Part shown: in pieces, positions 1-64,000 of the stretch
Position numbering within the stretch: position 1 is the first letter of the stretch
Layout of the letters: each line of letters begins with the position of its first letter
Assembly (NCBI RefSeq): GCF_005311025.1
Contig: NZ_CP031747.1
Span: 248,001 to 312,000 of the forward strand
Source of the DNA: Alcaligenes faecalis
GTDB taxonomy: Bacteria > Pseudomonadota > Gammaproteobacteria > Burkholderiales > Burkholderiaceae_B
Direction of reading: 5' to 3'
DNA length: 64,000 nucleotides
Notes under the pieces: generated by a model
The model's input: the letters and a program-made list of their open reading frames with translations, nothing else
Told to the model about the DNA's origin: nothing
The model's database searches: none
Made by a program: the position numbers and the translations under genes

Positions 1-4
1 TCTG

Positions 5-41
5 AAAGACCCGTCTCGCGGTGCCCGCGGGCGGGTCTTTG
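5..41 (+). terminator. intrinsic terminator of the gene upstream of hflX
   Basis: The arms AAAGACCCG and CGGGTCTTT flank a GC-rich loop and the 3' arm ends in a short T run. It lies just before hflX. In related bacteria hfq precedes hflX, so this probably ends hfq, which lies outside the window (inference). Confidence 0.6.
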
Positions 42-56
42 TTTCTGGAGCAAGCG

Positions 57-1145
57 TTGAAGGCACTGGTAATTAGTGTGGATATGGGCGAGCTGGACTA
101 CAAGGCCCATGCTGAAGAATTCGTCATGCTGGCTGAAGGGGCGGGCGCCCAGATTATGGAATTGATGGTCGTGCGTCGGTCCCGTCCAGATTCTGCCTAC
201 TACATCGGTACGGGCAAGCTGGAAGAGGCCGTCGCCCTGGCCAAGGCAACTGGCGCCGAAGTCGTGCTGTTTGATCATGCCTTGAGCCCGGCCCAGCAGC
301 GTAATCTGGAGCGCAAGCTGGAGCTGCGTGTGGTTGACCGGGTTGCCCTGATTCTGGATATTTTTGCCCTGCGTGCGCAAAGTCACGAAGGTAAATTACA
401 GGTGGAACTGGCCCAGCTGCAGCACCTGACTTCCCGATTGACCCGGATGTGGACGCACTTGGAGCGCCAAAAGGGCGGTATCGGTATGCGCGGTCCAGGT
501 GAATCGCAGCTGGAAATGGATCGCCGGATGATTGGCGACAAGGTCCGTACCTTGCGTGAGCGCCTGGCCAAGGTGCAACGCCAGCGCAGCACCCAACGCC
601 GTGCTCGTTCTCGTAGCGGCACCTTGTCGGTGTCTCTGGTGGGCTACACCAACACGGGAAAATCCACGCTATTTAACGCCTTGACCCGAGCGGACGCCTA
701 CGCAGCTGACCAGTTATTTGCTACCTTGGATACCACCACGCGTCGTATCTGGATTGAAGGGGCAGGGCAGGTCGTAATTTCGGATACGGTGGGCTTCATT
801 CGTGAATTGCCACCGACCTTGATTGCCGCTTTCCGGGCCACTTTGGAAGAGACCGTCCATGCAGACGTATTGCTGCATGTGGTCGATGCGGCCAACCCTC
901 AACGCGATGAACAAATCGCTGAAGTTCATAAGGTTCTGGAGGACATCGGGGCCCATGAAATACCTCGCATTCTGGTCTATAACAAAATTGACCAAGCCGG
1001 CTATGAGCCACGGGTAGAGCGGGATGAACATGGTACTATTGCCCGAGTCTTTGTTAGCGCTTTAGAGCGCATCGGATTGGATGGCTTGCGTACAGCAATC
1101 GTCGAATCAGGTCATTTCGCGGAAAACAATGCGTCTGAACAATAA
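57..1145 (+). CDS. GTPase HflX, ribosome-associated
   Basis: HflX is a cytosolic GTPase that binds the 50S subunit and rescues stalled or heat-damaged ribosomes. The translated protein has the glycine-rich HflX N-terminal domain, with GPGESQLEMDRR near residue 155, followed by a G domain with P-loop GYTNTGKST, a DTVGF switch motif and NKID. I chose the TTG at 57 because GGAG lies at 47-50 with a 6-nt spacer and the product begins LKALVISV. The longer GTG start at 21 would sit inside the upstream terminator hairpin. The 362-residue length is normal for the short HflX form. The 3' end overlaps hflK by 17 nt, so the two are probably translationally coupled. Confidence 0.95.
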   Translation: MKALVISVDMGELDYKAHAEEFVMLAEGAGAQIMELMVVRRSRPDSAYYIGTGKLEEAVALAKATGAEVVLFDHALSPAQQRNLERKLELRVVDRVALILDIFALRAQSHEGKLQVELAQLQHLTSRLTRMWTHLERQKGGIGMRGPGESQLEMDRRMIGDKVRTLRERLAKVQRQRSTQRRARSRSGTLSVSLVGYTNTGKSTLFNALTRADAYAADQLFATLDTTTRRIWIEGAGQVVISDTVGFIRELPPTLIAAFRATLEETVHADVLLHVVDAANPQRDEQIAEVHKVLEDIGAHEIPRILVYNKIDQAGYEPRVERDEHGTIARVFVSALERIGLDGLRTAIVESGHFAENNASEQ

Positions 1146-2445
1146 AATATTCAATCTCAATGATCCCGGTTGGGGACGAGACAGTGGCAAAAACGGTTCC
1201 GAGCCACCTCGCCGCCCCGAGAAACAAGATGGCCCGCCTGACCTCGACGAGGTATGGCGTGACTTCAACAGTCGCTTGGGATCTTTATTCGGCAAAAAGG
1301 GACGTCGCTCCCCTCCCGGTGGCATGCCTCCGGGTAGCGGTAATGGCCCATCCATCCCCAAAGGCTCGCCCAAGCTGCTGATCATCGGCGGTGTGGTCGC
1401 GGTCGGCCTGTGGATGGCCAGTGGCTTTACCATCGTGCAGGAAGGTCAGGTTGCCGTGGTTACCCGTTTTGGCGAGTACACGAAAACTCTGAATCCCGGT
1501 TTGCAGTGGCGTTGGCCCGCTCCCATCGAAGATCACCAGACTGTGAATATTTCGCAGTTGCGTACCTTTGAAGTGGGCTACCGCGGCAGTGCACGCAATA
1601 AAGTCCTGCCTGAATCGTTGATGCTGACAACCGACGAGAACATCGTCGACATGCAGTATGTGGTTCAGTACCGTTTGCTGCCTACAGGCGCACCGGACTA
1701 CCTGTTCAACACCAATAATCCGGATGAGTCGGTACGTCAGGCGGCTGAAACCGCCATGCGTGAAGTCGTGGGCAAGCAGCCCATGGACTCCGTGCTGTAC
1801 TCCGGCCGTACCCAGATTGCATCGGACGTGCAGCAGTTGGCCCAGTCCATTCTGGACCGCTACCGTACCGGCATTCAGATCAGCACCGTAGCTATCCAGA
1901 ACGTGCAGCCGCCCGAGCAGGTTCAGGCCGCCTTTGACGATGCCGTCAAGGCCGGTCAGGACCGCGAGCGTCAGATCAACGAAGGTCAGGCCTACGCCAA
2001 CAAGGTGTTGCCCGAAGCCGCTGGTCAAGTGGCTCGCATGATGCAGGAGTCTGAGGGTTACAAGGCTCGTGTGATCGGTGATGCCAAGGGTGATACCGCC
2101 CGTTTTGGTAGCGTCGAGGCCGAGTACGTGAAGGCTCCGGGTGTAACGCGGGATCGTCTGTACCTGTCCACAATTCAGGAAATCCTGGAGAGCACCAGCA
2201 AGGTACTGGTTGATACCCGTAGTGATAACAACATGATCTATCTGCCTTTGGACAAGATCGTGCGTCAGGTGGGTAGCCGTACGGATATGGAGCCGTCCGC
2301 TCCTGTCGCTTCGGCCGCTTCGCAAGGACAGGTCAGCCGTCCAGCTCCGGCTGCGGCACCCAAAGCGCCTGCGCCAGCCAATCCAGCCGGTCTGGATACC
2401 TCGCTGGGCTCTTTGGTCAGTCCTTATTCCCCATACGCACGCTAG
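1129..2445 (+). CDS. FtsH protease modulator HflK
   Basis: HflK is an inner-membrane SPFH/band-7 protein that forms with HflC a large complex around the FtsH protease and modulates membrane-protein turnover. The 438-residue product has a polar, Gly/Pro-rich cytoplasmic N-terminus, one membrane segment (LLIIGGVVAVGLWMASGF), then the band-7 domain and a coiled-coil region. The C-terminal tail is Ala/Pro-rich. The ATG at 1129 is preferred over the upstream in-frame ATG at 1081 because the product then begins MRLNNKIFNLNDPGWG, the usual start for this family. The start lies inside the end of hflX, and hflC follows after 9 nt. Confidence 0.95.
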   Translation: MRLNNKIFNLNDPGWGRDSGKNGSEPPRRPEKQDGPPDLDEVWRDFNSRLGSLFGKKGRRSPPGGMPPGSGNGPSIPKGSPKLLIIGGVVAVGLWMASGFTIVQEGQVAVVTRFGEYTKTLNPGLQWRWPAPIEDHQTVNISQLRTFEVGYRGSARNKVLPESLMLTTDENIVDMQYVVQYRLLPTGAPDYLFNTNNPDESVRQAAETAMREVVGKQPMDSVLYSGRTQIASDVQQLAQSILDRYRTGIQISTVAIQNVQPPEQVQAAFDDAVKAGQDRERQINEGQAYANKVLPEAAGQVARMMQESEGYKARVIGDAKGDTARFGSVEAEYVKAPGVTRDRLYLSTIQEILESTSKVLVDTRSDNNMIYLPLDKIVRQVGSRTDMEPSAPVASAASQGQVSRPAPAAAPKAPAPANPAGLDTSLGSLVSPYSPYAR

Positions 2446-2454
2446 GAGAGCTTG

Positions 2455-3342
2455 ATGCAACGTTTATTTCCTGCTCTGGTGGCCCTGGCGGTAATTGTCG
2501 GTTTGCTGCTGTCTTCCGTATTTATCGTGCGTGAGCGCGATGCGGCTCTGGTTTTTGCCCTGGGTGAAGTGCGCGGTACCATCACTACCCCCGGCCTGTA
2601 CTTCAAACTGCCGCCACCCTTTGAAAATGTGGTGTTCCTGGACAAGCGTCTGCAGACGATTGAAACCAAGGATCCCGAGCGTATTCAGACGGCTGAAAAG
2701 AAAAACCTGCTGATCGACTCCTACGTCAAATGGCGCATTTCCGATCCACGCCTGTTTTACGTGACGTTTGGTGCAACGGATCGTGGTGCTGTCGAGCGTT
2801 TGCAAGCCCAGATTCGTGACGCCCTGAACGCTTCGGTGAACGTGCGCACGGTGAAAGAAGTGGTTTCCACCGAGCGTGATGCCATCATGCGTGAAGTGCT
2901 GACGGCCGTTGAGGCCCGTGCCCGTCCTTTGGGTGTGGAAGTGATTGACGTGCGTTTGCGTCGTATTGATTTCGCTCCCGAGATTTCGGAATCGGTATAC
3001 CGTCGTATGGAAGCCGAACGTACACAAGAAGCCAACCGTTTGCGTGCAACCGGTGCTGCTGAAAGTGAGCGTATCCGTGCCGAAGCCGAACGTCAGCGTG
3101 AAGAGTTGCTGGCCGACGCGTATGCCCAAGCTCAGGCCATCCGTGGTCAGGGTGATGGTGAAGCCGCTGCCATTTACTCCGATAGTTATGGCAAGAACCC
3201 CGAGTTCTATCGTTTCTACCGCAGCCTGGAAGCCTACCGCAGTGCTTTCAGCAAACAGACCGACACACTGGTCATCAGCCCTGACTCTGATTTCTTCAAG
3301 TATTGGGGCAAGCAAGGATCACCCGCAGCACCTGCGAACTGA
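2455..3342 (+). CDS. FtsH protease modulator HflC
   Basis: This is the partner of HflK in the membrane complex that restrains FtsH. It has an N-terminal membrane anchor (residues about 4-24), then the SPFH/band-7 domain, and an Ala/Glu-rich coiled coil around residues 190-240 (AERTQEANRLRATGAAESER). The ATG at 2455 follows AGGAG at 2445-2449. A TTG directly before it would be too close to that site. At 295 residues it is of usual length. It is the last gene of the hflX-hflK-hflC unit, with a strong hairpin 18 nt after the stop. Confidence 0.95.
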   Translation: MQRLFPALVALAVIVGLLLSSVFIVRERDAALVFALGEVRGTITTPGLYFKLPPPFENVVFLDKRLQTIETKDPERIQTAEKKNLLIDSYVKWRISDPRLFYVTFGATDRGAVERLQAQIRDALNASVNVRTVKEVVSTERDAIMREVLTAVEARARPLGVEVIDVRLRRIDFAPEISESVYRRMEAERTQEANRLRATGAAESERIRAEAERQREELLADAYAQAQAIRGQGDGEAAAIYSDSYGKNPEFYRFYRSLEAYRSAFSKQTDTLVISPDSDFFKYWGKQGSPAAPAN

Positions 3343-3360
3343 TCCCCGCTAGAGAACTTA

Positions 3361-3388
3361 GGGCCGCTGGGTGTTCCACCCGCGGCCC
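3361..3388 (+). terminator. GC-rich hairpin after hflC
   Basis: GGGCCGC-T-GGGTG-TTC-CACCC-GCGGCCC forms a 12-bp stem with a 3-nt loop and one unpaired T. No proper T run follows (TGATCGTTTA), so it may be a weak terminator or an RNA-stabilising 3' end for the hfl transcript. Confidence 0.5.
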
Positions 3389-3432
3389 TGATCGTTTATA
3401 CTAGCGTGTAAGTTACTAACACCACTTCGCAT

Positions 3433-3469
3433 GCGACTTGGGCGGCTTACAGGCCCCAAGTCGCTTTTT
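3433..3469 (+). terminator. terminator-like hairpin in the hisZ leader
   Basis: GCGACTTGGG and CCCAAGTCGC form a perfect 10-bp stem with an 11-12-nt loop, followed by TTTTT. It lies 44 nt before the hisZ ATG and downstream of a possible -10 box (TATACT, 3397-3402). It is either a second terminator for hflC or an attenuator for hisZ. Confidence 0.6.
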
Positions 3470-3512
3470 GTTTGGCTGGAACTTTCGTTTATAAGTAGTC
3501 CGAGGCACGAGT

Positions 3513-6040
<2,528 letters not shown>

Positions 6041-6065
6041 GCGATTTATCGCGGTATAATGCCTT

Positions 6066-6107
6066 GCACCGTTGTACGGTGCGTACAGAGCGGCCTGAAG
6101 GGCCGCT
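6066..6107 (+). terminator. tandem hairpins after purA
   Basis: Two perfect small hairpins follow each other: GCACCGT-TGT-ACGGTGC (6066-6082) and AGCGGCC-TGAAG-GGCCGCT (6089-6107), the second followed by TTGTCGTT. A TATAAT at 6055-6060 just upstream could be a -10 box. The pair may partly terminate purA or set the level of the next gene. Confidence 0.45.
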
Positions 6108-6194
6108 TTGTCGTTCTGGACGCTGCGTTGGCCTACCAGACTCTTGTTTTGCAGGTACCAAAGCGCAGCTAGTGCATTTATATCTGGAATACAT

Positions 6195-6740
6195 ATGAGT
6201 CTGCCCCCAAATAGCGATACTGATGAATGGGTTTCCTGGGAACAATACAATCGCCTGATTGAACAATTGGCCCTGAGCATTCACGAATCAGGCTGGAAAT
6301 TCGACAAAATTGTTTGCCTGGCCCGAGGCGGTATGAGAGTGGGAGACGTTATTTCGCGCATCTATGATGTACCCCTGGGTATTTTGGCCACCAGCAGCTA
6401 TCGCGAAGCCGCCGGTACCGAACAGGGTGATCTGGATATTGCGCAATACATCACCATTACCCGTGGCACCCTGGATGGCAATGTGCTGCTGGTCGATGAT
6501 ATGGTCGATACGGGCAAGACTTTTATGCGTGTACGTGATCACCTGCGTGCACAGTTTCCCGCGATCACCGAGCTGAAAACCGCCGTTTTGTGGTGGAAAG
6601 GCCACGCCCAGGTCGACCCAGACTACTACGTGTCCAAGTTGCCCACAAATCCCTGGATTCATCAGCCTTTTGAGGACTACGATAGCATTCGCCCTCATCA
6701 GCTGGACGCCTGGATCCGTAAGGGTACCGGCCAGGCTTGA
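6195..6740 (+). CDS. type I phosphoribosyltransferase (xanthine/hypoxanthine-guanine PRT-like)
   Basis: This is a cytosolic purine-salvage type phosphoribosyltransferase that joins a base to PRPP. The PRPP-binding signature VLLVDDMVDTGKT lies near residues 96-108, and an upstream CLARGGMRVGD loop fits the type I PRT fold. The 181-residue length suits the Gpt-like subgroup. The start MSLPPNSDTDEW at ATG 6195 is used because the longer frame upstream encodes only intergenic hairpin sequence. The substrate base cannot be decided from sequence alone. Its place right after purA supports a role in purine salvage. Confidence 0.85.
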   Translation: MSLPPNSDTDEWVSWEQYNRLIEQLALSIHESGWKFDKIVCLARGGMRVGDVISRIYDVPLGILATSSYREAAGTEQGDLDIAQYITITRGTLDGNVLLVDDMVDTGKTFMRVRDHLRAQFPAITELKTAVLWWKGHAQVDPDYYVSKLPTNPWIHQPFEDYDSIRPHQLDAWIRKGTGQA

Positions 6741-6862
6741 TCGCTGGCATTCAGATAATTGGTGGATAGCCTAATTGCGCCTTGCTTGGTGTATGCCAGC
6801 AATCGTGCTACCATATTGGGCTATCTGTTACGCTAACTCTTTTTACAAAGGTCAGGGATTAC

Positions 6863-7075
6863 ATGTCCATTGTTCGCCTGAAAGAAAACGAACCCTTTGA
6901 AGTTGCTCTGCGCCGCTTCAAACGCACTATTGAAAAAACCGGTCTGTTGACCGAGCTGCGTTCGCGCGAATTCTACGAAAAGCCAACGGCTGAGCGCAAG
7001 CGCAAGCACGCTGCCGCCGTGAAGCGTCACTACAAACGCATCCGCAGCCAGCAACTGCCTCCACGCTTGTATTGA
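6863..7075 (+). CDS. 30S ribosomal protein bS21
   Basis: This small basic ribosomal protein helps the 30S subunit pair with the Shine-Dalgarno sequence of mRNAs. The product is 70 residues: [20 protein letters not shown] at the N-terminus and a Lys/Arg-rich C-terminus ending in PPRLY, both typical of the family. The ATG at 6863 lies 13 nt after an AAAGGTCAGGGA tract. The TGA stop overlaps the TTG start of dnaG, giving the rpsU-dnaG-rpoD order known as the macromolecular synthesis operon. Confidence 0.97.
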
Positions 7076-9078
7076 TCCCTGAATCTTTTGTTCAGGAACT
7101 GCTCGCCCGTGTCGATGTCGTAGATGTCGTCGGGCGGTACGTGCAGTTGCGTAAAGGCGGGGCCAACTTGCTTGGCCTGTGCCCTTTTCACAACGAAAAA
7201 TCCCCTTCATTTACAGTCAGTCCCACCAAGCAGTTTTACCATTGCTTCGGTTGTGGCGCTCACGGATCGGCTATCTCGTTCCTGATGGAACATACAGGGG
7301 CTTCATTCCCCGAGGCGGTACGCAGCTTAGCTGGTTCCGTCGGAATGACTGTGCCCGAAGCAGATCGCACCCCACGCCAACGTGCTGCCGATGCGCGTCG
7401 TAAAGACGAGTTGTCGCGTCAGCATCATATTCTTGAAACGGCACAGGGGCACTACCTACGTCAGCTAAAACAGTCACCCATTGCTATCGATTATCTAAAA
7501 CGTCGTGGCCTGGATGGGGAGACGGCTGCCCGTTTCGGTTTGGGCTGGACAGGTACGGAGCGACGCGGCTTATCGGCTGTATTTCCGCAGTACGAAGACA
7601 AGCAGCTGGTTGAGTCCGGCTTGGTGATCGAGTCCGAAGATGGTCGTCGCTACGACCGTTTCCGTTCACGCATCATGTTTCCGATCCGCAGTACCAAGGG
7701 CCATATCATTGGCTTTGGTGGCCGTCTGATCGAAAAAGGTGAACCCAAGTACCTGAATTCGCCGGAAACCACGCTGTTTTCCAAAGGACACGAGCTATAC
7801 GGCTTGTGGGAAGGACGTCAGGGCATACGCAAAGAAGGCTTTGTCCTGATTGTTGAAGGTTATATGGACGTGGTGGCGCTGTCGCAACATGGCTTGCACA
7901 ATGCCGTAGCGACCTTGGGCACCGCGACAACCGAATACCACATCACCAAATTGATGCGCGCCAGCGACAGGCTGGTGTTTTGCTTTGATGGTGACGGGGC
8001 AGGGCGCAAGGCCGCCTGGCGTGCTTTGAATACCTGCTTGCCACTGGTACGTGACGATGTGTCCATCCGCTTCATGTTCCTGGCGGATAACCACGACCCC
8101 GATTCTTTTGTTCGTGAGCACGGTGCTGCCGCGTTTCGCGAGCAGGCCCAGGAAGCAGCAGCTTTGTCGCGCTTCTTCCTGGACGAGCTGGCAGCCCGCC
8201 ATCGCATGGACGAGGCCGAAGGCCGCGCGGCTTGCGTGCACGAGGCTTTGCCTTTGTTGCTGGAACTGGCTGACAGTACCTTGAAGGTGCAGATTCAGCA
8301 TGAATTTGCTCGCATGGTGCTGCTGACGCCAGACGAGCTGGCGCAGCGCCTGAGTACCGTAGAGCCGGTTCGCCGGCCTGCCGTGGATACGCCGCCGGCT
8401 CAGGATGGTCTGGTAGCCAGACCACCGGTTCCGGCACAGCCAGCACCATCTTCAGATGGCATGGAACCGTTTGAAGACGGTTTTGACGGTTCCTTTGCTG
8501 ACAGCCTGCCTATGGATGGCTGGCAGGACGAGCCCGATTGGCAGCCTCAGGAGCAATATCAGGAGCGGCCAGCATCAGGTCGCGGCAAGGGTGGCAAGAA
8601 TAATCGTCAACGGCAAGAGCGCGCTGTCCTGGGTGGCAGCCGCGCCGTGACTCCGATGGCCAAGCGATTGCTGCGCTTGCTCATTGGGCATCCAACCCTG
8701 GTGGGAGGGTTGGGCGATCAACAACTTGAAATTTTGGCGCAAAGTCCCCACTTACGTTTAGTGCAAGAGCTGATTGCCTTAAGCAATATCAGCTCGGCGC
8801 GTCACGCAGGTGCGTTGCTGGAGGCCGTGGACCCCGAGTCCGACCTGGCCCCCGTGCTCGAAGCGCTGGCCACGGAGCTCTTGGGCGAAGAAGAATTGCC
8901 CGATCCGCAGGGTGAATGGCGTGATGCGCTGCATCGCATCGAACTGGATGCGATCAAGGCAGAGCAGTCGGCATTGGTGGCCACGGGCTTGCAAGAGCCC
9001 GAACAGCGTCAGCGTTATCAAGAATTGACACGCCGTATTGCTTTGTTGAATGCTGCTTATACTCGGCAAGTGAAGTAA
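7072..9078 (+). CDS. DNA primase DnaG
   Basis: DnaG makes the RNA primers for chromosome replication. The 668-residue protein has a CHC2 zinc domain (ligands near C37, H40, C58, C61), a TOPRIM catalytic core ([13 protein letters not shown] and [11 protein letters not shown]), a Pro/Gln-rich linker near residues 430-520, and a C-terminal DnaB-binding domain. The start is a TTG at 7072 overlapping the rpsU stop as TTGA, so dnaG is probably translated by coupling to rpsU and kept at a low level. No better start with a ribosome-binding site is visible. Confidence 0.96.
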
Positions 9079-9337
9079 AATATTGGGTTATGTGTTGTGT
9101 TTGTGGCCGGCCAGGGGGTTAAAACTGGTACGCGAGCAAATGCGGCGGGTTAGCGGATTGTGAACCACCTTATGCCTTGAGCCCATGAGCCAGGGATTAA
9201 ATGACTTAGGGTTCGCTCGCGCAACACGCCCAGGAGCAAGCCGGTTGTGAACACGCTCATTATCAGGCTCTTGCCTGTACGACTCGGTGGCTACATATTT
9301 AGTGCCACAGGGGTAAATGGCGTCTATGGAAGAAAAT
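9079..9337 (+). other. intergenic leader of rpoD
   Basis: The space between dnaG and rpoD holds no credible ORF. It contains GTGGC-TACATATTTAGT-GCCAC (9288-9308), a 5-bp hairpin close to the start codon. It also contains long-range complementary GCGAGC and GCTCGC elements near 9133 and 9213. It probably holds an internal promoter for rpoD, as in other species, but I cannot place -35/-10 boxes with confidence. Confidence 0.35.
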
Positions 9338-11560
9338 ATGACTCAAACGACTGGTAAAACCTCGACGACGGTCTCTCGGTCTGCTAAGAAAACCTTGGCC
9401 GCGACAGCAAAATCAGGGGCATCAAGCTCGGTAGAGCTCGATGAGCTTCACGAAAGTGGAGAGCCAGGCGCAGCGCCTGCCAAAAAGGCAGCTAAAAAGG
9501 CGGCTGCTAAAAAAACGGTAGCCAAAAAAGCGGCTGCCAAGAAAACAGCGGCTAAAGCCGCTACCGGCGGTCGCCGTGGACGTCCTGCAAAGAATGCCAA
9601 TAACGACGGTATCGACTTTGTCGATGACGACGAAATGGGCGAAGAAGAGGTCATTCCTGATCTCAAGCCGGTGGCCAAGCGTGGTGCCAAGCGCGCCAAA
9701 GCCGAAAAAGATGTATTCGGTGTCCGTGGCCAACTGAGCCCTGAAGAACAGGAAGCCCGCCGCAATCGTCTCAAAGCCCTGATCAAGCTGGGTAAGGACC
9801 GCGGTTACCTGACCTACAGTGAAATCAACGATCACCTGCCCGATGATCTGGTGGATGTCGAAGCCATTGATGGCATTATCGGCACCTTCAGTGACATGGG
9901 TATTTCGGTTTACGACCAGGCTCCCGACGCTGACACCTTGCTCATGAGCGATAACGCGCCCATGGCATCCAGCGACGACGACGTCGAGGACGAAGCTGAA
10001 GCTGCTCTGACCACGGTGGACTCCGACTTCGGTCGCACGACTGACCCTGTGCGTATGTACATGCGCGAAATGGGTTCGGTGGAACTGCTGACCCGCGAAG
10101 GCGAAATTGAAATCGCCAAGCGTATCGAAGATGGCTTGAAGCACATGGTGATGGCGATTGCCGCGTGCCCAACCACGGTTAACGAGATCCTGGCCTACGT
10201 TCAGCGTGTACGCGAAGGCGTCATGCAGATCGACGAAGTGGTTGACGGTCTGGTGGACGATGATGGTGAAGAATACGCCGGTTCCGGTGTCACCGCTGAC
10301 GACGAGGACGAAGGTCCAGCCGGCGGCATGAGCAGCAAGCAGATTGAATACCTGCGCAACAAGTCGCTCAAGAAATTCGACATTATTGGCGAATGGTTTG
10401 ACAAGATGCGCGTTTCCTTCGAGTCCGAAGGTTACAAGAGCGCAGGCTATGTGCAAGCTCAGGAAACCATCCTGAATGAATTCATGGGCATTCGCTTTAC
10501 CGCCAAGATGGTGGAGAAGCTGGCCGATACCATGCGTGAGCAGGTTGCCATCGTGCGTCAGCACGAGCGTGAAATCCTGAACATCTGTGTGGATCGTGCT
10601 GATATGCCACGTGCACACTTCATCAAGGCTTTCCCCGGCAACGAAACCAATCTGGATTGGGTGGTGCAGGAGGTGGCTGCAGGCCATCCTTACAGCTCGA
10701 TTCTGGAGCGCCACATCCCTGCCATTCAGGAAGTTCAGCAAAAGCTGATCGACCTGCAAACCAGCGTTGTGCTGCCTTTGAAGGACTTGAAAGAAGTCAA
10801 CAAACGCATGACCACGGGCGAAGCCAAGGCACGTAAAGCCAAGCGCGAAATGACCGAGGCCAACTTGCGTCTGGTGATCTCCATTGCCAAGAAGTACACC
10901 AACCGTGGCTTGCAGTTCCTGGATCTGATTCAGGAAGGCAATATCGGTTTGATGAAGGCAGTGGACAAGTTCGAATACCGTCGCGGCTACAAATTCTCCA
11001 CGTACGCCACGTGGTGGATTCGTCAGGCCATTACGCGTTCGATTGCTGACCAGGCCCGCACGATTCGTATTCCGGTTCACATGATCGAGACGATCAACAA
11101 GATGAACCGTATCAATCGTCAGATCCTGCAGGAAACCGGCGTTGAGCCCGATCCCGCAACCCTGGCCCAGAAGATGGACATGCCCGAAGACAAGGTTCGC
11201 AAGATCTTGAAGATCGCCAAAGAGCCTATCTCCATGGAAACTCCTATCGGTGACGATGACGATTCCCACCTGGGCGATTTCATCGAGGACAACAACACCG
11301 TTTCGCCATCGGATTCCGCTTTGCACGGCTCCATGCGCGATGTGGTGAAAGATGTCCTGGATTCCTTGACGCCACGCGAAGCCAAAGTGCTGCGCATGCG
11401 TTTTGGTATCGAGATGAGCACTGACCAGACTCTGGAAGAAGTGGGTAAGCAGTTTGACGTTACGCGTGAGCGTATTCGTCAAATAGAAGCCAAGGCTTTG
11501 CGCAAGCTGCGTCATCCTAGCCGTGCCGACAAACTGAAGAGCTTCCTGGAAAGCCAGTAA
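9338..11560 (+). CDS. RNA polymerase primary sigma factor RpoD (sigma-70)
   Basis: RpoD directs RNA polymerase to housekeeping promoters. After a Lys/Ala-rich low-complexity N-terminus ([13 protein letters not shown]) come region 1.1, region 1.2 ([21 protein letters not shown]), the non-conserved insert, region 2 ([20 protein letters not shown] and [17 protein letters not shown]), region 3, and region 4 ending in the helix-turn-helix [19 protein letters not shown]. The ATG at 9338 has GGAAGA four bases upstream. In-frame ATGs at 9317 and 9326 would add up to seven residues and remain possible. A clear intrinsic terminator follows. Confidence 0.97.
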
Positions 11561-11593
11561 GTCTTTAGCAAGTCTGCTTGAGCAAGATAAAAA

Positions 11594-11622
11594 ACCCGGT
11601 CTGAATAAGACCGGGTTTTTTT
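11594..11622 (+). terminator. rpoD intrinsic terminator
   Basis: ACCCGGTCT-GAATA-AGACCGGGT forms a 9-bp stem followed by seven T residues, 33 nt after the rpoD stop. Confidence 0.92.
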
Positions 11623-11774
11623 GTGCTCATTGCCCAGCCTTTTAAAATCTCTTTTCAAGGGTTAGGCGCTGCAGTTGAGAAAAGCTTACTAGGTCTTTGG
11701 TCTTGCCTGTCGCAATGAGTTTTTGGTGCTCTTGGCGACACCGTTCGTGCAGATAAGTTTGCCGTTTCAGGATA

Positions 11775-13079
11775 TCAGGATGGATCCAGATCCAGCTTGA
11801 ACACACAGCCTTGGCCATTTGGGCCACTTTGCACGCTCAAGCTCCAGCCTTGAGCCAGCGCCAGTTGGCGTGCCAGTGCCAGGCCTATGCCTCTGTGGCC
11901 TTCTTCACGCAGTCCTGTCGTCAGTTGTCTCCCCTGGCTGAAGTGGCGCTCAAAGATCAGGATTTGATCTTGTTTGGCAATGCCGGGGCCGTCGTCTTGC
12001 AAAGCCAGGACTGAGGGGGCAATCCAGCTCAGTTGCAGCTTGCAGGGAGCGGCGTGGTCGATGGCATTGCGCATCAGGATGCGCAGCAACATGGACAGGG
12101 CATAGGGGTCCAAGGTGTAGAGCAAGTGGTCAGGCACCAAATTGCTCCAACGTACTTGCTGGCTATCCGCATCCAGCAGGGCGACGGCCTGCCAGGTCTG
12201 TTGAGCCAGCTCGTGGACCTCGACTTCGCGCACATGGCGCTCTGCGGTGTAAGCCAGGCTTTCTGCGGCATCCAGGCTGGCGGTGACGGCATCGGCGTGG
12301 ACCATCATGCGTTGCAGGCGCTGTTGTTGCGGGCCTTCGGGCAGTTGCAGCAGCAAAAGCTCGCAATCGCTGCGTATGGCAGTTAGCCCTGTACGCAGCT
12401 CGTGGCCCAGATTGGCGGCGAACTCGCGTTCATGCGTCAGTAGTTCCTCAACTTGCTCCTGCATGCGATTAAAGGCTCGGATCAGCCGGCCAGCTTCATC
12501 ATCCTGGTGTTCGGGCAGGCCGGAGCGGCCGGGTGCCCAGTTTTCCAGATGGCGGGACAGGGTCAGCATGGGAGCCACAGCGTGGCGGGCTACTCGACGC
12601 CCGAGTAAAAACACCAGCAAAATCGTGGCCGAACCGATCAGGAGCAGAATCAGGCCAAACTCGCGTACTCGGTCTTCGTGAGGGGTGGCGCGATACACCA
12701 GATACAGCTGGCCTTGCTCTTTGTCCTGGCGCAGCACGTGCCAGGTGTCACTACCCAGATGAAATTCGTAAATGCCCGGTTCGGGAACACGGGCAAATTC
12801 GGGCAAGTTGTCCAGAGTTTGGCCCGGCAAAAACCAATAGCTGTCCAGCTCTGCGCCCAGGGCTTCACTGCGGTCGTAGGCGCTGTCGGGTAAAAGAGTG
12901 GGGTTGCGAGCGTAGGAGACCAGCATGGCGTTGACCATCTCGTCTTCCATGCGCGCAAAGGCGACATAGGCCAGTCCCCCCATAATGATGACCAGCAAGG
13001 CGGCAATCAGGGTCAGGGCCCAGGATACACGCTGGGTAAGGGTGCTCATGAAGCGGCTGCGGCGCGGGGCTTTGGCCAT
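11775..13079 (-). CDS. two-component sensor histidine kinase
   Basis: This is a membrane sensor kinase paired with the response regulator directly upstream. It has TM1 near residues 20-42, a periplasmic sensor of about 95 residues, TM2 near 150-168, a HAMP-like linker, a DHp domain with the phospho-acceptor His at about residue 226, and an ATPase domain with an N box (LMRNAIDHA), DDGPGI and GHRGIGLALA. The H-box reads HELRTG where nearly all kinases have HELRTP. AGGAG nine bases upstream supports the start at 13079, and the gene begins 4 nt after the regulator stop. The signal sensed is unknown. Confidence 0.88.
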   Translation of the reverse strand: MAKAPRRSRFMSTLTQRVSWALTLIAALLVIIMGGLAYVAFARMEDEMVNAMLVSYARNPTLLPDSAYDRSEALGAELDSYWFLPGQTLDNLPEFARVPEPGIYEFHLGSDTWHVLRQDKEQGQLYLVYRATPHEDRVREFGLILLLIGSATILLVFLLGRRVARHAVAPMLTLSRHLENWAPGRSGLPEHQDDEAGRLIRAFNRMQEQVEELLTHEREFAANLGHELRTGLTAIRSDCELLLLQLPEGPQQQRLQRMMVHADAVTASLDAAESLAYTAERHVREVEVHELAQQTWQAVALLDADSQQVRWSNLVPDHLLYTLDPYALSMLLRILMRNAIDHAAPCKLQLSWIAPSVLALQDDGPGIAKQDQILIFERHFSQGRQLTTGLREEGHRGIGLALARQLALAQGWSLSVQSGPNGQGCVFKLDLDPS

Positions 13080-13082
13080 CCC

Positions 13083-13757
13083 TTAGCTCTCCTGTTGCAA
13101 ACGCCAGCCCATGCCGGGCAAGGTTTCAATGGTGCCTGCGCCAGCCTCGGACAAGGCGCGGCGCAAGATATGGATTTGACTGCGCAAGGCTTCTGGCGAC
13201 GGAGCGCCTTGGGGCCACAGGGTTTTTTCCAGGGAGCGGCGTGTCAGAATGGCTTGCGGGTCGCGTAACAGGGCCTCCAGTAACTGGCGGGCTTTGAAGC
13301 TCAGGTGCAGTTCCTGACCGCTGACGCTGACCAGTGCCGTATCCAGGTTGTATTCCAGACGGCCCCAATGCAGTGAGCCGTGCTGCACTTGTGGTGGGCC
13401 ACGACGCATCAGAGCGCGTAGCCGGGCTTCGACTTCAGCCAGGGCAAAAGGTTTGATCAGATAGTCGTCCGCCCCTAGGTCAAAGGCCGTGAGCTTGCTT
13501 TCCAGCTGGCTGCGGGCTGTCAGTACCAAGGTCGGGATGGGGGTTTGACTGGACTGGCGCAGGGCCTGAAGTACACCAAAACCATCCAGACCGGGCAAGC
13601 CCAGATCCAGTACCAATGCATCAAAATCCTGTTCTTGCAGCAGTGTCAGTGCACCATTGCCGTCGTAGGCGGCATCCACAGCAAAGCCTTTCAGTTCCAG
13701 ATAGGTATAAAGATTTTCGGCAATGGTCGTATCGTTTTCAACAATCAGGACACGCAT
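13083..13757 (-). CDS. OmpR/PhoB-family response regulator
   Basis: This is the DNA-binding partner of the neighbouring kinase. The receiver domain (residues 1-115) begins MRVLIVENDTTIAEN and shows phospho-acceptor Asp51 in LVLDLGLPG and the conserved Lys in YLIKPF. A winged-helix output domain follows (residues about 125-220: LSFKARQLLEALLRDPQAIL, then RSQIHILRRAL). The 224-residue length is typical. The start at 13757 gives the canonical N-terminus, and the longer open frame only runs back into the upstream membrane-protein gene. Gene order suggests co-transcription with the methyltransferase-like gene and the kinase. Confidence 0.9.
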   Translation of the reverse strand: MRVLIVENDTTIAENLYTYLELKGFAVDAAYDGNGALTLLQEQDFDALVLDLGLPGLDGFGVLQALRQSSQTPIPTLVLTARSQLESKLTAFDLGADDYLIKPFALAEVEARLRALMRRGPPQVQHGSLHWGRLEYNLDTALVSVSGQELHLSFKARQLLEALLRDPQAILTRRSLEKTLWPQGAPSPEALRSQIHILRRALSEAGAGTIETLPGMGWRLQQES

Positions 13758-13816
13758 GACAGCTTGTTCCACAGGGTTGGGACAGTTCTTGTGCAGCTTA
13801 CTGCACTTGGGGACGA

Positions 13817-15118
13817 TCAGGGTAGACGCAGAAGTACGGGTACCCAGCCATTGATTTGCAACCACTGTGCCAGGGCAAAGACGGGCCAGATCAGGAAGTA
13901 GGGCAAGGCATCGCGTAAGGTGCGGGCCAATCCTGTCAGGGACACTTGCAGTTCGTTCGGGCTGTTCCAGAGGCTCAGGCGTGGGATCAGGCGGGGCACG
14001 CGCTGGCAGTAGTCCTGATAATCCTGACCAAAGACTTTGTGCAGCAGAACCTGTTCTTCGTCGATCACATTGTTGAAGACGGCGTAGACAAACAAGGCGA
14101 GTATGGGGCCAAGCAGCAGGCTGCCGGACAGTGCACCCATGCCGGTGACGGCACACAGGGAAAACAGATACAGCGGGTTGCGGCTGATGGAGTAGGGGCC
14201 TTGGCTGATCAGGCTGGAGCCTTTATGACCACCCAGGTACAACATGCACCAGCAGCGGCCCAGGACGGCAATCAGGACCAGCCCCAGACCGGCCATGCGG
14301 GTGAATTGAAAGACCAGCGAGTCGACCGCCCAGGTGGAGGCGAAGAAAGGCAGAATCACGACCATCAGGCCACCAAACACCCCCAGGCTGCGGCGACGTT
14401 GTACCTGAATGCTGGCCAGATGTTCCCAGGCCTCTGCAACCGTGGCGCGTTCGCTATGGGAAGCTGACCAGCGTTTGGGATTCACAATCAAGGGGTAAAA
14501 GGCGATGCTGCCCAGCAGCCAGACAAGCGCCAGTGAGGCAAACACTTGAGTCAGATTGATACGCTCTTGATCCGCTTCCAGCAAGCCCAACAAAAAGGCG
14601 CAGATCAAACCGGCCAGCAGGCCCCCCCAGCGCAGGCGGGTCTGGTTCAAGGCCCAACCGGCAAAGTACAGGTGTAGCAAGCCAGCGCCCACGGCGACGA
14701 TGGCGCCCACTTCCAGCAAGGGTTTGATCTCGGGTATCTGGTGATACAGCGATTCCAGGTTTGGGGAGGCGGCGGAGTATTGCAGAAGCAGCATCAGCAA
14801 AGGCACGGCCAGGAACAGGCTGGTGCCCAGCAACAGGATGCGTTTGCCTGGCAAGGCCTCTTGTCCGCGCAGCTGGCGCAGTTTCCAGGCAGCCAGGGAC
14901 AAACCCGCGGTGGCAATCAGGCCGGTCAGCAGACCTTGAGCCTCTTTCATTTCATGGGCCATATGGCCAGGTTGCTGGCTGGAGGCCAACAAGGGATTGA
15001 GCGGAGACCAGTCCTGGGTCAGGCTGGCCAGCCAGAGAAACAAAAAGGTCACTCCCACAACCTGCGTCAGCAGGTAGAACAGGGAGTTGCGTTGCACCAG
15101 GGTTGATGTGCCGGACAT
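13817..15118 (-). CDS. polytopic membrane protein with C-terminal ICMT/PEMT-like methyltransferase domain
   Basis: The protein is about 433 residues with nine or ten hydrophobic segments. The last 110 residues (GPYSISRNPLYLFSLCAVTG, then an EEQVLLHKVFGQDYQDYCQRVP stretch) match the isoprenylcysteine carboxyl methyltransferase / phospholipid methyltransferase fold, in which RNPLY and the EE pair bind SAM. The N-terminal 300 residues are membrane segments I do not recognise. The ATG at 15118 is chosen over a TTG six bases earlier. It lies 60 nt upstream of the response regulator on the same strand. The substrate is unknown, and a bacterial lipid or quinone head group is only a guess. Confidence 0.75.
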   Translation of the reverse strand: MSGTSTLVQRNSLFYLLTQVVGVTFLFLWLASLTQDWSPLNPLLASSQQPGHMAHEMKEAQGLLTGLIATAGLSLAAWKLRQLRGQEALPGKRILLLGTSLFLAVPLLMLLLQYSAASPNLESLYHQIPEIKPLLEVGAIVAVGAGLLHLYFAGWALNQTRLRWGGLLAGLICAFLLGLLEADQERINLTQVFASLALVWLLGSIAFYPLIVNPKRWSASHSERATVAEAWEHLASIQVQRRRSLGVFGGLMVVILPFFASTWAVDSLVFQFTRMAGLGLVLIAVLGRCWCMLYLGGHKGSSLISQGPYSISRNPLYLFSLCAVTGMGALSGSLLLGPILALFVYAVFNNVIDEEQVLLHKVFGQDYQDYCQRVPRLIPRLSLWNSPNELQVSLTGLARTLRDALPYFLIWPVFALAQWLQINGWVPVLLRLP

Positions 15119-15253
15119 AATCAAATCTCGCCAAGAAGAGGGGGAGCCGGGGCTGGCTTCCTACTGACGGGATCAATGTATCGTTGGCACCGTAAAATCC
15201 GCGTTAAATCGAAAAAACGTGTGCAGATATTTTTTGGGTAGACGGAAAAGAGT

Positions 15254-15292
15254 CCCTGGCGGCGGTTGTAATGATTGGAGTTGCCCGCCAGG
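15254..15292 (-). terminator. weak hairpin after guaD
   Basis: CCTGGCGG and CCGCCAGG form an 8-bp stem around a 22-nt loop, 19 nt after the guaD stop. On the minus strand it is followed by GACTCTTTT. It is a candidate terminator for the xdh-guaD operon. Confidence 0.4.
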
Positions 15293-15310
15293 AACCGGCT
15301 TCAGTTGTGT

Positions 15311-16636
15311 TTAGTGATCGCGCTGATGCACGCAGCGGCCTGCGCTGTAGCTGGCTTGAATGCAGCGATCGTCACCCAGCAGGGCCAGCATGAACAATTG
15401 CTCTTCCAGCGAGTTCAGCATGGTGCTGCGGCGGGCCATCAAGGGGGTGGCCTTGGGGTCCATCACAATAAAGTCCGCCTCGGCACCAGGAGCCAACGTG
15501 CCGATTTGACCCTGCATGTCCAGTGCCCGCGCGGCTCCTTCGGTGGCCATGTAGAACATGGATGCGGCGGTCAGATGGTAGTTGTTCAGACGGGCCACTT
15601 TGTGGGCCTCGTTCATGGTGCGCAGCATGGAGAACGACGTCCCGCCGCCCACATCGGTGGCCAGGGTGTGCAGCACCTTGCTTTGGCGAATGGACTGGAA
15701 ATCGAACAAGCCAGAGGCCAGGAACAGGTTGGAGGTGGGGCAGTGGGCGGCGATACTGCCGGTATCGTGCATGCGAGCGCGGTCCTGTTCGTCCAGCCAG
15801 ATACTGTGGCCGTAGATGGCGCGGGGGCGTAGCAGACCAAAGCTGTCGTACACGTCCAGATAGCTGCGGTTCTTGGGGAACAGCTCGCTTACCCATTTGA
15901 TTTCGTCCTTGTTTTCTGCCACGTGGGTTTGCAGAAACACATCGGGATAGGCGCGGGCCAGTTCACCACAGGCGGCTAATTGCTCCGGGGTGGAGGTGGG
16001 CGCAAAACGGGGTGTCAGAGCGTACAGTTGGCGGCCCTTGCCGTGCCAGCGCTTGATGAGGTCTTCCGAATCGCGTGCGCCTGACTCGGCAGTATCTTGC
16101 AGATAGTCTGGGCAGTTGCGGTCCATCATCACCTTGCCCGCAATCATGCGCAGATTGCGTTCGTGGCTTTCCTCAAAGAAGGCATCCACGGATTGACGGT
16201 GCACACTGCCGTAGACCAGGGCGGTGGTGGTGCCGTTGCGCAGCAGTTCGTCCAGAAACACGCCAGCCACTTCGCGGGCGTGTTCGCTATCGCCAAAACG
16301 CCCTTCAGTTGGGAAGGTATAGGTTTCCAGCCAGGGCAACAGGCCGCTGGAGGGGGAGGCAATAATGTCGGTTTGCGGGAAGTGCAGGTGGGTGTCGATC
16401 ATGCCTGGCATGATGATTTTCCCGCTCAAATCCATGGTCTTTGTATCGGCAGGCAGGCTCTGCGACAGTTCGGCCCAGTCGCCACAGGCCTGAATCTGGC
16501 CTTGTTCGTTGACCAGCAGCAGGCCGTCACTGTGATAGCGCACGGCTTCGGAAGGATCTTCCAATGTGGCAGGGTCCGCGACAAAGTACAGCAGTTGGGC
16601 ACGGTAGGCGCAGGCGGAGTGTAAAGAGGTAGTCAT
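15311..16636 (-). CDS. guanine deaminase GuaD
   Basis: GuaD hydrolyses guanine to xanthine and ammonia in the cytosol, feeding the xanthine dehydrogenase encoded just upstream. The 441-residue amidohydrolase shows the metal-binding HxH in MIDTHLHFPQ, the later metal ligands in QTHVAENKDE and YGHSIWLDEQD, and the catalytic Asp in LATDVGGGTSFSM. The length matches bacterial GuaD. It is the last gene of the xdhA-xdhB-xdhC-guaD unit, 24 nt after xdhC. Confidence 0.95.
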   Translation of the reverse strand: MTTSLHSACAYRAQLLYFVADPATLEDPSEAVRYHSDGLLLVNEQGQIQACGDWAELSQSLPADTKTMDLSGKIIMPGMIDTHLHFPQTDIIASPSSGLLPWLETYTFPTEGRFGDSEHAREVAGVFLDELLRNGTTTALVYGSVHRQSVDAFFEESHERNLRMIAGKVMMDRNCPDYLQDTAESGARDSEDLIKRWHGKGRQLYALTPRFAPTSTPEQLAACGELARAYPDVFLQTHVAENKDEIKWVSELFPKNRSYLDVYDSFGLLRPRAIYGHSIWLDEQDRARMHDTGSIAAHCPTSNLFLASGLFDFQSIRQSKVLHTLATDVGGGTSFSMLRTMNEAHKVARLNNYHLTAASMFYMATEGAARALDMQGQIGTLAPGAEADFIVMDPKATPLMARRSTMLNSLEEQLFMLALLGDDRCIQASYSAGRCVHQRDH

Positions 16637-16660
16637 AGTGTCCTTGAAGTCGAGGTCGCA

Positions 16661-17629
16661 TCAGCGACTGAGTTGCCCCATTTCATAGGCGTGGGCCAGC
16701 AATTCAGCGGCGACAGCCACGGCAATAATCGAGGGGGCCTTGCCCTTGATACCTGGCACGCCAATGGGGCAGACCAGTTCCTGAATACGGGATTCGGGCA
16801 TGCCGCGTTGTTGCAAGCGGCGCTCGAATTGACGACGTTTGGTCATGGAGCCGATCAGGCCCACATAGGCCGTATCGGGCCGGCGCAAGATCTTCTGGCA
16901 CAGAGCCAGATCGAGGCCGTGATTATGCGTCATCACCAGAAAATAGCTATTGGTCGGGGCTTGTTCGATCAGCGCATCGGGGATGTCGGTAATTTCCAGG
17001 CTGACATTGCTGGGTACCTGAGCGGGAAACAGTTCAGGGCGTTCGTCAATCCACAGAACCCGGCATGGCAGGGTGCCCAGAATCTGCACCAGTGCCTCGC
17101 CCACATGACCGGCCCCAAATAGCAGAATGGTCAGGGGCGGGGGCGGCAGGTCCTCCATCCAGACGCCTTGCGAGCCGTCGTAGTCCAGCCGGGATTCGTC
17201 CACAATTGAAGGGCTGTGGATATCAACCTGCTTGCTGCCATCCGACAGCAATTGTGAACGGCGGCTGGTCGCCTGACCGGCCCGCACGGCGCTATCGAGC
17301 TCTTCCAGCCAGCTCAGATCCTCGGTACCCAAGGTCTCGTACAGCAAGGTCACGACCCCGCCGCAACATTGACCCAGGCTGGGACCCAGTGGCAGGCGGC
17401 TCATGCTCCAGCCGGGACCGGAGGATTGGCTGAGCATGACACGGGCCTGTTCTGCCGCTACCCATTCCAGGTGCCCGCCACCAATGGTTAACCACTGCTC
17501 AGTTTGGCTGAACAGCATGGCTGTGCCCGTGGTGCGCGGGGTGGAGCCTTTGGCCAGCGCCACCGAGCACAAAACCAGCCGCTCGCCCGCTTTTACACGG
17601 GCGAGGGCAAGAGATGGCCAGCTACTCAT
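16661..17629 (-). CDS. xanthine dehydrogenase accessory protein XdhC
   Basis: XdhC binds molybdenum cofactor, promotes its sulfuration and inserts it into xanthine dehydrogenase. The 322-residue protein has the XdhC/CoxI N-terminal motif (GSTPRTTGTAMLF and GGGHLEW, residues about 28-53) and a C-terminal Rossmann-like domain (LLFGAGHVGEALVQIL) with MTHNHGLDL. The ATG overlaps the xdhB stop (ATGA), indicating translational coupling. It is not itself catalytic. Confidence 0.95.
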   Translation of the reverse strand: MSSWPSLALARVKAGERLVLCSVALAKGSTPRTTGTAMLFSQTEQWLTIGGGHLEWVAAEQARVMLSQSSGPGWSMSRLPLGPSLGQCCGGVVTLLYETLGTEDLSWLEELDSAVRAGQATSRRSQLLSDGSKQVDIHSPSIVDESRLDYDGSQGVWMEDLPPPPLTILLFGAGHVGEALVQILGTLPCRVLWIDERPELFPAQVPSNVSLEITDIPDALIEQAPTNSYFLVMTHNHGLDLALCQKILRRPDTAYVGLIGSMTKRRQFERRLQQRGMPESRIQELVCPIGVPGIKGKAPSIIAVAVAAELLAHAYEMGQLSR

Positions 17630-19953
17630 TTCGCTTTGCGAATAGCCGCAACAGCCCGCATGACGGCTTCCGCAGTCGCAGGTGCGTTCAGCACGGGTTC
17701 GATCTGGTAGTTGCCTACACTGGCAACGGCATCACGAATCGCGTTAAAGACGCAGAATGGCAACAGCAAAGGGGGTTCGCCCACGGCTTTGGAGCGGTGA
17801 ATCGAATCCATGGCGTTGCGGCCATCGAACAGATTGACGCGGAAGTCCATGGGGCAGTCGCTGATGGCCGGGATCTTGTAGGTTGACGGCGCATGCGTGG
17901 TGAGCTTGCCTTGAGCGTTCCACACCAGTTCTTCTGTTGTCAGCCAACCCATGCCTTGAATAAAGGCGCCTTCAACCTGGCCAATATCCAGGGCCGGATT
18001 GATGGATTTGCCCACATCGTGCAGCACGTCAGCACGCAGAAGACGAGATTCCCCGGTCAGCGTGTCGATCAGCACTTCAGCGACGGCAGCCCCGTAGGAG
18101 AAGTAATAGAAGGGATTCCCCTTCATGACTTTGGAGTCCCAGTGCAGGCCGGGGGTGGCGTAAAAGCCGTCGGACCACAGCTGGACGCGGGCCTGGTAGG
18201 CGTGCTCAACCAGTTGAAAGAAGGGCATGGTCTGGCCGCCGATCTCGACCTGACCCCGCTCGAATTTCACGCTGGACTCTTCCACCGAGAAGAGCTGGGC
18301 AGCTACCGTCGTCAGACGCTGGCGAATCTGGTAGGCCGCATCCTGGGCGGCTTTACCGTTCAAGTCCGTACCTGTGGATGCCGCCGTGGCCGAGGTATTG
18401 GCCACTTTGGTGGTATCGGTGGCCGTGACCCGGATGTGCTCCAGATTCAGGCCCAGCTCGTGGGCAACGACCTGGGCGACCTTGGTGTTCAAACCCTGGC
18501 CCATTTCCGTGCCACCGTGGTTCACCAAAACCGTGCCGTCACGGTAGACGTGGACCAGAGCACCAGCCTGGTTGAAGGCGGGTACGTTAAAGGAAATACC
18601 GAATTTCACCGGGGTCAGTGCCAGACCCTTTTTCAGTACCGGGCTGCTGGCATTGAATTCACGGATGTGTTCACGGCGCTGACGGTATTCGCTGGTTTCC
18701 TCCAGCTCGGCCACCAGTTCGTGAATGACGTTATCGACCACGGTCTGGTCGTAAGGCGTCACATTACGGTCTTCTTTGCCGTAGAAGTTGATGCGGCGCA
18801 CATCCAGCGGATCTTTGCCCAGACGGCGAGCAATCGTGTCCAGCGCCACTTCCATGACCAAGGCCCCTTGCGGACCACCAAAGCCTCGAAAGGCCGTATT
18901 GGATTGGGTATTGGTGCGGCCACACAAGGCGCTCATGTCTACATCGGACAGGTAGTAGGCATTGTCAAAGTGACAGATGGCGCGGGTTGCCACGGGGCCG
19001 GACAAGTCGGCGGAAAACCCCGAGTTGGCCGTCATGTCCAGACGGGCACCCAGCAGGCGGCCTTCGTCGTCGTAGCCAATATCGTATTCATAGTAGAAAC
19101 CGTGACGCTTGCCGGTAATCATGAAGTCGTCGTCGCGGTCCAGGCGCAGTTTGATCGGGCGTTGCAGCTTGACGGCGGCCACACTGGCCACGCAGGCGTA
19201 CAGGGCCGATTGAGATTCCTTGCCACCGAAACCACCACCCATGCGACGGCATTCCACGTGTACCTTGTGTGCACCAACGCCCAGACAGTGAGCAACCAGC
19301 TGCTGCATCTCCGAAGGGTGCTGGGTGGAGCACCAGATATGCACGGCGCCGTATTCCTTGGGCACGGCGTAGGAAATCTGGCCTTCCAGATAAAACTGCT
19401 CCTGACCATTGCACTGGAAGGTGCCTTGCAGGCGGTGTGGAGCCGATTCCAGTGCTTTTTTGGCGTCGCCTTGTTTCAGGCTCATCAGGGGCAGAACACC
19501 GGCATTCGCGGCCTTGGCTTCTTGTGGAGTCAAGATGGCAGGCAGCTCTTCATAGGTGATCTTGCCCAGACGCGCTGCACGGCGTGCCTGGTCGTGGGAT
19601 TTCGCAATAACCGCAAAAATGGGCTGGCCAAAGTAATGCACCACGCCATCGGCCAGAATGGGGTCGTCATGCAGAATAGGGCCACAATTATTTGCGGCGG
19701 GAATGTCGGCAACCGTCAGGACGGCAATGACACCGGGCGCTTGACGCACAGCTTCCAGATCCACGTCCAGCAAACGGGCATGGGCTTTTTCCGACAGGCC
19801 CAGCGCAATATGGGCCGTGCCCTGCAATTCAGGCAAATCATCGGTATATGTGGCCGTGCCGCTCACGTGCAGGTCTGCCGACTCGTGCAGAAAGGACACG
19901 CCGACTCGTTGAGCCGTGGCGGTGTTCAGGTGGTCGATATTGTCAATTTTCAT
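17626..19953 (-). CDS. xanthine dehydrogenase molybdopterin-binding subunit XdhB
   Basis: This is the large catalytic subunit that oxidises hypoxanthine and xanthine to urate at a molybdenum centre. The 775-residue protein has the aldehyde oxidase/xanthine dehydrogenase a/b hammerhead near the N-terminus, then molybdopterin-binding regions: GGGFGGKESQ, AFRGFGGPQG, NHGGTEMGQGLNTK and the catalytic Glu region in SKAVGEPPLLLP. The ATG at 19953 forms TGATG with the xdhA stop, and GGAG lies eight bases upstream. A GTG one codon earlier is possible but less likely. It works as a heteromer with XdhA. Confidence 0.96.
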   Translation of the reverse strand: MKIDNIDHLNTATAQRVGVSFLHESADLHVSGTATYTDDLPELQGTAHIALGLSEKAHARLLDVDLEAVRQAPGVIAVLTVADIPAANNCGPILHDDPILADGVVHYFGQPIFAVIAKSHDQARRAARLGKITYEELPAILTPQEAKAANAGVLPLMSLKQGDAKKALESAPHRLQGTFQCNGQEQFYLEGQISYAVPKEYGAVHIWCSTQHPSEMQQLVAHCLGVGAHKVHVECRRMGGGFGGKESQSALYACVASVAAVKLQRPIKLRLDRDDDFMITGKRHGFYYEYDIGYDDEGRLLGARLDMTANSGFSADLSGPVATRAICHFDNAYYLSDVDMSALCGRTNTQSNTAFRGFGGPQGALVMEVALDTIARRLGKDPLDVRRINFYGKEDRNVTPYDQTVVDNVIHELVAELEETSEYRQRREHIREFNASSPVLKKGLALTPVKFGISFNVPAFNQAGALVHVYRDGTVLVNHGGTEMGQGLNTKVAQVVAHELGLNLEHIRVTATDTTKVANTSATAASTGTDLNGKAAQDAAYQIRQRLTTVAAQLFSVEESSVKFERGQVEIGGQTMPFFQLVEHAYQARVQLWSDGFYATPGLHWDSKVMKGNPFYYFSYGAAVAEVLIDTLTGESRLLRADVLHDVGKSINPALDIGQVEGAFIQGMGWLTTEELVWNAQGKLTTHAPSTYKIPAISDCPMDFRVNLFDGRNAMDSIHRSKAVGEPPLLLPFCVFNAIRDAVASVGNYQIEPVLNAPATAEAVMRAVAAIRKAK

Positions 19954-21446
19954 CACAAAGTCTCCAGGCTGGCTTGAGCTCGGTGAAAGACATTCAGCTG
20001 GGCGGGACTCAAAGCGTTTTCAGGGTGGGTTTCCAGGAAGAAGCGGTACAGCAAATTGGCCGCACTTTGATTGCGGTATTCGCTGCTAGCACGCATATCG
20101 CTCAGGGCCTGGTAGTCCTGTTGCAGCGCTTGCATGGCAGCTTGTACGTTTTCCTCGTTCCATTCCTGACCTTGCAGCACTTGCTCGGCGTGGCTGGCGC
20201 GTTTAGGGGTGGCAGCCATACCGCCAAAGGCGATGCGAGCCTGTTTGACGATCTTGCCGTCCAGTTCCACCGCAAAGGCGGCGCACACGGCAGAAATGTC
20301 CTGGTCGAAACGCTTGGACAGCTTGTAGGTACGGAATTGCCATTGTCCCTTGTTGCGTGGGACCAGCAGGCCTTGCACGAACTCGCCCGGTTCCATGGCG
20401 GTTTTCTGGTAGGCCAGATACAGATCTTCCAAAGGCAGCACGCGCTCGACTGCGCCTTTGCGCAGCACCACACGGGTACGCATGGCAATCAGGGCGGGCA
20501 TGGAGTCGCCAATGGGCGAGCCGTTGGCCACGTTGCCGCCCAGGGTACCGGCGTTGCGGATAGGGAAGGAGGCAAAGCGTTGGCGCAGTTCTGTCAATTC
20601 GGGGTGGTCTTTGATCAGGGCGTCAAAAGCGTCGTTCAACAGCACGCCTGCACCAATGTAAAGATCGTCCCCGGTGGTTTTCAGTTCGCGCAGCTCGGCC
20701 ACCTGACCGATATAGATCAGATGCGGCAAATCGCGGAATTGCTTGGTCACCCATAGGCCGATATCGGTGCTGCCAGCCAGAATGCGGGCTTGCGGATATT
20801 GCTCACGCAGCTGGGCCAACTGGTCCAGCGTGCGGGGGGCGTGGAAGGTCTGGCCCTGGTATTCATAGGCCAGCATGCCGTCCTGACGAATGGCACGCAG
20901 CTTGTCCTCAATGGATTGGCGATCCATGCTGACAGCCGGATAGCTGTGCATGGCCTTGGCCGCATCAATAATGGGGCGGTAGCCGGTACAGCGGCACAGA
21001 TTGCCCGAGAGCACATCGTCGATCTGTTCCCGGGAAACCGGGCCGTCTTCGGGCGAGTGCGTCATGTACAGGCCCCACAGCGACATGATGAAGCCAGGCG
21101 TACAAAAGCCGCACTGGGCACCGTGCCAGTCCACCATGGCCTGTTGCACGGGGTGCAGGGTGCCATCGTCCTGGCGCAGATCCTCAATGGTGTAGAGCAC
21201 CTTGCCGTCCAGCGTAGGTAGCAGCTGGATACAGGCGTTTACGGCACGCAATTGCAGTTGATTGTTCTGGTCCAGTTCGCCAATCATGACCGTGCAGGCG
21301 CCGCAGTCACCCTCGGCACAGCCTTCTTTGGTGCCGGTGCAGTGCAGATCCTCACGGATATACTGTAAAACGGTTCGCGTGGTTGGGGCCTGAGCCACTT
21401 CCTGTACTTCGCCGCGATAAATAAAACGAATTGGTCTTGTCTCCAT
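19953..21446 (-). CDS. xanthine dehydrogenase Fe-S/FAD subunit XdhA
   Basis: XdhA carries electrons from the molybdenum site to NAD+ through two 2Fe-2S clusters and FAD. The first cluster motif (GCAEGDCGACTV) and second (CGFCTPGFIMSLWG ... GNLCRCTGYRPI) are clear in residues 38-155. The FAD-binding domain (LAGSTDIGLWVTKQ and FPIRNAGTLGGNVANGSPIGD) occupies about 190-380, and the C-terminal CO-dehydrogenase flavoprotein domain follows. The 497-residue length is normal for the two-subunit bacterial enzyme. It is the first gene of the operon and is divergent from the LysR gene. Confidence 0.96.
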   Translation of the reverse strand: METRPIRFIYRGEVQEVAQAPTTRTVLQYIREDLHCTGTKEGCAEGDCGACTVMIGELDQNNQLQLRAVNACIQLLPTLDGKVLYTIEDLRQDDGTLHPVQQAMVDWHGAQCGFCTPGFIMSLWGLYMTHSPEDGPVSREQIDDVLSGNLCRCTGYRPIIDAAKAMHSYPAVSMDRQSIEDKLRAIRQDGMLAYEYQGQTFHAPRTLDQLAQLREQYPQARILAGSTDIGLWVTKQFRDLPHLIYIGQVAELRELKTTGDDLYIGAGVLLNDAFDALIKDHPELTELRQRFASFPIRNAGTLGGNVANGSPIGDSMPALIAMRTRVVLRKGAVERVLPLEDLYLAYQKTAMEPGEFVQGLLVPRNKGQWQFRTYKLSKRFDQDISAVCAAFAVELDGKIVKQARIAFGGMAATPKRASHAEQVLQGQEWNEENVQAAMQALQQDYQALSDMRASSEYRNQSAANLLYRFFLETHPENALSPAQLNVFHRAQASLETL

Positions 21447-21483
21447 GATCTCACTCGACTGGTTTTTTACGGATCGAAGATAG

Positions 21484-21517
21484 CATTTGCTTAGGATGCG
21501 AACATTTGCTTGGAATG
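21484..21517. promoter_or_regulatory. tandem 15-bp direct repeat between xdhA and lysR
   Basis: CATTTGCTTAGGATG (21484) and CATTTGCTTGGAATG (21503) match at 13 of 15 positions with a 19-bp period, about two helical turns. They lie in the 143-bp divergent region, so they may be half-sites for the adjacent LysR regulator (inference). Confidence 0.45.
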
Positions 21518-21589
21518 ATGTTCACTATATAGGCGTATGAGTGTCTACACCGATCAACGAGGCGGGCCAGCGCTTGTATTATTTAAACC

Positions 21590-22531
21590 ATGCCAAAATT
21601 ACGAGAACAACTAGATCTACATTTGCTGCGGGTATTGCAGTCGCTGCTCAAGGAGCATAGCGTCTCGCGTACGGCTATCCGCTTGGGCATGTCCCAGCCA
21701 GCCGTTAGCAATGCCTTGCGGCGCTTGCGCGAAATCACGGGCGATCCGATTTTGCTGCGCGGTAAAAAGGGAATGGTGCCTACCGAGCGCGGTCCTTTTT
21801 TGCTGGCACATGCCACGGAAGCCTTGCAAGCTATCGAGCGAATTTCTGCCGCGGCAGAGCCCATGGATCCCAGTCAGTCTACCCGCGTTTTCAATCTGGG
21901 CGCACCGGACTATCTGGATGGTGCTTTTATCCCGGATATTGCGGAGCGGGTGCGTCGTCAGGCGCCGCAGGCCCGACTGGTGGTCCATACCATCAATCCG
22001 GACCTGGATTACGTACAGGCCCTGGAAGAGGGCGAACTGGACGTGGTGATCGGCAACTGGCTGGAGCCTCCGGAAAAGCTGCACCTGGCGCGTCTGTTTG
22101 ATGACGAGGTGGTCTGTATGCTGGGCCGCCATCATCCCTTGGCGCAGCGTGGCCTGTCCTTGCAGCACTATCTGGACATGCCGCATCTGGCCCCTTCGGC
22201 CCACGTGACGGACAAGCGCGGCTTTATTGACGGTTGCCTGGCCGAGCAGGGCATCAGCCGTCACGTACAGATGGTCGTGCCGTATTTCGGCCTGGTTCCG
22301 GGGATTTTGAGTCGCACGGACATGGTGTTCACCACGAACCGCCAGTTTGCCGAGTACTATGCCCGCATTCTGCCGATTACGGTTTTGCCTTGTCCGGTTC
22401 ATTTTCCACTGATGCGCTTTTATCAGCTGTGGCACCCGCGCACGCATAATGCGGCAGAACTGCTGTGGTTCAGGCGTTGCATTGCCCAGGCCGCAGGCAG
22501 GTTGGATGGATTATCAGAGGGAACTCCATGA
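21590..22531 (+). CDS. LysR-family regulator next to the xanthine dehydrogenase operon
   Basis: This is a 313-residue LysR regulator. The N-terminal helix-turn-helix (residues about 8-65: LRVLQSLLKEHSVSRTAIRLGMSQPAVSNALRRL in two helices) is clear, and a periplasmic-binding-like effector domain follows. Its divergent position suggests control of xdhA-B-C-guaD, and perhaps of pxpA, whose ATG overlaps its stop (ATGA). The effector is not visible from sequence. A purine or urate is plausible from the neighbours, and 5-oxoproline is the alternative. Confidence 0.9.
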   Translation: MPKLREQLDLHLLRVLQSLLKEHSVSRTAIRLGMSQPAVSNALRRLREITGDPILLRGKKGMVPTERGPFLLAHATEALQAIERISAAAEPMDPSQSTRVFNLGAPDYLDGAFIPDIAERVRRQAPQARLVVHTINPDLDYVQALEEGELDVVIGNWLEPPEKLHLARLFDDEVVCMLGRHHPLAQRGLSLQHYLDMPHLAPSAHVTDKRGFIDGCLAEQGISRHVQMVVPYFGLVPGILSRTDMVFTTNRQFAEYYARILPITVLPCPVHFPLMRFYQLWHPRTHNAAELLWFRRCIAQAAGRLDGLSEGTP

Positions 22532-23286
22532 GCTTGAGTATTGATTTGAATTGCGACATGGGCGAGAGCTTTGGCCCCTGGGTCATGGGCCATGACGAGC
22601 AGGTTATTCCGTGGGTGACGTCGGTAAATATCGCCTGTGGCTTTCATGCCGGAGATCCGGGCACCATGCGTCAGACGGTGGCCCTGGCCCTAAAGCATGG
22701 CGTGAAGCTGGGCGCACATCCCGGCCTGCCGGATCTGGCCGGCTTTGGCCGCCGGGTGATGGCGGTCACCCCCGAGCAGGTCTATGACATGGTAGTGGTT
22801 CAGGTGGGGGCCTTGGCGGCCGTTGCCCGCACCCAGGGCGCCGCCCTGCATCACGTCAAGGCACATGGCGCTCTTTACAATATGGCCGCCCGCGATGCGG
22901 CACTGGCAAAAGCCATTTCCCAAGCGGTGGCCGATATTGATCGCAGCCTGATTCTGTATGCGCTGGCAGGCAGTGTGCAGGTGCAGGCCGGGCGTGATGC
23001 GGGCCTGACGGTAGCACAAGAGGTGTTTGCCGACCGTAGCTATCAGGACGATGGCAGTCTGACACCCCGTCAGCAAGCCGGCGCCATGATTACCGACGCC
23101 GATCAGTCCGTGCAGCAAGTGATGCAGATGATAGAGCAAGGCACCGTTACCAGCCTGTCAGGTAAAACGGTGCCTTTGTCAGCCGATACCCTGTGTCTGC
23201 ATGGGGATCAGGCGGGGGCGGCCGAATTTGCGCAGCGTTTGCATCAAGCCTTCGAGCAAAGCGGCGTGCGCGTTCAGGCTGTCTGA
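22528..23286 (+). CDS. 5-oxoprolinase subunit A, PxpA (LamB/YcsF family)
   Basis: PxpA belongs to the LamB/YcsF family. With PxpB and PxpC it cleaves 5-oxoproline to glutamate using ATP. The 252-residue product starts MSLSIDLNCDMGESFGPW, the family signature, and keeps NIACGFHAGDP, LGAHPGLPDL, and HVKAHGALYN. The ATG at 22528 overlaps the LysR stop and follows AGAGGGA. No pxpB or pxpC homolog is visible in the window, which is unusual because the three are normally adjacent. Confidence 0.9.
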   Translation: MSLSIDLNCDMGESFGPWVMGHDEQVIPWVTSVNIACGFHAGDPGTMRQTVALALKHGVKLGAHPGLPDLAGFGRRVMAVTPEQVYDMVVVQVGALAAVARTQGAALHHVKAHGALYNMAARDAALAKAISQAVADIDRSLILYALAGSVQVQAGRDAGLTVAQEVFADRSYQDDGSLTPRQQAGAMITDADQSVQQVMQMIEQGTVTSLSGKTVPLSADTLCLHGDQAGAAEFAQRLHQAFEQSGVRVQAV

Positions 23287-23475
23287 TTACTCCTTGTGTT
23301 CAGGCAGGTTGCGGCGCGCGGTATCGGTGCTGGCCAGTTCTTCCAGCTCCTTGGTACTCATGGTGTTGTACATTTCCAGCGATGCCCCTTTCAGACTGGC
23401 TACCGGAGTTTCCCCGCGTTTGGCGGACAAGGCTGCACCGGCAGCTTTTTGTTGGGCTTGAGATAAAGCAGGCAT
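23287..23475 (-). CDS. DUF3008 family small protein
   Basis: This is a 62-residue hydrophilic protein starting MPALSQAQQKAAGAALSAKRGE, with the conserved LKGASLEMYNTMSTKELEEL core of the DUF3008 family. Members are widespread in proteobacteria and have no established function. The stop abuts the pxpA stop in convergent orientation. AGGTGCTTC upstream of the ATG gives a moderate ribosome-binding site. Confidence 0.8.
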   Translation of the reverse strand: MPALSQAQQKAAGAALSAKRGETPVASLKGASLEMYNTMSTKELEELASTDTARRNLPEHKE

Positions 23476-23527
23476 GAAGCACCTCCGTTAAAGAAAAGTG
23501 GTCATGCCTTTAGTGTGCCAAATGAAA

Positions 23528-23569
23528 AAGACGGCAAAGCAAGCAAATGTGAGGCTTGTTTGCCGTCTT
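23528..23569 (-). terminator. benE intrinsic terminator
   Basis: AAGACGGCAAAGCAAGC and GCTTGTTTGCCGTCTT form a long stem with two mismatches. On the minus strand it is followed by a T run (TTTTTCATT), 27 nt after the benE stop. Confidence 0.75.
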
Positions 23570-23595
23570 GAACAGACGCCGGGGGGATGGCCGGA

Positions 23596-24798
23596 TCAGG
23601 ACACTTTTCGTTTCTGAATCAAGTACATAGCCATACCAAAAACCAGACCCCAGAAGGCACTGCCGATATTGAGCAGGCTCATGCCTGACGCGGTGGTCAG
23701 AAAGGTGACCAGGGCGGCGTCACGGGTGTCTGGGGCTTCCAGCGCCATGTGGATGCTATTGCCTATGGTACCCAGCAAGGCCAGACCGGCAATGGCCGCA
23801 ATCAGTTCGGTTGGGAAGGCGGCAAACAGGCTGACCACGGTGGCACCAAAGATACCGGCGGCAAAATAGAAAATCCCGGCCCAGACACTGGCGCGATAAC
23901 GCTGACGCGGGTCCGCATCCACTTCGGGAGTCATGCACAGGGCGGCGCTAATGGCGGCCAGATTGTAGGCGTAGCCACCGAAGGGGCCAAAGATCAGGCC
24001 CACAATCCCGGTCCAGCTAATGACAGTGGAGTTGGGCGCATCGTAGTTATGCGCCTTCAATACAGCCACGCCCGGAATGTTCTGCGAGCTCATGGTGACG
24101 ATGAAAAAGGGAATGCCCACACCAATGAGCGCCGTCCAGGAAAACTCGGGCCAGACCAGCACCGGCGTGGCGGGTGTCCAGCTCAGAATTTCCATTTTCA
24201 GCAAACCTTGCATGGCAGCAATCGTGACACCGGCCACCAGTGCCAGCGGCACGGCGTAGCGGGGCGACCATTGGCGCACCACCAGAAACACAATGAACAT
24301 GCTCAGGCACAGCAGCCATTGGGTCTGCATGGCACCGAACAGATCCAGGCCAAAGCGCAGCAAGATGCCGCCCAGCATGGCGCCGGCAATGCTGCGCGGC
24401 ATGTACTGCATCAACTTCTGAAAGCTGCCGCTAAGACCGCAAATGGTGGTCAGCAGGGACGAAAACAGGAAAATGCCCACGGCCTGGGACATGGGCAGGC
24501 CCACCAGACCTGTGGCCAGCAGCGCAGCGCCGGGGGTGGACCAGGCAGTCAGAATTGGAATCTTGTAGCGCAGCGACAGACCTGCCGACAGCAGGCCCAG
24601 ACCAATACCCAAAGACCACATCCAGGAGCCCAGCTCGGCGGTGTTGGCACCGGCCGCTTGAGCGGCCTGAAAAACAATGGCAGCAGAACTTGTGTAGCCC
24701 ACCAGCACGGCAATCAGCCCCGCCGACATGTGAGAAATCTGGAACCAACTTAATAAGCGCTGCAGATATCCGGGGCGGGACAGGTGTGTGGAAGACAT
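23596..24798 (-). CDS. benzoate/H+ symporter BenE-family transporter
   Basis: This is an inner-membrane transporter of 400 residues with about 12 hydrophobic helices, of the BenE family (NCS2-related fold). A family-like N-terminal segment (SAGLIAVLVGYTSSAAIVFQAA) and the GPFGGYAYNLAAI motif are present. BenE members import benzoate and related aromatic acids, but no benzoate catabolic gene is nearby, so the substrate is open. It lies 28 nt downstream of the AraC-family gene on the same strand and has its own terminator. Confidence 0.85.
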   Translation of the reverse strand: MSSTHLSRPGYLQRLLSWFQISHMSAGLIAVLVGYTSSAAIVFQAAQAAGANTAELGSWMWSLGIGLGLLSAGLSLRYKIPILTAWSTPGAALLATGLVGLPMSQAVGIFLFSSLLTTICGLSGSFQKLMQYMPRSIAGAMLGGILLRFGLDLFGAMQTQWLLCLSMFIVFLVVRQWSPRYAVPLALVAGVTIAAMQGLLKMEILSWTPATPVLVWPEFSWTALIGVGIPFFIVTMSSQNIPGVAVLKAHNYDAPNSTVISWTGIVGLIFGPFGGYAYNLAAISAALCMTPEVDADPRQRYRASVWAGIFYFAAGIFGATVVSLFAAFPTELIAAIAGLALLGTIGNSIHMALEAPDTRDAALVTFLTTASGMSLLNIGSAFWGLVFGMAMYLIQKRKVS

Positions 24799-24826
24799 GG
24801 ATGCGTGTGGTGAGGGTAGTAGGGAC

Positions 24827-25591
24827 TTAAGAAGAATGGGTTTGGCTCAAGTAACGGCTGGGGGTTTCGCCCAAAATAGATTTGAAAACGGTAATAAAGG
24901 CACTGATAGAGGTGTAACCCAATTCCCTGGCCGTGCTCTTTACGGACATTCCCGAACCCAGTTTTTGCAGGGCCAGCATAATCATGAATTGTTGCCGCCA
25001 GCGCCCGAAGCTCATCCCTGTGTGTTTTAGCATATGTCGGGCCAGGGTGCGCTCACTCATGGCCAGTTCTTTTGCCCAGTCGGCCATCGTAGGGCGCGAG
25101 TCGGGCTGTTGCAGCATATGTTGCGCAATCGTCTGCAAAACTTTGTCCTCGGGCACCGGTACATGCAGCTGCCGGGTAGGCATTTGATTCAAGGTTTCCA
25201 GCAGCACCAGTGCCAGACGGTGCGTCTGGCTGCCCGGCTCGTAATGGGGATTCAGATCACTTAAATGAATGATCATCTCGCGCACCATGGGGCTCAGGTC
25301 CAGGGTGCTGCAGTGATCGGGCAGTTCATCCAGACCGGGCTGTATGTACAGGAAATGAATCAGGGCCTGATCGTCGGCGCGGGCACGGTGACGGATACCC
25401 ACCGGCACCCAGACGGCGCACAGCGGCGGCACCATCCAGTAGCCCTGGTCGGTTTGCAGGGTGACGGAGCCATATTGCGTCATGATCAGCTGTCCATTGG
25501 GATGGGTATGCAATGGATTTTCAGTATTGCTGCCCATCGCCATCTTGATGCTGAAAATAGGCCCGCCTTGCGGATTGGAGCTAAAACTCAT
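24827..25591 (-). CDS. AraC-family regulator with N-terminal cupin
   Basis: This 254-residue transcription factor has an N-terminal cupin-like sensing half (HTHPNGQLIMTQYGSVTLQT, a metal/ligand barrel) and a C-terminal double helix-turn-helix of the AraC type (DWAKELAMSERTLARHMLK, then RELGYTSISAFITVFKSILG). It is directly upstream of the BenE transporter and divergent from an MFS transporter. It probably controls one or both through the palindrome at 25626-25655 (inference). Confidence 0.9.
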   Translation of the reverse strand: MSFSSNPQGGPIFSIKMAMGSNTENPLHTHPNGQLIMTQYGSVTLQTDQGYWMVPPLCAVWVPVGIRHRARADDQALIHFLYIQPGLDELPDHCSTLDLSPMVREMIIHLSDLNPHYEPGSQTHRLALVLLETLNQMPTRQLHVPVPEDKVLQTIAQHMLQQPDSRPTMADWAKELAMSERTLARHMLKHTGMSFGRWRQQFMIMLALQKLGSGMSVKSTARELGYTSISAFITVFKSILGETPSRYLSQTHSS

Positions 25592-25625
25592 GCTTTGTCT
25601 GGTTTGAGGTATAAGTTGTCATAAT

Positions 25626-25655
25626 ATCCTGTTTGCGTCGGCATCGAAACAGGAT
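25626..25655. promoter_or_regulatory. 9-bp inverted repeat in the AraC/MFS divergent region
   Basis: ATCCTGTTT and AAACAGGAT are perfect inverted arms separated by 12 bp, midway between the two divergent start codons (25591 and 25688). It is a likely operator for the AraC-family protein. Confidence 0.5.
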
Positions 25656-25687
25656 AGAGTAGGGTTTTCACCTACTGGCTACATTTC

Positions 25688-26884
25688 ATGTCCCTCTCTC
25701 GACTCTCCTGGCTCTCCCACCCCTTGCTGGTGTTGATTGGCGTCTTGCTGATTGCCGGCAATCTGCGAGCCCCGATCACGGGTATCGCCCCCTTGCTGGA
25801 GCTGATCCAGGCAGACCTCTCCCTGTCGTCCACGCAGGCCGGTCTGCTGACCGCCATGCCCTTGTTCATCTTTGCGGTGGTCTCCTTGCTGGCCGCCTCC
25901 ATGGCGCGGGTGGTGGGCTTGTCCCGTTCCTTGTTTATTGCTTCCGTACTGATTGCGGTAGGTGTGGTGGTACGTATCCTGGGCGGCACGATAGAGTTGT
26001 TTGCCGGTATCGGTTTGCTGGCTATCGGGATTGCCTTGGGTAATGTGCTGTTGCCTTCTCTGGTGAAACGTCATTTCCCCATGCGCATCAGTTTTGTGAC
26101 GTCGCTGTACGTTTTGTTCATGGGTCTGGTCGCGGCGTTCAACTCCGCGATGGCGGTCCCTATGGCGGAGTGGACAGGCCAAAGCTGGCGCTGGTCGTCC
26201 CTGATGGTGGTCGGTGTGATGGCATTGGCTAGCGTAGTTGTCTGGGCTACCCAGTTGGGCGCGGATCGACGTGCGGCACAGAATACGCCCGCTGGCGCGG
26301 CAACCAGTTCTTCGGTGTGGCGTTTGCCCCTGGCCTGGCATATCACCCTGTACATGGGTTTGAACTCGGTGGCTTACTACATGATTGCCAGCTGGTTGCC
26401 TGTGATGCTGGTGAACTATGGCTTTGAGCCGGATCATGCGGGCCAGATTCATGGTTTGATGCAGTTGGCTACCGCCGTACCGGCCTTGCTGCTGATGCCC
26501 GTGTTGAGCCGTGTGCACGACCAGCGTGCGGTGGCCTTGGCGGGTGCCTTGTTGCAGACCCTGACCTTTGTGGGCTTTCTGGTCTTGCCGTCCTGGTCCT
26601 TGCTGTGGGCGGTGCTGTTTGGCTTTGGTAGTGGCAGCGTATTCCTGATTGCCTTGGCCTTGATTGGGGTACGTTCTACGTCTACTTCGCAGGCGGCGTC
26701 CCTGTCGGGTATGGCGCAGTGCATGGGTTATTTGCTGGCCGCGTTTGGGCCTCCCGCCATGGGCGGTTTGCATGACCTGTTCAATAGCTGGGGCTGGGCC
26801 TTGGGCTTGTGCATTCTGGTCAGCTTTGGAATGGGCTACGCCGGTTGGTTGGCGGCTCGCCCCGCAGCTGCAAGCAAAGCCTGA
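25688..26884 (+). CDS. MFS transporter, CynX/NimT family
   Basis: This is a 398-residue inner-membrane protein with 12 predicted helices. The N-terminal half contains GNLRAPITGIAPLLELI, typical of the cyanate/2-nitroimidazole transporter (CynX/YeaN/NimT) subfamily of MFS. Members are probable exporters of small organic compounds, but the substrate cannot be inferred here. It is divergent from the AraC-family gene and ends at a strong terminator. Confidence 0.85.
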   Translation: MSLSRLSWLSHPLLVLIGVLLIAGNLRAPITGIAPLLELIQADLSLSSTQAGLLTAMPLFIFAVVSLLAASMARVVGLSRSLFIASVLIAVGVVVRILGGTIELFAGIGLLAIGIALGNVLLPSLVKRHFPMRISFVTSLYVLFMGLVAAFNSAMAVPMAEWTGQSWRWSSLMVVGVMALASVVVWATQLGADRRAAQNTPAGAATSSSVWRLPLAWHITLYMGLNSVAYYMIASWLPVMLVNYGFEPDHAGQIHGLMQLATAVPALLLMPVLSRVHDQRAVALAGALLQTLTFVGFLVLPSWSLLWAVLFGFGSGSVFLIALALIGVRSTSTSQAASLSGMAQCMGYLLAAFGPPAMGGLHDLFNSWGWALGLCILVSFGMGYAGWLAARPAAASKA

Positions 26885-26938
26885 GCTGAATTGCTGAAAG
26901 CCAGGTAGTCGGACCTCCGAGAGAGGGCCAAACAAAAG

Positions 26939-26994
26939 CGGCCTGTAATTGAAATACCCTTAGGGGCATCCAATTACAGGCCGTTTTGTTTTTT
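26939..26994 (+). terminator. long-stem intrinsic terminator after the CynX-type gene
   Basis: CGGCCTGTAATTG and CAATTACAGGCCG form a perfect 13-bp stem enclosing a smaller CCC/GGG hairpin, followed by TTTTGTTTTTT. Confidence 0.9.
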
Positions 26995-27096
26995 GGGTTA
27001 CTGGCAGAGTTCAGTTTTGCAAAGGCTATTCCTGTGTTCAGCTTCTGTCGCCTACGACAAAATTGCCTGCTCCGAGTCACCCGCTCTGAGGTCTGA

Positions 27097-28269
27097 CTAT
27101 TCTTTAATGCGCAGCGAAATGGTGTGCAAGGCCAGGCCACCCAAGGCCAGCAAGGCACCTACCCAGGCGGTCGAAGTCCAGCCCCAGCCAGCGGCAATCG
27201 TCAAACCACCCAACCATGCACCTAGCGCATTGGCCATATTGAAAGCCGAGTGATTCAGCGCAGCCGCCAGTGTTTGGGCATCACCTGCCACGTCCATCAG
27301 GCGAATCTGCAAAGCGGGGCCCAAGGCCACCAGGGTGCCAATCAGCATGATGTTCAAGGGGCCAAGGATTGGATGGTGGGCCGTGATCATGAACAGCAAG
27401 AGCACGCCGGTAGCCCAGATCAGAACCAGGCGAATGCTGCGATCCAGGTAGCGGTCCGCATAGCGGGCGCCCAGTAAATTGCCCAGCACCATGCCAACGC
27501 CAAACAAGGCCAGCACGACAGGGATGGCGCTGACCGACAGGCCCGCCAGTTCCATCAAGGTGGATTTTACGTAGCTGAACACCGAGAACATGCCACCAAA
27601 ACCAATTGCGCCTATGCCCAGCGTCAACCAGACTTGCTTGCGCTTCAGGGCCCCCAGTTCGCGCAAAGGGCTGGCCAGCGTGTTGGCGGGAATGAAAGGC
27701 ACAAAGCGCAGTACCAGCCCCATGGTCAGCAAGGCGATCAGGCTGACGAAGGTAAAGGCCGCCTGCCAGCTCAGCCATTGTCCCAAGGTGGTGGCAATGG
27801 GCACACCCAATAAGGTAGCGACTGTCAGACCCAGCATGACGTAGGCCACGGCCTGTGCGCGGCGATGCGGCGGCACCAGGCGAGCGGCTACCAGGGCGGC
27901 AACACCAAAGTAGGTGCCATGCGGAAAGCCGGCCAGAAAGCGGGTGATCAACACGGTTTCATAGCTGGGGGCGATCACGGTCAGGAAATTGCCCACGGCA
28001 TAAGCGCCCATCAAGGCTATTAACAGACGGCGCCAGGGCCAGCGTGCGCCCAGTACGGCCAGTACCGGAGCGCCGATCACCACGCCTAAAGCGTAAGCGC
28101 TGATCAAGTGGCCCGCGGTGGGAATATCGATACCCAGATCCTGGGCCACATCGGGTAGCAAACCCATGATGACAAATTCGCCGGTGCCGATGGAAAAACC
28201 ACCCACAGCCAAGGCCAGAATGGCCAGTAAAACCTGGCGGGGGGATAAGGAAGAGTGCGAAGAAGACAA
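27097..28269 (-). CDS. MFS transporter, AraJ/YdhP-like
   Basis: This is a 390-residue MFS protein with 12 helices. The N-terminal region GGFSIGTGEFVIMGLLPDVAQ and the ALVAARLVPPHRRAQAVAYV loop are typical of the DHA1 AraJ/PbuE/YdhP group, which exports sugars, purine nucleosides or drugs. It faces the preceding MFS gene convergently and starts next to a long AT-rich intergenic tract. The substrate is unknown. Confidence 0.87.
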   Translation of the reverse strand: MSSSHSSLSPRQVLLAILALAVGGFSIGTGEFVIMGLLPDVAQDLGIDIPTAGHLISAYALGVVIGAPVLAVLGARWPWRRLLIALMGAYAVGNFLTVIAPSYETVLITRFLAGFPHGTYFGVAALVAARLVPPHRRAQAVAYVMLGLTVATLLGVPIATTLGQWLSWQAAFTFVSLIALLTMGLVLRFVPFIPANTLASPLRELGALKRKQVWLTLGIGAIGFGGMFSVFSYVKSTLMELAGLSVSAIPVVLALFGVGMVLGNLLGARYADRYLDRSIRLVLIWATGVLLLFMITAHHPILGPLNIMLIGTLVALGPALQIRLMDVAGDAQTLAAALNHSAFNMANALGAWLGGLTIAAGWGWTSTAWVGALLALGGLALHTISLRIKE

Positions 28270-28556
28270 GATAAACGCCTGAGAATCAAGAAGGGCAGTG
28301 TGTCCAACCCGTAAGAGGCCTTATTGTCGCGCAGTCATGGGGCAAGGCTCAAGATTTCTAAGGACGGAATAGGGTCATGTAACTGTAGGGAATTGAAGAT
28401 CTTTTTAAGTTTTTAATTCTTATTACGTCCTAGCACAAATTAATTTATCAAGCTATAGCGTCAGCCCTAAACAACGTATGCAGATTTTTTTTAGTTTTTT
28501 ATATAGAATCACGGTATTGGGTGTTTTGTATCCAATCATTTTCCTGTGGTAGCTTT

Positions 28557-28590
28557 CCCCTGATTTTGCAAGAAATCGGGGGTTTTTTTT
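28557..28590 (+). terminator. orphan intrinsic terminator 1
   Basis: CCCCTGATTT-TGCAAG-AAATCGGGGG forms a 10-bp stem with one G-T pair followed by eight T residues. No protein gene precedes it on the plus strand for more than 1.6 kb, so it may end a small RNA. Confidence 0.8.
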
Positions 28591-28745
28591 ATTCTGATTA
28601 TTTTGGATTTCAATCATTAGTGCATTGAAAGTCCAATGCCAAAGCGGCTTGTCAGCTTGACAGGCGGGCATGTCGGACGAAGTGGCGTCGCAAGGATAAT
28701 TCATGAATGGGCCAGTGCTGGTTTGCACTTGGCCCATTATTTTTA
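28591..28745 (+). ncRNA. candidate structured small RNA between orphan terminators
   Basis: The segment holds nested hairpins: TTGGA/TCCAA with TTTCAAT/ATTGAAA, then CTTGTCA-GC-TTGACAGG. It ends in terminator 2. No promoter could be placed with confidence, and an ORF start overlaps the terminator, so this is only a hypothesis. Confidence 0.3.
28706..28745 (+). terminator. orphan intrinsic terminator 2
   Basis: AATGGGCCAGTGC-TGGTTT-GCAC(T)TGGCCCATT forms a 13-bp stem with a single T bulge, followed by ATTTTT. Together with terminator 1 it bounds a structured 115-nt stretch. Confidence 0.75.
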
Positions 28746-29458
28746 GCTCGATTTTATCCGGATTTGATTCATTTTTATTTAATCGCGTTTTATCGATTCT
28801 AATTATGTCCGGTCATATTTGGGTTGGAGATTTGCACTCGAAAATTCTGGATGGGTGCAGAGATCCTTGCCAGAGTTAAGAACGTCTTTTTGTGCCGTCG
28901 ATGAGATTTTGTCCGGCTTAATAAAAGAATCAATTTTGCCGATTTGCATAATGTTTATGGTATTGCAAATATAAGAGTTATTTATATCTCATTATCATAT
29001 ATCTGCTGATTAAAGCCGATCTTGAGAACTGAACTCAATTGAGTTTCACGCTTATGAAGATAAATGGAATTGAACTGTACGGACGAAATAGAGCGTTCAA
29101 ATTGATCGTGTTGTTGTTTGGGTTTGTCGCTATGCGCGCGGCACTTTGTTTCAGAGCCTGTTCGCTTAATTGACCTGCTAGCTGAGTAGAAATATTCTTT
29201 GATATGACCCGAATGTTTAGTGTGGTTAAACGCATTCAGGGTATTGACCTGATAAAAATTTATTTTTAATTGCAGTTTGTGTCCGAATTTTTACATGATG
29301 GGAAGTGGAGAAATATGACGCTGATCTGTTGGGGCTGAACGACGGGGATGGTTTGAAATTTGACTATCTGGTGTTCAGTTTTTCTCCCTTGTTCGCTGGC
29401 TGGTCTGGGCGGGCGGCTGCGTTAGAATCACTTAGGCAGCACCGCAAAGGAGGTGGTC

Positions 29459-30247
29459 ATGAAAGTTGCATTGGGCCAGATGGCCGTATCCAAAGATTCG
29501 CAGGAAAACCTGAGCGCTTGCCTGGGTTTGATCGAACAAGCCTTGCGCTCCGGCGCGCAGTTACTGGTTTTGCCTGAAGGCGTGCTGGCCAGAAATGTGG
29601 CCGACCCTGAAGTGGTCCTGAAATCCGCACAAGCCCTGGATGGGGAGTTTGTCAGCCGACTGAGCGCTGCCACCCGTGATACTGATTTAACCGTGGTGTT
29701 CTGCATTCATACCCCGGCCGGAGAAGGCAAGGTTTGGAACACCTTGGTGGTGCTGCGCGATGGCCAGGTTCTGGCGCATTACAACAAGCTTCATTTGTAC
29801 GATGCCTTCTCGGTACAAGAATCACGCTATGTACAGCCAGGTACAGAAATCCCCGCCTTGATTGATGTGGCCGGTTTCAAAGTAGGTTTGATGACTTGCT
29901 ACGACCTGCGCTTTCCTGAGCTGGCCCGACGCTTGTGCGTGGACGGGGCGCAAGTCTTGCTGGCGCCGTCGGCCTGGCTGAAAGGTCCCTTGAAGGAACA
30001 CCACTGGCGTGTGCTGACGACGGCTCGCGCTTTGGAAAATACGGCCTATATGGTGGCCGTCGGCGAGTGTGGTGAACGCAATATTGGCCAAAGTCTGGTG
30101 GTGGATCCCTTGGGTGTGATCGTGGCCCAGGCGGCAGAAACTCCCACATTGCTTTTGGTTGATCTGGATCGGGAGCGTTTGGCTTATGCCCGTCGCATTT
30201 TGCCCGTACTGGAAAACCGTCGCTTTGCTCCGCCCGAACTGGGCTGA
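29459..30247 (+). CDS. nitrilase-superfamily amidase (deaminated glutathione amidase-like)
   Basis: This is a carbon-nitrogen hydrolase of 262 residues. The Glu-Lys-Cys triad is visible in LVLPEGV, HYNKLHLYD and GLMTCYDLRFPE, and the RALENTAYMVA motif follows. The overall pattern resembles the Nit1/YbeM branch, which hydrolyses the amide of deaminated glutathione as metabolite repair, but other amides are possible. The ATG at 29459 is preceded by a near-perfect AAAGGAGG. An in-frame GTG inside that site was rejected. Confidence 0.88.
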   Translation: MKVALGQMAVSKDSQENLSACLGLIEQALRSGAQLLVLPEGVLARNVADPEVVLKSAQALDGEFVSRLSAATRDTDLTVVFCIHTPAGEGKVWNTLVVLRDGQVLAHYNKLHLYDAFSVQESRYVQPGTEIPALIDVAGFKVGLMTCYDLRFPELARRLCVDGAQVLLAPSAWLKGPLKEHHWRVLTTARALENTAYMVAVGECGERNIGQSLVVDPLGVIVAQAAETPTLLLVDLDRERLAYARRILPVLENRRFAPPELG

Positions 30248-30258
30248 TCTAGCGGGAT

Positions 30259-30906
30259 TCAGCCTGCTTTTCTGAATGTCAGATTGACCCGGCCTGTGCC
30301 CCAGACCGGATGGGCCGGGCCCTCCAGTCTGCGTACCCCATGGAAATTCAATCTGGATGGCCCCCACCAGACCAGCACATCACCATCGCGCAGTCGCAGG
30401 GTACGCACCGGGTCGCTGCGTTTTGCACCGCCCCATAAAAACAAGGCCTCACGCCCCAGGGAGACCGAGACAATCGGATGCTGCAAGTCGCGCTCGTTTC
30501 TATCCTGATGCAAGGACATATGCGCCTGCTCGTCGTAGTAATTGATCAGACAGGTATCGGGTTGAAAAGGGCCCTGGCCCGACTCCTGGGCAATGCGCGT
30601 TAATAGTTCCTTGAATATGGCAGGCATGGCGGGCCAGGCCAAACCGCTTTGCGGGTCCGTGGGGCTGTAACGGTAGCCGTGTTCGTCCGATATCCATCCC
30701 AGGTCGCCACAACTGCTTTGTGCGGCCGACATACGATGCCCTGAGGGAACCTGCATATGCCGCCAAGGAGCGCTGTGCACCAGTTCTTGAACCGCCTGTG
30801 CCAAGCTGGCGGCATAGGGCAGGGCCAGCCCCGGAAGGGCGATCAGGCCGGTATCCAGAGTCAGGACGTTGCCGGGAACGGGATCAAACAGGGAGAGCGT
30901 GGACAT
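30259..30906 (-). CDS. DNA oxidative demethylase AlkB
   Basis: AlkB repairs 1-methyladenine and 3-methylcytosine in DNA and RNA using Fe(II) and 2-oxoglutarate. The 215-residue protein carries the iron ligands in the HxD motif (H133, D135 in SLHQDRNE) and a later His in NFHGVRR. The terminal RVNLTFR provides 2-oxoglutarate-binding arginines. The length matches E. coli AlkB. It is convergent with the amidase and divergent from the pirin gene, and no ada is adjacent. Confidence 0.94.
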   Translation of the reverse strand: MSTLSLFDPVPGNVLTLDTGLIALPGLALPYAASLAQAVQELVHSAPWRHMQVPSGHRMSAAQSSCGDLGWISDEHGYRYSPTDPQSGLAWPAMPAIFKELLTRIAQESGQGPFQPDTCLINYYDEQAHMSLHQDRNERDLQHPIVSVSLGREALFLWGGAKRSDPVRTLRLRDGDVLVWWGPSRLNFHGVRRLEGPAHPVWGTGRVNLTFRKAG

Positions 30907-30985
30907 GCGCGATAGGGCGAATAAAGCAGTGACCAGAGTATAGTAATCGGGATTGTATTTTTGCGACTTCCCAGTAGAGGTGTCT

Positions 30986-31852
30986 ATGGTCGAGCTGCTG
31001 ATTCCACAACGTCAACACAGCATTGGTGCATTTGAAGTGGGGCGCGTTCTGCCCTTTCGCCAACGGCGTATGGTGGGGCCTTTTATCTTCTTTGATCGTA
31101 TGGGGCCACAAGAGCTGACGGCACCTGTAGGGACAGAAAACGATGTGCTGCCACACCCGCATATTGGCCTGTCTACCGTCACCTATTTATTTGAAGGTGC
31201 CATGACACACCGTGACAGCCTGGGCGTGGAACAAGAGATTACGCCCGGCGCCTTGAACTGGATGACCGCTGGTTCAGGCATCAGCCATTCCGAGCGCTTT
31301 GAGCCCATGCGTACCCAAGGTGGCCGTATGGATGGCATTCAGGCCTGGGTGGCTTTGCCGGAACATAAAGAAGAGCAAAACCCGGATTTTGTGCATTACG
31401 AGGCCGAACAACTGCCTTTGATTCAGGACACGGGCCTGGAAGGTCGCCTGATAGCCGGATCGGCGCTGGGTCTGTGCAGCCCTGCCAGTGTGGCCTCACC
31501 CTTGTTCTATATGGAACTACGCGTACAAGCGGGCCAGTCTGTCCCCTTGCCAACCGGCCATGAAGAGCGCGCCATTTATATCTGTACGGGCGCGCTGGAG
31601 GTAGGCGCTCAACGCTATTGCGCCGGTCAGATGCTGGTCTTTGCCAAAGGCGACAGCCCTCGCATCCGGGCCGAGCAAAACAGCCATTTGATGCTGCTGG
31701 GCGGCGAGCCCCTGGGACCACGCCATATCTGGTGGAACTTTGTGTCCTCGCGCAAGGACCGTATCGAGCAGGCCAAGGACGATTGGCTCAATGGTCGCAT
31801 CAGCCTGCCCCCACTGGACGATGAGCAGTTCATCCCTTTACCTGCGGTGTAA
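30986..31852 (+). CDS. pirin family protein
   Basis: This is a bicupin protein of 288 residues. Pirins bind a metal, and some act as quercetin 2,3-dioxygenases or redox sensors. The N-terminal cupin has the typical metal-ligand pattern HPHIGLSTVTYLFEGAMTHRD and ITPGALNWMTAGSGISHSE. A C-terminal pirin domain (EERAIYICTGALEVG) follows. The ATG at 30986 has AGAGG five bases upstream. The longer in-frame start at 30953 lacks such a site. Substrate and role are unknown. Confidence 0.88.
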   Translation: MVELLIPQRQHSIGAFEVGRVLPFRQRRMVGPFIFFDRMGPQELTAPVGTENDVLPHPHIGLSTVTYLFEGAMTHRDSLGVEQEITPGALNWMTAGSGISHSERFEPMRTQGGRMDGIQAWVALPEHKEEQNPDFVHYEAEQLPLIQDTGLEGRLIAGSALGLCSPASVASPLFYMELRVQAGQSVPLPTGHEERAIYICTGALEVGAQRYCAGQMLVFAKGDSPRIRAEQNSHLMLLGGEPLGPRHIWWNFVSSRKDRIEQAKDDWLNGRISLPPLDDEQFIPLPAV

Positions 31853-31858
31853 TGCTCT

Positions 31859-32350
31859 TTACGTCGATGGTGGAGGTGTTTGACCTTGTACGTGGACCGT
31901 GACCTCATGGTGAATCGGAGTGTTGATGGAGCGGGCAATAAAGCAGTATTCACCTACGCGATCGTGAAGCGATTTGGACAAGGCAAGGTCACTGTCCGGT
32001 GTGATCGTGACGAAGGGGCGCAAGGTAACACTCTCGAATTGCCCAGCCCCGTTAGCCTCTTCAATCATGATGCCGGTAGGGTGGTCTTCATAGGCCGTGA
32101 CCACAATGCCGGCTTCTGCCGCTATTCCCAGGTACCAAAGCATATGACACTGAGCAATCGATGCCAGGAAAAGCTGCTCTGGGTTCCAGCGGGCTGGGTC
32201 GCCTCGAAAGGCAGAGTCTGAGGAGGCAGCAATGGTCTCCAGGCCAACTGCCATCACGTCGTGGTTACGTGAGTAGGAGCGAAGGGTGCGGGTGCCGCTT
32301 CCGGTGTTGCCGGTTCAACTGATCAACAGTTCATAGTGGTGCGTTTTCAT
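31859..32350 (-). pseudogene. OsmC-family peroxiredoxin gene interrupted by TGA
   Basis: OsmC proteins detoxify organic hydroperoxides with two cysteines. Both are present here (SIAQCHMLW and GEYCFIARS), as is the C-terminal HHEVTVHV. Reading from the ATG at 32350, codons 1-11 give KTHHYELLIS, and codon 12 is TGA at 32315-32317 where a TGG Trp would give an ISWTGNTGSGT start. After it the frame stays open to 31859. The only defect is one base, so this is a recent nonsense mutation or a sequencing error. A truncated product could restart at GTG 32257 or ATG 32254. Confidence 0.8.
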
Positions 32351-32412
32351 AGCTCTGCTCAGGCAAAGTGACAAGGAGCAAAAAGAGTAGCAGCGGGGGG
32401 CTATCGTACATA

Positions 32413-32443
32413 CAAAAAAAAGCCCTGGAAAGAATCCAGGGCT
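32413..32443 (-). terminator. intrinsic terminator on the minus strand
   Basis: AGCCCTGGA-TTCTT-TCCAGGGCT has a 9-bp stem with eight or nine T residues after it on the minus strand. It lies 224 nt after the GST-like gene stop, the nearest minus-strand gene upstream. The space between (32444-32666) shows no convincing gene. Confidence 0.85.
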
Positions 32444-32666
32444 TTGAAGGCTTGCTCATCAGGCTGGTGGATTTGCCTGTATCCGCTCTATGAGCAGACT
32501 GGTTTTTTGATTGACGAGCAAGCCGGGCAAACGGAATAGTACCGCTTGCGCAGCTTGTTTAGGAGGCCAATTGTACGGACTGGCGTCAAGCGAAACAAAA
32601 AAGACCAGTTTGATAGCAGGGCTATTGCAAATTGGCTTATAAGCATTGATTGGCGCTGCTTATCCA

Positions 32667-33374
32667 TCAATCACGGGCAGGAATGTTCAAGCCGCGTTGT
32701 ACTGCCGGGCGGGCCTGAAACTGGGCCAGAACACGGGCCACATTCTTGAACTGCTCGTACTCCACCAGCTCGCCTGCGCCGTAAAAACCGATCAGGTTGG
32801 CAATCCAGGGGAACAGGGCAATATCGGCGATGGAGTAGCTGTTGCCCACCATCCAGTCCTTGCCGTCCAGATGCTTGTCGATCACGCCCAGCAGGCGCTT
32901 GGATTCGTTGACATAGCGGTCGCGGGGGCGCTTGTCTTCAAAGTCCTTGCCAGCAAATTTGTGGAAGAAACCCAACTGACCAAACATGGGGCCTACGCCA
33001 CCCATCTGGAACATCAGCCATTGCAGGGTTTCATAGCGTTGGGCCGGGTCTGCAGAGAGCAACTGGCCGGTTTTTTCTGCCAGGTAGATCAGGATGGCAC
33101 CGGACTCGAACAAGGCCAGCGGTTTATTGCCGGGGCCATTGGGGTCCAGAATTGCCGGGATCTTGTTGTTGCTGCTGAGCGAAATAAATTCCGGGCTGAG
33201 CTGATCGTTGCGTTCAAAGCTGACCAGATGCGGCTCGTAAGGCAGGCCAATTTCTTCCAGCATGATGGATACCTTGACCCCATTGGGAGTGGGCAAGGAA
33301 TACAGTTGCAGGCGCTCGGGGTGTTGAGCCGGCCATTTGCCGGTGATGGGGAATGCGGAGAGATCGATTGTCAT
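32667..33374 (-). CDS. glutathione S-transferase, YghU/YfcG-like
   Basis: This is a 235-residue cytosolic GST-fold protein. The thioredoxin-like N-terminal domain has LYSLPTPNGVKVSIMLEEIG (the TPN motif of nu-class YghU/YfcG enzymes, which act as disulfide-bond oxidoreductases) and ends with ESGAILIYLAEKTG. The C-terminal helical domain contains YSIADIALFPW. The ATG at 33374 is preferred because the 20 residues upstream in frame do not belong to the family. Substrate unknown. Confidence 0.9.
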   Translation of the reverse strand: MTIDLSAFPITGKWPAQHPERLQLYSLPTPNGVKVSIMLEEIGLPYEPHLVSFERNDQLSPEFISLSSNNKIPAILDPNGPGNKPLALFESGAILIYLAEKTGQLLSADPAQRYETLQWLMFQMGGVGPMFGQLGFFHKFAGKDFEDKRPRDRYVNESKRLLGVIDKHLDGKDWMVGNSYSIADIALFPWIANLIGFYGAGELVEYEQFKNVARVLAQFQARPAVQRGLNIPARD

Positions 33375-33473
33375 GACGTCCTTCACAATGGGGTGTAGAG
33401 GAAGTCTTGATAGTAGCAAGCTGTACGGTGACATACCGTCGCAGCCCGCTCCTCAGTAAGGTATTTGTTCCTC

Positions 33474-33698
33474 TTAGCGGCTGCGCGGGCGCAAGGGGTC
33501 CAGCAAGGATTTCAGGCCATTGTGATCCAGCTCGTGCATCAGGGTCAGTAGCTGCCCTAGCCGCCCGGAAGGAAAGCCTTCACGGGCAAACCAGTTCAGA
33601 TAATGTCCCGGCAGGTCGGCCAGCAAGCGACCTTTGTATTTGCCGTAAGGCATGGTGGTATTTAACAGGGCAAGCAGGTCGTCGCTGGATTCAAGCAT
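33474..33698 (-). CDS. DUF3820 family protein
   Basis: This is a small protein of 74 residues with the DUF3820 core MPYGKYKGRLLADLPGHYLNWFAREGFPSGRLG. The family is annotated in some genomes as a quorum-sensing-regulated virulence factor, but its biochemical role is unsettled. It starts 6 nt after the dienelactone hydrolase stop, so the two are probably co-transcribed. Confidence 0.8.
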   Translation of the reverse strand: MLESSDDLLALLNTTMPYGKYKGRLLADLPGHYLNWFAREGFPSGRLGQLLTLMHELDHNGLKSLLDPLRPRSR

Positions 33699-33704
33699 GG
33701 GGGC

Positions 33705-34367
33705 TTAACGTAGATGGTCGGCAAAGAAAGCTAGTGTACGTTCCTGAGCCAGTTTGTAGGACGCTTCGTGAAAATCGGGGCGATGATCGCAGCCAAAACC
33801 ATGCCCGGCAGGTTCGTACACGTAAATGGTCACATCCTTTTGCGCGTCTTTAATGGTCTGAATGGCGCTGGCAGGGATGGAGTGATCCTGGGCACCAAAA
33901 TGCATTTGAACTGGAATCCTGGGCTGTTCCTGGGCGTTCTGGGCAATTTGCGAACCATACCAGCAACTGGCGGCTTTCAGGCCTTGCAAGCGGCAGGCGG
34001 CCAGCCAGCTCAAGGAGCCACCCCAGCAATAGCCGACAATACCAATCTTGCGCGAACCCAAGGCGTCCACGCAGGCCTGAATATCCAGCAGGGTCTTATC
34101 AAGCGCAATGCCGTTGCGCAGTGCCAGACCTGCTTGCACGTCCTCGGCGGTATAGCCCAGCTCTACATTTTTCTCTTGCCGGTCGAACAGGGCGGGAGAC
34201 AGGACACGGTAGCCTTGCTCGGCAAAGCGTTCGCAGGTGTTGCGTATGTGTTGATTGACACCAAAAATTTCCTGCAACACGATCAAGCCGCGTTCGGCCT
34301 GTTCATCGCCTGCGACATAGGCTTCGAAACGGTGCTGGTCTGCGCTGGTCAAGCTAAGCGTACTCAT
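33705..34367 (-). CDS. dienelactone hydrolase family protein
   Basis: This is an alpha/beta hydrolase of 220 residues. The triad is visible as Cys in GYCWGG, Asp in FGAQDHSIP and His in AGHGFGCD. The Cys nucleophile is characteristic of dienelactone hydrolases, which open 4-carboxymethylenebutenolides. The ATG at 34367 gives MSTLSLTSADQHRF. The 29 residues upstream in frame do not fit the family. No chlorocatechol genes are nearby, so the true substrate is open. Confidence 0.88.
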   Translation of the reverse strand: MSTLSLTSADQHRFEAYVAGDEQAERGLIVLQEIFGVNQHIRNTCERFAEQGYRVLSPALFDRQEKNVELGYTAEDVQAGLALRNGIALDKTLLDIQACVDALGSRKIGIVGYCWGGSLSWLAACRLQGLKAASCWYGSQIAQNAQEQPRIPVQMHFGAQDHSIPASAIQTIKDAQKDVTIYVYEPAGHGFGCDHRPDFHEASYKLAQERTLAFFADHLR

Positions 34368-34510
34368 GGCGTGTCCTTTAGCTGTAAAACAATAATTCTC
34401 TCTTATAACAGTCGCCCATACTGGGAGGCCAGCCTCAGGACGTTTACAATCCACCCAGAACGGCGGGGGTGTCTAGCTCTCGCCCAAGCCCCTCCTACTT
34501 CAATGGAATA

Positions 34511-34756
34511 ATGATGCGTGACGTGCTAATGGACAGTCTGTTCTGGACGATTGTGATGCCCTGGTTCTTGTTTTTAGGGCTATTTCTTGTTCCCAAGAAA
34601 CCTTCCTGGTTGCGAAACTACGCCTTTCCCGGCGTGTTTATTGCAGTAGGTTTGGGTCTGGTGGCTGGGGTGGCAGTCGGTGTGGGCATTTTCAGCATCG
34701 TGCTGGGCCTGATCGCCTTTGCCGTGTGCTACGAAAAGCCGAAAGCCAGCGCCTGA
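34511..34756 (+). CDS. small membrane protein of unknown function
   Basis: An ORF of about 81 residues with two hydrophobic segments (TIVMPWFLFLGLFLV and FPGVFIAVGLGLVAGVAVGVGIF) separated by a basic loop (PKKPSWLRN). I do not recognise a family. The start could be ATG 34511, 34514 or 34529, and none has a strong ribosome-binding site. It is followed by a good terminator, which supports a real transcription unit. Confidence 0.6.
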   Translation: MMRDVLMDSLFWTIVMPWFLFLGLFLVPKKPSWLRNYAFPGVFIAVGLGLVAGVAVGVGIFSIVLGLIAFAVCYEKPKASA

Positions 34757-34778
34757 GTCAGGAGCAAACGGTTTGATG

Positions 34779-34816
34779 AAAAACCATCGCGGCGTGCTGC
34801 CTGCGATGGTTTTTTT
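34779..34816 (+). terminator. intrinsic terminator after the small membrane protein
   Basis: AAAAACCATCGC and GCGATGGTTTTTTT form a 9-bp GC-containing stem extended by A-T pairs, with a T run. Confidence 0.88.
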
Positions 34817-34817
34817 G

Positions 34818-34906
34818 TCGCCGGGCCGCCCCAAGGCTCGGCGCCCCCGGCGAAACCTCCCCCTCGAGGTGGAGCGCAAGCCGAAGGCGTAGCGTGGAGG
34901 GGGGCT
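34818..34906 (-). repeat. GC-rich imperfect palindrome, probable intergenic repeat
   Basis: The segment holds GGGCCGCCCCAAGG and a long bulged hairpin whose outer arms are CCTCCCCCTC and TGGAGGGGGG. From memory, similar GGGCCGCCCCAAGG palindromes recur between genes in Burkholderiales. It directly follows the acetyltransferase stop and may act as its terminator. Confidence 0.45.
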
Positions 34907-35449
34907 TCAGCCGTCGACTGGCTCGGCAGGCGTATCCAGCGTCAGCAAGTAGAAGGCGACATCCAGCCAGCGGCCAAATTTGAACCCCACTTCCTTGAAG
35001 GTGCCCGCATGGGTGAAGCCCAGGCTTTGATGCAGATGGATACTGCCCGCATTGCTGGCATCAATACAGCCTACCAGGGTATGCACATTGGCCAGACGGG
35101 CACGCGTGATCAGCTCTTGCATCAGAATCTTGCCCAGCCCTTTGCCGCGGTGCTCCGGGTGCACATAGACACTGTGTTCCATGGTGTATTTGTAGGCGGG
35201 AAAGGCGCGGAAGGTGCCCCAACTGGCAAAGCCCATCAACGTTCCTGCATCGTTAATGACGCCGACCACGGGAAAGCCGTTGGCGCGTTTGGTGGCAAAC
35301 CAGCTCACCATGGCTTCGGGCGGGCGTGGCACATAGTCGTATAGCGCGGTGGAGTTCACGATGGCGTCGTTCAGAATCGCCAAAATAGCGGCTGCATGCT
35401 GCTCTTCATTGCAGTCTATAAAACGCAAGCCGCTTTCGCTGTCTTTCAT
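34907..35449 (-). CDS. GNAT acetyltransferase, phosphinothricin/methionine-sulfone N-acetyltransferase-like
   Basis: This is a 180-residue GNAT enzyme. The acetyl-CoA binding segment HPEHRGKGLGKILMQELI (residues about 96-113) is typical, and VPRPPEAMVSWFATKRANGFPV and LHQSLGFTHAGTFKEVGFKFGRWLD match the Pat/MnaT subgroup, which acetylates methionine sulfone, sulfoximine or phosphinothricin. The exact substrate cannot be decided. Confidence 0.88.
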   Translation of the reverse strand: MKDSESGLRFIDCNEEQHAAAILAILNDAIVNSTALYDYVPRPPEAMVSWFATKRANGFPVVGVINDAGTLMGFASWGTFRAFPAYKYTMEHSVYVHPEHRGKGLGKILMQELITRARLANVHTLVGCIDASNAGSIHLHQSLGFTHAGTFKEVGFKFGRWLDVAFYLLTLDTPAEPVDG

Positions 35450-35774
35450 TGATCCTTTCCTGTCAGGGGGAAGACCAGGGCTTCGTCGCCAATCGCGACG
35501 AGGAACTTGGCGGTCCGGGTGTATGGATGGCTACAGCTCAAGAGCGCTCGCTCTGGCCTATCGTGTGGCGTATTTTATTCCACTCTATTGGGTTTCTCAT
35601 GGGAAATTCCCATTAAGAAAATGTCGTGATTTCCCCTGGTTTGAAGCCCTGGATTCTGGCATCCAGACCTACGCCTCAGGAAAAGAAAAACGCGCAGCCT
35701 GGGCTGCGCGTTTTTTGCACTCTTGCTGCCTAGGTCAAGGCTGATCTGCTTGCCTACGCACCCATGTCCAGCAA
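35450..35774. other. intergenic region with a bidirectional terminator
   Basis: These 325 bp carry no gene I can support. The 35681-35716 stretch ACGCGCAGCC-T-GGGCTGCGCGT with an A run before and a T run after is a bidirectional terminator, and it ends the phosphonate operon on the minus strand. A GGGAAATTCCC palindrome lies near 35599. Confidence 0.75.
35681..35716 (-). terminator. terminator of the phosphonate operon
   Basis: A 10-bp GC-rich stem (ACGCGCAGCC/GGGCTGCGCGT) flanked by A and T runs, 59 nt after the stop of the last operon gene. Confidence 0.88.
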
Positions 35775-36905
35775 TCAATCGTAGCGAGCGGCGATATTGC
35801 GTTCACCAATGGCCAGACCCGTGGTCATCCCCAAACCCGTGTGCATAACCGTCACTTGCGTACTGCCATCGGCCTGCAAGACAGAAAATGGAGCCGGGCC
35901 CTTTGCACCGTATACCCCTTGCCAGCGTTGCAGCACCTGCACCGGGCAACCCAGCACGGTTTCTGCCAGAGCCAGCAAGTACTGGTCTGTTTCTTCCTGG
36001 TTGAAGGGGCTGGCTTGCTGGCCGTAGTCGTGCGAGTCACCAATAATCAGATCCCCGTCCGGGGTGGGGCTAATCAGCAAATGAATGCCTTGATCCAGCA
36101 GGACGCCATGACGTTGCTGTACTTGCTTGCGCAGTGTGTCTGCCAAAGGCAGATCGCTAAAGGCACCATAGTGCAGGCAGGACAAACCTGTCAGCAAAGG
36201 TCGGTCCAATGCCCAGCCTGCGTCCTGTGCACGCACTTTCAGCATTTGCAGACGTGTCACCGACGGCTTGACGGTATCGAGCAGTTCGCGATGCAGGCTG
36301 CTGTAGTCGTGACCGGGGCACACAAAAATGCTGTTGGCGGTGAAGTTGCCCACGCTGCTGTGTACCTGCCCCTCTTGAGCATAGTGCACATGCGCTTGGG
36401 TATACACATCCACGCCCATGGCTTGCAGGCTGCTGGTAATGGCGGGCAGGGCGTCGCGCGAGTAGATCTGCAAATCATCCAGACCTTGCAGCGCGCCGTG
36501 GTGATGCCCCAGACGGCCTTCAAAGAGTGTCGCCAGTTCCTTGCCGCTGAGCATCTGGCAGGCCACGCCTTCGTCCTTGGCACGGCCTTGGGCAAAGTCT
36601 TCCAGCAGTTCCAGTTCCAGGTGATTGCGTGCCAGGACCAGCGAGCCATTGCTGCGCACATGAAAGCCCGCTTGTGCCGCCAGATCCAGCCACAGACCTC
36701 GGCTTTGGCGTGCCAGTTCCATCATGATGCCCGGCGCCTGACCGGTCACCAGTACCTGACCAAAATTACGTATGGTGGCGCCTTGGGCCTGGTGGCTGCG
36801 CTCGAGCACAGCCACGCTAAGCTTGCGGCGGGCAGCCGCCCAGGCATGTGCCATGCCCAGGATGCCGCCCCCCACCACGATGACATCGTAGTGTTGTGTG
36901 CTCAT
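35775..36905 (-). CDS. TIGR03364-like FAD-dependent oxidoreductase of the phosphonate operon
   Basis: This is a 376-residue DadA/glycine-oxidase-fold flavoprotein. The N-terminal dinucleotide-binding motif VIVVGGGILGMAHAW is clear, followed by ERSHQAQGATIRNFG and a C-terminal MHTGLGMTTGLAIGE FAD segment. Relatives of this type occur beside 2-aminoethylphosphonate (AEP) transport and degradation genes. It is the last gene of the operon, and its ATG overlaps the solute-binding protein stop (TAATG). No PhnW aminotransferase is in the window, so oxidative deamination of AEP, or of an N-substituted AEP, to phosphonoacetaldehyde is a reasonable but unproven role. Confidence 0.82.
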   Translation of the reverse strand: MSTQHYDVIVVGGGILGMAHAWAAARRKLSVAVLERSHQAQGATIRNFGQVLVTGQAPGIMMELARQSRGLWLDLAAQAGFHVRSNGSLVLARNHLELELLEDFAQGRAKDEGVACQMLSGKELATLFEGRLGHHHGALQGLDDLQIYSRDALPAITSSLQAMGVDVYTQAHVHYAQEGQVHSSVGNFTANSIFVCPGHDYSSLHRELLDTVKPSVTRLQMLKVRAQDAGWALDRPLLTGLSCLHYGAFSDLPLADTLRKQVQQRHGVLLDQGIHLLISPTPDGDLIIGDSHDYGQQASPFNQEETDQYLLALAETVLGCPVQVLQRWQGVYGAKGPAPFSVLQADGSTQVTVMHTGLGMTTGLAIGERNIAARYD

Positions 36906-37924
36906 TACTTCTTGGCTTCCGATTTACCGTCGTAACGTTTGGTCCACTCTTCGATGATGCGCTCGCGGTTTTCAGCGGCCCAGACGAAGTTGTTGTCAAT
37001 CAGACGCTGGTTCAGGTCTGCTGGCAGGTGCGGGTTGGCCGTGGCGATAGAAGGGATGGCCAGCACGGCAAAGTTGGTCTTGTACAAGTGGTTGGCTTCT
37101 TCGCTGGCGGAGAAGTCAGCCAGTTTCTGCGCGGCTTCCAGGTTCTTGGTGCCTTTCATGATGGCAGCGGCTTCAATTTCCCAGCCCAGGCCTTCTTTGG
37201 GGAACACCAGTTCCAGCGGAGCGCCTTCTTCTTTCAGGCGAGCGCCACGGTAGTCAAAGGACACGCCAATCGTGTATTCGCCAGCGGCAGCCATATTGCA
37301 AGGCTTGGAGCCGGAGTGGGTGTAGGCACCGATGTTCTTGTGCAGACCGTCCATGAAGGTCCAGCCTTTTTCTTCACCAAACAGTTGCAGCCAGGCGCTT
37401 ACGTCCAGAAAGCCGGTGCCCGAAGAAGCGGGATTCGGCATGACGATCTTGCCAGCGTATTCGGGCTTGGTCAGATCTTCCCAGGACGTGGGCATGGGCA
37501 ACTTGTTCTTTTCCAGCTCAACGGTGTTCACGCACAGGGCGGCGGCAAAACCGTCCATGCCCACCCAGCTGGGTGGGTTGTTTTGATCGCGCATTTTGGC
37601 GTCGATCTTGTCCAGACCCTGCGGGGCGTAAGGCTGCAGCATGTTCTGGCTGGCCATCAAGCCCAGCGAGGAGCCGGCCAGACCCCAGACAGCGTCAGCC
37701 TTGGGATTGTTCTTTTCAGCCAGCAGTTTGGCGGTAATGATGCCCGTGGAGTCACGTACCCACTGGATCTTGATATCGGGGTTCTTTTTCTCGAAAGCAG
37801 CCTGGTAAGCCTTGAGCTGATCGGCTTCCAGCGCGGTGTAGACGGTCAGGGTCGTAGCGGCTTGAGCCAGGGAAGCGGCGCCCATCAAAGCGGCAGCCAA
37901 GGAGCTCAGAACAATGGTTTTCAT
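36905..37924 (-). CDS. 2-aminoethylphosphonate ABC transporter solute-binding protein
   Basis: This periplasmic binding protein has 339 residues. Residues 1-22 are a signal peptide (MKTIVLSSLAAALMGAASLAQA, cleaved after AQA). The mature protein resembles iron/putrescine-type type II binding proteins: TTLTVYTALEADQLKAYQAAF, SSGTGFLDVSAWLQLFG. The substrate is inferred from the operon, which contains phnX. The ATG at 37924 gives the signal peptide directly, and the longer in-frame start would put 38 residues in front of it. Confidence 0.88.
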   Translation of the reverse strand: MKTIVLSSLAAALMGAASLAQAATTLTVYTALEADQLKAYQAAFEKKNPDIKIQWVRDSTGIITAKLLAEKNNPKADAVWGLAGSSLGLMASQNMLQPYAPQGLDKIDAKMRDQNNPPSWVGMDGFAAALCVNTVELEKNKLPMPTSWEDLTKPEYAGKIVMPNPASSGTGFLDVSAWLQLFGEEKGWTFMDGLHKNIGAYTHSGSKPCNMAAAGEYTIGVSFDYRGARLKEEGAPLELVFPKEGLGWEIEAAAIMKGTKNLEAAQKLADFSASEEANHLYKTNFAVLAIPSIATANPHLPADLNQRLIDNNFVWAAENRERIIEEWTKRYDGKSEAKK

Positions 37925-37961
37925 GGAGAAGTGTCCTTGTGACAGCAAAAGGGGGGTGGGG

Positions 37962-38828
37962 TTAGAGAGAGTCGCCAGGGCATTCGCCCTGGGCCATCCG
38001 CTCGGTGATTTGTTCAACCACGGCAGGCAGTTGGGCAACGGTGTCGATCAGGTAATGCGGTTGGGCGTCGGCGAAGGTGGCTGCGGCGCGATCACGCAGG
38101 GTTTGGCGGCTTTCTTCGTCCAGAGCCAGAAATTCCAGTTCGGTCAGTCCGGCGGCATTGCCTGACAGCAGCAAACCTACCGTCCACATACCGGCATTGC
38201 GGCCTTCTTCAATGCCGACCGGGGTGTCGTCAATCTTCACGCAGGCACCGACATTCTTGATTTCCAGACGAATGACGTTTTCCAGGGCCATGGCAGGCCA
38301 GGGGCGTGCTTGCGGGACTTCGTCAAAGGCGACGTGGTAGTCCACCAGTACTTGTTGGCGGTGAGCGTGTTGCAGCAGGTTGTCCAGAACCAGACGCGGG
38401 TAGCCGGAGCAGGAGCCGATTTTCAGGCCTTGGCGGCGCGCCCAGGACAAGGTTTCGCGGGCACCGGGAATGGCGGCGGAGAACTCGCCCACGCGTTCGT
38501 TCTGCATGGGCAGGAAGGTGTTGTAGATACGGTCTATATCGCTGTCATCGGGTTCGCGCTCATGCAGGGCCACAAACTGGGCGTGCACTTCAGGCAACTC
38601 CAGCATGGCCTTGATGTGATCCCATTTACCGATGCCCATCGCGCTGCGGGCCTGGTCCAGGTTCAGATTCAGATCAAAGCACTTGAAGGCTTCAACCAGA
38701 ATCTGGGTGGGAGCAAAGGATCCAAAATCCACCAGTGTGCCGGCCCAGTCAAAAATCAGGGCTTCAAGGCGTGGAGTCTGGTGATTTGGCATATCAAGCG
38801 ATGTATTCGCGCAAGTTGGGGATGACAT
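37962..38828 (-). CDS. phosphonoacetaldehyde hydrolase PhnX
   Basis: PhnX is a HAD-superfamily enzyme that cleaves the C-P bond of phosphonoacetaldehyde to acetaldehyde and phosphate. The nucleophile Asp27 sits in LIFDWAGT, the Ala after Trp being typical of this HAD branch. The cap-domain Lys68 in MGIGKWDHIK matches the Schiff-base lysine of the family. VKIDDTPVGIEEGRNAGMW forms the acidic motif. The ATG at 38828 has AGGA five bases upstream. It lies between the permease and binding-protein genes of an AEP importer. Confidence 0.93.
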   Translation of the reverse strand: MSSPTCANTSLDMPNHQTPRLEALIFDWAGTLVDFGSFAPTQILVEAFKCFDLNLNLDQARSAMGIGKWDHIKAMLELPEVHAQFVALHEREPDDSDIDRIYNTFLPMQNERVGEFSAAIPGARETLSWARRQGLKIGSCSGYPRLVLDNLLQHAHRQQVLVDYHVAFDEVPQARPWPAMALENVIRLEIKNVGACVKIDDTPVGIEEGRNAGMWTVGLLLSGNAAGLTELEFLALDEESRQTLRDRAAATFADAQPHYLIDTVAQLPAVVEQITERMAQGECPGDSL

Positions 38829-38838
38829 TGCGGTCCTG

Positions 38839-40647
38839 TCAGGTTGGAGAAAGAGAAGAAGGGGAGCGCCAGGCCTGGCTGCGGCGCAAGGAAGCGCGGC
38901 TCAGAGCATGAACCAGGACGCAGACAAAGCCGGAGCTGAGCATGATGACCGTGCACATGGCGGCGGCCGGGCCGATAAAGCCGGCGTCGTCCATATTCAT
39001 GACCGCTACCGAGGCCAGCACGGTTTGCGGGCTGTACAGAAACACGACGGCAGACACGGTGGTCATGGCCGAGACGAACAGGTAGCGCGCCACCGACAGC
39101 AAGGCAGGCAGGCACAGCGGCACGGTGACACCCATCAAGGTGGACAGACGCGGAGCCTTCAGGGAGGCGGCAGCGGCTTCCAGCTCGCCAGGAATGGCTT
39201 TCAGGGCCGTCACAAAGTTCAGATGGGCACTGGTGTACAGGTGAATTACCGTACACAGGACCAGCAAGCTCATGGAGCCGTACAGGCCGGACAAGGGATT
39301 GTTGGGGTGGTTGAAAAAGAAGATGTAGCCCAGACCCAGCACCAGACCAGGAATGGCCATGGGGGCCAGCGCCAGCATTTGCAGCACGCCGTACAAGCCT
39401 TTTTCGGACTGACCACGGGCAGGCAGTTTCTCCAGCACCCAGGCGCCCAGAAAGATCAGGGCCGAACCCAGAATGGCGGTAAACAAGGCCATGGTCAGGC
39501 TGTTGCGCCAGGCCAGCCAGCCGCCACCGTCCATATTGTTGAAGTCGTAGGACTTCAGGGACAGGCTCAGGTTGTAAGGCCAGAACTTGATCAGGGACGC
39601 CCAGACCGCCATGCCCACAATGCTCAGAATGGCCAGGGATACCAGTACCAGAACGAGAGTGAAGTAACGGTCGCGCTGACGGTGTGGCAGAGGCGAGTAG
39701 GCACTGAGCGAGCCTTGAGCCTGACCGCTGGCACGAGCACGCAGATGACGGTCCAGAAAGAAGGTCAGCACAGCGGGAATCAGCAGCAGCACGCCAATGG
39801 CCGCGCCTTTGGAAAACTGCAACTGACCGACAACGGCTTTATAGGCTTCCATGGCCAGCACGTTGTAGGAACCGCCCACCACTTTGGGCACACCAAAGTC
39901 GGTGACGGTCAGAGTAAAGACCAGGCATGCGGCGGAAAAAACGGCATAGCGGCTGGCGGGCAGGGTTACCGTCAGGAAGCGACGCCAGGAGTTGGCACCC
40001 ATGGCGCGGGCAGCGTCATACAGACGAGCATCGGCCAGGGCAAGACCGGTACTGAGAATCATCAGGGCGTGGGGGAAGGTGTAGAAGGCTTCGCCCAGCA
40101 CAATGCCCCAGAAACCATAAATCGTTTCACCGCCCAACCAGTGACGCAGCAAACCTTGGTTGCCAAACAGGTAGATCAGGGATAGGCCTGGCATCAGCGA
40201 TGGGGCCAGCAACGGCAAAAGGCCCAGCGCACGAAATAGTCCGGCACCGCGTATGCAGCAGCGTTGCAGGGCAAAGGCGAACGCGTAGGCAACGGGGATC
40301 ACGATCAGCAAGGTGGTCACGCCCACCAGAATGCTGCGGCCCACCATGGGCATGAAGCCCGGGGCGCTGATCACCGACCAGAACTGACCCAAACCCACCA
40401 GTTGCCCGTCGCCGTCTTGAATGGCGCGCAGCAAGATGAACAGCATGGGCAGGGCCAGGAACAGGACCAGCAGGGCAAACAGGGCAATCAATAAGGCGCG
40501 TCGTGCCGCCGAGCCTATCCAGACAGGCAAAACGGGACGGGTCAGGGGATGGTTCTTCACGCTAGTTTCAGCAACGGGCAGGCCATACAGGCTGGTGGAG
40601 CGCAGGGACGCCGCGCCAGGCTGTGGTGTGGAATCAATGGTGGGCAT
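38839..40647 (-). CDS. 2-aminoethylphosphonate ABC transporter permease (two domains fused)
   Basis: This is a 602-residue inner-membrane protein with two permease domains in one chain, each with about six helices and an EAA-type loop (LYDAARAMGANSWRRFLTVTLPA and LEAAAASLKAPRLSTLMGVTVPL). This is the FbpB-like layout of AEP and iron transporters. The ATG at 40647 lies inside the end of the ATPase gene (14-nt overlap). A longer start upstream would add 18 residues that read into the ATPase gene. Confidence 0.88.
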   Translation of the reverse strand: MPTIDSTPQPGAASLRSTSLYGLPVAETSVKNHPLTRPVLPVWIGSAARRALLIALFALLVLFLALPMLFILLRAIQDGDGQLVGLGQFWSVISAPGFMPMVGRSILVGVTTLLIVIPVAYAFAFALQRCCIRGAGLFRALGLLPLLAPSLMPGLSLIYLFGNQGLLRHWLGGETIYGFWGIVLGEAFYTFPHALMILSTGLALADARLYDAARAMGANSWRRFLTVTLPASRYAVFSAACLVFTLTVTDFGVPKVVGGSYNVLAMEAYKAVVGQLQFSKGAAIGVLLLIPAVLTFFLDRHLRARASGQAQGSLSAYSPLPHRQRDRYFTLVLVLVSLAILSIVGMAVWASLIKFWPYNLSLSLKSYDFNNMDGGGWLAWRNSLTMALFTAILGSALIFLGAWVLEKLPARGQSEKGLYGVLQMLALAPMAIPGLVLGLGYIFFFNHPNNPLSGLYGSMSLLVLCTVIHLYTSAHLNFVTALKAIPGELEAAAASLKAPRLSTLMGVTVPLCLPALLSVARYLFVSAMTTVSAVVFLYSPQTVLASVAVMNMDDAGFIGPAAAMCTVIMLSSGFVCVLVHALSRASLRRSQAWRSPSSLSPT

Positions 40648-41710
40648 GCAGCGCCTCGCTGGGAAGCTGAATGCGGCAGCGACGTGCGGCCAAGGGGTCA
40701 AGCAAGCGATCCCCTTGTTCGGGGTTGACGATGGCCTGGACAGTGAGCCCGTCCATGCCTTCGGGGCGCAGAATCAGCTTGTAGTGACGGCCCAAAAACA
40801 CGCCGTCCACGATGTCGGCCAAAAAGGTATTGGTCGTGGTGGCCGGGCTGCTGTTATCCAGTACCCGAATGTTTTCAGGGCGGATGAAAAGACGTCCTGC
40901 TGCAGTAGGCGCTTCCTGACCCAAGTCCAGACGAACGCGCTCGACCAGCACCGAGCAATCGTGCAAGGGCGTAAAGGGCAGCCAGTTGGCTTCACCGATA
41001 AAGCCCGCCACAAAGGGATCAGAGGGGGCTCGGTACAAAGCCTGGGGGCGATCAAATTGCACCAGTCGGCCTTTTTCCATCACGGCGATACGGTCCGCCA
41101 TGACCATGGCTTCTTCCTGATCGTGCGTCACCATCAAGGTGGTGATGGACAGTTGCTTTTGCAGCGCACGCAGCTCGATACGCAGCCGCTCGCGCACCTG
41201 GGCATCCAGCGCCGACATGGGTTCGTCCAGCAAGAGTAAGGAGGGTGAGGGGGCCAGTGCACGAGCCAGGGCCACACGCTGCTGCTGACCGCCCGACAGT
41301 TGTGCCGGGTACTTGTTTTCCGAACCGGACAGGCCGACCAGATCCAGCATCTCGGAGACGCGTTGACGCACTTGGGTGGCCAGGTTTTTGCGGGGCGACA
41401 GGCCGTAGGCAATATTCTGGGCCACGGTCAGGTTGGGGAACAGGGCGTAGGACTGAAACAGGATGCCGTAATCACGCTGTTGAGGGGGCAGGTGAGTAAT
41501 GTCACGGCCCGCCATCACTATGATGCCTTGATCGGCTTGTTGCAGCCCGGCAATGCATCGCAGCAAGGTGGTTTTGCCACAGCCCGAGGGGCCCAGCAAA
41601 CACACCAGTTCACCGGCTTGTATATCCAGGCTGACCTGGTCCAGGGCGGCAAAGGAGCCGAACTGCTTGTGCAGTCCTTGTATGGTTAAAAATGCGGGCT
41701 TGGCGCTCAT
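40634..41710 (-). CDS. 2-aminoethylphosphonate ABC transporter ATP-binding protein
   Basis: This is a 358-residue ABC ATPase. It has Walker A GPSGCGKTT, the Q-loop in ILFQSYALFP, signature LSGGQQQRVALARAL, Walker B LLLLDEPMSALD and the H-loop in LMVTHDQEEAMV. A C-terminal TOBE-like regulatory domain follows (RPENIRVLDN). ATG 41710 gives MSAKPAFLTIQGLHKQFG, and the 25 residues upstream are in the promoter region. It is the first gene of the minus-strand phosphonate operon, divergent from a LysR regulator. Confidence 0.9.
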   Translation of the reverse strand: MSAKPAFLTIQGLHKQFGSFAALDQVSLDIQAGELVCLLGPSGCGKTTLLRCIAGLQQADQGIIVMAGRDITHLPPQQRDYGILFQSYALFPNLTVAQNIAYGLSPRKNLATQVRQRVSEMLDLVGLSGSENKYPAQLSGGQQQRVALARALAPSPSLLLLDEPMSALDAQVRERLRIELRALQKQLSITTLMVTHDQEEAMVMADRIAVMEKGRLVQFDRPQALYRAPSDPFVAGFIGEANWLPFTPLHDCSVLVERVRLDLGQEAPTAAGRLFIRPENIRVLDNSSPATTTNTFLADIVDGVFLGRHYKLILRPEGMDGLTVQAIVNPEQGDRLLDPLAARRCRIQLPSEALHAHH

Positions 41711-41850
41711 CCTGGGTTCCGACTTGTCATGAATGTCATGAACGTCAGTATGGGAGTCGGATATGGCGGCACTATGACAGTACAACTAATTTCTGTAATA
41801 CGAGCATCGGATAATTTGGGCTTTGATTCTTCCCCGAGGAGAGCGGCAGC
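41711..41850. promoter_or_regulatory. divergent control region of the phosphonate operon
   Basis: The 140-bp region carries a short direct repeat, GTCATGAAT and GTCATGAAC (41728-41746), plus a nearby third GTCAGTA. It separates the transporter ATPase start from the LysR start and is the expected site of LysR binding (inference). Confidence 0.4.
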
Positions 41851-42726
41851 ATGCTGGCTCTGGAACTGAAGTCCTTTCACGCCACGGCTCATTGTGGCTC
41901 CATTACCAAGGCTGCCCAGCAATTGGGGATCAGCCAGCCCACCGTGACCTCGCATCTGCGACAGCTGGAAACCCGCTATGGCGTGGAGCTGTTCTATAGG
42001 CAAGGCAAGGGGGTGTACTTAAGCCAGCAAGGGGAACGCCTCTTGCCCCAAGTCGAGCAACTGATGCAGCAAGCTGCCCAGATCGATTTCAGTTTGCGTG
42101 ATCTGCGCGATCTGAAAAGTGGCATGTTGCGAGTGGGCGCGACCGGGCCGTATTACATCATGGCTGTATTACGGAATTTCCATCAGGCTTATCCCGGCGT
42201 GAAGATGCGTTTGAGCATTGATAATTCGCAACGGGTCTTGAGTGCCTTGCATGACTATCAACTTGATGTGATTGCGTCCTCGGCGCTGGTTGATGATCCG
42301 CGTCTGGTGCGTCTGCTGCTGGCTTCTGATCCCTTGGTGGCCGTGCTGCGAGTGGATCATCCTTTGGCTAACCGGCAGCGTGTGCGTATTGTGGACCTGT
42401 GCCGCCATCCCATTCTGATGCGTGAGCCCGGGTCCATGACACGGGAGCTATGCTATCAAGTGTTCCGGCAGGCGGGGCAGGAGCCGACGCAGTTGCTGGA
42501 GATAGGGAGCCGGGAGGCGATAGGGTGGGGAGTGGTGTGCGGCATGGGGGCCAGTTTGCTGCCCTTGCGTGAAGTGCCTGCGCATCCGGACATTATCAGT
42601 GTGCCACTCAGTGATGTCTCGGCTCATTTGAGCGAGTTTGTGTATTGCTTGAAAGAACGCGCGCAGGGCCATGCCATACGCGCGTTTCTGGAGCAGGTGC
42701 AGGCCGAGCTGCCTGCACCGGCATAA
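41851..42726 (+). CDS. LysR-family regulator of the phosphonate operon
   Basis: This is a LysR regulator of 291 residues. The helix-turn-helix is in GSITKAAQQLGISQPTVTSHLRQLE (residues about 15-40), followed by an effector-binding domain. It is divergent from the AEP transport operon, so it most likely senses AEP or a downstream metabolite and activates the operon, as AEP-linked LysR proteins do elsewhere. GAGGAGAG seven bases upstream gives a good ribosome-binding site. Confidence 0.9.
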   Translation: MLALELKSFHATAHCGSITKAAQQLGISQPTVTSHLRQLETRYGVELFYRQGKGVYLSQQGERLLPQVEQLMQQAAQIDFSLRDLRDLKSGMLRVGATGPYYIMAVLRNFHQAYPGVKMRLSIDNSQRVLSALHDYQLDVIASSALVDDPRLVRLLLASDPLVAVLRVDHPLANRQRVRIVDLCRHPILMREPGSMTRELCYQVFRQAGQEPTQLLEIGSREAIGWGVVCGMGASLLPLREVPAHPDIISVPLSDVSAHLSEFVYCLKERAQGHAIRAFLEQVQAELPAPA

Positions 42727-42734
42727 GGCCAGGA

Positions 42735-44768
42735 TCAAGCCAGTTCGGCCAGACCTTTCTCAAAAGCCTGACGGGCCTTCTGGACAGCGTCGCGCTGTTC
42801 CTGAACGGCTTTGCGCTGGCTGGCAATCAGGTCTTCCTGCTGGGCCAGTTGCTCGCTGAAACGCTGACCCAAGGTGCTTTGTGCACTGACGGCAGCCAGG
42901 TTGGCGCGGATGCGCTCCTGTTCAGCCACGGTTTCGTTCAGGGTCTCAACGGCCTGATTTTGCGCTTGCTGGGCCTGACTCAGCTGACGACGCAGCTCGA
43001 TCAGCTTGTCCATCCTGGCTTGTTGCGCGCTGTCCTGGCCGTTTCCACGCCACTGCAGCAGCATGTTCTCGTCGATTTCTTCCAGGCGCAATTCCATATG
43101 GTCTTGCAGGCTCAGCTGGGCCGTGACGGTGACCGTCTTGCCCTTGGCAACTTTCACTTTCAGGCGGTGCTCCTGGGCGGTGTCGCTATCATGGGCGTCG
43201 GACTTGAAGGTCCAGCCATCCTGACGAGGCAACTGGATCAGCACCGTGCGATCTTCATCGGCCGGAGCCTTGATCTCGTAGCGGAAGTTCTGCAAGCGCG
43301 TCCATTCCGAACGGGCAACGCCATCAGTCACACGGGTTTTGCTCAGGCGGTATTCATCCGTTTGCTCTTCGCGGATTTGAACTTTACTGTCTTGGGCAAA
43401 GTAGATCAAACGCTGCTCGCCAGCAGGCAGACCGGCCAGCTCTGCATCACCCACGTGACCGTCCTGTTCATTAAAGACGGTAATAATGCCGGGCGGCAGG
43501 CTATTGGCCTGTTCGTTCTTCACCCAAATGGCGGCTGTGGGATAGTCGCCAGCTTGGCCGCTGCGGTAAACCGAGAGGGACTCGGCCTGCAGCGATGTGT
43601 CGATAAAGGGCACCGAAACCGTCTGGCCGGTGGGTACGCTTAGCGTTTGTGGCAGGCTAAAGCGCACTTGAGTCTGACCTTCCTGTGCCTGGGTGCTGGC
43701 GCCAGCGCCGCCCGAAGCCCACTGTTTGGCCATGTTGCCATCGGCCGCATAGGCGGCGCTTTCCATCATGATGGGAGCGGGTGCGGCTGGAGCCATGCGA
43801 GCACGCATGGCCTCACCTGCTGCTTTGCGGGCGTGATTTGCGCTGACAGTAGCCTGGGTGTCAGCTTGCGGCGCGATGGAGCTGCCTACCGCCACCGGCA
43901 GTTCAGGGCGCTCGTTCCAGTAACGTTCCAGCAGACGCTGGCGCAGCATCACAGGCGAGCCCGAGCTTAGCGTGACCTTCACATCTTTCCAGTCCTCACC
44001 GCTGGTGTTCTCAAAAATGGCCCAGGCCTGCAGGCGGGCTTTGCCGTCCTGCATCATCAGGCGATAGGAGCTTTTCCATACCGGTGCAGGAATCAGGTAG
44101 GACAGGCGGGCTGTCTTGGCGTCGGTCTTGTTCAAGACCAGTTGAATATCACGCGACTGCTGATTGCTTTGACCGGCCAGCACTTCGGTGGCCTGCTGCA
44201 ATTGCTGTTGCAAGGTCTTGTCCAGTACTTCCAGGCTGGTGTCCGGGCCCAATTCCAGGGTCTGGATCTGGCCCTGTTCTGTCAGCACGCTCAAGATGGC
44301 CTGGGCGGGATGTTCCTTGGTGGCCGCAGTAGCTTGCACCCCCAGGACGGCACCCCGTACCAGGCGGCCTTGCGAGCTGGCGCTGACTTGCTGGCCGCGC
44401 AGCGCTTGTGCCAGGGTGGCGGGCGAGCGCAGGTCTTTGGCCGAGAATGGCAGGCTGTCAAAGCTTTCTTTCAGTGGGGCCAGACCCGACAAGGTCAGGG
44501 AGTCGATGCGGTTCTTGCCATCGACGGCCATCAGGGTTTTTAGAATGTCATCGACCTGGGTCAGGGGCACACGCAACTGAGCGGTACCGGTGTCAGAGAC
44601 GGGGATTTGTCGCTCGATCTCGGCCATACCGGCACTGGATAAGGTAATGGACTCGATCTGCTGGGCCCAGGCGGTGCTGGCTGCCGAGCCCATCCAGACC
44701 AGGAGCAAGGCGCCGGTCAAAAAGCGCAGGCGAGGCGTACGCGCAGCGTGGGGCACAAAGTGGTTCAT
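42735..44768 (-). CDS. DUF4139 domain-containing exported protein
   Basis: This is a 677-residue protein with an N-terminal signal peptide (hydrophobic FLTGALLLVWMGSAASTAWA, cleaved after AWA). A long central region corresponds to DUF4139 (LSYLIPAPVWKSSYRLM, LQAWAIFENTSGEDWKDVKVTLSSG). A coiled coil ends the chain (residues about 590-675, rich in Gln, Glu and Lys). Related proteins are annotated MuiA, mucoidy inhibitor-like, but no function is established. It stands alone, convergent with the LysR gene. Confidence 0.8.
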   Translation of the reverse strand: MNHFVPHAARTPRLRFLTGALLLVWMGSAASTAWAQQIESITLSSAGMAEIERQIPVSDTGTAQLRVPLTQVDDILKTLMAVDGKNRIDSLTLSGLAPLKESFDSLPFSAKDLRSPATLAQALRGQQVSASSQGRLVRGAVLGVQATAATKEHPAQAILSVLTEQGQIQTLELGPDTSLEVLDKTLQQQLQQATEVLAGQSNQQSRDIQLVLNKTDAKTARLSYLIPAPVWKSSYRLMMQDGKARLQAWAIFENTSGEDWKDVKVTLSSGSPVMLRQRLLERYWNERPELPVAVGSSIAPQADTQATVSANHARKAAGEAMRARMAPAAPAPIMMESAAYAADGNMAKQWASGGAGASTQAQEGQTQVRFSLPQTLSVPTGQTVSVPFIDTSLQAESLSVYRSGQAGDYPTAAIWVKNEQANSLPPGIITVFNEQDGHVGDAELAGLPAGEQRLIYFAQDSKVQIREEQTDEYRLSKTRVTDGVARSEWTRLQNFRYEIKAPADEDRTVLIQLPRQDGWTFKSDAHDSDTAQEHRLKVKVAKGKTVTVTAQLSLQDHMELRLEEIDENMLLQWRGNGQDSAQQARMDKLIELRRQLSQAQQAQNQAVETLNETVAEQERIRANLAAVSAQSTLGQRFSEQLAQQEDLIASQRKAVQEQRDAVQKARQAFEKGLAELA

Positions 44769-44992
44769 AGCGCTTCCTTATTCATCCGTAAGCGAAATAA
44801 AGGGTTGAAGCGCATTATGCCTAGCCTTGTGGGGCTCTGTCTGTCATTCGGGTAACAAAAAAATGCCACCGTCCGGCTTTCTCTACCTGGAGCAAAAAAT
44901 ACTTACGTCATCAAAAGCATGCAAGGCTCTGCTAGGATTTGGGCAGCGTAGCTTGTGCCAGCGCGCGTTTATCAATCTGGTGAAGGATCAAT

Positions 44993-45673
44993 ATGATGTG
45001 GACGTCGTGGGGCAATGCCTGGGCGGGGATGGGAGTTGCTCTGATCTTGGCGGTCTGTTTTTTCTGGCCAGCCCGACACCTGTCCTGGAGCCTGCCTGTA
45101 GAGCTGGAGCCTGAGTTGGACGGGCGTTCGCCGCGTGCTCATCGTCAATGGGGATGGGTATGCCAGAGTCTGGCCCTGGTCCTGATGTTGTGGGCCGGTT
45201 GGCGCTGGCAGTTGACGCCTGCAGCAGTGGCGGCCTGTGTGTTTATCGCCGGTACTGCTCTCTTGGCCTGGATTGACGCGGAAACCGGCTATCTACCTGA
45301 TCGTCTCACTTTGCCCTTGCTGTGGCTGGGCTTGCTGGTCAATCTGGATTACACCTTTAGCAGCTTGCCCTTGGCGGTGATTGGCGCGGCATTGGGCTAC
45401 AGCTTGCTGTGGTTGTTAAACCATGTGTTCTTGTTGCTGACCGGGCGTGCGGGCATGGGCTATGGCGACTTCAAATTACTGGCCGCGTTGGGAGCGTGGC
45501 TGGGGGTCACCGCCTTGCCGGGAATTCTTCTGGCGGCATCGGTATTGGGCTTGCTGGCGGCTCTGGTCTTGCGCCTTGGTGGGCGTTTGCAAGCCGGGCA
45601 GGCCATTCACTTTGGTCCGTATCTGGTCCTGGGAGGCTGGGTCATGCTGTTTTCCTTGCCGCGCATTTTGTAA
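44993..45673 (+). CDS. short A24-family prepilin peptidase
   Basis: This is a 226-residue inner-membrane aspartic protease with about six helices. The two catalytic aspartates are visible in LLAWIDAETGYLPDRLT (D95) and GMGYGDFKLLAALGAW (D159). Canonical PilD is about 290 residues, with an N-terminal methyltransferase and a Cys-rich zinc motif. Both are missing here, so this may cleave but not N-methylate its substrates. No pilin or secretion gene is adjacent in the window. Confidence 0.87.
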   Translation: MMWTSWGNAWAGMGVALILAVCFFWPARHLSWSLPVELEPELDGRSPRAHRQWGWVCQSLALVLMLWAGWRWQLTPAAVAACVFIAGTALLAWIDAETGYLPDRLTLPLLWLGLLVNLDYTFSSLPLAVIGAALGYSLLWLLNHVFLLLTGRAGMGYGDFKLLAALGAWLGVTALPGILLAASVLGLLAALVLRLGGRLQAGQAIHFGPYLVLGGWVMLFSLPRIL

Positions 45674-45751
45674 AACATGATTCGTTTTTTCCACAATTAA
45701 ACAGGCTGTGCAGGCCTTGTCCGCGCTGCCACAGCAAAAGTTTGGACTCGT

Positions 45752-45874
45752 ATGGGAGTCGTGGTAAAACGTCCGGGGCCAGTCGGGCTGGCGGGAGTTC
45801 CGCCCGAGCTGTATGTGGAAGTACAACGCGGTTCCATGGACATTGTCCCGCTGGCAAAGCAGACGGGAACCTGA
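45752..45874 (+). CDS. possible 40-residue peptide upstream of a flavoprotein
   Basis: An ATG-started ORF of 40 codons (MGVVVKRPGPVGLAGVPPEL ... QTGT) ends 10 nt before the start of the FAD-dependent oxidoreductase. Its codon use resembles local genes. No ribosome-binding site is evident at this ATG and no family is recognised. It could be a small substrate or leader peptide, or chance. Confidence 0.3.
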   Translation: MGVVVKRPGPVGLAGVPPELYVEVQRGSMDIVPLAKQTGT

Positions 45875-45884
45875 GGATGAAGGC

Positions 45885-46958
45885 ATGATTATTGTTGTTG
45901 GCGCCGGTGTGGCGGGCTTAGCGGCGGCGCGTCGCCTGAGTATGCAAGGTCAGGAAGTAACGCTGGTGGCTCCTCAGGAGCCCCAGCCCTCGTTTGGTGA
46001 GACCTTGTCCGAACGCGGGGCCGTGGTCTTGACCAGCCTGGGCTGGGCAGGCTGTCTGGATGAGACGGTAGCCTTGCGTTCACAAGGGCGTTTTTCGGTA
46101 TGGGGTAGCGCAGGACTGCGCACCGTGCAGGATGAAGACGGGCAGGGCTACCTGCTGGACAAGGCCCGTCTGGAGCAGGCGTTGTTTGAGCGCGTGCAAA
46201 AAGAAGCGAAGGTCAGTATTCGCCAGACACGAGTTCTGGGCCTGGAGCACCAGCCTGAAGGTGTGGTTGCCAGGCTGGCAGACGGTACCAGCCTGGAAGC
46301 TGCTGCTTTAATCGACTGTACTGGTCGTGCCGCCTTGTCCGCCGGAGCGGCCGCCCAGCGTCATCGTCTGGATAGACTGGTCGCTGCCTGGCACGTCTTT
46401 GACCTGCCTGAAGGGGCAGAACCCTTGGCTGCTTCCCTGGTAGAAGCCGTCGAGTTGGGGTGGTGGTACTTGTCCCCCATGCCGGGTCATCGCTTGATGG
46501 TGGCCTTGTTTTCGGACTCGGATCTTTTGCCCGATGGTTTGAGTCGAGATGGTTCGGTCTGGGCCGGTTTGCTGGGCTGTGCCGATGCGGCACGAGTGCG
46601 CATGGAAAGCCTGGGCTTGGATAGTCAGATGGCTGATCACGCTCCTAAAGTCAGCGCTGCCGCTAGCTGCACCGTGTCTTACTTCGTGGAAGGCCGCATC
46701 TTGCGTGCCGGTGATGCAGGCGCGGCCATGGACCCCCTGGCCGCCAATGGCCTGGCAACGGCCTTGTGGAGCGGATCACAATCGGCACAGGCTGCTGTAG
46801 CTCTGACAAAAGGCAATCCCGAGCCGGCGCGTGCTTACGAAAAGGACTATTTGTTAGGTTTGGTGCGTCACCTGAATTCGCAGCATGCTTTGTATGGCAT
46901 GGAGCAACGCTACGCGGCGCAGCCTTTCTGGCAGCGTCGTCATCGCGCCTTGGAGTGA
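45885..46958 (+). CDS. LodB/QhpG-like FAD-dependent oxidoreductase
   Basis: This is a flavoprotein of 357 residues. It has an N-terminal GAGVAGLAAARRL Rossmann motif, PSFGETLSERG (the GETL motif shared by tryptophan halogenase- and LodB-like enzymes) and a C-terminal AGDAGAAMDPLAANGLATALWSG segment. LodB/QhpG-type proteins modify Trp residues to build quinone cofactors in partner enzymes. Other relatives are halogenases or monooxygenases. No quinoprotein partner is visible nearby, so the role is open. ATG 45885 gives MIIVVGAGV, and GAAGG lies a few bases upstream. Confidence 0.75.
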   Translation: MIIVVGAGVAGLAAARRLSMQGQEVTLVAPQEPQPSFGETLSERGAVVLTSLGWAGCLDETVALRSQGRFSVWGSAGLRTVQDEDGQGYLLDKARLEQALFERVQKEAKVSIRQTRVLGLEHQPEGVVARLADGTSLEAAALIDCTGRAALSAGAAAQRHRLDRLVAAWHVFDLPEGAEPLAASLVEAVELGWWYLSPMPGHRLMVALFSDSDLLPDGLSRDGSVWAGLLGCADAARVRMESLGLDSQMADHAPKVSAAASCTVSYFVEGRILRAGDAGAAMDPLAANGLATALWSGSQSAQAAVALTKGNPEPARAYEKDYLLGLVRHLNSQHALYGMEQRYAAQPFWQRRHRALE

Positions 46959-47016
46959 TGGTAAAGAGGGCGGAGCAACGAAATAGCTTGCTGTAAGACC
47001 GCCAGAATCAAAAAAA

Positions 47017-47051
47017 CCGAAACAGTGCTCAGGTTGTTTCGGCTTTTTTTT
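47017..47051 (+). terminator. terminator after the flavoprotein gene
   Basis: CCGAAACA and TGTTTCGG form an 8-bp stem preceded by A and followed by eight T residues. Confidence 0.85.
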
Positions 47052-47244
47052 GGCTGATTGTTCTTCGGTAAGTCAGGGAGGTGTTTTGAATACGTCTGCC
47101 TTCAGTCCAAAAGGAGTTTGATTTTTCGGAAGGTCGTACCGCTGGAAGAGAGCCCCGGTCATATCAACACTGATTGGATCTACGTATCTGACTTCCTCGT
47201 CTTCAAACAGGGGTTCAAGCTGCTTGCTTTCAGACAGAAAAAAC

Positions 47245-47278
47245 AAAAAGCCGATCATCTTGCGATGATCGGCTTTTT
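47245..47278 (-). terminator. tRNA-Leu terminator, copy 1
   Basis: AAAAAGCCGATCATC-TTGC-GATGATCGGCTTTTT is a perfect 15-bp palindrome, 10 nt after the tRNA 3' end on the minus strand. The same hairpin follows the other tRNA-Leu copies. Confidence 0.92.
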
Positions 47279-47288
47279 GAGGAATTTA

Positions 47289-47373
47289 TGGTGCCCAGGA
47301 GAGGACTCGAACCTCCACACCCGAAGGCACATGGACCTGAACCATGCGCGTCTACCAATTCCGCCACCTGGGC
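47289..47373 (-). tRNA. tRNA-Leu (anticodon CAG), copy 1
   Basis: An 85-nt tRNA read on the minus strand. It has acceptor GCCCAGG/CCTGGGC, D-arm GCGGAATTGGTAGACGC, anticodon stem-loop CATGGTTCAGGTCCATG with CAG, a long variable arm with TGCCTTCGGGTG, T-arm GAGG-TTCGAGT-CCTC and encoded CCA. Confidence 0.97.
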
Positions 47374-47408
47374 TTTTGATCAAGGCTGCTGCCCGTCTCA
47401 AGCATTCA

Positions 47409-47438
47409 ATTATAGAGTGAGTTTCCTTGGGAAAGCAA
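47409..47438 (-). promoter_or_regulatory. tRNA-Leu copy 1 promoter
   Basis: On the minus strand, -35 TTGCTT (47433-47438) and -10 TATAAT (47409-47414) lie 18 bp apart, about 36 nt upstream of the tRNA. Confidence 0.75.
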
Positions 47439-47484
47439 GCATTTTTCACTCAATAAATTTAATTTTAATTTCTAGTTGATTGGC

Positions 47485-47502
47485 ATTCTCATTATCATTA
47501 TA
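47485..47502. promoter_or_regulatory. candidate Fur box upstream of padR-sip
   Basis: ATTCTCATTATCATTATA reads on the opposite strand as TATAAT-GATAAT-GAGAAT, three head-to-tail hexamers close to the GATAAT Fur consensus. It lies about 30 nt before the PadR start, so iron control of the two genes is likely. Confidence 0.65.
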
Positions 47503-47529
47503 GTGTGTCATGTGATATAGCATAAGAGT

Positions 47530-48108
47530 ATGGACATGAAATTCAACACGATGGATGTCGAGCGGATGCTGCTGGATATGGGCCAAGGCCGAAAATACTC
47601 TGCTCGGGCCATGCAACTCATGCTGATGGCTCTGCTCAAAGAGGGCAGTACTCACGGGTATCAGTTGATACGCCGTTTCGCGCAGCTTAGCCAGAACAGC
47701 TATGTACCCAGCGCTGGTGCGGTCTATCCCGCCCTGGCGTATTGCGCCACGCAAGGCTGGGTGCTGATTGAAGAAGAAGGCCGTCGCAAGATGTACAGCC
47801 TGACCAAGGAAGGGCACACGTATCTGGAAGAGCAAAAAGAAAAGTGCGATTACCTGATGCAGTCCCTGACCTATCGCGGGCGCAAGCTGGTGTGGATACG
47901 GCAGATGCTGGCCGAACACAATAGCGACGAGGATTTGAAGGCCGCGCAGGAACAAACAGGTTGGTTGCCGGAGTTCGTCCAGGTACGCCACAGCCTGAAG
48001 CAGGCCATGTTTGAACAATCGACAGCCAGTCTGGAACGACAGGCAGAGGTGGTGGCCATTTTGGAAAAAGCCATCGCTGACATACGGAACTTGCCCAAGG
48101 AGTCTTAA
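47530..48108 (+). CDS. PadR-family regulator (NfeR/YqjI-like)
   Basis: This is a 192-residue regulator. The winged helix of the PadR family lies near residues 27-95 (LMLMALLKEGSTHGYQLIRRF and AGAVYPALAYCATQGWVLIEEEGRRKMYSLT), with a helical dimerisation tail. It sits 2 nt before a siderophore-interacting protein gene. In E. coli the PadR protein YqjI (NfeR) represses the ferric reductase gene yqjH and responds to nickel, so the pair is comparable. Here they are co-directional, not divergent. The start may also be ATG 47536. Confidence 0.85.
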   Translation: MDMKFNTMDVERMLLDMGQGRKYSARAMQLMLMALLKEGSTHGYQLIRRFAQLSQNSYVPSAGAVYPALAYCATQGWVLIEEEGRRKMYSLTKEGHTYLEEQKEKCDYLMQSLTYRGRKLVWIRQMLAEHNSDEDLKAAQEQTGWLPEFVQVRHSLKQAMFEQSTASLERQAEVVAILEKAIADIRNLPKES

Positions 48109-48110
48109 GA

Positions 48111-48911
48111 ATGCAGTCTGAACAATTAACGCAGAAAGTTGCTCATACCTTGAAGTTGCGTTTGCTGACCGTTAAAAAGCGGCGCGAACTGGGGCCTGAT
48201 ATGGTGCGCATCACCCTGGAAGGCTCGGATCTGGAAGGTTTTTATACCCCTGGCTTTGATGACCACGTCAAACTGATTTTCCCGGACCCTGTCACTAAAG
48301 AATTGCGACTGCCTCAAATGGGCGAGCGTGGCATGGTCTTTGCCGCCGGTCAGGAAAAGCCACCTATCCGCGACTACACTCCTCGCGAGTTCCGCGAGCA
48401 GGAAAAGGAGATGGATATTGATTTTGTGGTCCACGGTGAAGGCCCTGCATGCCAATGGGCCATGCAAGCTAAAGAGGGCGACAAGCTGGGTGTGGCCGGC
48501 CCGCGTGGCTCCTTCCTGGTCAGCAAGGACCTGGATTGGCAAATCCTGATTGGCGACGAAACCGCTGTGCCTGCCATGGCGCGACGAGTGAAAGAACTGC
48601 CTTCCAATGTGAAGGTGCAGGTTTACGTATTGGCACGTAATCTGCTGACAGTCGGTGCGATGGAGGCACCGGACCATGTCACGGTGAACTGGATTCCTTC
48701 GCTGGCCGGTTTGAATGGCATTCTGGACGCATTGCGTGCCGCACCCGAGTTGAGCGGCACCGGCTATGTGTGGGTCGCCGCAGAATATTCCATCGCTCAA
48801 AGCTTGCGTGAGTACTGGGTGCAAGAACGCGGCCTGGATAAAGGCGCGATTCGGGCCAGCAGCTACTGGCGTCAAGGCGATCAGGGCGAGGATGCCCCAC
48901 GTCTGGACTAA
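48111..48911 (+). CDS. siderophore-interacting FAD-binding protein (ferric-siderophore reductase)
   Basis: This is a 266-residue ViuB/YqjH-type NAD(P)H:ferric-chelate reductase that frees iron from imported siderophores in the cytosol. The FAD-binding domain has RDYTPREF (the RxYT motif) near residue 85, and the NAD(P)H-binding half has LIGDETAVPAMARR and VWVAAEYSIAQSLREYW. It is 2 nt after padR and has the upstream Fur box. Its stop overlaps the stop of the convergent gene by 4 nt. Confidence 0.92.
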   Translation: MQSEQLTQKVAHTLKLRLLTVKKRRELGPDMVRITLEGSDLEGFYTPGFDDHVKLIFPDPVTKELRLPQMGERGMVFAAGQEKPPIRDYTPREFREQEKEMDIDFVVHGEGPACQWAMQAKEGDKLGVAGPRGSFLVSKDLDWQILIGDETAVPAMARRVKELPSNVKVQVYVLARNLLTVGAMEAPDHVTVNWIPSLAGLNGILDALRAAPELSGTGYVWVAAEYSIAQSLREYWVQERGLDKGAIRASSYWRQGDQGEDAPRLD

Positions 48912-49252
48912 GCGGCTTTTTGCTGAGGGTAGGGCTGGGCGCGCAAGCGTCCGCCCACGTTCAACACGGGCTGTAAATCTGTATCCAGCACCGTATTGGG
49001 ATGAGCCAGACGGTGTTCGTCAATCAGGCGGGCAATGGCATCCATGTTCAGCAACAAGGTGCTGTCAATATCGTGCTGGAAGCGGGCCCAGTAGCCACCG
49101 CGACAACTGGAACCCAGCCAGCGCGGCTCGTAATCTCCGACCTTGTCAGCATGCACTTCGCACACGACGGCCAGCCGGGAACAACCGGGGTGCAGGACAA
49201 TGCGGTAGTGGTGCTGCTCTAAAGTCAGGTGATAGCAAAACGGTGCAGACAT
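48908..49252 (-). CDS. uncharacterised 114-residue protein
   Basis: I do not recognise this protein. It is soluble, with His/Cys-containing segments (SAPFCYHLTLEQHHYRIVLH, GCSRLAVVCEVH, LGSSCRGGYW) and a helical middle (ARLIDEHRL). Three cysteines and several histidines could bind metal. ATG 49252 has AGGAG six bases upstream on the minus strand, which is convincing. It is preceded by an unusual leader with an intrinsic terminator and a strong promoter, described separately. Confidence 0.65.
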   Translation of the reverse strand: MSAPFCYHLTLEQHHYRIVLHPGCSRLAVVCEVHADKVGDYEPRWLGSSCRGGYWARFQHDIDSTLLLNMDAIARLIDEHRLAHPNTVLDTDLQPVLNVGGRLRAQPYPQQKAA

Positions 49253-49337
49253 GAAACACTCCTGTTTAGCTCTTGGAAGGGACTTCCGGGTGAGCAAGTT
49301 GGATTAAAGGACCCTTTGCCTGGAAACGACCAAGCAT

Positions 49338-49361
49338 AAAAAAACCCGCTGGCAGCGGGTT
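49338..49361 (-). terminator. terminator in the leader of the 114-residue protein gene
   Basis: On the minus strand ACCCGCT-GCC-AGCGGGT has a 7-bp stem followed by seven T residues. It lies 86 nt upstream of the start codon and about 100-120 nt downstream of a promoter, so it can act as an attenuator or end a small RNA. Confidence 0.8.
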
Positions 49362-49465
49362 CGTGTCTTGATGATCCCATTGATTGCCAGATGGCCATAT
49401 CTTGAATCCACCTTGTGCGGGTACACAGGTTGGCATGGGTTGCCCCAACTCTTGATATAGCAATA

Positions 49466-49494
49466 AGCATAAAAGCGATTCTTATGAAGTGCAA
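49466..49494 (-). promoter_or_regulatory. sigma-70 promoter driving the leader
   Basis: On the minus strand, -35 TTGCAC (49489-49494) and -10 TATGCT (49466-49471) are 17 bp apart. Transcription would start near 49459. Confidence 0.6.
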
Positions 49495-49539
49495 GGGCTG
49501 CGCTTATTTCTGTCAGGCATGAAAAAAAGCAGAAATAGT

Positions 49540-49567
49540 TTGCACTCTTTCAAAATCATGTTATAGT
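49540..49567 (+). promoter_or_regulatory. tRNA-Leu copy 2 promoter
   Basis: -35 TTGCAC (49540-49545) and -10 TATAGT (49562-49567), 16-bp spacing, about 50 nt before the tRNA. Confidence 0.65.
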
Positions 49568-49616
49568 TATCTTCTGTCTTGCAGAGACGAGTTGAAAAAC
49601 AAATCCAGCAGTCAGA

Positions 49617-49701
49617 GCCCAGGTGGCGGAATTGGTAGACGCGCATGGTTCAGGTCCATGTGCCTTCGGGTGTGGAGGTTCGAGTCCTCTCCTGGGCACC
49701 A
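49617..49701 (+). tRNA. tRNA-Leu (anticodon CAG), copy 2
   Basis: An 85-nt tRNA that appears identical to copy 1 but on the opposite strand. It has the same arms, anticodon CAG and encoded CCA. Confidence 0.97.
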
Positions 49702-49711
49702 CAAATTCCTC

Positions 49712-49745
49712 AAAAAGCCGATCATCGCAAGATGATCGGCTTTTT
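49712..49745 (+). terminator. tRNA-Leu terminator, copy 2
   Basis: AAAAAGCCGATCATC-GCAA-GATGATCGGCTTTTT, the same 15-bp palindrome as at copy 1, 10 nt after the tRNA. Confidence 0.92.
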
Positions 49746-49845
49746 GTTTTGTGTGTCCAAAAAACTGGGGGAGCCGCCTTTTTGAGGATGAGAAAGGTCG
49801 GGTATACCGATCTGACGGGGGCTGTATACGCTGTTGCGATCCGTC

Positions 49846-51177
49846 TCAGTACGATGTGCCTTCAATCACCCGATCGAAGAAATCCGCTGGCCCCATTTGC
49901 CCACCTTTAAGCACCAGCTCCAGCCCATCAATCTCATCGTCCCCATGGCAGATGCAGGCGGCTACGCCTGGGCTGACTAAGTCCAGATAACTCAGGCCCC
50001 AAATACCCAATGCCTGGGTGCTCAAGCTGGACGTGTCGCCGCCCGCGATACAGAGGCGTGACAAACGGTGCTCTAGTCGCAACTGTTTGACCAGATGACG
50101 TAAAAACTGCGCGCTGTCTTCTGCCACGAGTTGTGTAGGCAGGGTGGGGCGGCTTGGGCCCTGGTTTGCAGGCTTTGTTTGCAGCAAGGTATGACGTCCT
50201 TTGCGCACATTGTTAATGACCGTTGCGTGCAGCTTGGTGACATAGCTTGGGCTGTGATGCAGCTCGTACGGGTCAAGCTCAAAGATGTCTGCTTGCTGGC
50301 AATGGGCGACCTGCTGTGCAGTGATGGGCGACTGACTTCCCACCAGAATCAGCACCGGCTGTGTACTGGCGTGTAGTCCCGTAACGGGTTGGGTGAAAGT
50401 ATCAGGCCGTTGGCTTAAATAAGCTTGTGCCACGCTGCTGGAGCCGGCAGTTAACACGGTTCCGTTTTGGCTGAGCGCTTTAAGCAGCGCACCAGCCTGT
50501 GCAATATCGGCCTCACAAGCAATGTCCAGCAGAGGATGCTGATGCCCGTGTTCTGCAGCTTGCCCTTGCCATTGTTTGCTTTGCTTGTTCGCTTCGTAGT
50601 CCGTCTTCTGATATTCGGTCCACGGCAAAGAGGACACGTTTTTTAACCCCTGTGCTTGCAGATGAAGCAGTAAATCTGCTTCGTGCATGGGCGTGACAGG
50701 GTGTGATCCCATCGTAGGGTGTCGATCAATTCGGTAGACCTGTCCGTCTTGTCCAGCCTGCGCGAACAGGGTGGCAAAAACGCAGTAGCGTCCCAGATTG
50801 ATTTGTCCCCCCAGTACAGGGCTGACAGCGACCTGAGCCAGCGGGCGTAGGCACTCCAAAGCGATCGCAATATTGCCGATTTCAGGACTGCTATCGAAGG
50901 TTGAGCAAATCTTGTAATGCAATAGCTTGGGCTGCATGGAGGCCAGAAAAGGGGTGACGCCCTTCAAGCTGTTGCGGATTTGCTCGCAATCCAGCGAGCG
51001 GGTCGCCCCCGCCAGCCCTATGGCTTCCAGTCCTTGCAGCCTTTTCAGGTGATGGGGGCTGGGGGCTTGCAAGAGCAGGATGGCACGTACTCCGCTCTGG
51101 CTTAAGGTCGCCAAGGTATCGCTGGCTCCGGTGAAGTCGTCGCCATACCAGACATATTCGGGGCGTAATACAGTCAT
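49846..51177 (-). CDS. DUF1537 four-carbon acid-sugar kinase family protein (OiaK/DtnK-like)
   Basis: This is a 443-residue ATP-dependent kinase of the DUF1537 family, members of which phosphorylate threonate, erythronate, 4-hydroxythreonine or 3-oxo-isoapionate. The N-terminal substrate motif YGDDFTGASDTLATLSQ (residues 11-27), the middle ILVGSQSPITAQQV and the C-terminal nucleotide motif LCIAGGDTSSLSTQAL plus GLELVLKGGQMGPADFF are clear. ATG 51177 gives MTVLRPEYVWYGDD. It is the last gene of the operon, 13 nt after the RuBisCO-like gene, which points to action just before the decarboxylase step. Confidence 0.87.
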   Translation of the reverse strand: MTVLRPEYVWYGDDFTGASDTLATLSQSGVRAILLLQAPSPHHLKRLQGLEAIGLAGATRSLDCEQIRNSLKGVTPFLASMQPKLLHYKICSTFDSSPEIGNIAIALECLRPLAQVAVSPVLGGQINLGRYCVFATLFAQAGQDGQVYRIDRHPTMGSHPVTPMHEADLLLHLQAQGLKNVSSLPWTEYQKTDYEANKQSKQWQGQAAEHGHQHPLLDIACEADIAQAGALLKALSQNGTVLTAGSSSVAQAYLSQRPDTFTQPVTGLHASTQPVLILVGSQSPITAQQVAHCQQADIFELDPYELHHSPSYVTKLHATVINNVRKGRHTLLQTKPANQGPSRPTLPTQLVAEDSAQFLRHLVKQLRLEHRLSRLCIAGGDTSSLSTQALGIWGLSYLDLVSPGVAACICHGDDEIDGLELVLKGGQMGPADFFDRVIEGTSY

Positions 51178-51190
51178 GAGGTATTTCCGG

Positions 51191-52465
51191 TCAGGCCATT
51201 TTCGGGCCAAAAAACTCCAGCGCCTGGGCCAGCTCATTGCAGGTTCTGGCCTGTTCTTGCACGCTGATTCCCTGATCTGCTGCTTGCCAAGCCTGTTGCA
51301 GACTCAGCACTCCTGCATGCGCTCCGGCCGGGTGAGCCAGAATGCCGCCACCTGCCATGAACAGCACATCAGTACTGTTTGCGGCCTGCCAAGTTGCTTC
51401 CACAGTTCCCGCCCATTGTCCGGAAGACACCACGGGAAGGACGCGATCATCGTGCTGGTCGTCCAGACGATGCAGACAATGCCTAATGGCTTCACGCACT
51501 TCCTGATCGGCTTGTGCAAATTTCCCCTGCAGTCCGTGTACGTGAATATGGTCTGCTCCGGCCAGACGCCACAGGGTTTGATAGGCACTGACAGAAATTC
51601 CCAGCAAAGGGTGACGCGACAAGGCTCCGTAGCCATTGCGATGTGCATGCAAGGCCAGGCCGGTATGACGGCGCAGAGTTTGCAGCGCGGAATAGCCTAC
51701 CCAGTTCTGGCTGACCATGACGCAACTGCCGCCTTCGCGCTCGACCAGATCGGCGTGGCGTTTCATGGCATCGGTTTCGTCGGTAATGTTGAAAGCAAAC
51801 ATTACATGCTTGCCGCTGCGCTCTTCATGAGCGCGGATCACTTCCATGACAGCGGGAATGCGCTCATGCAAAGGCGAGTGGGTCGGGTCAGCGCAGACTT
51901 CATCGTCCTTGATGAAATCTACTCCGGCATTGCACAAGGTTCGCACCAGCTGTACCACGTCGTCAGTACGCAAGCCCACGCTGGGTTTGATGATGGTGCC
52001 AACCATGGCGTTGCGGACAACGCCGGTACGGGAGCGGGTGCCGTCGATACCAACAGCAGGCATCTCGAACTGGCGGCGATAGGAAGCAGGCAACTCCAGC
52101 GCTTCCAACCGCAGGCCCGTTACCTCGCCCAGATCAAACAGGTTGCCTGTAACGCATGCAGCCAGTGTGGGTAGGTTGGCGCCGATGTTGGCGATAGGAA
52201 ACCGTATATCGACCAAGGCTCGCTGATAGGGGCCAGAGATGCCCCTTCGTTCCAGCAAGGCATTGGATAAGCTGGGCTGCGCGACGCTCTCCAGCCGTTG
52301 CACGCGTTCGACTGTCGCTCGTGCACGCTTGCGCAGCTCTTCGGTTTCCCCTGCAACACGGGTAAATGTGCCGCAGGACTGTTCGCCAGCGATTACCTCG
52401 GCAACCTGCTCGGGCGGCAGGGGAGTTTCGATCAGGTAACGGGCCAGAAAAGTGTCAGTGCTCAT
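51191..52465 (-). CDS. RuBisCO-like protein (form IV, OiaX-type)
   Basis: This is a 424-residue RuBisCO large-chain homolog. Key residues match the fold: K160 in TIIKPSVGL (RuBisCO K175), K186 in DFIKDDE (the carbamylated K201) with the two following metal ligands, HAHRNGYG (H294 region), HVHG near residue 310, and SSGQWAG in place of the S379 SGG loop. Keeping the KDDE carbamate site suggests a Mg-dependent enolisation or decarboxylation, and the altered loops argue against CO2 fixation. The adjacent DUF1537 kinase recalls the OiaK-OiaX pair of apionate breakdown. The substrate here is unknown. Confidence 0.88.
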   Translation of the reverse strand: MSTDTFLARYLIETPLPPEQVAEVIAGEQSCGTFTRVAGETEELRKRARATVERVQRLESVAQPSLSNALLERRGISGPYQRALVDIRFPIANIGANLPTLAACVTGNLFDLGEVTGLRLEALELPASYRRQFEMPAVGIDGTRSRTGVVRNAMVGTIIKPSVGLRTDDVVQLVRTLCNAGVDFIKDDEVCADPTHSPLHERIPAVMEVIRAHEERSGKHVMFAFNITDETDAMKRHADLVEREGGSCVMVSQNWVGYSALQTLRRHTGLALHAHRNGYGALSRHPLLGISVSAYQTLWRLAGADHIHVHGLQGKFAQADQEVREAIRHCLHRLDDQHDDRVLPVVSSGQWAGTVEATWQAANSTDVLFMAGGGILAHPAGAHAGVLSLQQAWQAADQGISVQEQARTCNELAQALEFFGPKMA

Positions 52466-52477
52466 GCTGTGTACGAC

Positions 52478-53017
52478 CTATAGCGTGCTCAGATCAGGGA
52501 AGGGACGTACGGGGTCCTGGCCGTCCCAGTTCTCGGAGGCGGCACGGATCATGGAGAACATCTTGCCTTTGGGGCCCGCCACCTCGGATAGCTCAATGAC
52601 GGCACCGGGATGAAACTCGGTATCGAAATAGCAAAAACGGCCGCGCTCGCCAACCTCGCCGCTCATGACAACGTTCAAGCCATGGTCCAGCGCGCGTTGC
52701 AGGTCCGCATCGTAGTTTTCTGTCCAGTAGGCGACGTGTTGCAAACCCAGCTGGCCGGCTTGCAGAAAGTCCCGGTACATCGAAGGAACATCGTTGCGGC
52801 ATTGAATCAGTTCCACTTGCACAAAACCGGAATTGGCCAGGGCGACCGAGTTATGCGGTTCGTAGGATTCGCCTCGGTACTGGTAATTCTTGATGCCGAC
52901 TTTGGGGTTGTAGTACCAGGGGCCTACACCCAGTTGGCGACTCCAGTAGTCCATGGCGGCTTCGATATCCCGCACCACATAGCCAAGCTGGCGGATTTCA
53001 CCAAATAAGGTACTCAT
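52478..53017 (-). CDS. VOC-family (glyoxalase-fold) protein
   Basis: This is a 179-residue protein of the vicinal oxygen chelate fold with two beta-alpha-beta modules. Likely metal ligands are in RQLGYVVRDIEAAMDYW, in QHVAYWTENYD (His near residue 95) and a late Glu in GAVIELSEV. Such proteins act as isomerases, lyases, dioxygenases or epimerases. The gene starts 12 nt upstream of the RuBisCO-like gene and probably acts in the same pathway. AGGA seven bases before ATG 53017 is a good ribosome-binding site. Confidence 0.85.
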   Translation of the reverse strand: MSTLFGEIRQLGYVVRDIEAAMDYWSRQLGVGPWYYNPKVGIKNYQYRGESYEPHNSVALANSGFVQVELIQCRNDVPSMYRDFLQAGQLGLQHVAYWTENYDADLQRALDHGLNVVMSGEVGERGRFCYFDTEFHPGAVIELSEVAGPKGKMFSMIRAASENWDGQDPVRPFPDLSTL

Positions 53018-53116
53018 ACATAATTCCTGAAGGGGTAAATCAGCTGAGCGAAGGCGCAGCCAGTCCCGCGGCAGGCTTGGAGCGCTGCCGTCGGAGGGTT
53101 ATCAATAGGGAGAGAG

Positions 53117-53136
53117 GCCGGGCTTGTGGCCCGGCT
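53117..53136 (-). other. GC hairpin between binding-protein and VOC genes
   Basis: GCCGGGC-CACAA-GCCCGGC is a 7-bp stem with a 5-nt loop in the 124-nt gap. No T run follows, so it probably stabilises the upstream transporter mRNA or dampens read-through. This is common in ABC operons. Confidence 0.5.
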
Positions 53137-53141
53137 AAGAA

Positions 53142-53942
53142 TTACTGGCCAGCGCCCTGGACGATTTCGTCGGGGATAGGCACACCGGCATACTTCAGGT
53201 GGATTTCATTAAGTTTGCCGTTCTGCAGATTGGTCTTGATCCATTCGTCCACCCAGCCTTTCAGTTCAGGCTCGTTCTGGCGCATGGCAATGCCCAGCTT
53301 GTAGGACTCGATCACGAACTTGACCTCGAAGGGGCGCGAGGGATTGCGGTCGGCAATGGCTTTGATAATGGGTGGCGTGATCGCCACAATGTCGGTCTGA
53401 CCGCTGGCAGCGGCGGTAATCGAGGCAGCCTCATCATCAAAGCGCACCAGATTGGCTTGTGGTGCCCGCTCACTGATGAGCTTGTCCTGAGGGCCGCCAC
53501 GGGTTACGGCGACACGCTTGCCTACCAGATCTTCCATGCCCTTGATGTCCACATCTTTGGGAGCGCCAACGGCTGCTTGAATAGCACCGTAGGGAATGGA
53601 AAAGTCCACGGCCTTGGCACGTTCAGGCGTAATCGACAGTGAAGAGATAATCAAATCGGCCTTGTTGGACAGCAGATTGGGAATGCGGGCGGAGTTGGTG
53701 GTCTGCACGATTTCCAGTTCTACGCCCAGATCCTGGGCCAGCAAGCGGGCGGCTTCCACATCCGAGCCTACAGCCTGCATTTTGTCGTCGATATAGCCAT
53801 AAAAGGGTGCGCCCAGGTCGATACCGACGCGGATCTTTTTGGCGGCCTTGATGTCGTCCAGCGCATTGGCGCTGGCAGCGGCGGACAAGCCAGTCAGGCC
53901 CAGGGCCAGGATGGTGGCACGCAGGAGGGTCGAGAGTGTCAT
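53142..53942 (-). CDS. amino-acid-type ABC transporter solute-binding protein
   Basis: This is a 266-residue periplasmic binding protein with a signal peptide (residues 1-25, MTLSTLLRATILALGLTGLS then AAASA). The type II binding fold of the polar amino acid (PAAT) family is shown by KKIRVGIDLGAPFYGYIDD, LLSNKADLIISSLSITPERAKAVDFSIPYG and GKRVAVTRGG. PAAT systems carry charged or polar amino acids, opines and some acids. Its operon companions suggest a novel acidic or amino sugar-acid ligand. Confidence 0.87.
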   Translation of the reverse strand: MTLSTLLRATILALGLTGLSAAASANALDDIKAAKKIRVGIDLGAPFYGYIDDKMQAVGSDVEAARLLAQDLGVELEIVQTTNSARIPNLLSNKADLIISSLSITPERAKAVDFSIPYGAIQAAVGAPKDVDIKGMEDLVGKRVAVTRGGPQDKLISERAPQANLVRFDDEAASITAAASGQTDIVAITPPIIKAIADRNPSRPFEVKFVIESYKLGIAMRQNEPELKGWVDEWIKTNLQNGKLNEIHLKYAGVPIPDEIVQGAGQ

Positions 53943-53988
53943 GGTGCAGTCTCCGTCAGGATATTGTTATGGTGCTAGGGAAGAATCT

Positions 53989-54717
53989 TTACAGACCGTG
54001 AGCCAGAAAGGCTTGCAGCTCCGGGGTTTGGGGATTGCGCAGCATGTCGCCGGGGCCGGTTTCCCAGACGCGCCCCTGGTGCATGAAAATCACCACATCG
54101 GCTACGCGGGCAGCAAACTCCATTTCGTGGGTGACCAGGACCATGGTCATGCCATCGGCCGCCAGACTTTCAATGACACGCAAAACTTCGCCGGTCAGTT
54201 GCGGGTCCAGCGCAGAGGTCACCTCGTCAAACAGCATGACTTTAGGTTCCATGGCTAGGGAGCGGGCGATGGCAACGCGCTGTTGCTGACCACCTGATAA
54301 CTGTTCCGGATAGGCCTGGGCCTTGTCGGACAGCCCCACTTGCTCCAGGGTGCGTCGGCAAATGGCGCGAGCCTCTTCACGGCTGCGGCCACGAACGACT
54401 TGCGGAGCCAGCATGATGTTGCGTTCTACTGTTAAATGCGGGAACAGGTTGTAGCTCTGGAAGACGATGCCAACATCGGTCCGCAGCGAGCGCAGGCAGA
54501 CATCCGGGTCGTGGACTTGATGGCCGCACACTTCGATCTGGCCGCGATCAATGATCTCCAGCCGGTCTATGCAGCGCAGGGCGGTACTTTTGCCTGACCC
54601 GCTGCGTCCGATAATGGCGGTTACCTGACCTTTGGGAATGGCAAAGGACACGCCATTCAGGACGGCATTGCTGCCAAAACTTTTGTAGACGTCTTTGAGT
54701 TCAACAACGATAGACAT
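53989..54717 (-). CDS. amino-acid-type ABC transporter ATP-binding protein
   Basis: This is a 242-residue ABC ATPase of the GlnQ/HisP kind. It has Walker A GRSGSGKST, Q-loop IVFQSYNLFPHLT, signature LSGGQQQRVAIARSL, Walker B KVMLFDEVTSALD and the H-loop in LVTHEMEFA. The DEVT form is usual for GlnQ-like proteins. ATG 54717 (MSIVVELKDVYKSFG) is chosen because the longer frame upstream runs into the permease gene. It lies 23 nt after the permease stop and 46 nt before the binding-protein gene. Confidence 0.92.
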   Translation of the reverse strand: MSIVVELKDVYKSFGSNAVLNGVSFAIPKGQVTAIIGRSGSGKSTALRCIDRLEIIDRGQIEVCGHQVHDPDVCLRSLRTDVGIVFQSYNLFPHLTVERNIMLAPQVVRGRSREEARAICRRTLEQVGLSDKAQAYPEQLSGGQQQRVAIARSLAMEPKVMLFDEVTSALDPQLTGEVLRVIESLAADGMTMVLVTHEMEFAARVADVVIFMHQGRVWETGPGDMLRNPQTPELQAFLAHGL

Positions 54718-54740
54718 AAAAACTCCTTGGCGATCCGAAC

Positions 54741-55409
54741 TTATTTCTGCACCGGGCCATGAGCAAAATGCAGGCGCATCTCCAGGCGGCGGCTCCAGGC
54801 CGACAAGGGATAGCACAGGGCGAAATACAGGGCTGCAATCAGCACGTAGATCAGGAAGGGCTGGAAGATCGAGTTATTGATCAATTGGCCGGCTCGTACC
54901 AACTCCACAAAGCCCACAATGGATGCCAGCGAAGTGTTCTTGATAATTTGCACCATGAAACCGACGGTAGGCGGCGTGGCGATGCGCACAGCCTGGGGCA
55001 GAATCACCAGATACAGTCGTTGCCAGCGGGATAGGGCCAGACATTCAGCGGCTTCCCATTGGGTTCGGGCCACGGACTGGATGCTCCCGCGCCAGATTTC
55101 ACCCAGGTAGGCACTGACGTAAATCGTCATGGACAGCCCGGCTGCTACCAGTGGCGGCAGGGTCAGTCCCATGATGCTGAGCCCGAAATAAGACAGGAAC
55201 AGAATCACCAGCAAGGGAGTGCCTTGAATGATCTGAATGTAAGCAATGGCCAGATAGCGCAGGGGGCGCCATGCGCTGATACGGGCCAGGGCTACCAGGG
55301 CACCGCCTAACCCACCTCCAATAAAGGAAATCAGCGACAGTACGACCGTCCACAAAGCGCCTTCCAACAGGAAGTTCAGGTGATTGGCATTGAATCCGCT
55401 TGTGAGCAT
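54741..55409 (-). CDS. amino-acid-type ABC transporter permease 1
   Basis: This is a 222-residue inner-membrane permease of the HisMQ type with about five helices. The IQIIQGTPLLVILFL motif near residue 60, the EAA loop WEAAECLALSRWQRLYLVILPQA and the final YFALCYPLSAWSRRLE helix are typical. It lies 3 nt after permease 2, so the two are translated together and form a heterodimeric channel. Confidence 0.92.
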   Translation of the reverse strand: MLTSGFNANHLNFLLEGALWTVVLSLISFIGGGLGGALVALARISAWRPLRYLAIAYIQIIQGTPLLVILFLSYFGLSIMGLTLPPLVAAGLSMTIYVSAYLGEIWRGSIQSVARTQWEAAECLALSRWQRLYLVILPQAVRIATPPTVGFMVQIIKNTSLASIVGFVELVRAGQLINNSIFQPFLIYVLIAALYFALCYPLSAWSRRLEMRLHFAHGPVQK

Positions 55410-55412
55410 GGC

Positions 55413-56096
55413 TTAACTCCTGCCGCGCAGCGCACGCTGACGAGAAAAAACCAGCTGTCCGCTTAGCCACAGGACCAGTCGCATCAGCAAGGACAGGGCC
55501 AGGTACAGGACGGCAACCAGAATGTAGGCCTCGAAAGGGCGGAAGGTCTCGGCCTGAATATGGTTGGCCATGGCCGTCAGCTCCTCCACTGAAATCTGCG
55601 AGGTCACCGAGGATGCCAGCATCAGCAACACATACTGGCTGCACAAGGACGGGTACACACGCTCCAGCGCAGGCAGCAAAATGACATGCCAATAGGTTTG
55701 GGCTCGAGTCAGACCCAGGCATTCGGCGGCTTCCAGCTGTCCTTTGTGAATGGAGTCCATGCCGGCGCGCATGATCTCGCAGGTATATGCCGCCACATTG
55801 ATGACCAAAGCGGCCAGAGCTGCGCCAAAGGCACTGACTTTCCAGCCCAGGGTGGCCAAACCGAAAAAGACCAGGAAGATCTGTACCAGCAGCGGCGTAT
55901 TGCGAATGATCTCCACGTAGAAACCGCAAAGGCGGGCAATCAGGCGGGATGAACTGCGACGACCAATGGCCAGAAAAGTGCCGGCGATAAAACCGAGCAC
56001 GGTAGCCGGAACGGACAATTTGATTGTCATCCAGGCCCCTTGCAGCAGTTGCGGCCACTGAAGCAGCACGCTGGAAAAGTCAAAGGTATAAGTCAT
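55413..56096 (-). CDS. amino-acid-type ABC transporter permease 2
   Basis: This is a 227-residue HisMQ-type permease and the first gene of the seven-gene operon. It shows FYVEIIRNTPLLVQIFLVFFG (the RNTPLL motif) and the EAA loop LEAAECLGLTRAQTYWHVILLPA. Partner of permease 1. The start at 56096 faces the LacI-type regulator across 187 bp, which should hold the operon promoter and operator. Confidence 0.92.
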   Translation of the reverse strand: MTYTFDFSSVLLQWPQLLQGAWMTIKLSVPATVLGFIAGTFLAIGRRSSSRLIARLCGFYVEIIRNTPLLVQIFLVFFGLATLGWKVSAFGAALAALVINVAAYTCEIMRAGMDSIHKGQLEAAECLGLTRAQTYWHVILLPALERVYPSLCSQYVLLMLASSVTSQISVEELTAMANHIQAETFRPFEAYILVAVLYLALSLLMRLVLWLSGQLVFSRQRALRGRS

Positions 56097-56283
56097 GGCT
56101 GGACGGGTGGAACCTACGTCATCAAACAGAATCAGAGCGTGCTGACTCCCGAATGGTGCAGGCCTTGTCTCCCTATGGTTTACATGTTTTTATGATGTTT
56201 TTTGCTGTGCTGTTGCACTAGCCTTTTTGTATGGTATAGAAGCCACTTAAAGCCTGTCCAGCCAATCCAATGATGGTTTTTGA
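56097..56283. promoter_or_regulatory. divergent control region of the RuBisCO-like operon
   Basis: The 187-bp gap between the permease and LacI-type starts is AT-rich in its middle (GGTTTACATGTTTTTATG near 56175). It also contains GTGC-TGTT-GCAC (56206-56217). No classical LacI palindrome stands out. It must contain both promoters. Confidence 0.4.
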
Positions 56284-57324
56284 TTGACTAATAAAATCCC
56301 TAAAATCAGCGATATTGCCCGTTTGGCGGGCGTCTCTACCGCGACGGTGGACCGGGTCTTGAACCGGCGTCCCGGCGTGCGTCCCGGCACGGTCCAGCAT
56401 GTGCTTAAAGCGGCCCGCAAACTGAACTACATCAGCGATGCCGAGTTCAGCGCAGACCGTTGCCTCAAGCCCATGCGCATCACGTTTTTATTGCCTGCCG
56501 GCAGCAATCGCGTGATCCATATGTTTGGGGATGCCATCGACTACTCACAGACGCAGTTGCAGCCTTTCAATGTGGATTGCCATACCGAAGTCTTTAACGG
56601 CTTTGATCACGAGTCCCTGGCCCAGGCGCTGCTGGGCTTGCGCGGCCGCACCGATGGCGTGGTATTTATGGCGCTGGAGCATCCGGTGGTGCGCGAAGCG
56701 GTCGATACCTTGGTTCACGATGGTATTCCGGTAGTGACTTTGATTTCCGATTTGTCGGCCTCGACGCGCTTTGGCTACGTAGGCTTGGACAATGTGGCAA
56801 CCGGCCGTCTGGCAGCCTATCTACTTAGCCGTCTTGGGGGCGGGCAGTCGGGCAGCTTCGCCTTGATTGCAGGCAGTCTGTGCTACCGCGCCCACTGTGA
56901 TCGTGAGTCCGGTTTCTTGCAGCTAATGCAGGAAAAAGGCTGGGCAGATCGGGTGATTGGCTTGCGCGAAGGGCATGACGATGCAGAAAGCAATTACCGG
57001 CAGACGCGGCTGTTGCTTGAGCAGCATGCGGATTTGCTGGGTATCTACAATATTGGCGGCGCCCCTGAAGGAGTGGCGCGGGCGTTGAAAGAGGCACGAC
57101 GAGACAAGAAAATTATCTTTGTCGGCCATGGGCTGACCTCTGATGTGCGTGCCTTGCTGATCGATGGCACCTTGGATGCCATCATCATGCAGGACCCGCA
57201 GCAGTCGATCCTGAACTGTGTGCGCATGTTGACGGCAGCCCGGCACATGGCGGAGGGGGGAGAGTCGGGCTTGAAGCTCAAGCCCATGAACAGCATTGTG
57301 GTGTTCAGGGAGAATTTGCCTTGA
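56284..57324 (+). CDS. LacI-family regulator
   Basis: This is a 346-residue repressor-type regulator with an N-terminal LacI headpiece (KISDIARLAGVSTATVDRVLNRR, helix-turn-helix and hinge helix) and a periplasmic-binding-like effector domain (residues about 65-340). It is encoded divergently from the transporter-RuBisCO-like operon and very likely controls it. The start is a TTG at 56284, as no ATG or GTG precedes the headpiece. Its stop is 2 nt from the convergent LysR stop. Confidence 0.88.
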   Translation: MTNKIPKISDIARLAGVSTATVDRVLNRRPGVRPGTVQHVLKAARKLNYISDAEFSADRCLKPMRITFLLPAGSNRVIHMFGDAIDYSQTQLQPFNVDCHTEVFNGFDHESLAQALLGLRGRTDGVVFMALEHPVVREAVDTLVHDGIPVVTLISDLSASTRFGYVGLDNVATGRLAAYLLSRLGGGQSGSFALIAGSLCYRAHCDRESGFLQLMQEKGWADRVIGLREGHDDAESNYRQTRLLLEQHADLLGIYNIGGAPEGVARALKEARRDKKIIFVGHGLTSDVRALLIDGTLDAIIMQDPQQSILNCVRMLTAARHMAEGGESGLKLKPMNSIVVFRENLP

Positions 57325-57326
57325 TT

Positions 57327-58205
57327 TCAAGCGGCCTTCAGATCCTGAATCAAGGCCTTTAAAAAGTCACTGACGCTTTGTGGCAAGACCCGCTTGGCCA
57401 TGCTTAAAATCTGCAAGTCTCGATCCAGTCGGGAGTCCCGCACAGGAACAATTTTCAATCCATGGTCCAGGCTGCTGCGATGGCTGATTGACGCTCCCAA
57501 GGCGATGGCATTGGTGCGTCTGACGAACTCGTGTAACACCCCCGAGTAGTTGCAGGTAAAGACTTCGTTAAAGACCAGCTTTTCCATCTGGCAAACGTGG
57601 TTAAAGAGTTGCTTTTGGGTAAGCTCCTCGCCGGGCATCACGATGGGATAGGGTTGTAGTTCGTTCAAGGACAGCTTGCTTGCCGTGGCTAAAGGGTGTT
57701 GTGTTTGCATGACGGCAAAAATGGGTGAGCGGCAGGAGTAGTTCACTTCCACATCGGGTACCGGGGCGGTGCTGAAAATAGCCCCTATATCAACCTCTCC
57801 GTTTCGAACCATATCCACACAATCATTGGGCGAGCTCACTTTCAATACAAACCGTGCCAATGGCGTTCGGTTGGAAAACTCTGCCATGACCATGGGTAAA
57901 AAGTAGCGGGCTAACCCCTCGGTGGCTGCCACCCGAATTAAATGGGCCTGGACATAGTCGTTTTGACGCAGACTTTGCACGATGGCTTCTTCTTCCAGCC
58001 GCACGCGCAAGGCGTGTTCGGCCAGGGCCTGACCTGCTGCAGTCAGTACCATTCCTCGTCGCCTGCGCTCAAACAGCGCCACCCCAATGGACTCCTCCAG
58101 CAAGCTGATTTGGCGGCTGATTGCACTAGGGGCAATATGCAGCCTTGCGCTGGCTGCCGCCAGTGAGCCTGTTTTCATCACGGCCAGAAAGTATTTGTAA
58201 TCCAT
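57327..58205 (-). CDS. LysR-family regulator next to an M20 hydrolase
   Basis: This is a LysR regulator of 292 residues with the helix-turn-helix near residues 12-40 (MKTGSLAAASARLHIAPSAISRQISLLEES in two parts) and an effector domain. It is divergent from the M20-MHS transporter pair, which it probably controls. A TTCTAT-N7-ATAGAA inverted repeat at 58265-58283 lies between them. Confidence 0.88.
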   Translation of the reverse strand: MDYKYFLAVMKTGSLAAASARLHIAPSAISRQISLLEESIGVALFERRRRGMVLTAAGQALAEHALRVRLEEEAIVQSLRQNDYVQAHLIRVAATEGLARYFLPMVMAEFSNRTPLARFVLKVSSPNDCVDMVRNGEVDIGAIFSTAPVPDVEVNYSCRSPIFAVMQTQHPLATASKLSLNELQPYPIVMPGEELTQKQLFNHVCQMEKLVFNEVFTCNYSGVLHEFVRRTNAIALGASISHRSSLDHGLKIVPVRDSRLDRDLQILSMAKRVLPQSVSDFLKALIQDLKAA

Positions 58206-58264
58206 GGCTTTGCTTGTTTGTCTCGGGTCTGGGCTTTGTGTTTTGAATTCTAAAAATTAGCTCA

Positions 58265-58283
58265 TTCTATTCTAAAGATAGAA
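58265..58283. promoter_or_regulatory. inverted repeat in the LysR/M20 divergent region
   Basis: TTCTAT and ATAGAA are inverted arms 7 bp apart, midway between the divergent starts. A candidate LysR operator. Confidence 0.4.
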
Positions 58284-58346
58284 ATATACAGAAGGTAAGA
58301 CGGATTCTATAGTCCTCTTTCCTATCAATAAGACAACGAGACAAAA

Positions 58347-59729
58347 ATGGGAAAAAGTAAAGCCTTGTCCAGGGTGCGCGCCTATTTTGAGGAGGGCGGT
58401 TTCGAGCAGGACTTGCGCCGTCGTGTGGCGATTCAAAGTGACAGCCAGACTGCGGAGAAAGCGGATCAATTGCAGCTCTACCTGGATCAGGAGCTGGGCC
58501 CTTCCTTGGTGAAACTGGGGTTTGAGGTCCGTATCCTGGCCAATCCCAAAGGGGCAGGCCCCATCCTTCTGGCTCACCGACATGAATCCGATGAACTACC
58601 CACGATTCTGACCTATGGGCATGGCGACGTGGTGCCCGGACATGACCATCAATGGCGTGAAGGCCTGGCGCCTTGGGAATTGAAGATCGAAGGGGAGCGT
58701 TGGTACGGCCGGGGGACGGCGGACAATAAAGGCCAACACAGCATTAATCTGGCCGCGCTGGAACAGGTCATTCAAGCTCGCGATGGGCGTTTGGGTTTCA
58801 ACCTCAAAGCCATCTTTGAGACGGGTGAAGAGCGAGGCTCGATCGGTTTGCGCGAGTTTTGCGAGCAACATGCACAGAGCTTGTCGGCTGATCTGTTTCT
58901 GGCCTCGGACGGCCCGCGCTTGAACGCCAATCAGCCGACCTTGTTCTTGGGCTCGCGTGGCACTGTGCTGTTCTCGCTGGAGGTGATTTCGCGTGAAGGG
59001 GGGCTGCACTCGGGCAATTGGGGCGGGGTGATGGAAAACCCCGCGGTGGTGCTGGCCAATGCTCTGGCCTGTCTGGTGGGGCCTCAAGGACAACTGCTGT
59101 GCCGCGAACTGACGCCAGGCCCCATACCGGAGGACGTGCTGACTGCCATTGCAGATTTGGAGATTGGTCAGCATACCTTGGGGCTGGCCTTAAATGAGCA
59201 TTGGGGCGAACCGGGCCTTAGCTACGGCGAACGTCTGTTCGGCTGGAACACTTTGGAAGTGCTGGCACTGGATGCCGGGAATCCGCAAAAACCAATCAAT
59301 GCTATCCCGCCTCGTGCTCAGGCTTTTTGCAATTTGCGTTTTGTGCTGGGAACGCAGACAGAGGACTTGGAAAGCACCTTGCGCCAGCACCTTGATGCGC
59401 ATGGCTTCGAGCAGGTGCGTATTCATATGGGCCAGATCATGCCTGCCACCAGGCTGGATCTGGGCAATAAGTGGATCGCCTTGATCAAGGATGCGATCAG
59501 CAAAGTGACGGATCAGAAAATTGCCGTGATCCCGAATTTGGCAGGAACTGTACCCAACGATATTTTTGCCGATGTACTGGGTCTGCCCACGATCTGGGTG
59601 CCACACTCCTACCCCGGCTGCTCTCAGCACGCTCCCAATGAGCACATGCTGACTCCCATTATCCAAGAGGGACTGGACATCATGACCAGCGTTTTCTGGG
59701 AACTGGGCGAATTGAACAAGAACACTTAA
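58347..59729 (+). CDS. M20-family metallohydrolase (peptidase/deacylase)
   Basis: This is a 460-residue zinc hydrolase. Metal and catalytic residues are visible: His and Asp in TYGHGDVVPG, bridging Asp in GRGTADNKGQH, the Glu pair in ETGEERGS, Asp in ASDGPR, and a late His in NEHMLTP. A dimerisation lid is inserted in the middle. The family includes dipeptidases, N-acyl amino acid deacylases and carbamoylases, and the sequence does not decide between these. It precedes an MHS transporter by 71 nt. Confidence 0.87.
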   Translation: MGKSKALSRVRAYFEEGGFEQDLRRRVAIQSDSQTAEKADQLQLYLDQELGPSLVKLGFEVRILANPKGAGPILLAHRHESDELPTILTYGHGDVVPGHDHQWREGLAPWELKIEGERWYGRGTADNKGQHSINLAALEQVIQARDGRLGFNLKAIFETGEERGSIGLREFCEQHAQSLSADLFLASDGPRLNANQPTLFLGSRGTVLFSLEVISREGGLHSGNWGGVMENPAVVLANALACLVGPQGQLLCRELTPGPIPEDVLTAIADLEIGQHTLGLALNEHWGEPGLSYGERLFGWNTLEVLALDAGNPQKPINAIPPRAQAFCNLRFVLGTQTEDLESTLRQHLDAHGFEQVRIHMGQIMPATRLDLGNKWIALIKDAISKVTDQKIAVIPNLAGTVPNDIFADVLGLPTIWVPHSYPGCSQHAPNEHMLTPIIQEGLDIMTSVFWELGELNKNT

Positions 59730-59800
59730 AAAAAACAGACGCCGTTCAGAAGTAACGGCGCATTGCCTTCGGAAACACCGGGGGCAGGAGGAGATAAAAG

Positions 59801-61078
59801 ATGGAGCAGACCAAAAAAGCGGTGGGGCCTTTACCGCGTTCGTTTTGGAAGCCGGTCGCCGCGTCCGTGGTGGGGAATACCTTGGAGTGGTTTGATCTTG
59901 CTGTATATGCCTACTTTGCACTGACCATTGGTCGTGTTTTTTTTCCGAGCTCAGACCCTACCGTCTCTTTGATTCTGGCTTTTGCCACATTCGGGATTTC
60001 ATTTCTGATTCGGCCCATTGGAGCCGCGGTTATTGGCTCCTATGCGGACAGACACGGACGCAAGAAAGCCTTGTCCCTGTCCATCCTCTTGATGTTATTG
60101 GGCACGTTCATGATTGCGGTCATGCCTGGTTATGAAACGCTCGGACTCATTGCGCCTATCGGTATTTTGATTGCCCGTTTTATTCAGGGCTTTTCGGCGG
60201 GGGGCGAATTTGGCAGTTCTACTGCATTCATGATGGAGCATGCTCCAGAACGCTCTCGCGCATTTGTGGCCAGTCTGCAGTTTGCCAGTCAGGGCTTTGG
60301 TGTCGTGCTGGCTTCTTTGTTCGGTTATGTGTTGACTTCTACCTTAAGCGAACAGCAAATGCTGGATTGGGGGTGGCGTGTTCCCTTTTTCTTCGGCTTG
60401 TTGCTGGGGCCGGTAGGATACTGGATCCGCAAAACGGTGGATGAGTCCCCGGATTTCAAAGAAAGTGAACCTGGCGGTCAGCCAGTGCGAGAGGTGCTGA
60501 GTTCACAAAAGGTTTTGCTGTTGATTGCTTTGGGCACCTTGATTTTGTCTACCGCCTCCAACTACCTGATTACTTATATGCCATCGTATGCAGCGACTAC
60601 CCTGCGTGTTCCGCAATCGGCCGGATTTTTGGCAACACTCACCGCAGGCTTGATTCTGACTATTGCTACGCCGTTGGTAGGTTATGTCGCGGGTAAAGTT
60701 GGTCGGATCAAGATCATGCTCACCGCTGCCGTGCTGTATGCGATTGCGATCTTCCCGTCTTTCATGTGGTTGAACCGCGAGGCGACCCAAACGGCGCTGA
60801 TTCTGGTTGTAGGTTTGATGGCTTTGCTCAAAGCCGTGTACTTCGCCCCCTTGGCCGGATTGATGGCTGATGTCTTTCCAGTGCGTACCCGTGTTACAGG
60901 CATGTCCTTGAGCTACAACATCGGCGTCACTGTCTTTGGTGGTTTTGCACCTGTGATTGCCACGGGTCTGATTTCATTGACCGGCTCTCCGGTGGCGCCC
61001 AGTTACTACCTGATTCTGGCCGCGGCGTTGAGTATCGTGGCCTTGCTGGCAGCCAGTCGCAAGCTGGGTATGAGGTAA
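59801..61078 (+). CDS. MFS transporter of the metabolite:H+ symporter (MHS) family
   Basis: This is a 425-residue transporter with 12 helices. The N-terminal NTLEWFDLAVYAYFA, YADRHGRKKAL and RFIQGFSAGGEFGSSTAFMMEHA are hallmarks of the citrate/proline-betaine MHS group. GGAGGAGAT gives an excellent ribosome-binding site for ATG 59801. Together with the upstream M20 hydrolase it forms a likely uptake-and-hydrolysis pair for a small amide-containing acid. Confidence 0.9.
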   Translation: MEQTKKAVGPLPRSFWKPVAASVVGNTLEWFDLAVYAYFALTIGRVFFPSSDPTVSLILAFATFGISFLIRPIGAAVIGSYADRHGRKKALSLSILLMLLGTFMIAVMPGYETLGLIAPIGILIARFIQGFSAGGEFGSSTAFMMEHAPERSRAFVASLQFASQGFGVVLASLFGYVLTSTLSEQQMLDWGWRVPFFFGLLLGPVGYWIRKTVDESPDFKESEPGGQPVREVLSSQKVLLLIALGTLILSTASNYLITYMPSYAATTLRVPQSAGFLATLTAGLILTIATPLVGYVAGKVGRIKIMLTAAVLYAIAIFPSFMWLNREATQTALILVVGLMALLKAVYFAPLAGLMADVFPVRTRVTGMSLSYNIGVTVFGGFAPVIATGLISLTGSPVAPSYYLILAAALSIVALLAASRKLGMR

Positions 61079-61148
61079 GTCAGGGTCGTTCAAGGGAGGG
61101 CGGGCACTGCTAACAAGCAAAGGAGCGTGTTCAGAAAACCGTTTTCAG

Positions 61149-61187
61149 ACCGGTTTGCCTGTGGTCAGCGGGCAAGCCGGTTTTTTT
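61149..61187 (+). terminator. terminator after the MHS transporter
   Basis: ACCGGTTTGCC and GGCAAGCCGGT form an 11-bp stem with one G-T pair around an 11-nt loop, followed by seven T residues. Confidence 0.88.
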
Positions 61188-61319
61188 GTGTCTGCCTCCA
61201 GGCTGGCGCATCGTTCTTGTCCTGGCACCTTGCCGTATCTATAAGATCTATTTAATATATATCTTTATGGGCGGTGGCGATTTCATCAACTGCCTCACCT
61301 CATGTTAAAGGGATAAAAA

Positions 61320-61574
61320 ATGCAAGTTGGAATGCTGAAACTGGCGGGTTTGCGACACCCTGAATGCGCCGATAAAGTGGCTATTGCCTTGGCGGCTATT
61401 GAAGGCGTACAAGCGGCAGATGCCTCGTTCGAAAACGCAAAGGCGTCGGTTCGTTTTGATGAAACCCAGGTCTCGCTGGAAGATCTGCATGCTGCCGTCG
61501 AGCGGGCCGGCTATCAAATCGCCAAACCTGCGCATGGTGAAGATGGTGCATGTTGCGGTGGCTGCGGCGGTTAA
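61320..61574 (+). CDS. heavy-metal-associated (HMA) domain-like protein without CxxC
   Basis: This is an 84-residue protein with the HMA ferredoxin-like pattern (MLKLAGLRHPECADKVAIALAAIEGVQAADASFENAKASVRFD in separate strands and helices, then LHAAVERAGYQ). The usual metal-binding MxCxxC is replaced by LRHPEC, leaving one Cys. A second site, CCGGCGG, ends the chain. It may bind copper or zinc through a different ligand set. AAAGGGA upstream of ATG 61320 is a good ribosome-binding site, and the gene has its own terminator. Confidence 0.75.
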   Translation: MQVGMLKLAGLRHPECADKVAIALAAIEGVQAADASFENAKASVRFDETQVSLEDLHAAVERAGYQIAKPAHGEDGACCGGCGG

Positions 61575-61598
61575 ACCTACTGCATCCTGAGACTGAAA

Positions 61599-61628
61599 AC
61601 CGACTGTAGAAACACAGTCGGTTTTTTT
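61599..61628 (+). terminator. terminator after the HMA-like gene
   Basis: ACCGACTGT and ACAGTCGGT form a 9-bp stem with a 6-nt loop (AGAAAC), then TTTTTTT. Confidence 0.9.
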
Positions 61629-61875
61629 ATGGTTGTACAAAGCAGGGCAGGCGGTGTTTTGCTTTGAGTGTGTTGCCTTGGCTCCCCAGGTGCTTGCTTC
61701 AAGGGGTATTCACAGGCCTGTAAAGAAAGCAGCCGATCATGCGGTAGTGATTCTTTATGTGGAAATGGCTGTGTTTAAAAAAGAAGGGGGTCGTATTGCT
61801 GCTCGTTTTCTGCCACAGTCAGACGTCATCGGATTGATGCTGAAGGATAATAAATTTATGGAGCAACAAAATAAA
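61629..61875. other. intergenic stretch without a supported gene
   Basis: These 247 bp show no convincing reading frame or RNA motif. They separate the HMA-like gene from the tRNA-like element. Confidence 0.5.
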
Positions 61876-61907
61876 AAAGGCCGACCATTGAGAAATGATC
61901 GGCCTTT
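61876..61907 (-). terminator. terminator of the tRNA-like element
   Basis: On the minus strand AAAGGCCGATCATTT-CTC-AATGGTCGGCCTTT ends in a T run. It is a diverged version of the hairpins that follow the intact tRNA-Leu genes and lies 8 nt after the CCA end of the tRNA-like element. Confidence 0.7.
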
Positions 61908-61915
61908 CGGAATTT

Positions 61916-62022
61916 TGGTGCCCAGAAGAGGACTCGGTCACACGGGCGCGACCCCGGTCGGGCTTGCATGCCCGACCTTTCTCGCCCCCACGTCAGGTGC
62001 TCAAGCACCTGACTTTCTGGGC
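61916..62022 (-). other. tRNA-Leu-derived tRNA-like element or tRNA remnant
   Basis: Read on the minus strand it begins GCCCAGAA and ends TTCTGGGC-ACCA, an 8-bp acceptor-like stem with encoded CCA. Its last 21 nt match the adjacent tRNA-Leu (CGAGTCCTCTTCTGGGCACCA region, 61916-61936). The interior differs, with two perfect hairpins: a 10-bp stem at 61992-62013 and an 8-bp stem at 61956-61977. It is not a normal tRNA. It may be a degraded duplicate, an integration scar or a structured RNA. Confidence 0.6.
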
Positions 62023-62030
62023 TGGAAAGC

Positions 62031-62066
62031 AAAAAGCCGACCATCTTGCGATGATCGGCTTTTTTG
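62031..62066 (-). terminator. tRNA-Leu terminator, copy 3
   Basis: AAAAAGCCGACCATC-TTGC-GATGATCGGCTTTTTT, the same hairpin as at copies 1 and 2 with one mismatch, immediately after the tRNA on the minus strand. Confidence 0.9.
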
Positions 62067-62071
62067 GAATT

Positions 62072-62156
62072 TGGTGCCCAGAAGAGGACTCGAACCTCCA
62101 CACCCGAAGGCACATGGACCTGAACCATGCGCGTCTACCAATTCCGCCACCTGGGC
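62072..62156 (-). tRNA. tRNA-Leu (anticodon CAG), copy 3
   Basis: An 85-nt tRNA with anticodon CAG. It matches copies 1 and 2 except for one change in the 3' acceptor strand (TCTGGGC in place of CCTGGGC), which makes a G-U pair at the base of the stem. Confidence 0.95.
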
Positions 62157-62227
62157 ATATCGTTGTATGCTTATGGCTGTGCCAAAAGCCTTTAACGACT
62201 TTACTGCGTGAGCAGCAAAGAAAAAGG

Positions 62228-62256
62228 ATTATAGGCATACTTTATTAATAATGGAA
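62228..62256 (-). promoter_or_regulatory. candidate tRNA-Leu copy 3 promoter
   Basis: On the minus strand a perfect -10 TATAAT (62228-62233) has a weak -35 TTCCAT 17 bp upstream. It lies about 70 nt before the tRNA and close to the divergent rnr start. Confidence 0.45.
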
Positions 62257-62264
62257 GTGTCCTT

Positions 62265-64000
62265 TTGAATAAAAAACATCAAGACAGTACTGAGGACCGT
62301 ATTCAATCAACGGGCCGTTATGAGTTGCCGCCTGACTTCGACCCGGATACCCCGACGCGGGAAGTGATCCTGGCGGGGCTGCGCGAAGATGCAGACGGCC
62401 TGACCATGCAGGCTCTGGCGAAAAAGCTGGGCCTGGGCAAAGAAATTACGGTGGGTTTCGAGCGGCGTGTGCGCGCAATGGAGCGCGATGGTCAGCTGCT
62501 GATCTCCCCCGAAGGCAAAATTCGCAAAAATAACCAAACTGGTTTTATCGCCGGCAAAGTGTTGGGCCATCGCGACGGCTTTGGTTTCTTGCAGCGCGAC
62601 GATGGGCAGCCCGATCTGTTCTTGTCGCCTCGAGAAATGGCCAAAGTGTTGCACGGCGACCACGTTATGGTGCGTATCGTCGGTGAATACCGCGGCAAGC
62701 CAGATGCCTCGATTGTAGAAGTTACTGCGCGCCACACCAGCAAGCTGGTGGGTCGTTTCCTGCGGGAGCGTGGCACGTTCATCGTGGTGCCCGAAGATCA
62801 ACGTATCAAGCACGACATCCTGATTCCCAACGGAGACCAGGGCGAGGCCGAGCCCGGTCAGGTTGTGACGGTAGAGATTACTCAGCAGCCCGAGCGCCAT
62901 CGTCAGCCTTTGGGGCGTGTGATTGAAGTGCTGGGGGAAATTGACGATCCCGGCATGGAAATCGAGATTGCCGTGCGCAAGTTTGAAGTGCCGGTCGATT
63001 TTTCCGAGAAGGCGCTCAAGCAGGCTGCGCGCATTCCCGCCAAGGTCAAACCATCGGAATACAAAGGCCGCGTAGATTTGCGCGATGTGCCTTTCATCAC
63101 GATTGACGGTGAAGACGCACGAGACTTTGATGACGCGGTGTACTGCGAACGCGTTGATATCGGCACGGGCAAGCGCTCGCGCTGGGCATGGCGTTTGCTG
63201 GTTGCGATTGCCGACGTCAGCCATTACGTGCGCTCTGGCGATGCTCTGGATGAAGACGCTCTGGAGCGTGGCACCAGTGTGTATTTCCCGCGCCGCGTGA
63301 TCCCCATGCTGCCAGAAAGCCTGTCCAACGGGATTTGTTCTCTGAACCCGTCGGTAGACCGTCTGGTCATGGTGTGCGATATGGTCGTGTTGGCCGATGG
63401 TGCCAAATCCGGCACCGTGTCGGCCTACCAGTTTTATGAAGCGGTCATTCATTCACATGCACGCACGACGTATTCCGATATCTGGAGCGCCTTGCAGCAG
63501 CCCACTGGCCCGGCGGCCACCCAGATTCAGCATGTGCTGGAGCCTGTGCAGAACCTGTACTCTCTGTACCGCTTGCTGGCCGAGCGCCGTACCGCCCGTG
63601 GTGCGATTGATTTCGATACGGTTGAAACCAAGATTGTGTGCAACCCCTTGGGTCGTATCGAACGTATTGAGCCCTTGGTCCGTAACGACGCGCACAAGCT
63701 GATTGAAGAGTGCATGTTGGCAGCCAATACCTGTGCTGCCGACTTTATTGCCCGCAGCCGTCGCAACGGTTTGTACCGTGTACACGAAGGCCCAACGCCG
63801 CCCAAGCTGGAAGCCTTGCGTGAGTATTTGCGTAGCTTGGGTCTGACCCTGGAAGGAGGCGACGAGCCTACTTCTGCTGATTACGCCAAAGTCGTGGCTG
63901 CAGCCCGTGGCCGTTCTGACTTCGCCGTCATTCAGACCATGTGTTTGCGTTCCATGCAGCAGGCTATCTACAGTCCGGAAAAAACGGGGCACTTCGGTCT
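62265..64000 (+). CDS. ribonuclease R (3' end beyond the window)
   Basis: RNase R is a processive 3'-5' exoribonuclease that degrades structured RNA and takes part in rRNA quality control and trans-translation. At least 578 codons are present with no in-frame stop. An N-terminal helical region leads into cold-shock domains (TGFIAGKVLGHRDGFGFLQRD, near residues 85-105). The RNB catalytic domain follows, with ITIDGEDARDFDDAVYCE holding the Mg-binding aspartates and YFPRRVIPMLPESLSNGICSL. The start is a TTG at 62265, behind GGAAG with a 7-nt spacer. An ATG at 62251 is followed by a stop. Confidence 0.93.
   Translation, partial: MNKKHQDSTEDRIQSTGRYELPPDFDPDTPTREVILAGLREDADGLTMQALAKKLGLGKEITVGFERRVRAMERDGQLLISPEGKIRKNNQTGFIAGKVLGHRDGFGFLQRDDGQPDLFLSPREMAKVLHGDHVMVRIVGEYRGKPDASIVEVTARHTSKLVGRFLRERGTFIVVPEDQRIKHDILIPNGDQGEAEPGQVVTVEITQQPERHRQPLGRVIEVLGEIDDPGMEIEIAVRKFEVPVDFSEKALKQAARIPAKVKPSEYKGRVDLRDVPFITIDGEDARDFDDAVYCERVDIGTGKRSRWAWRLLVAIADVSHYVRSGDALDEDALERGTSVYFPRRVIPMLPESLSNGICSLNPSVDRLVMVCDMVVLADGAKSGTVSAYQFYEAVIHSHARTTYSDIWSALQQPTGPAATQIQHVLEPVQNLYSLYRLLAERRTARGAIDFDTVETKIVCNPLGRIERIEPLVRNDAHKLIEECMLAANTCAADFIARSRRNGLYRVHEGPTPPKLEALREYLRSLGLTLEGGDEPTSADYAKVVAAARGRSDFAVIQTMCLRSMQQAIYSPEKTGHFG

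Follow-up and report, generated by a model that had tools for sequence, protein, structure and literature searches.

A conserved cassette of a VOC metalloenzyme, a RuBisCO-like protein and a DUF1537 kinase with exchangeable importers, and its possible role in carboxylic acid catabolism

The 64,000-nt stretch of the Alcaligenes faecalis genome analysed here (NZ_CP031747.1, positions 248,001 to 312,000; hereafter the window) contains an operon which may serve to import and degrade a small oxidised hydroxy- or oxo-carboxylic acid by means of a VOC isomerase, a kinase and a RuBisCO-like protein (RLP). We assign this reading a probability of about 0.5. The importer (of the ABC type here, of the TRAP type elsewhere) would take up the acid, the VOC metalloenzyme would convert it to a 3-oxo acid by isomerisation without a redox cofactor, the DUF1537 kinase would phosphorylate the 3-oxo acid, and the RLP would decarboxylate the phosphorylated acid or cleave it by transcarboxylation/hydrolysis to central metabolites. 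Such a route would be a parallel entry to the chemistry of 3-oxo-isoapionate, OiaK and RLP, with the VOC enzyme in place of ApnO, the NAD-dependent apionate oxidoisomerase. We infer every reaction and the substrate; for the latter, our first guess is a C5 acid with a branched skeleton, of the kind represented by 3-oxo-isoapionate. The computed basis comprises a conserved cassette, the exchange of its importer, the loss of an amino-acid determinant in the binding protein, the separation of the RLP clade from OiaX, and the lack of ApnO, EryH and EryI homologues near the VOC loci read. From the initial annotation of this region, the RLP-kinase pair and the carbamate site stand, and its reading is supported by the position of the RLP outside the OiaX clade, while the importer as a clue to the substrate and the VOC gene as an addition do not.

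The operon (positions 49846-56096) consists of seven minus-strand genes, all open and in the order first annotated, with a divergent LacI-family gene next to them. The genes encode two ABC permeases of the polar-amino-acid class (55413..56096, 227 aa, and 54741..55409, 222 aa; BPD_transp_1 and HEQRo_perm_3TM in both), a GlnQ-like ABC ATPase (53989..54717, 242 aa; Pfam ABC_tran; 294.9 bits with the GlnQ model, cut-off 379), a periplasmic binding protein (53142..53942; Pfam SBP_bac_3), the VOC metalloenzyme proposed as isomerase (52478..53017, 179 aa; Pfam Glyoxalase_4), the RLP (51191..52465, 424 aa) and the DUF1537 acid-sugar kinase (49846..51177, 443 aa). From gene 1 to gene 7, the intergenic gaps are 3, 23, 46, 124, 12 and 13 bases. 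The starts of the kinase and ATPase genes were corrected and are most likely at 51177 and 54717 instead of 51237 and 54816. The divergent regulator (56284..57324, plus strand, 346 aa, TTG start as listed) contains the Pfam domains LacI and Peripla_BP_4. Promoter-like and terminator-like sites were not in excess over shuffled sequences, and a palindrome rule applied to the 5' flanks of 125 regulator genes revealed no conserved LacI operator, the commonest core being present in 7. According to a Pfam search, the genome harbours one RLP and one DUF1537 kinase.

The cassette of LacI regulator, importer, VOC enzyme, RLP and DUF1537 kinase recurs across Alpha- and Betaproteobacteria. Altogether 81 RLP places were found, and 60 of them were read with their flanks in addition to the window itself. 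Where the RLP is at least 55% identical, 56 of 57 loci have the VOC gene upstream, and in the one exception a contig end truncates the locus; where RLP identity is 50% or less, none of the 12 loci of the same set has a VOC gene. Since this order of VOC, RLP and kinase genes recurs so regularly, and since all eight genes are retained in a second genome (G117, locus L040) with 84-99% identity, the gene arrangement is not due to chance. In a draw of 398 genomes, a VOC protein at least 66% identical adjoins an RLP in 8/8 places. One locus (L227) missed the adjacency rule, yet its VOC gene sits directly before the RLP gene. The gap between the two genes has a median of 10 bases (138 loci), and the VOC protein is more conserved than the RLP or the kinase across the cassette. 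The VOC enzyme had been viewed as an addition in this genome; it belongs instead to the cassette core, and it is the importer that is replaceable. The presence of VOC in 132 of 160 loci should not be read as a frequency, because the TRAP binder of the cassette itself served as the query that brought in much of the sample (80 loci); when these loci are set aside, VOC is found in 63 of 91 RLP loci. The link between VOC and RLP has few origins, its label changing twice when counted on the RLP tree. A divergent LacI homologue lies beside most VOC loci, and none was seen in L075-L086, L234 and L247. In one locus (L067) RLP and kinase form a single open frame of 861 aa, and in four Bradyrhizobium-type loci both appear to have been swapped jointly, with LacI, TRAP and VOC retained.

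The VOC protein passes PF13669 (Glyoxalase_4) with 86.7 bits (cut-off 27), and a structure match confirmed the VOC fold: its predicted model (pLDDT 94) matches 3gm5 with a Z of 17.0, and in the alignment 3gm5 shares the positions of Q10, E69, H94 and E142, which are invariant among 29 aligned VOC proteins. Among named folds, methylmalonyl-CoA epimerases match best (Z 12.8), followed by hydroxymandelate synthase (12.4) and glyoxalase I (12.0). As these tie within 1 Z, epimerisation is still a possible activity. The score with the methylmalonyl-CoA epimerase model TIGR03081 is 22.5 bits (cut-off 114.95), and the cassette is without a CoA gene. At the position which we take to be that of the first catalytic Glu of these epimerases, 20 of the 29 VOC rows have Glu. 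VOC homologues at 49-57% identity occur without any RLP; they were considered as a functional clue and set aside, for no constant neighbours emerged from a crude gene calling. In three of these paralogue loci a gene of the carboxymuconolactone-decarboxylase family adjoins the VOC gene. One specific proposal, which we consider unlikely, assigns skeletal isomerisation to the VOC enzyme: by means of its bound metal and without NAD, it would perform the carbon-shift half of the ApnO reaction, from a 2-oxo acid to a branched 3-oxo acid. Such a reverse-acetolactate-type rearrangement would allow redox-neutral entry of imported 2-oxo acids into RLP catabolism, and the clade would then represent a new functional class of RLPs with a nearly full RuBisCO active site.

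Glyoxalase-type VOC enzymes carry out 1,2-proton shifts, and this is the kind of chemistry assumed in the first alternative, a route for C4 acids resembling otn. There the VOC enzyme would do the job of OtnI, the isomerisation of 2-oxo- to 3-oxo-tetronate, the DUF1537 kinase would phosphorylate the product, and the RLP would yield dihydroxyacetone phosphate by decarboxylation. No downstream isomerase or aldolase would be needed, in agreement with the finding of EryH, EryI and DhnA-type genes near 0 of 141 VOC loci. The kinase, which falls into the DUF1537 family by its SBD_N (137.1 bits) and NBD_C (90 bits) domains, both over the cut-off, also matches the 3-oxo-tetronate kinase model with 139.2 bits (cut-off 350). 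However, its score with the OiaK model NF042436 is higher (259.6 bits, below the cut-off of 700), and several relatives of the RLP accompany ApnO. We thus regard the C4 route as unlikely. The original view of RLP and kinase as a pair like OiaX and OiaK is supported.

The RLP contains the domains RuBisCO_large (214 bits) and RuBisCO_large_N and the carbamate K/D/E typical of RuBisCO-like (form IV) proteins; the initially reported KDDE is indeed kept at residues 186-189. It is 63% identical (570.2 bits) to PDB entry 3nwr, whose sequence is the same as that of the Paraburkholderia xenovorans LB400 RLP (L254). This protein, like that in the window, belongs to the VOC-linked clade, and it is encoded in the same cassette but with a TRAP importer. 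The tree comprised 129 rows, with RLPs shorter than 380 aa (among them L206 and L267) left out, near-alike sequences thinned by shared 4-mers, and the fused protein of L067 trimmed to its first 424 residues; L087, whose contig ends before the VOC position, was counted as non-VOC in the tree and in the counts. In this quick tree, in which OiaX represents the clades of known function, the four OiaX rows form a clade of their own (SH-aLRT 100) and the window RLP is placed outside of it, in the VOC main clade (98). The positions aligned with Rubisco E60, T65, N123, K175, K201, D203 and E204 are unchanged in 90/90 rows of the main clade, and OiaX has Asp at the E60 and Gly at the N123 position. Since E60 and N123 are also kept in 27/27 non-VOC rows, they are no marker of the VOC-linked clade.

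RLPs differ in their chemistry. Decarboxylation is described for the RLP of A. radiobacter K84 and transcarboxylation/hydrolysis for the apiose RLP of Xanthobacter (PMC6302742), and the RLP of O. anthropi is stated to yield 3-phosphoglycerate and glycolate (PMC8914248). The last, an RLP oxygenase, is among the closest known systems, in that it acts in the breakdown of a branched sugar, D-hamamelose, to 3-phosphoglycerate and glycolate (PMC8914248). It is conceivable that the RLP studied here acts as an oxygenase or a transcarboxylase/hydrolase on a branched acid prepared by the VOC enzyme, giving the same two products, which require no extra enzymes. The seven unchanged Rubisco positions, two of them altered in OiaX, are in line with this possibility. 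On the other hand, kept residues are no proof of chemistry, non-VOC RLPs keep E60 and N123 too, and the two RLPs with the relevant activities are not in the tree, so that we judge this alternative improbable to about the same degree as the C4 route.

The OiaX/OiaK apionate pathway resembles the cassette in its RLP and DUF1537 kinase, the carbamate site and the catabolism of an acid (PMC6302742, PMC11747546). It differs in having an RLP of a separate clade with changes at E60 and N123, positions which the cassette RLP keeps, and in its accompanying genes: the VOC loci contain VOC and no ApnO, EryH or EryI nearby, the ApnO-type gene being absent near 141/141. The identity of the RLP with OiaX was rejected because of the clade, these two positions and a score of 415.7 bits with the OiaX model NF042437 (curated cut-off 700). 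For the gene searches we used a R. etli gene which is presumably ApnO and the R. etli EryI, identified by NF051858 (257.7 bits). The first annotation had noted that the dehydrogenases and lactonase of the apionate routes are absent from the window. Both R. etli proteins match nothing in the whole genome, a negative of little weight in a search without a positive control. Of 28 distinct non-VOC RLPs, 13 have an ApnO-type gene in their vicinity, compared with none of 132 VOC ones (Fisher p 8.5e-12, kinship ignored); the other 15 non-VOC loci are also without ApnO in the about 8-9 kb read on each side, less at contig ends. An exclusion of VOC and ApnO could not be counted by independent pairs, since the VOC label changes just twice on the tree and the two resulting pairs make a statistic impossible. 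An SDR gene is present in 12 of 141 VOC loci, and therefore a redox step may lie upstream. An ordinary apionate operon with its remaining genes elsewhere in the genome would explain the shared enzyme families and the scores with the OiaX and OiaK models. However, both scores are far below 700 (the R. etli kinase adjoining oiaX also misses this value, with 475.7 bits), and in view of the separate clade, the two positions and the genome search we consider it very unlikely.

The operon is of interest for several reasons. We know of no VOC partner in either of the two RLP acid pathways. Few RLPs have a known job. Members of the VOC-linked clade occur widely in Proteobacteria, and the structure of one of them has been solved (3nwr). 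Knowledge of the reaction would reveal to what extent a largely intact RuBisCO site was turned from fixing carbon to releasing or moving it, and also which compound is degraded by a gene set found in many soil and plant-associated bacteria. In our literature search, which did not cover Carter 2018 and Kim 2018, no description of the VOC-RLP-kinase set was recognised, and a prior description is possible; among the matches listed, the entry name 3nwr was not mentioned.

According to the domains of its permeases, ATPase and SBP_bac_3 protein, the importer belongs to the polar amino acid ABC class. This had been taken as a hint at an amino-substituted substrate, a clue we discarded, as one slot is occupied by three importer types, two TRAP and one ABC, in different loci, and as the binding protein has lost its ammonium site. 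Among 56 VOC loci, 46 have TRAP importers (39 of one type, one of them recognised by the permease only, and 7 of another) and 10 the ABC importer, which occupies the slot in 11 loci of a wider set; the RLP tree implies at least 5 exchanges of the importer. In all 11 rows the binding protein has Thr189, where AncCDT-1 and 6svf have Asp, which we take to bind the alpha-ammonium group in amino-acid binders. Because of this invariant replacement, an ordinary amino acid is unlikely to be the ligand. Arg108, presumably the carboxylate-binding Arg, is kept in 11/11 rows, and TRAP binders keep R158 and R179 (10/10 rows, six from VOC loci); the imported ligand is therefore probably a carboxylate. For the TRAP binder 4oan, 56-64% identical to the cassette TRAP type a, the ligand in the structural model is reportedly 2-acetolactate, a compound that is the deoxy analogue of 3-oxo-isoapionate. 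The new ligands named for TRAP systems in PMC5812351 include 2-acetolactate. As a direct ligand record for the cassette, 4oan is weakened by the location of its own gene (100% match in genome G748), which adjoins an acyl-CoA synthetase gene and not an RLP gene. That an amino-acid importer, whose class is its one argument, came to adjoin the catabolic pair by chance is hardly credible, given the same slot in 11 loci, Thr189 for Asp in 11/11 rows and gaps of 3-124 bases.

The operon at window positions 49846-56096 encodes an ABC importer, a VOC protein (a Glyoxalase_4 metalloenzyme proposed to be an isomerase), a RuBisCO-like protein (RLP) and a DUF1537 acid-sugar kinase. Open frames and Pfam matches confirmed the gene order given in the initial annotation, with seven minus-strand genes and a divergent LacI gene. 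The intergenic gaps range from 3 to 124 bases, and two starts were corrected, so that the kinase gene spans window 49846-51177 (-) and the ATPase gene 53989-54717 (-). According to a Pfam search, the A. faecalis genome (4.2 Mb, one contig) contains one RLP gene and one DUF1537 gene.

In a family search of 250 genomes, the RLP was found at E <= 1e-60 in 79 genomes at 81 places, and the neighbourhoods of 60 of these places were examined together with eight plasmid records, giving 68 loci in addition to the window. Among these 68 loci and the window, 57 have an RLP that shares at least 55% identity with that of the window, and in 56 of them a VOC gene is located upstream, the exception being L087, where a contig edge ends the locus; a VOC gene is present in none of the 12 loci with an RLP at 50% identity or less. 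The VOC enzyme, which had been regarded as an addition to a known gene set, is not an addition in this genome. Twenty further loci were drawn from a search of 398 genomes of the phylum with a model of OiaX, which together with OiaK forms the RLP/kinase pair of the apionate pathway. Five of them harbour the VOC gene, four with an RLP at 58-71% identity and one (L138) at 51%. Further, named genomes were scanned with an alignment of TRAP binding proteins, and the best 80 loci among the matches contain the VOC gene in 79 and the RLP gene in 78 cases, those missing one or the other (L263 and L264) being cut by contig ends. These best 80 loci include Achromobacter, Variovorax, Bosea, Azospirillum, Bradyrhizobium, Bordetella and Paraburkholderia, and the identical gene order was found on plasmid records of Azospirillum brasilense, Roseomonas haemaphysalidis, Sulfitobacter and Paroceanicella. 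With all sets pooled, the VOC gene is in the locus of 132 of 160 distinct RLPs, which gives no frequency since a cassette protein served to retrieve half of the sample; without the loci fetched by the TRAP binder of the cassette, it accompanies 63 of 91 RLPs. In the reverse search starting from VOC (398 phylum genomes), all eight VOC places at 66% identity or higher adjoin an RLP, and those at 49-55% had no adjoining RLP in the loci examined. We conclude that VOC, RLP and kinase are the core of the cassette, and that the cassette, the function of which we infer, is a real variant of RLP-kinase catabolism, widespread and with VOC as its steady partner. Our literature searches retrieved no description of this variant, although Carter 2018, Kim 2018 and Zhang 2016 may contain more on it.

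The closest solved structure to the window RLP is 3nwr (570.2 bits); P. xenovorans LB400 has an RLP 100% identical to 3nwr, located in the same cassette (L254). A quick RLP tree of 129 rows, some of them on long branches, places 91 rows in the main VOC clade (SH-aLRT 98), namely 90 VOC rows and L087, and OiaX is separate from it (SH-aLRT 100). Such a tree had been proposed in the initial annotation, and the window RLP indeed falls outside the OiaX clade, the clade of known function used for comparison. The aligned positions of Rubisco E60, T65, N123, K175, K201, D203 and E204 are unchanged in 90/90 main-clade rows, whereas OiaX has Asp, Thr, Gly, Lys, Lys, Asp and Glu. E60 and N123 are also kept in the non-VOC RLP rows (27/27). 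Beyond position 290 the form I row is off by one in its numbering, and H294, R295, H327, K334, S379 and the glycines of the window RLP were therefore read from the motifs HAHR 273, HVHG 308, QGKF 313, SSGQW 347 and GGGIL 372.

Four VOC loci, three from Bradyrhizobium (L227, L232, L236) and L138, group in a non-VOC RLP lineage, and a single grouping of all VOC rows was rejected (AU p 0.0016). Their LacI (66-68%), TRAP binder (76-78%) and VOC (75-76%) match those of other loci, while the kinase is also of the other lineage, with the nearest outside rows (L136, L137, L133 and L135) at 55-61%. A foreign RLP and kinase beside retained LacI, TRAP binder and VOC suggest that the pair was swapped as a single unit. 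At L067 7675-10260, RLP and DUF1537 kinase form a single open frame of 861 aa.

L136 and L137, which are among the closest kin of the exchanged pair, are RLP-kinase-ApnO loci. Besides a kinase and two isomerases, the oiaX operon of R. etli contains an oxidoreductase, which we take to be the apionate oxidoisomerase ApnO; this ApnO-type protein gives weak NCBIfam matches, ketol-acid reductoisomerase among them. Of the 28 distinct non-VOC RLPs, 13 have an ApnO-type homologue nearby, compared with 0 of 132 VOC RLPs, and a search for the isomerases EryH and EryI near VOC loci gave 0/141. In other non-VOC loci (L133, L143, L308, L037 and L039), an SDR is found together with a TRAP binder of the cassette's family, and an SDR gene precedes the importer in 12/141 VOC loci. 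One reading is that ApnO, SDR and VOC are three routes to one kind of intermediate. The independent VOC/ApnO pairs on the RLP tree are two, too few for a statistical test.

A related operon type was found in L309 and L310, from genomes of the family of G466, with VOC at 58-61%, kinase and TRAP importer. RLP was not found in the stretches L309 6536-14505 and L310 8175-16338; instead, L310 carries a PdxA-type dehydrogenase, a DhnA/LsrF-type aldolase and a DeoR regulator, homologues of which are present in L309. This operon type supports the VOC-kinase link and can be read as an alternative ending to the same VOC-kinase start. VOC paralogues of about 53-57% identity without RLP adjoin a CMD-family gene in L175, L322 and L323 (in L323 by homology). 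A haloarchaeal plasmid (L275, Natronosalvus rutilus) harbours an RLP-DUF1537 kinase pair with an SDR, a cupin and a dissimilar VOC gene in its vicinity.

The VOC protein has 179 aa in 127 of 142 start calls and is 61-99% identical within a set of 29, in the alignment of which Q10, E69, H94 and E142 are invariant. These are presumably the metal-binding positions of the VOC family, matching Q/E/H/E in human glyoxalase I. The top fold match of the AlphaFold model (mean pLDDT 94) is 3gm5 (Z 17.0), an entry with the title putative methylmalonyl-CoA epimerase, and the next matches lie within 1 Z of one another: true epimerases (12.8), hydroxymandelate synthase (12.4), and HPPD and the Ni-bound glyoxalase I 3hdp (12.0). 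Based on the fold matches and the Q/E/H/E set, a proton-shift isomerase would be the natural reading; a carbon-shift isomerase would be a bold one.

The importer is the variable part of the cassette. In the 56 VOC loci of the first set it is TRAP type a in 39 (L099 counted by its permease only, and unassigned in a recount), TRAP type b in 7 and ABC in 10; the thinned tree set (n=94) has 75, 9 and 9, with one unassigned, and the importer type changes at least five times on the RLP tree. The ABC binding proteins keep Arg108, which we assume to hold the carboxylate, and have Thr189 in 11/11; in printed alignments this position is Asp in AncCDT-1 and 6svf, presumably holding the alpha-ammonium group. 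In the TRAP binders, R158 and R179 are kept in 10/10 aligned rows, four of them from non-VOC loci. A conserved Arg restricts TRAP systems to carboxylates according to PMC4646407, and R158 or R179 may be this Arg. Our best guess from these residues in both binder types is that the ligand is a carboxylate other than an alpha-amino acid.

The type-a TRAP binders of the cassette are 56-64% identical to 4oan, the title of which reportedly describes density modelled as 2-acetolactate. This compound is 3-oxo-isoapionate minus two hydroxyls. PMC5812351 includes 2-acetolactate among new TRAP ligands. At L297 5402-10107, the TRAP system with a binder identical to 4oan adjoins an acyl-CoA synthetase gene, a homologue of which is present in 7/7 other regions compared; because of this neighbour, 4oan is only a hint to the cassette ligand. 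The organism of L297 is probably R. palustris HaA2.

At the level of the genome, tRNA-Leu(CAG) genes are located at window 47289-47373 and 49617-49701, and blastn detected a similar sequence at about 62026-62156, so that tRNA-Leu(CAG)-type sequences flank the operon on both sides. In the genome G117 the operon likewise lies between tRNA-Leu(CAG)-type genes, and the RLP is present in 2/10 genomes of the genus among the 250 searched. The region looks like a tRNA-bounded island. A LysR / M20 peptidase / MFS unit at window 57306-61227, which separates the LacI gene from the next conserved block, is absent from the G117 stretch compared.
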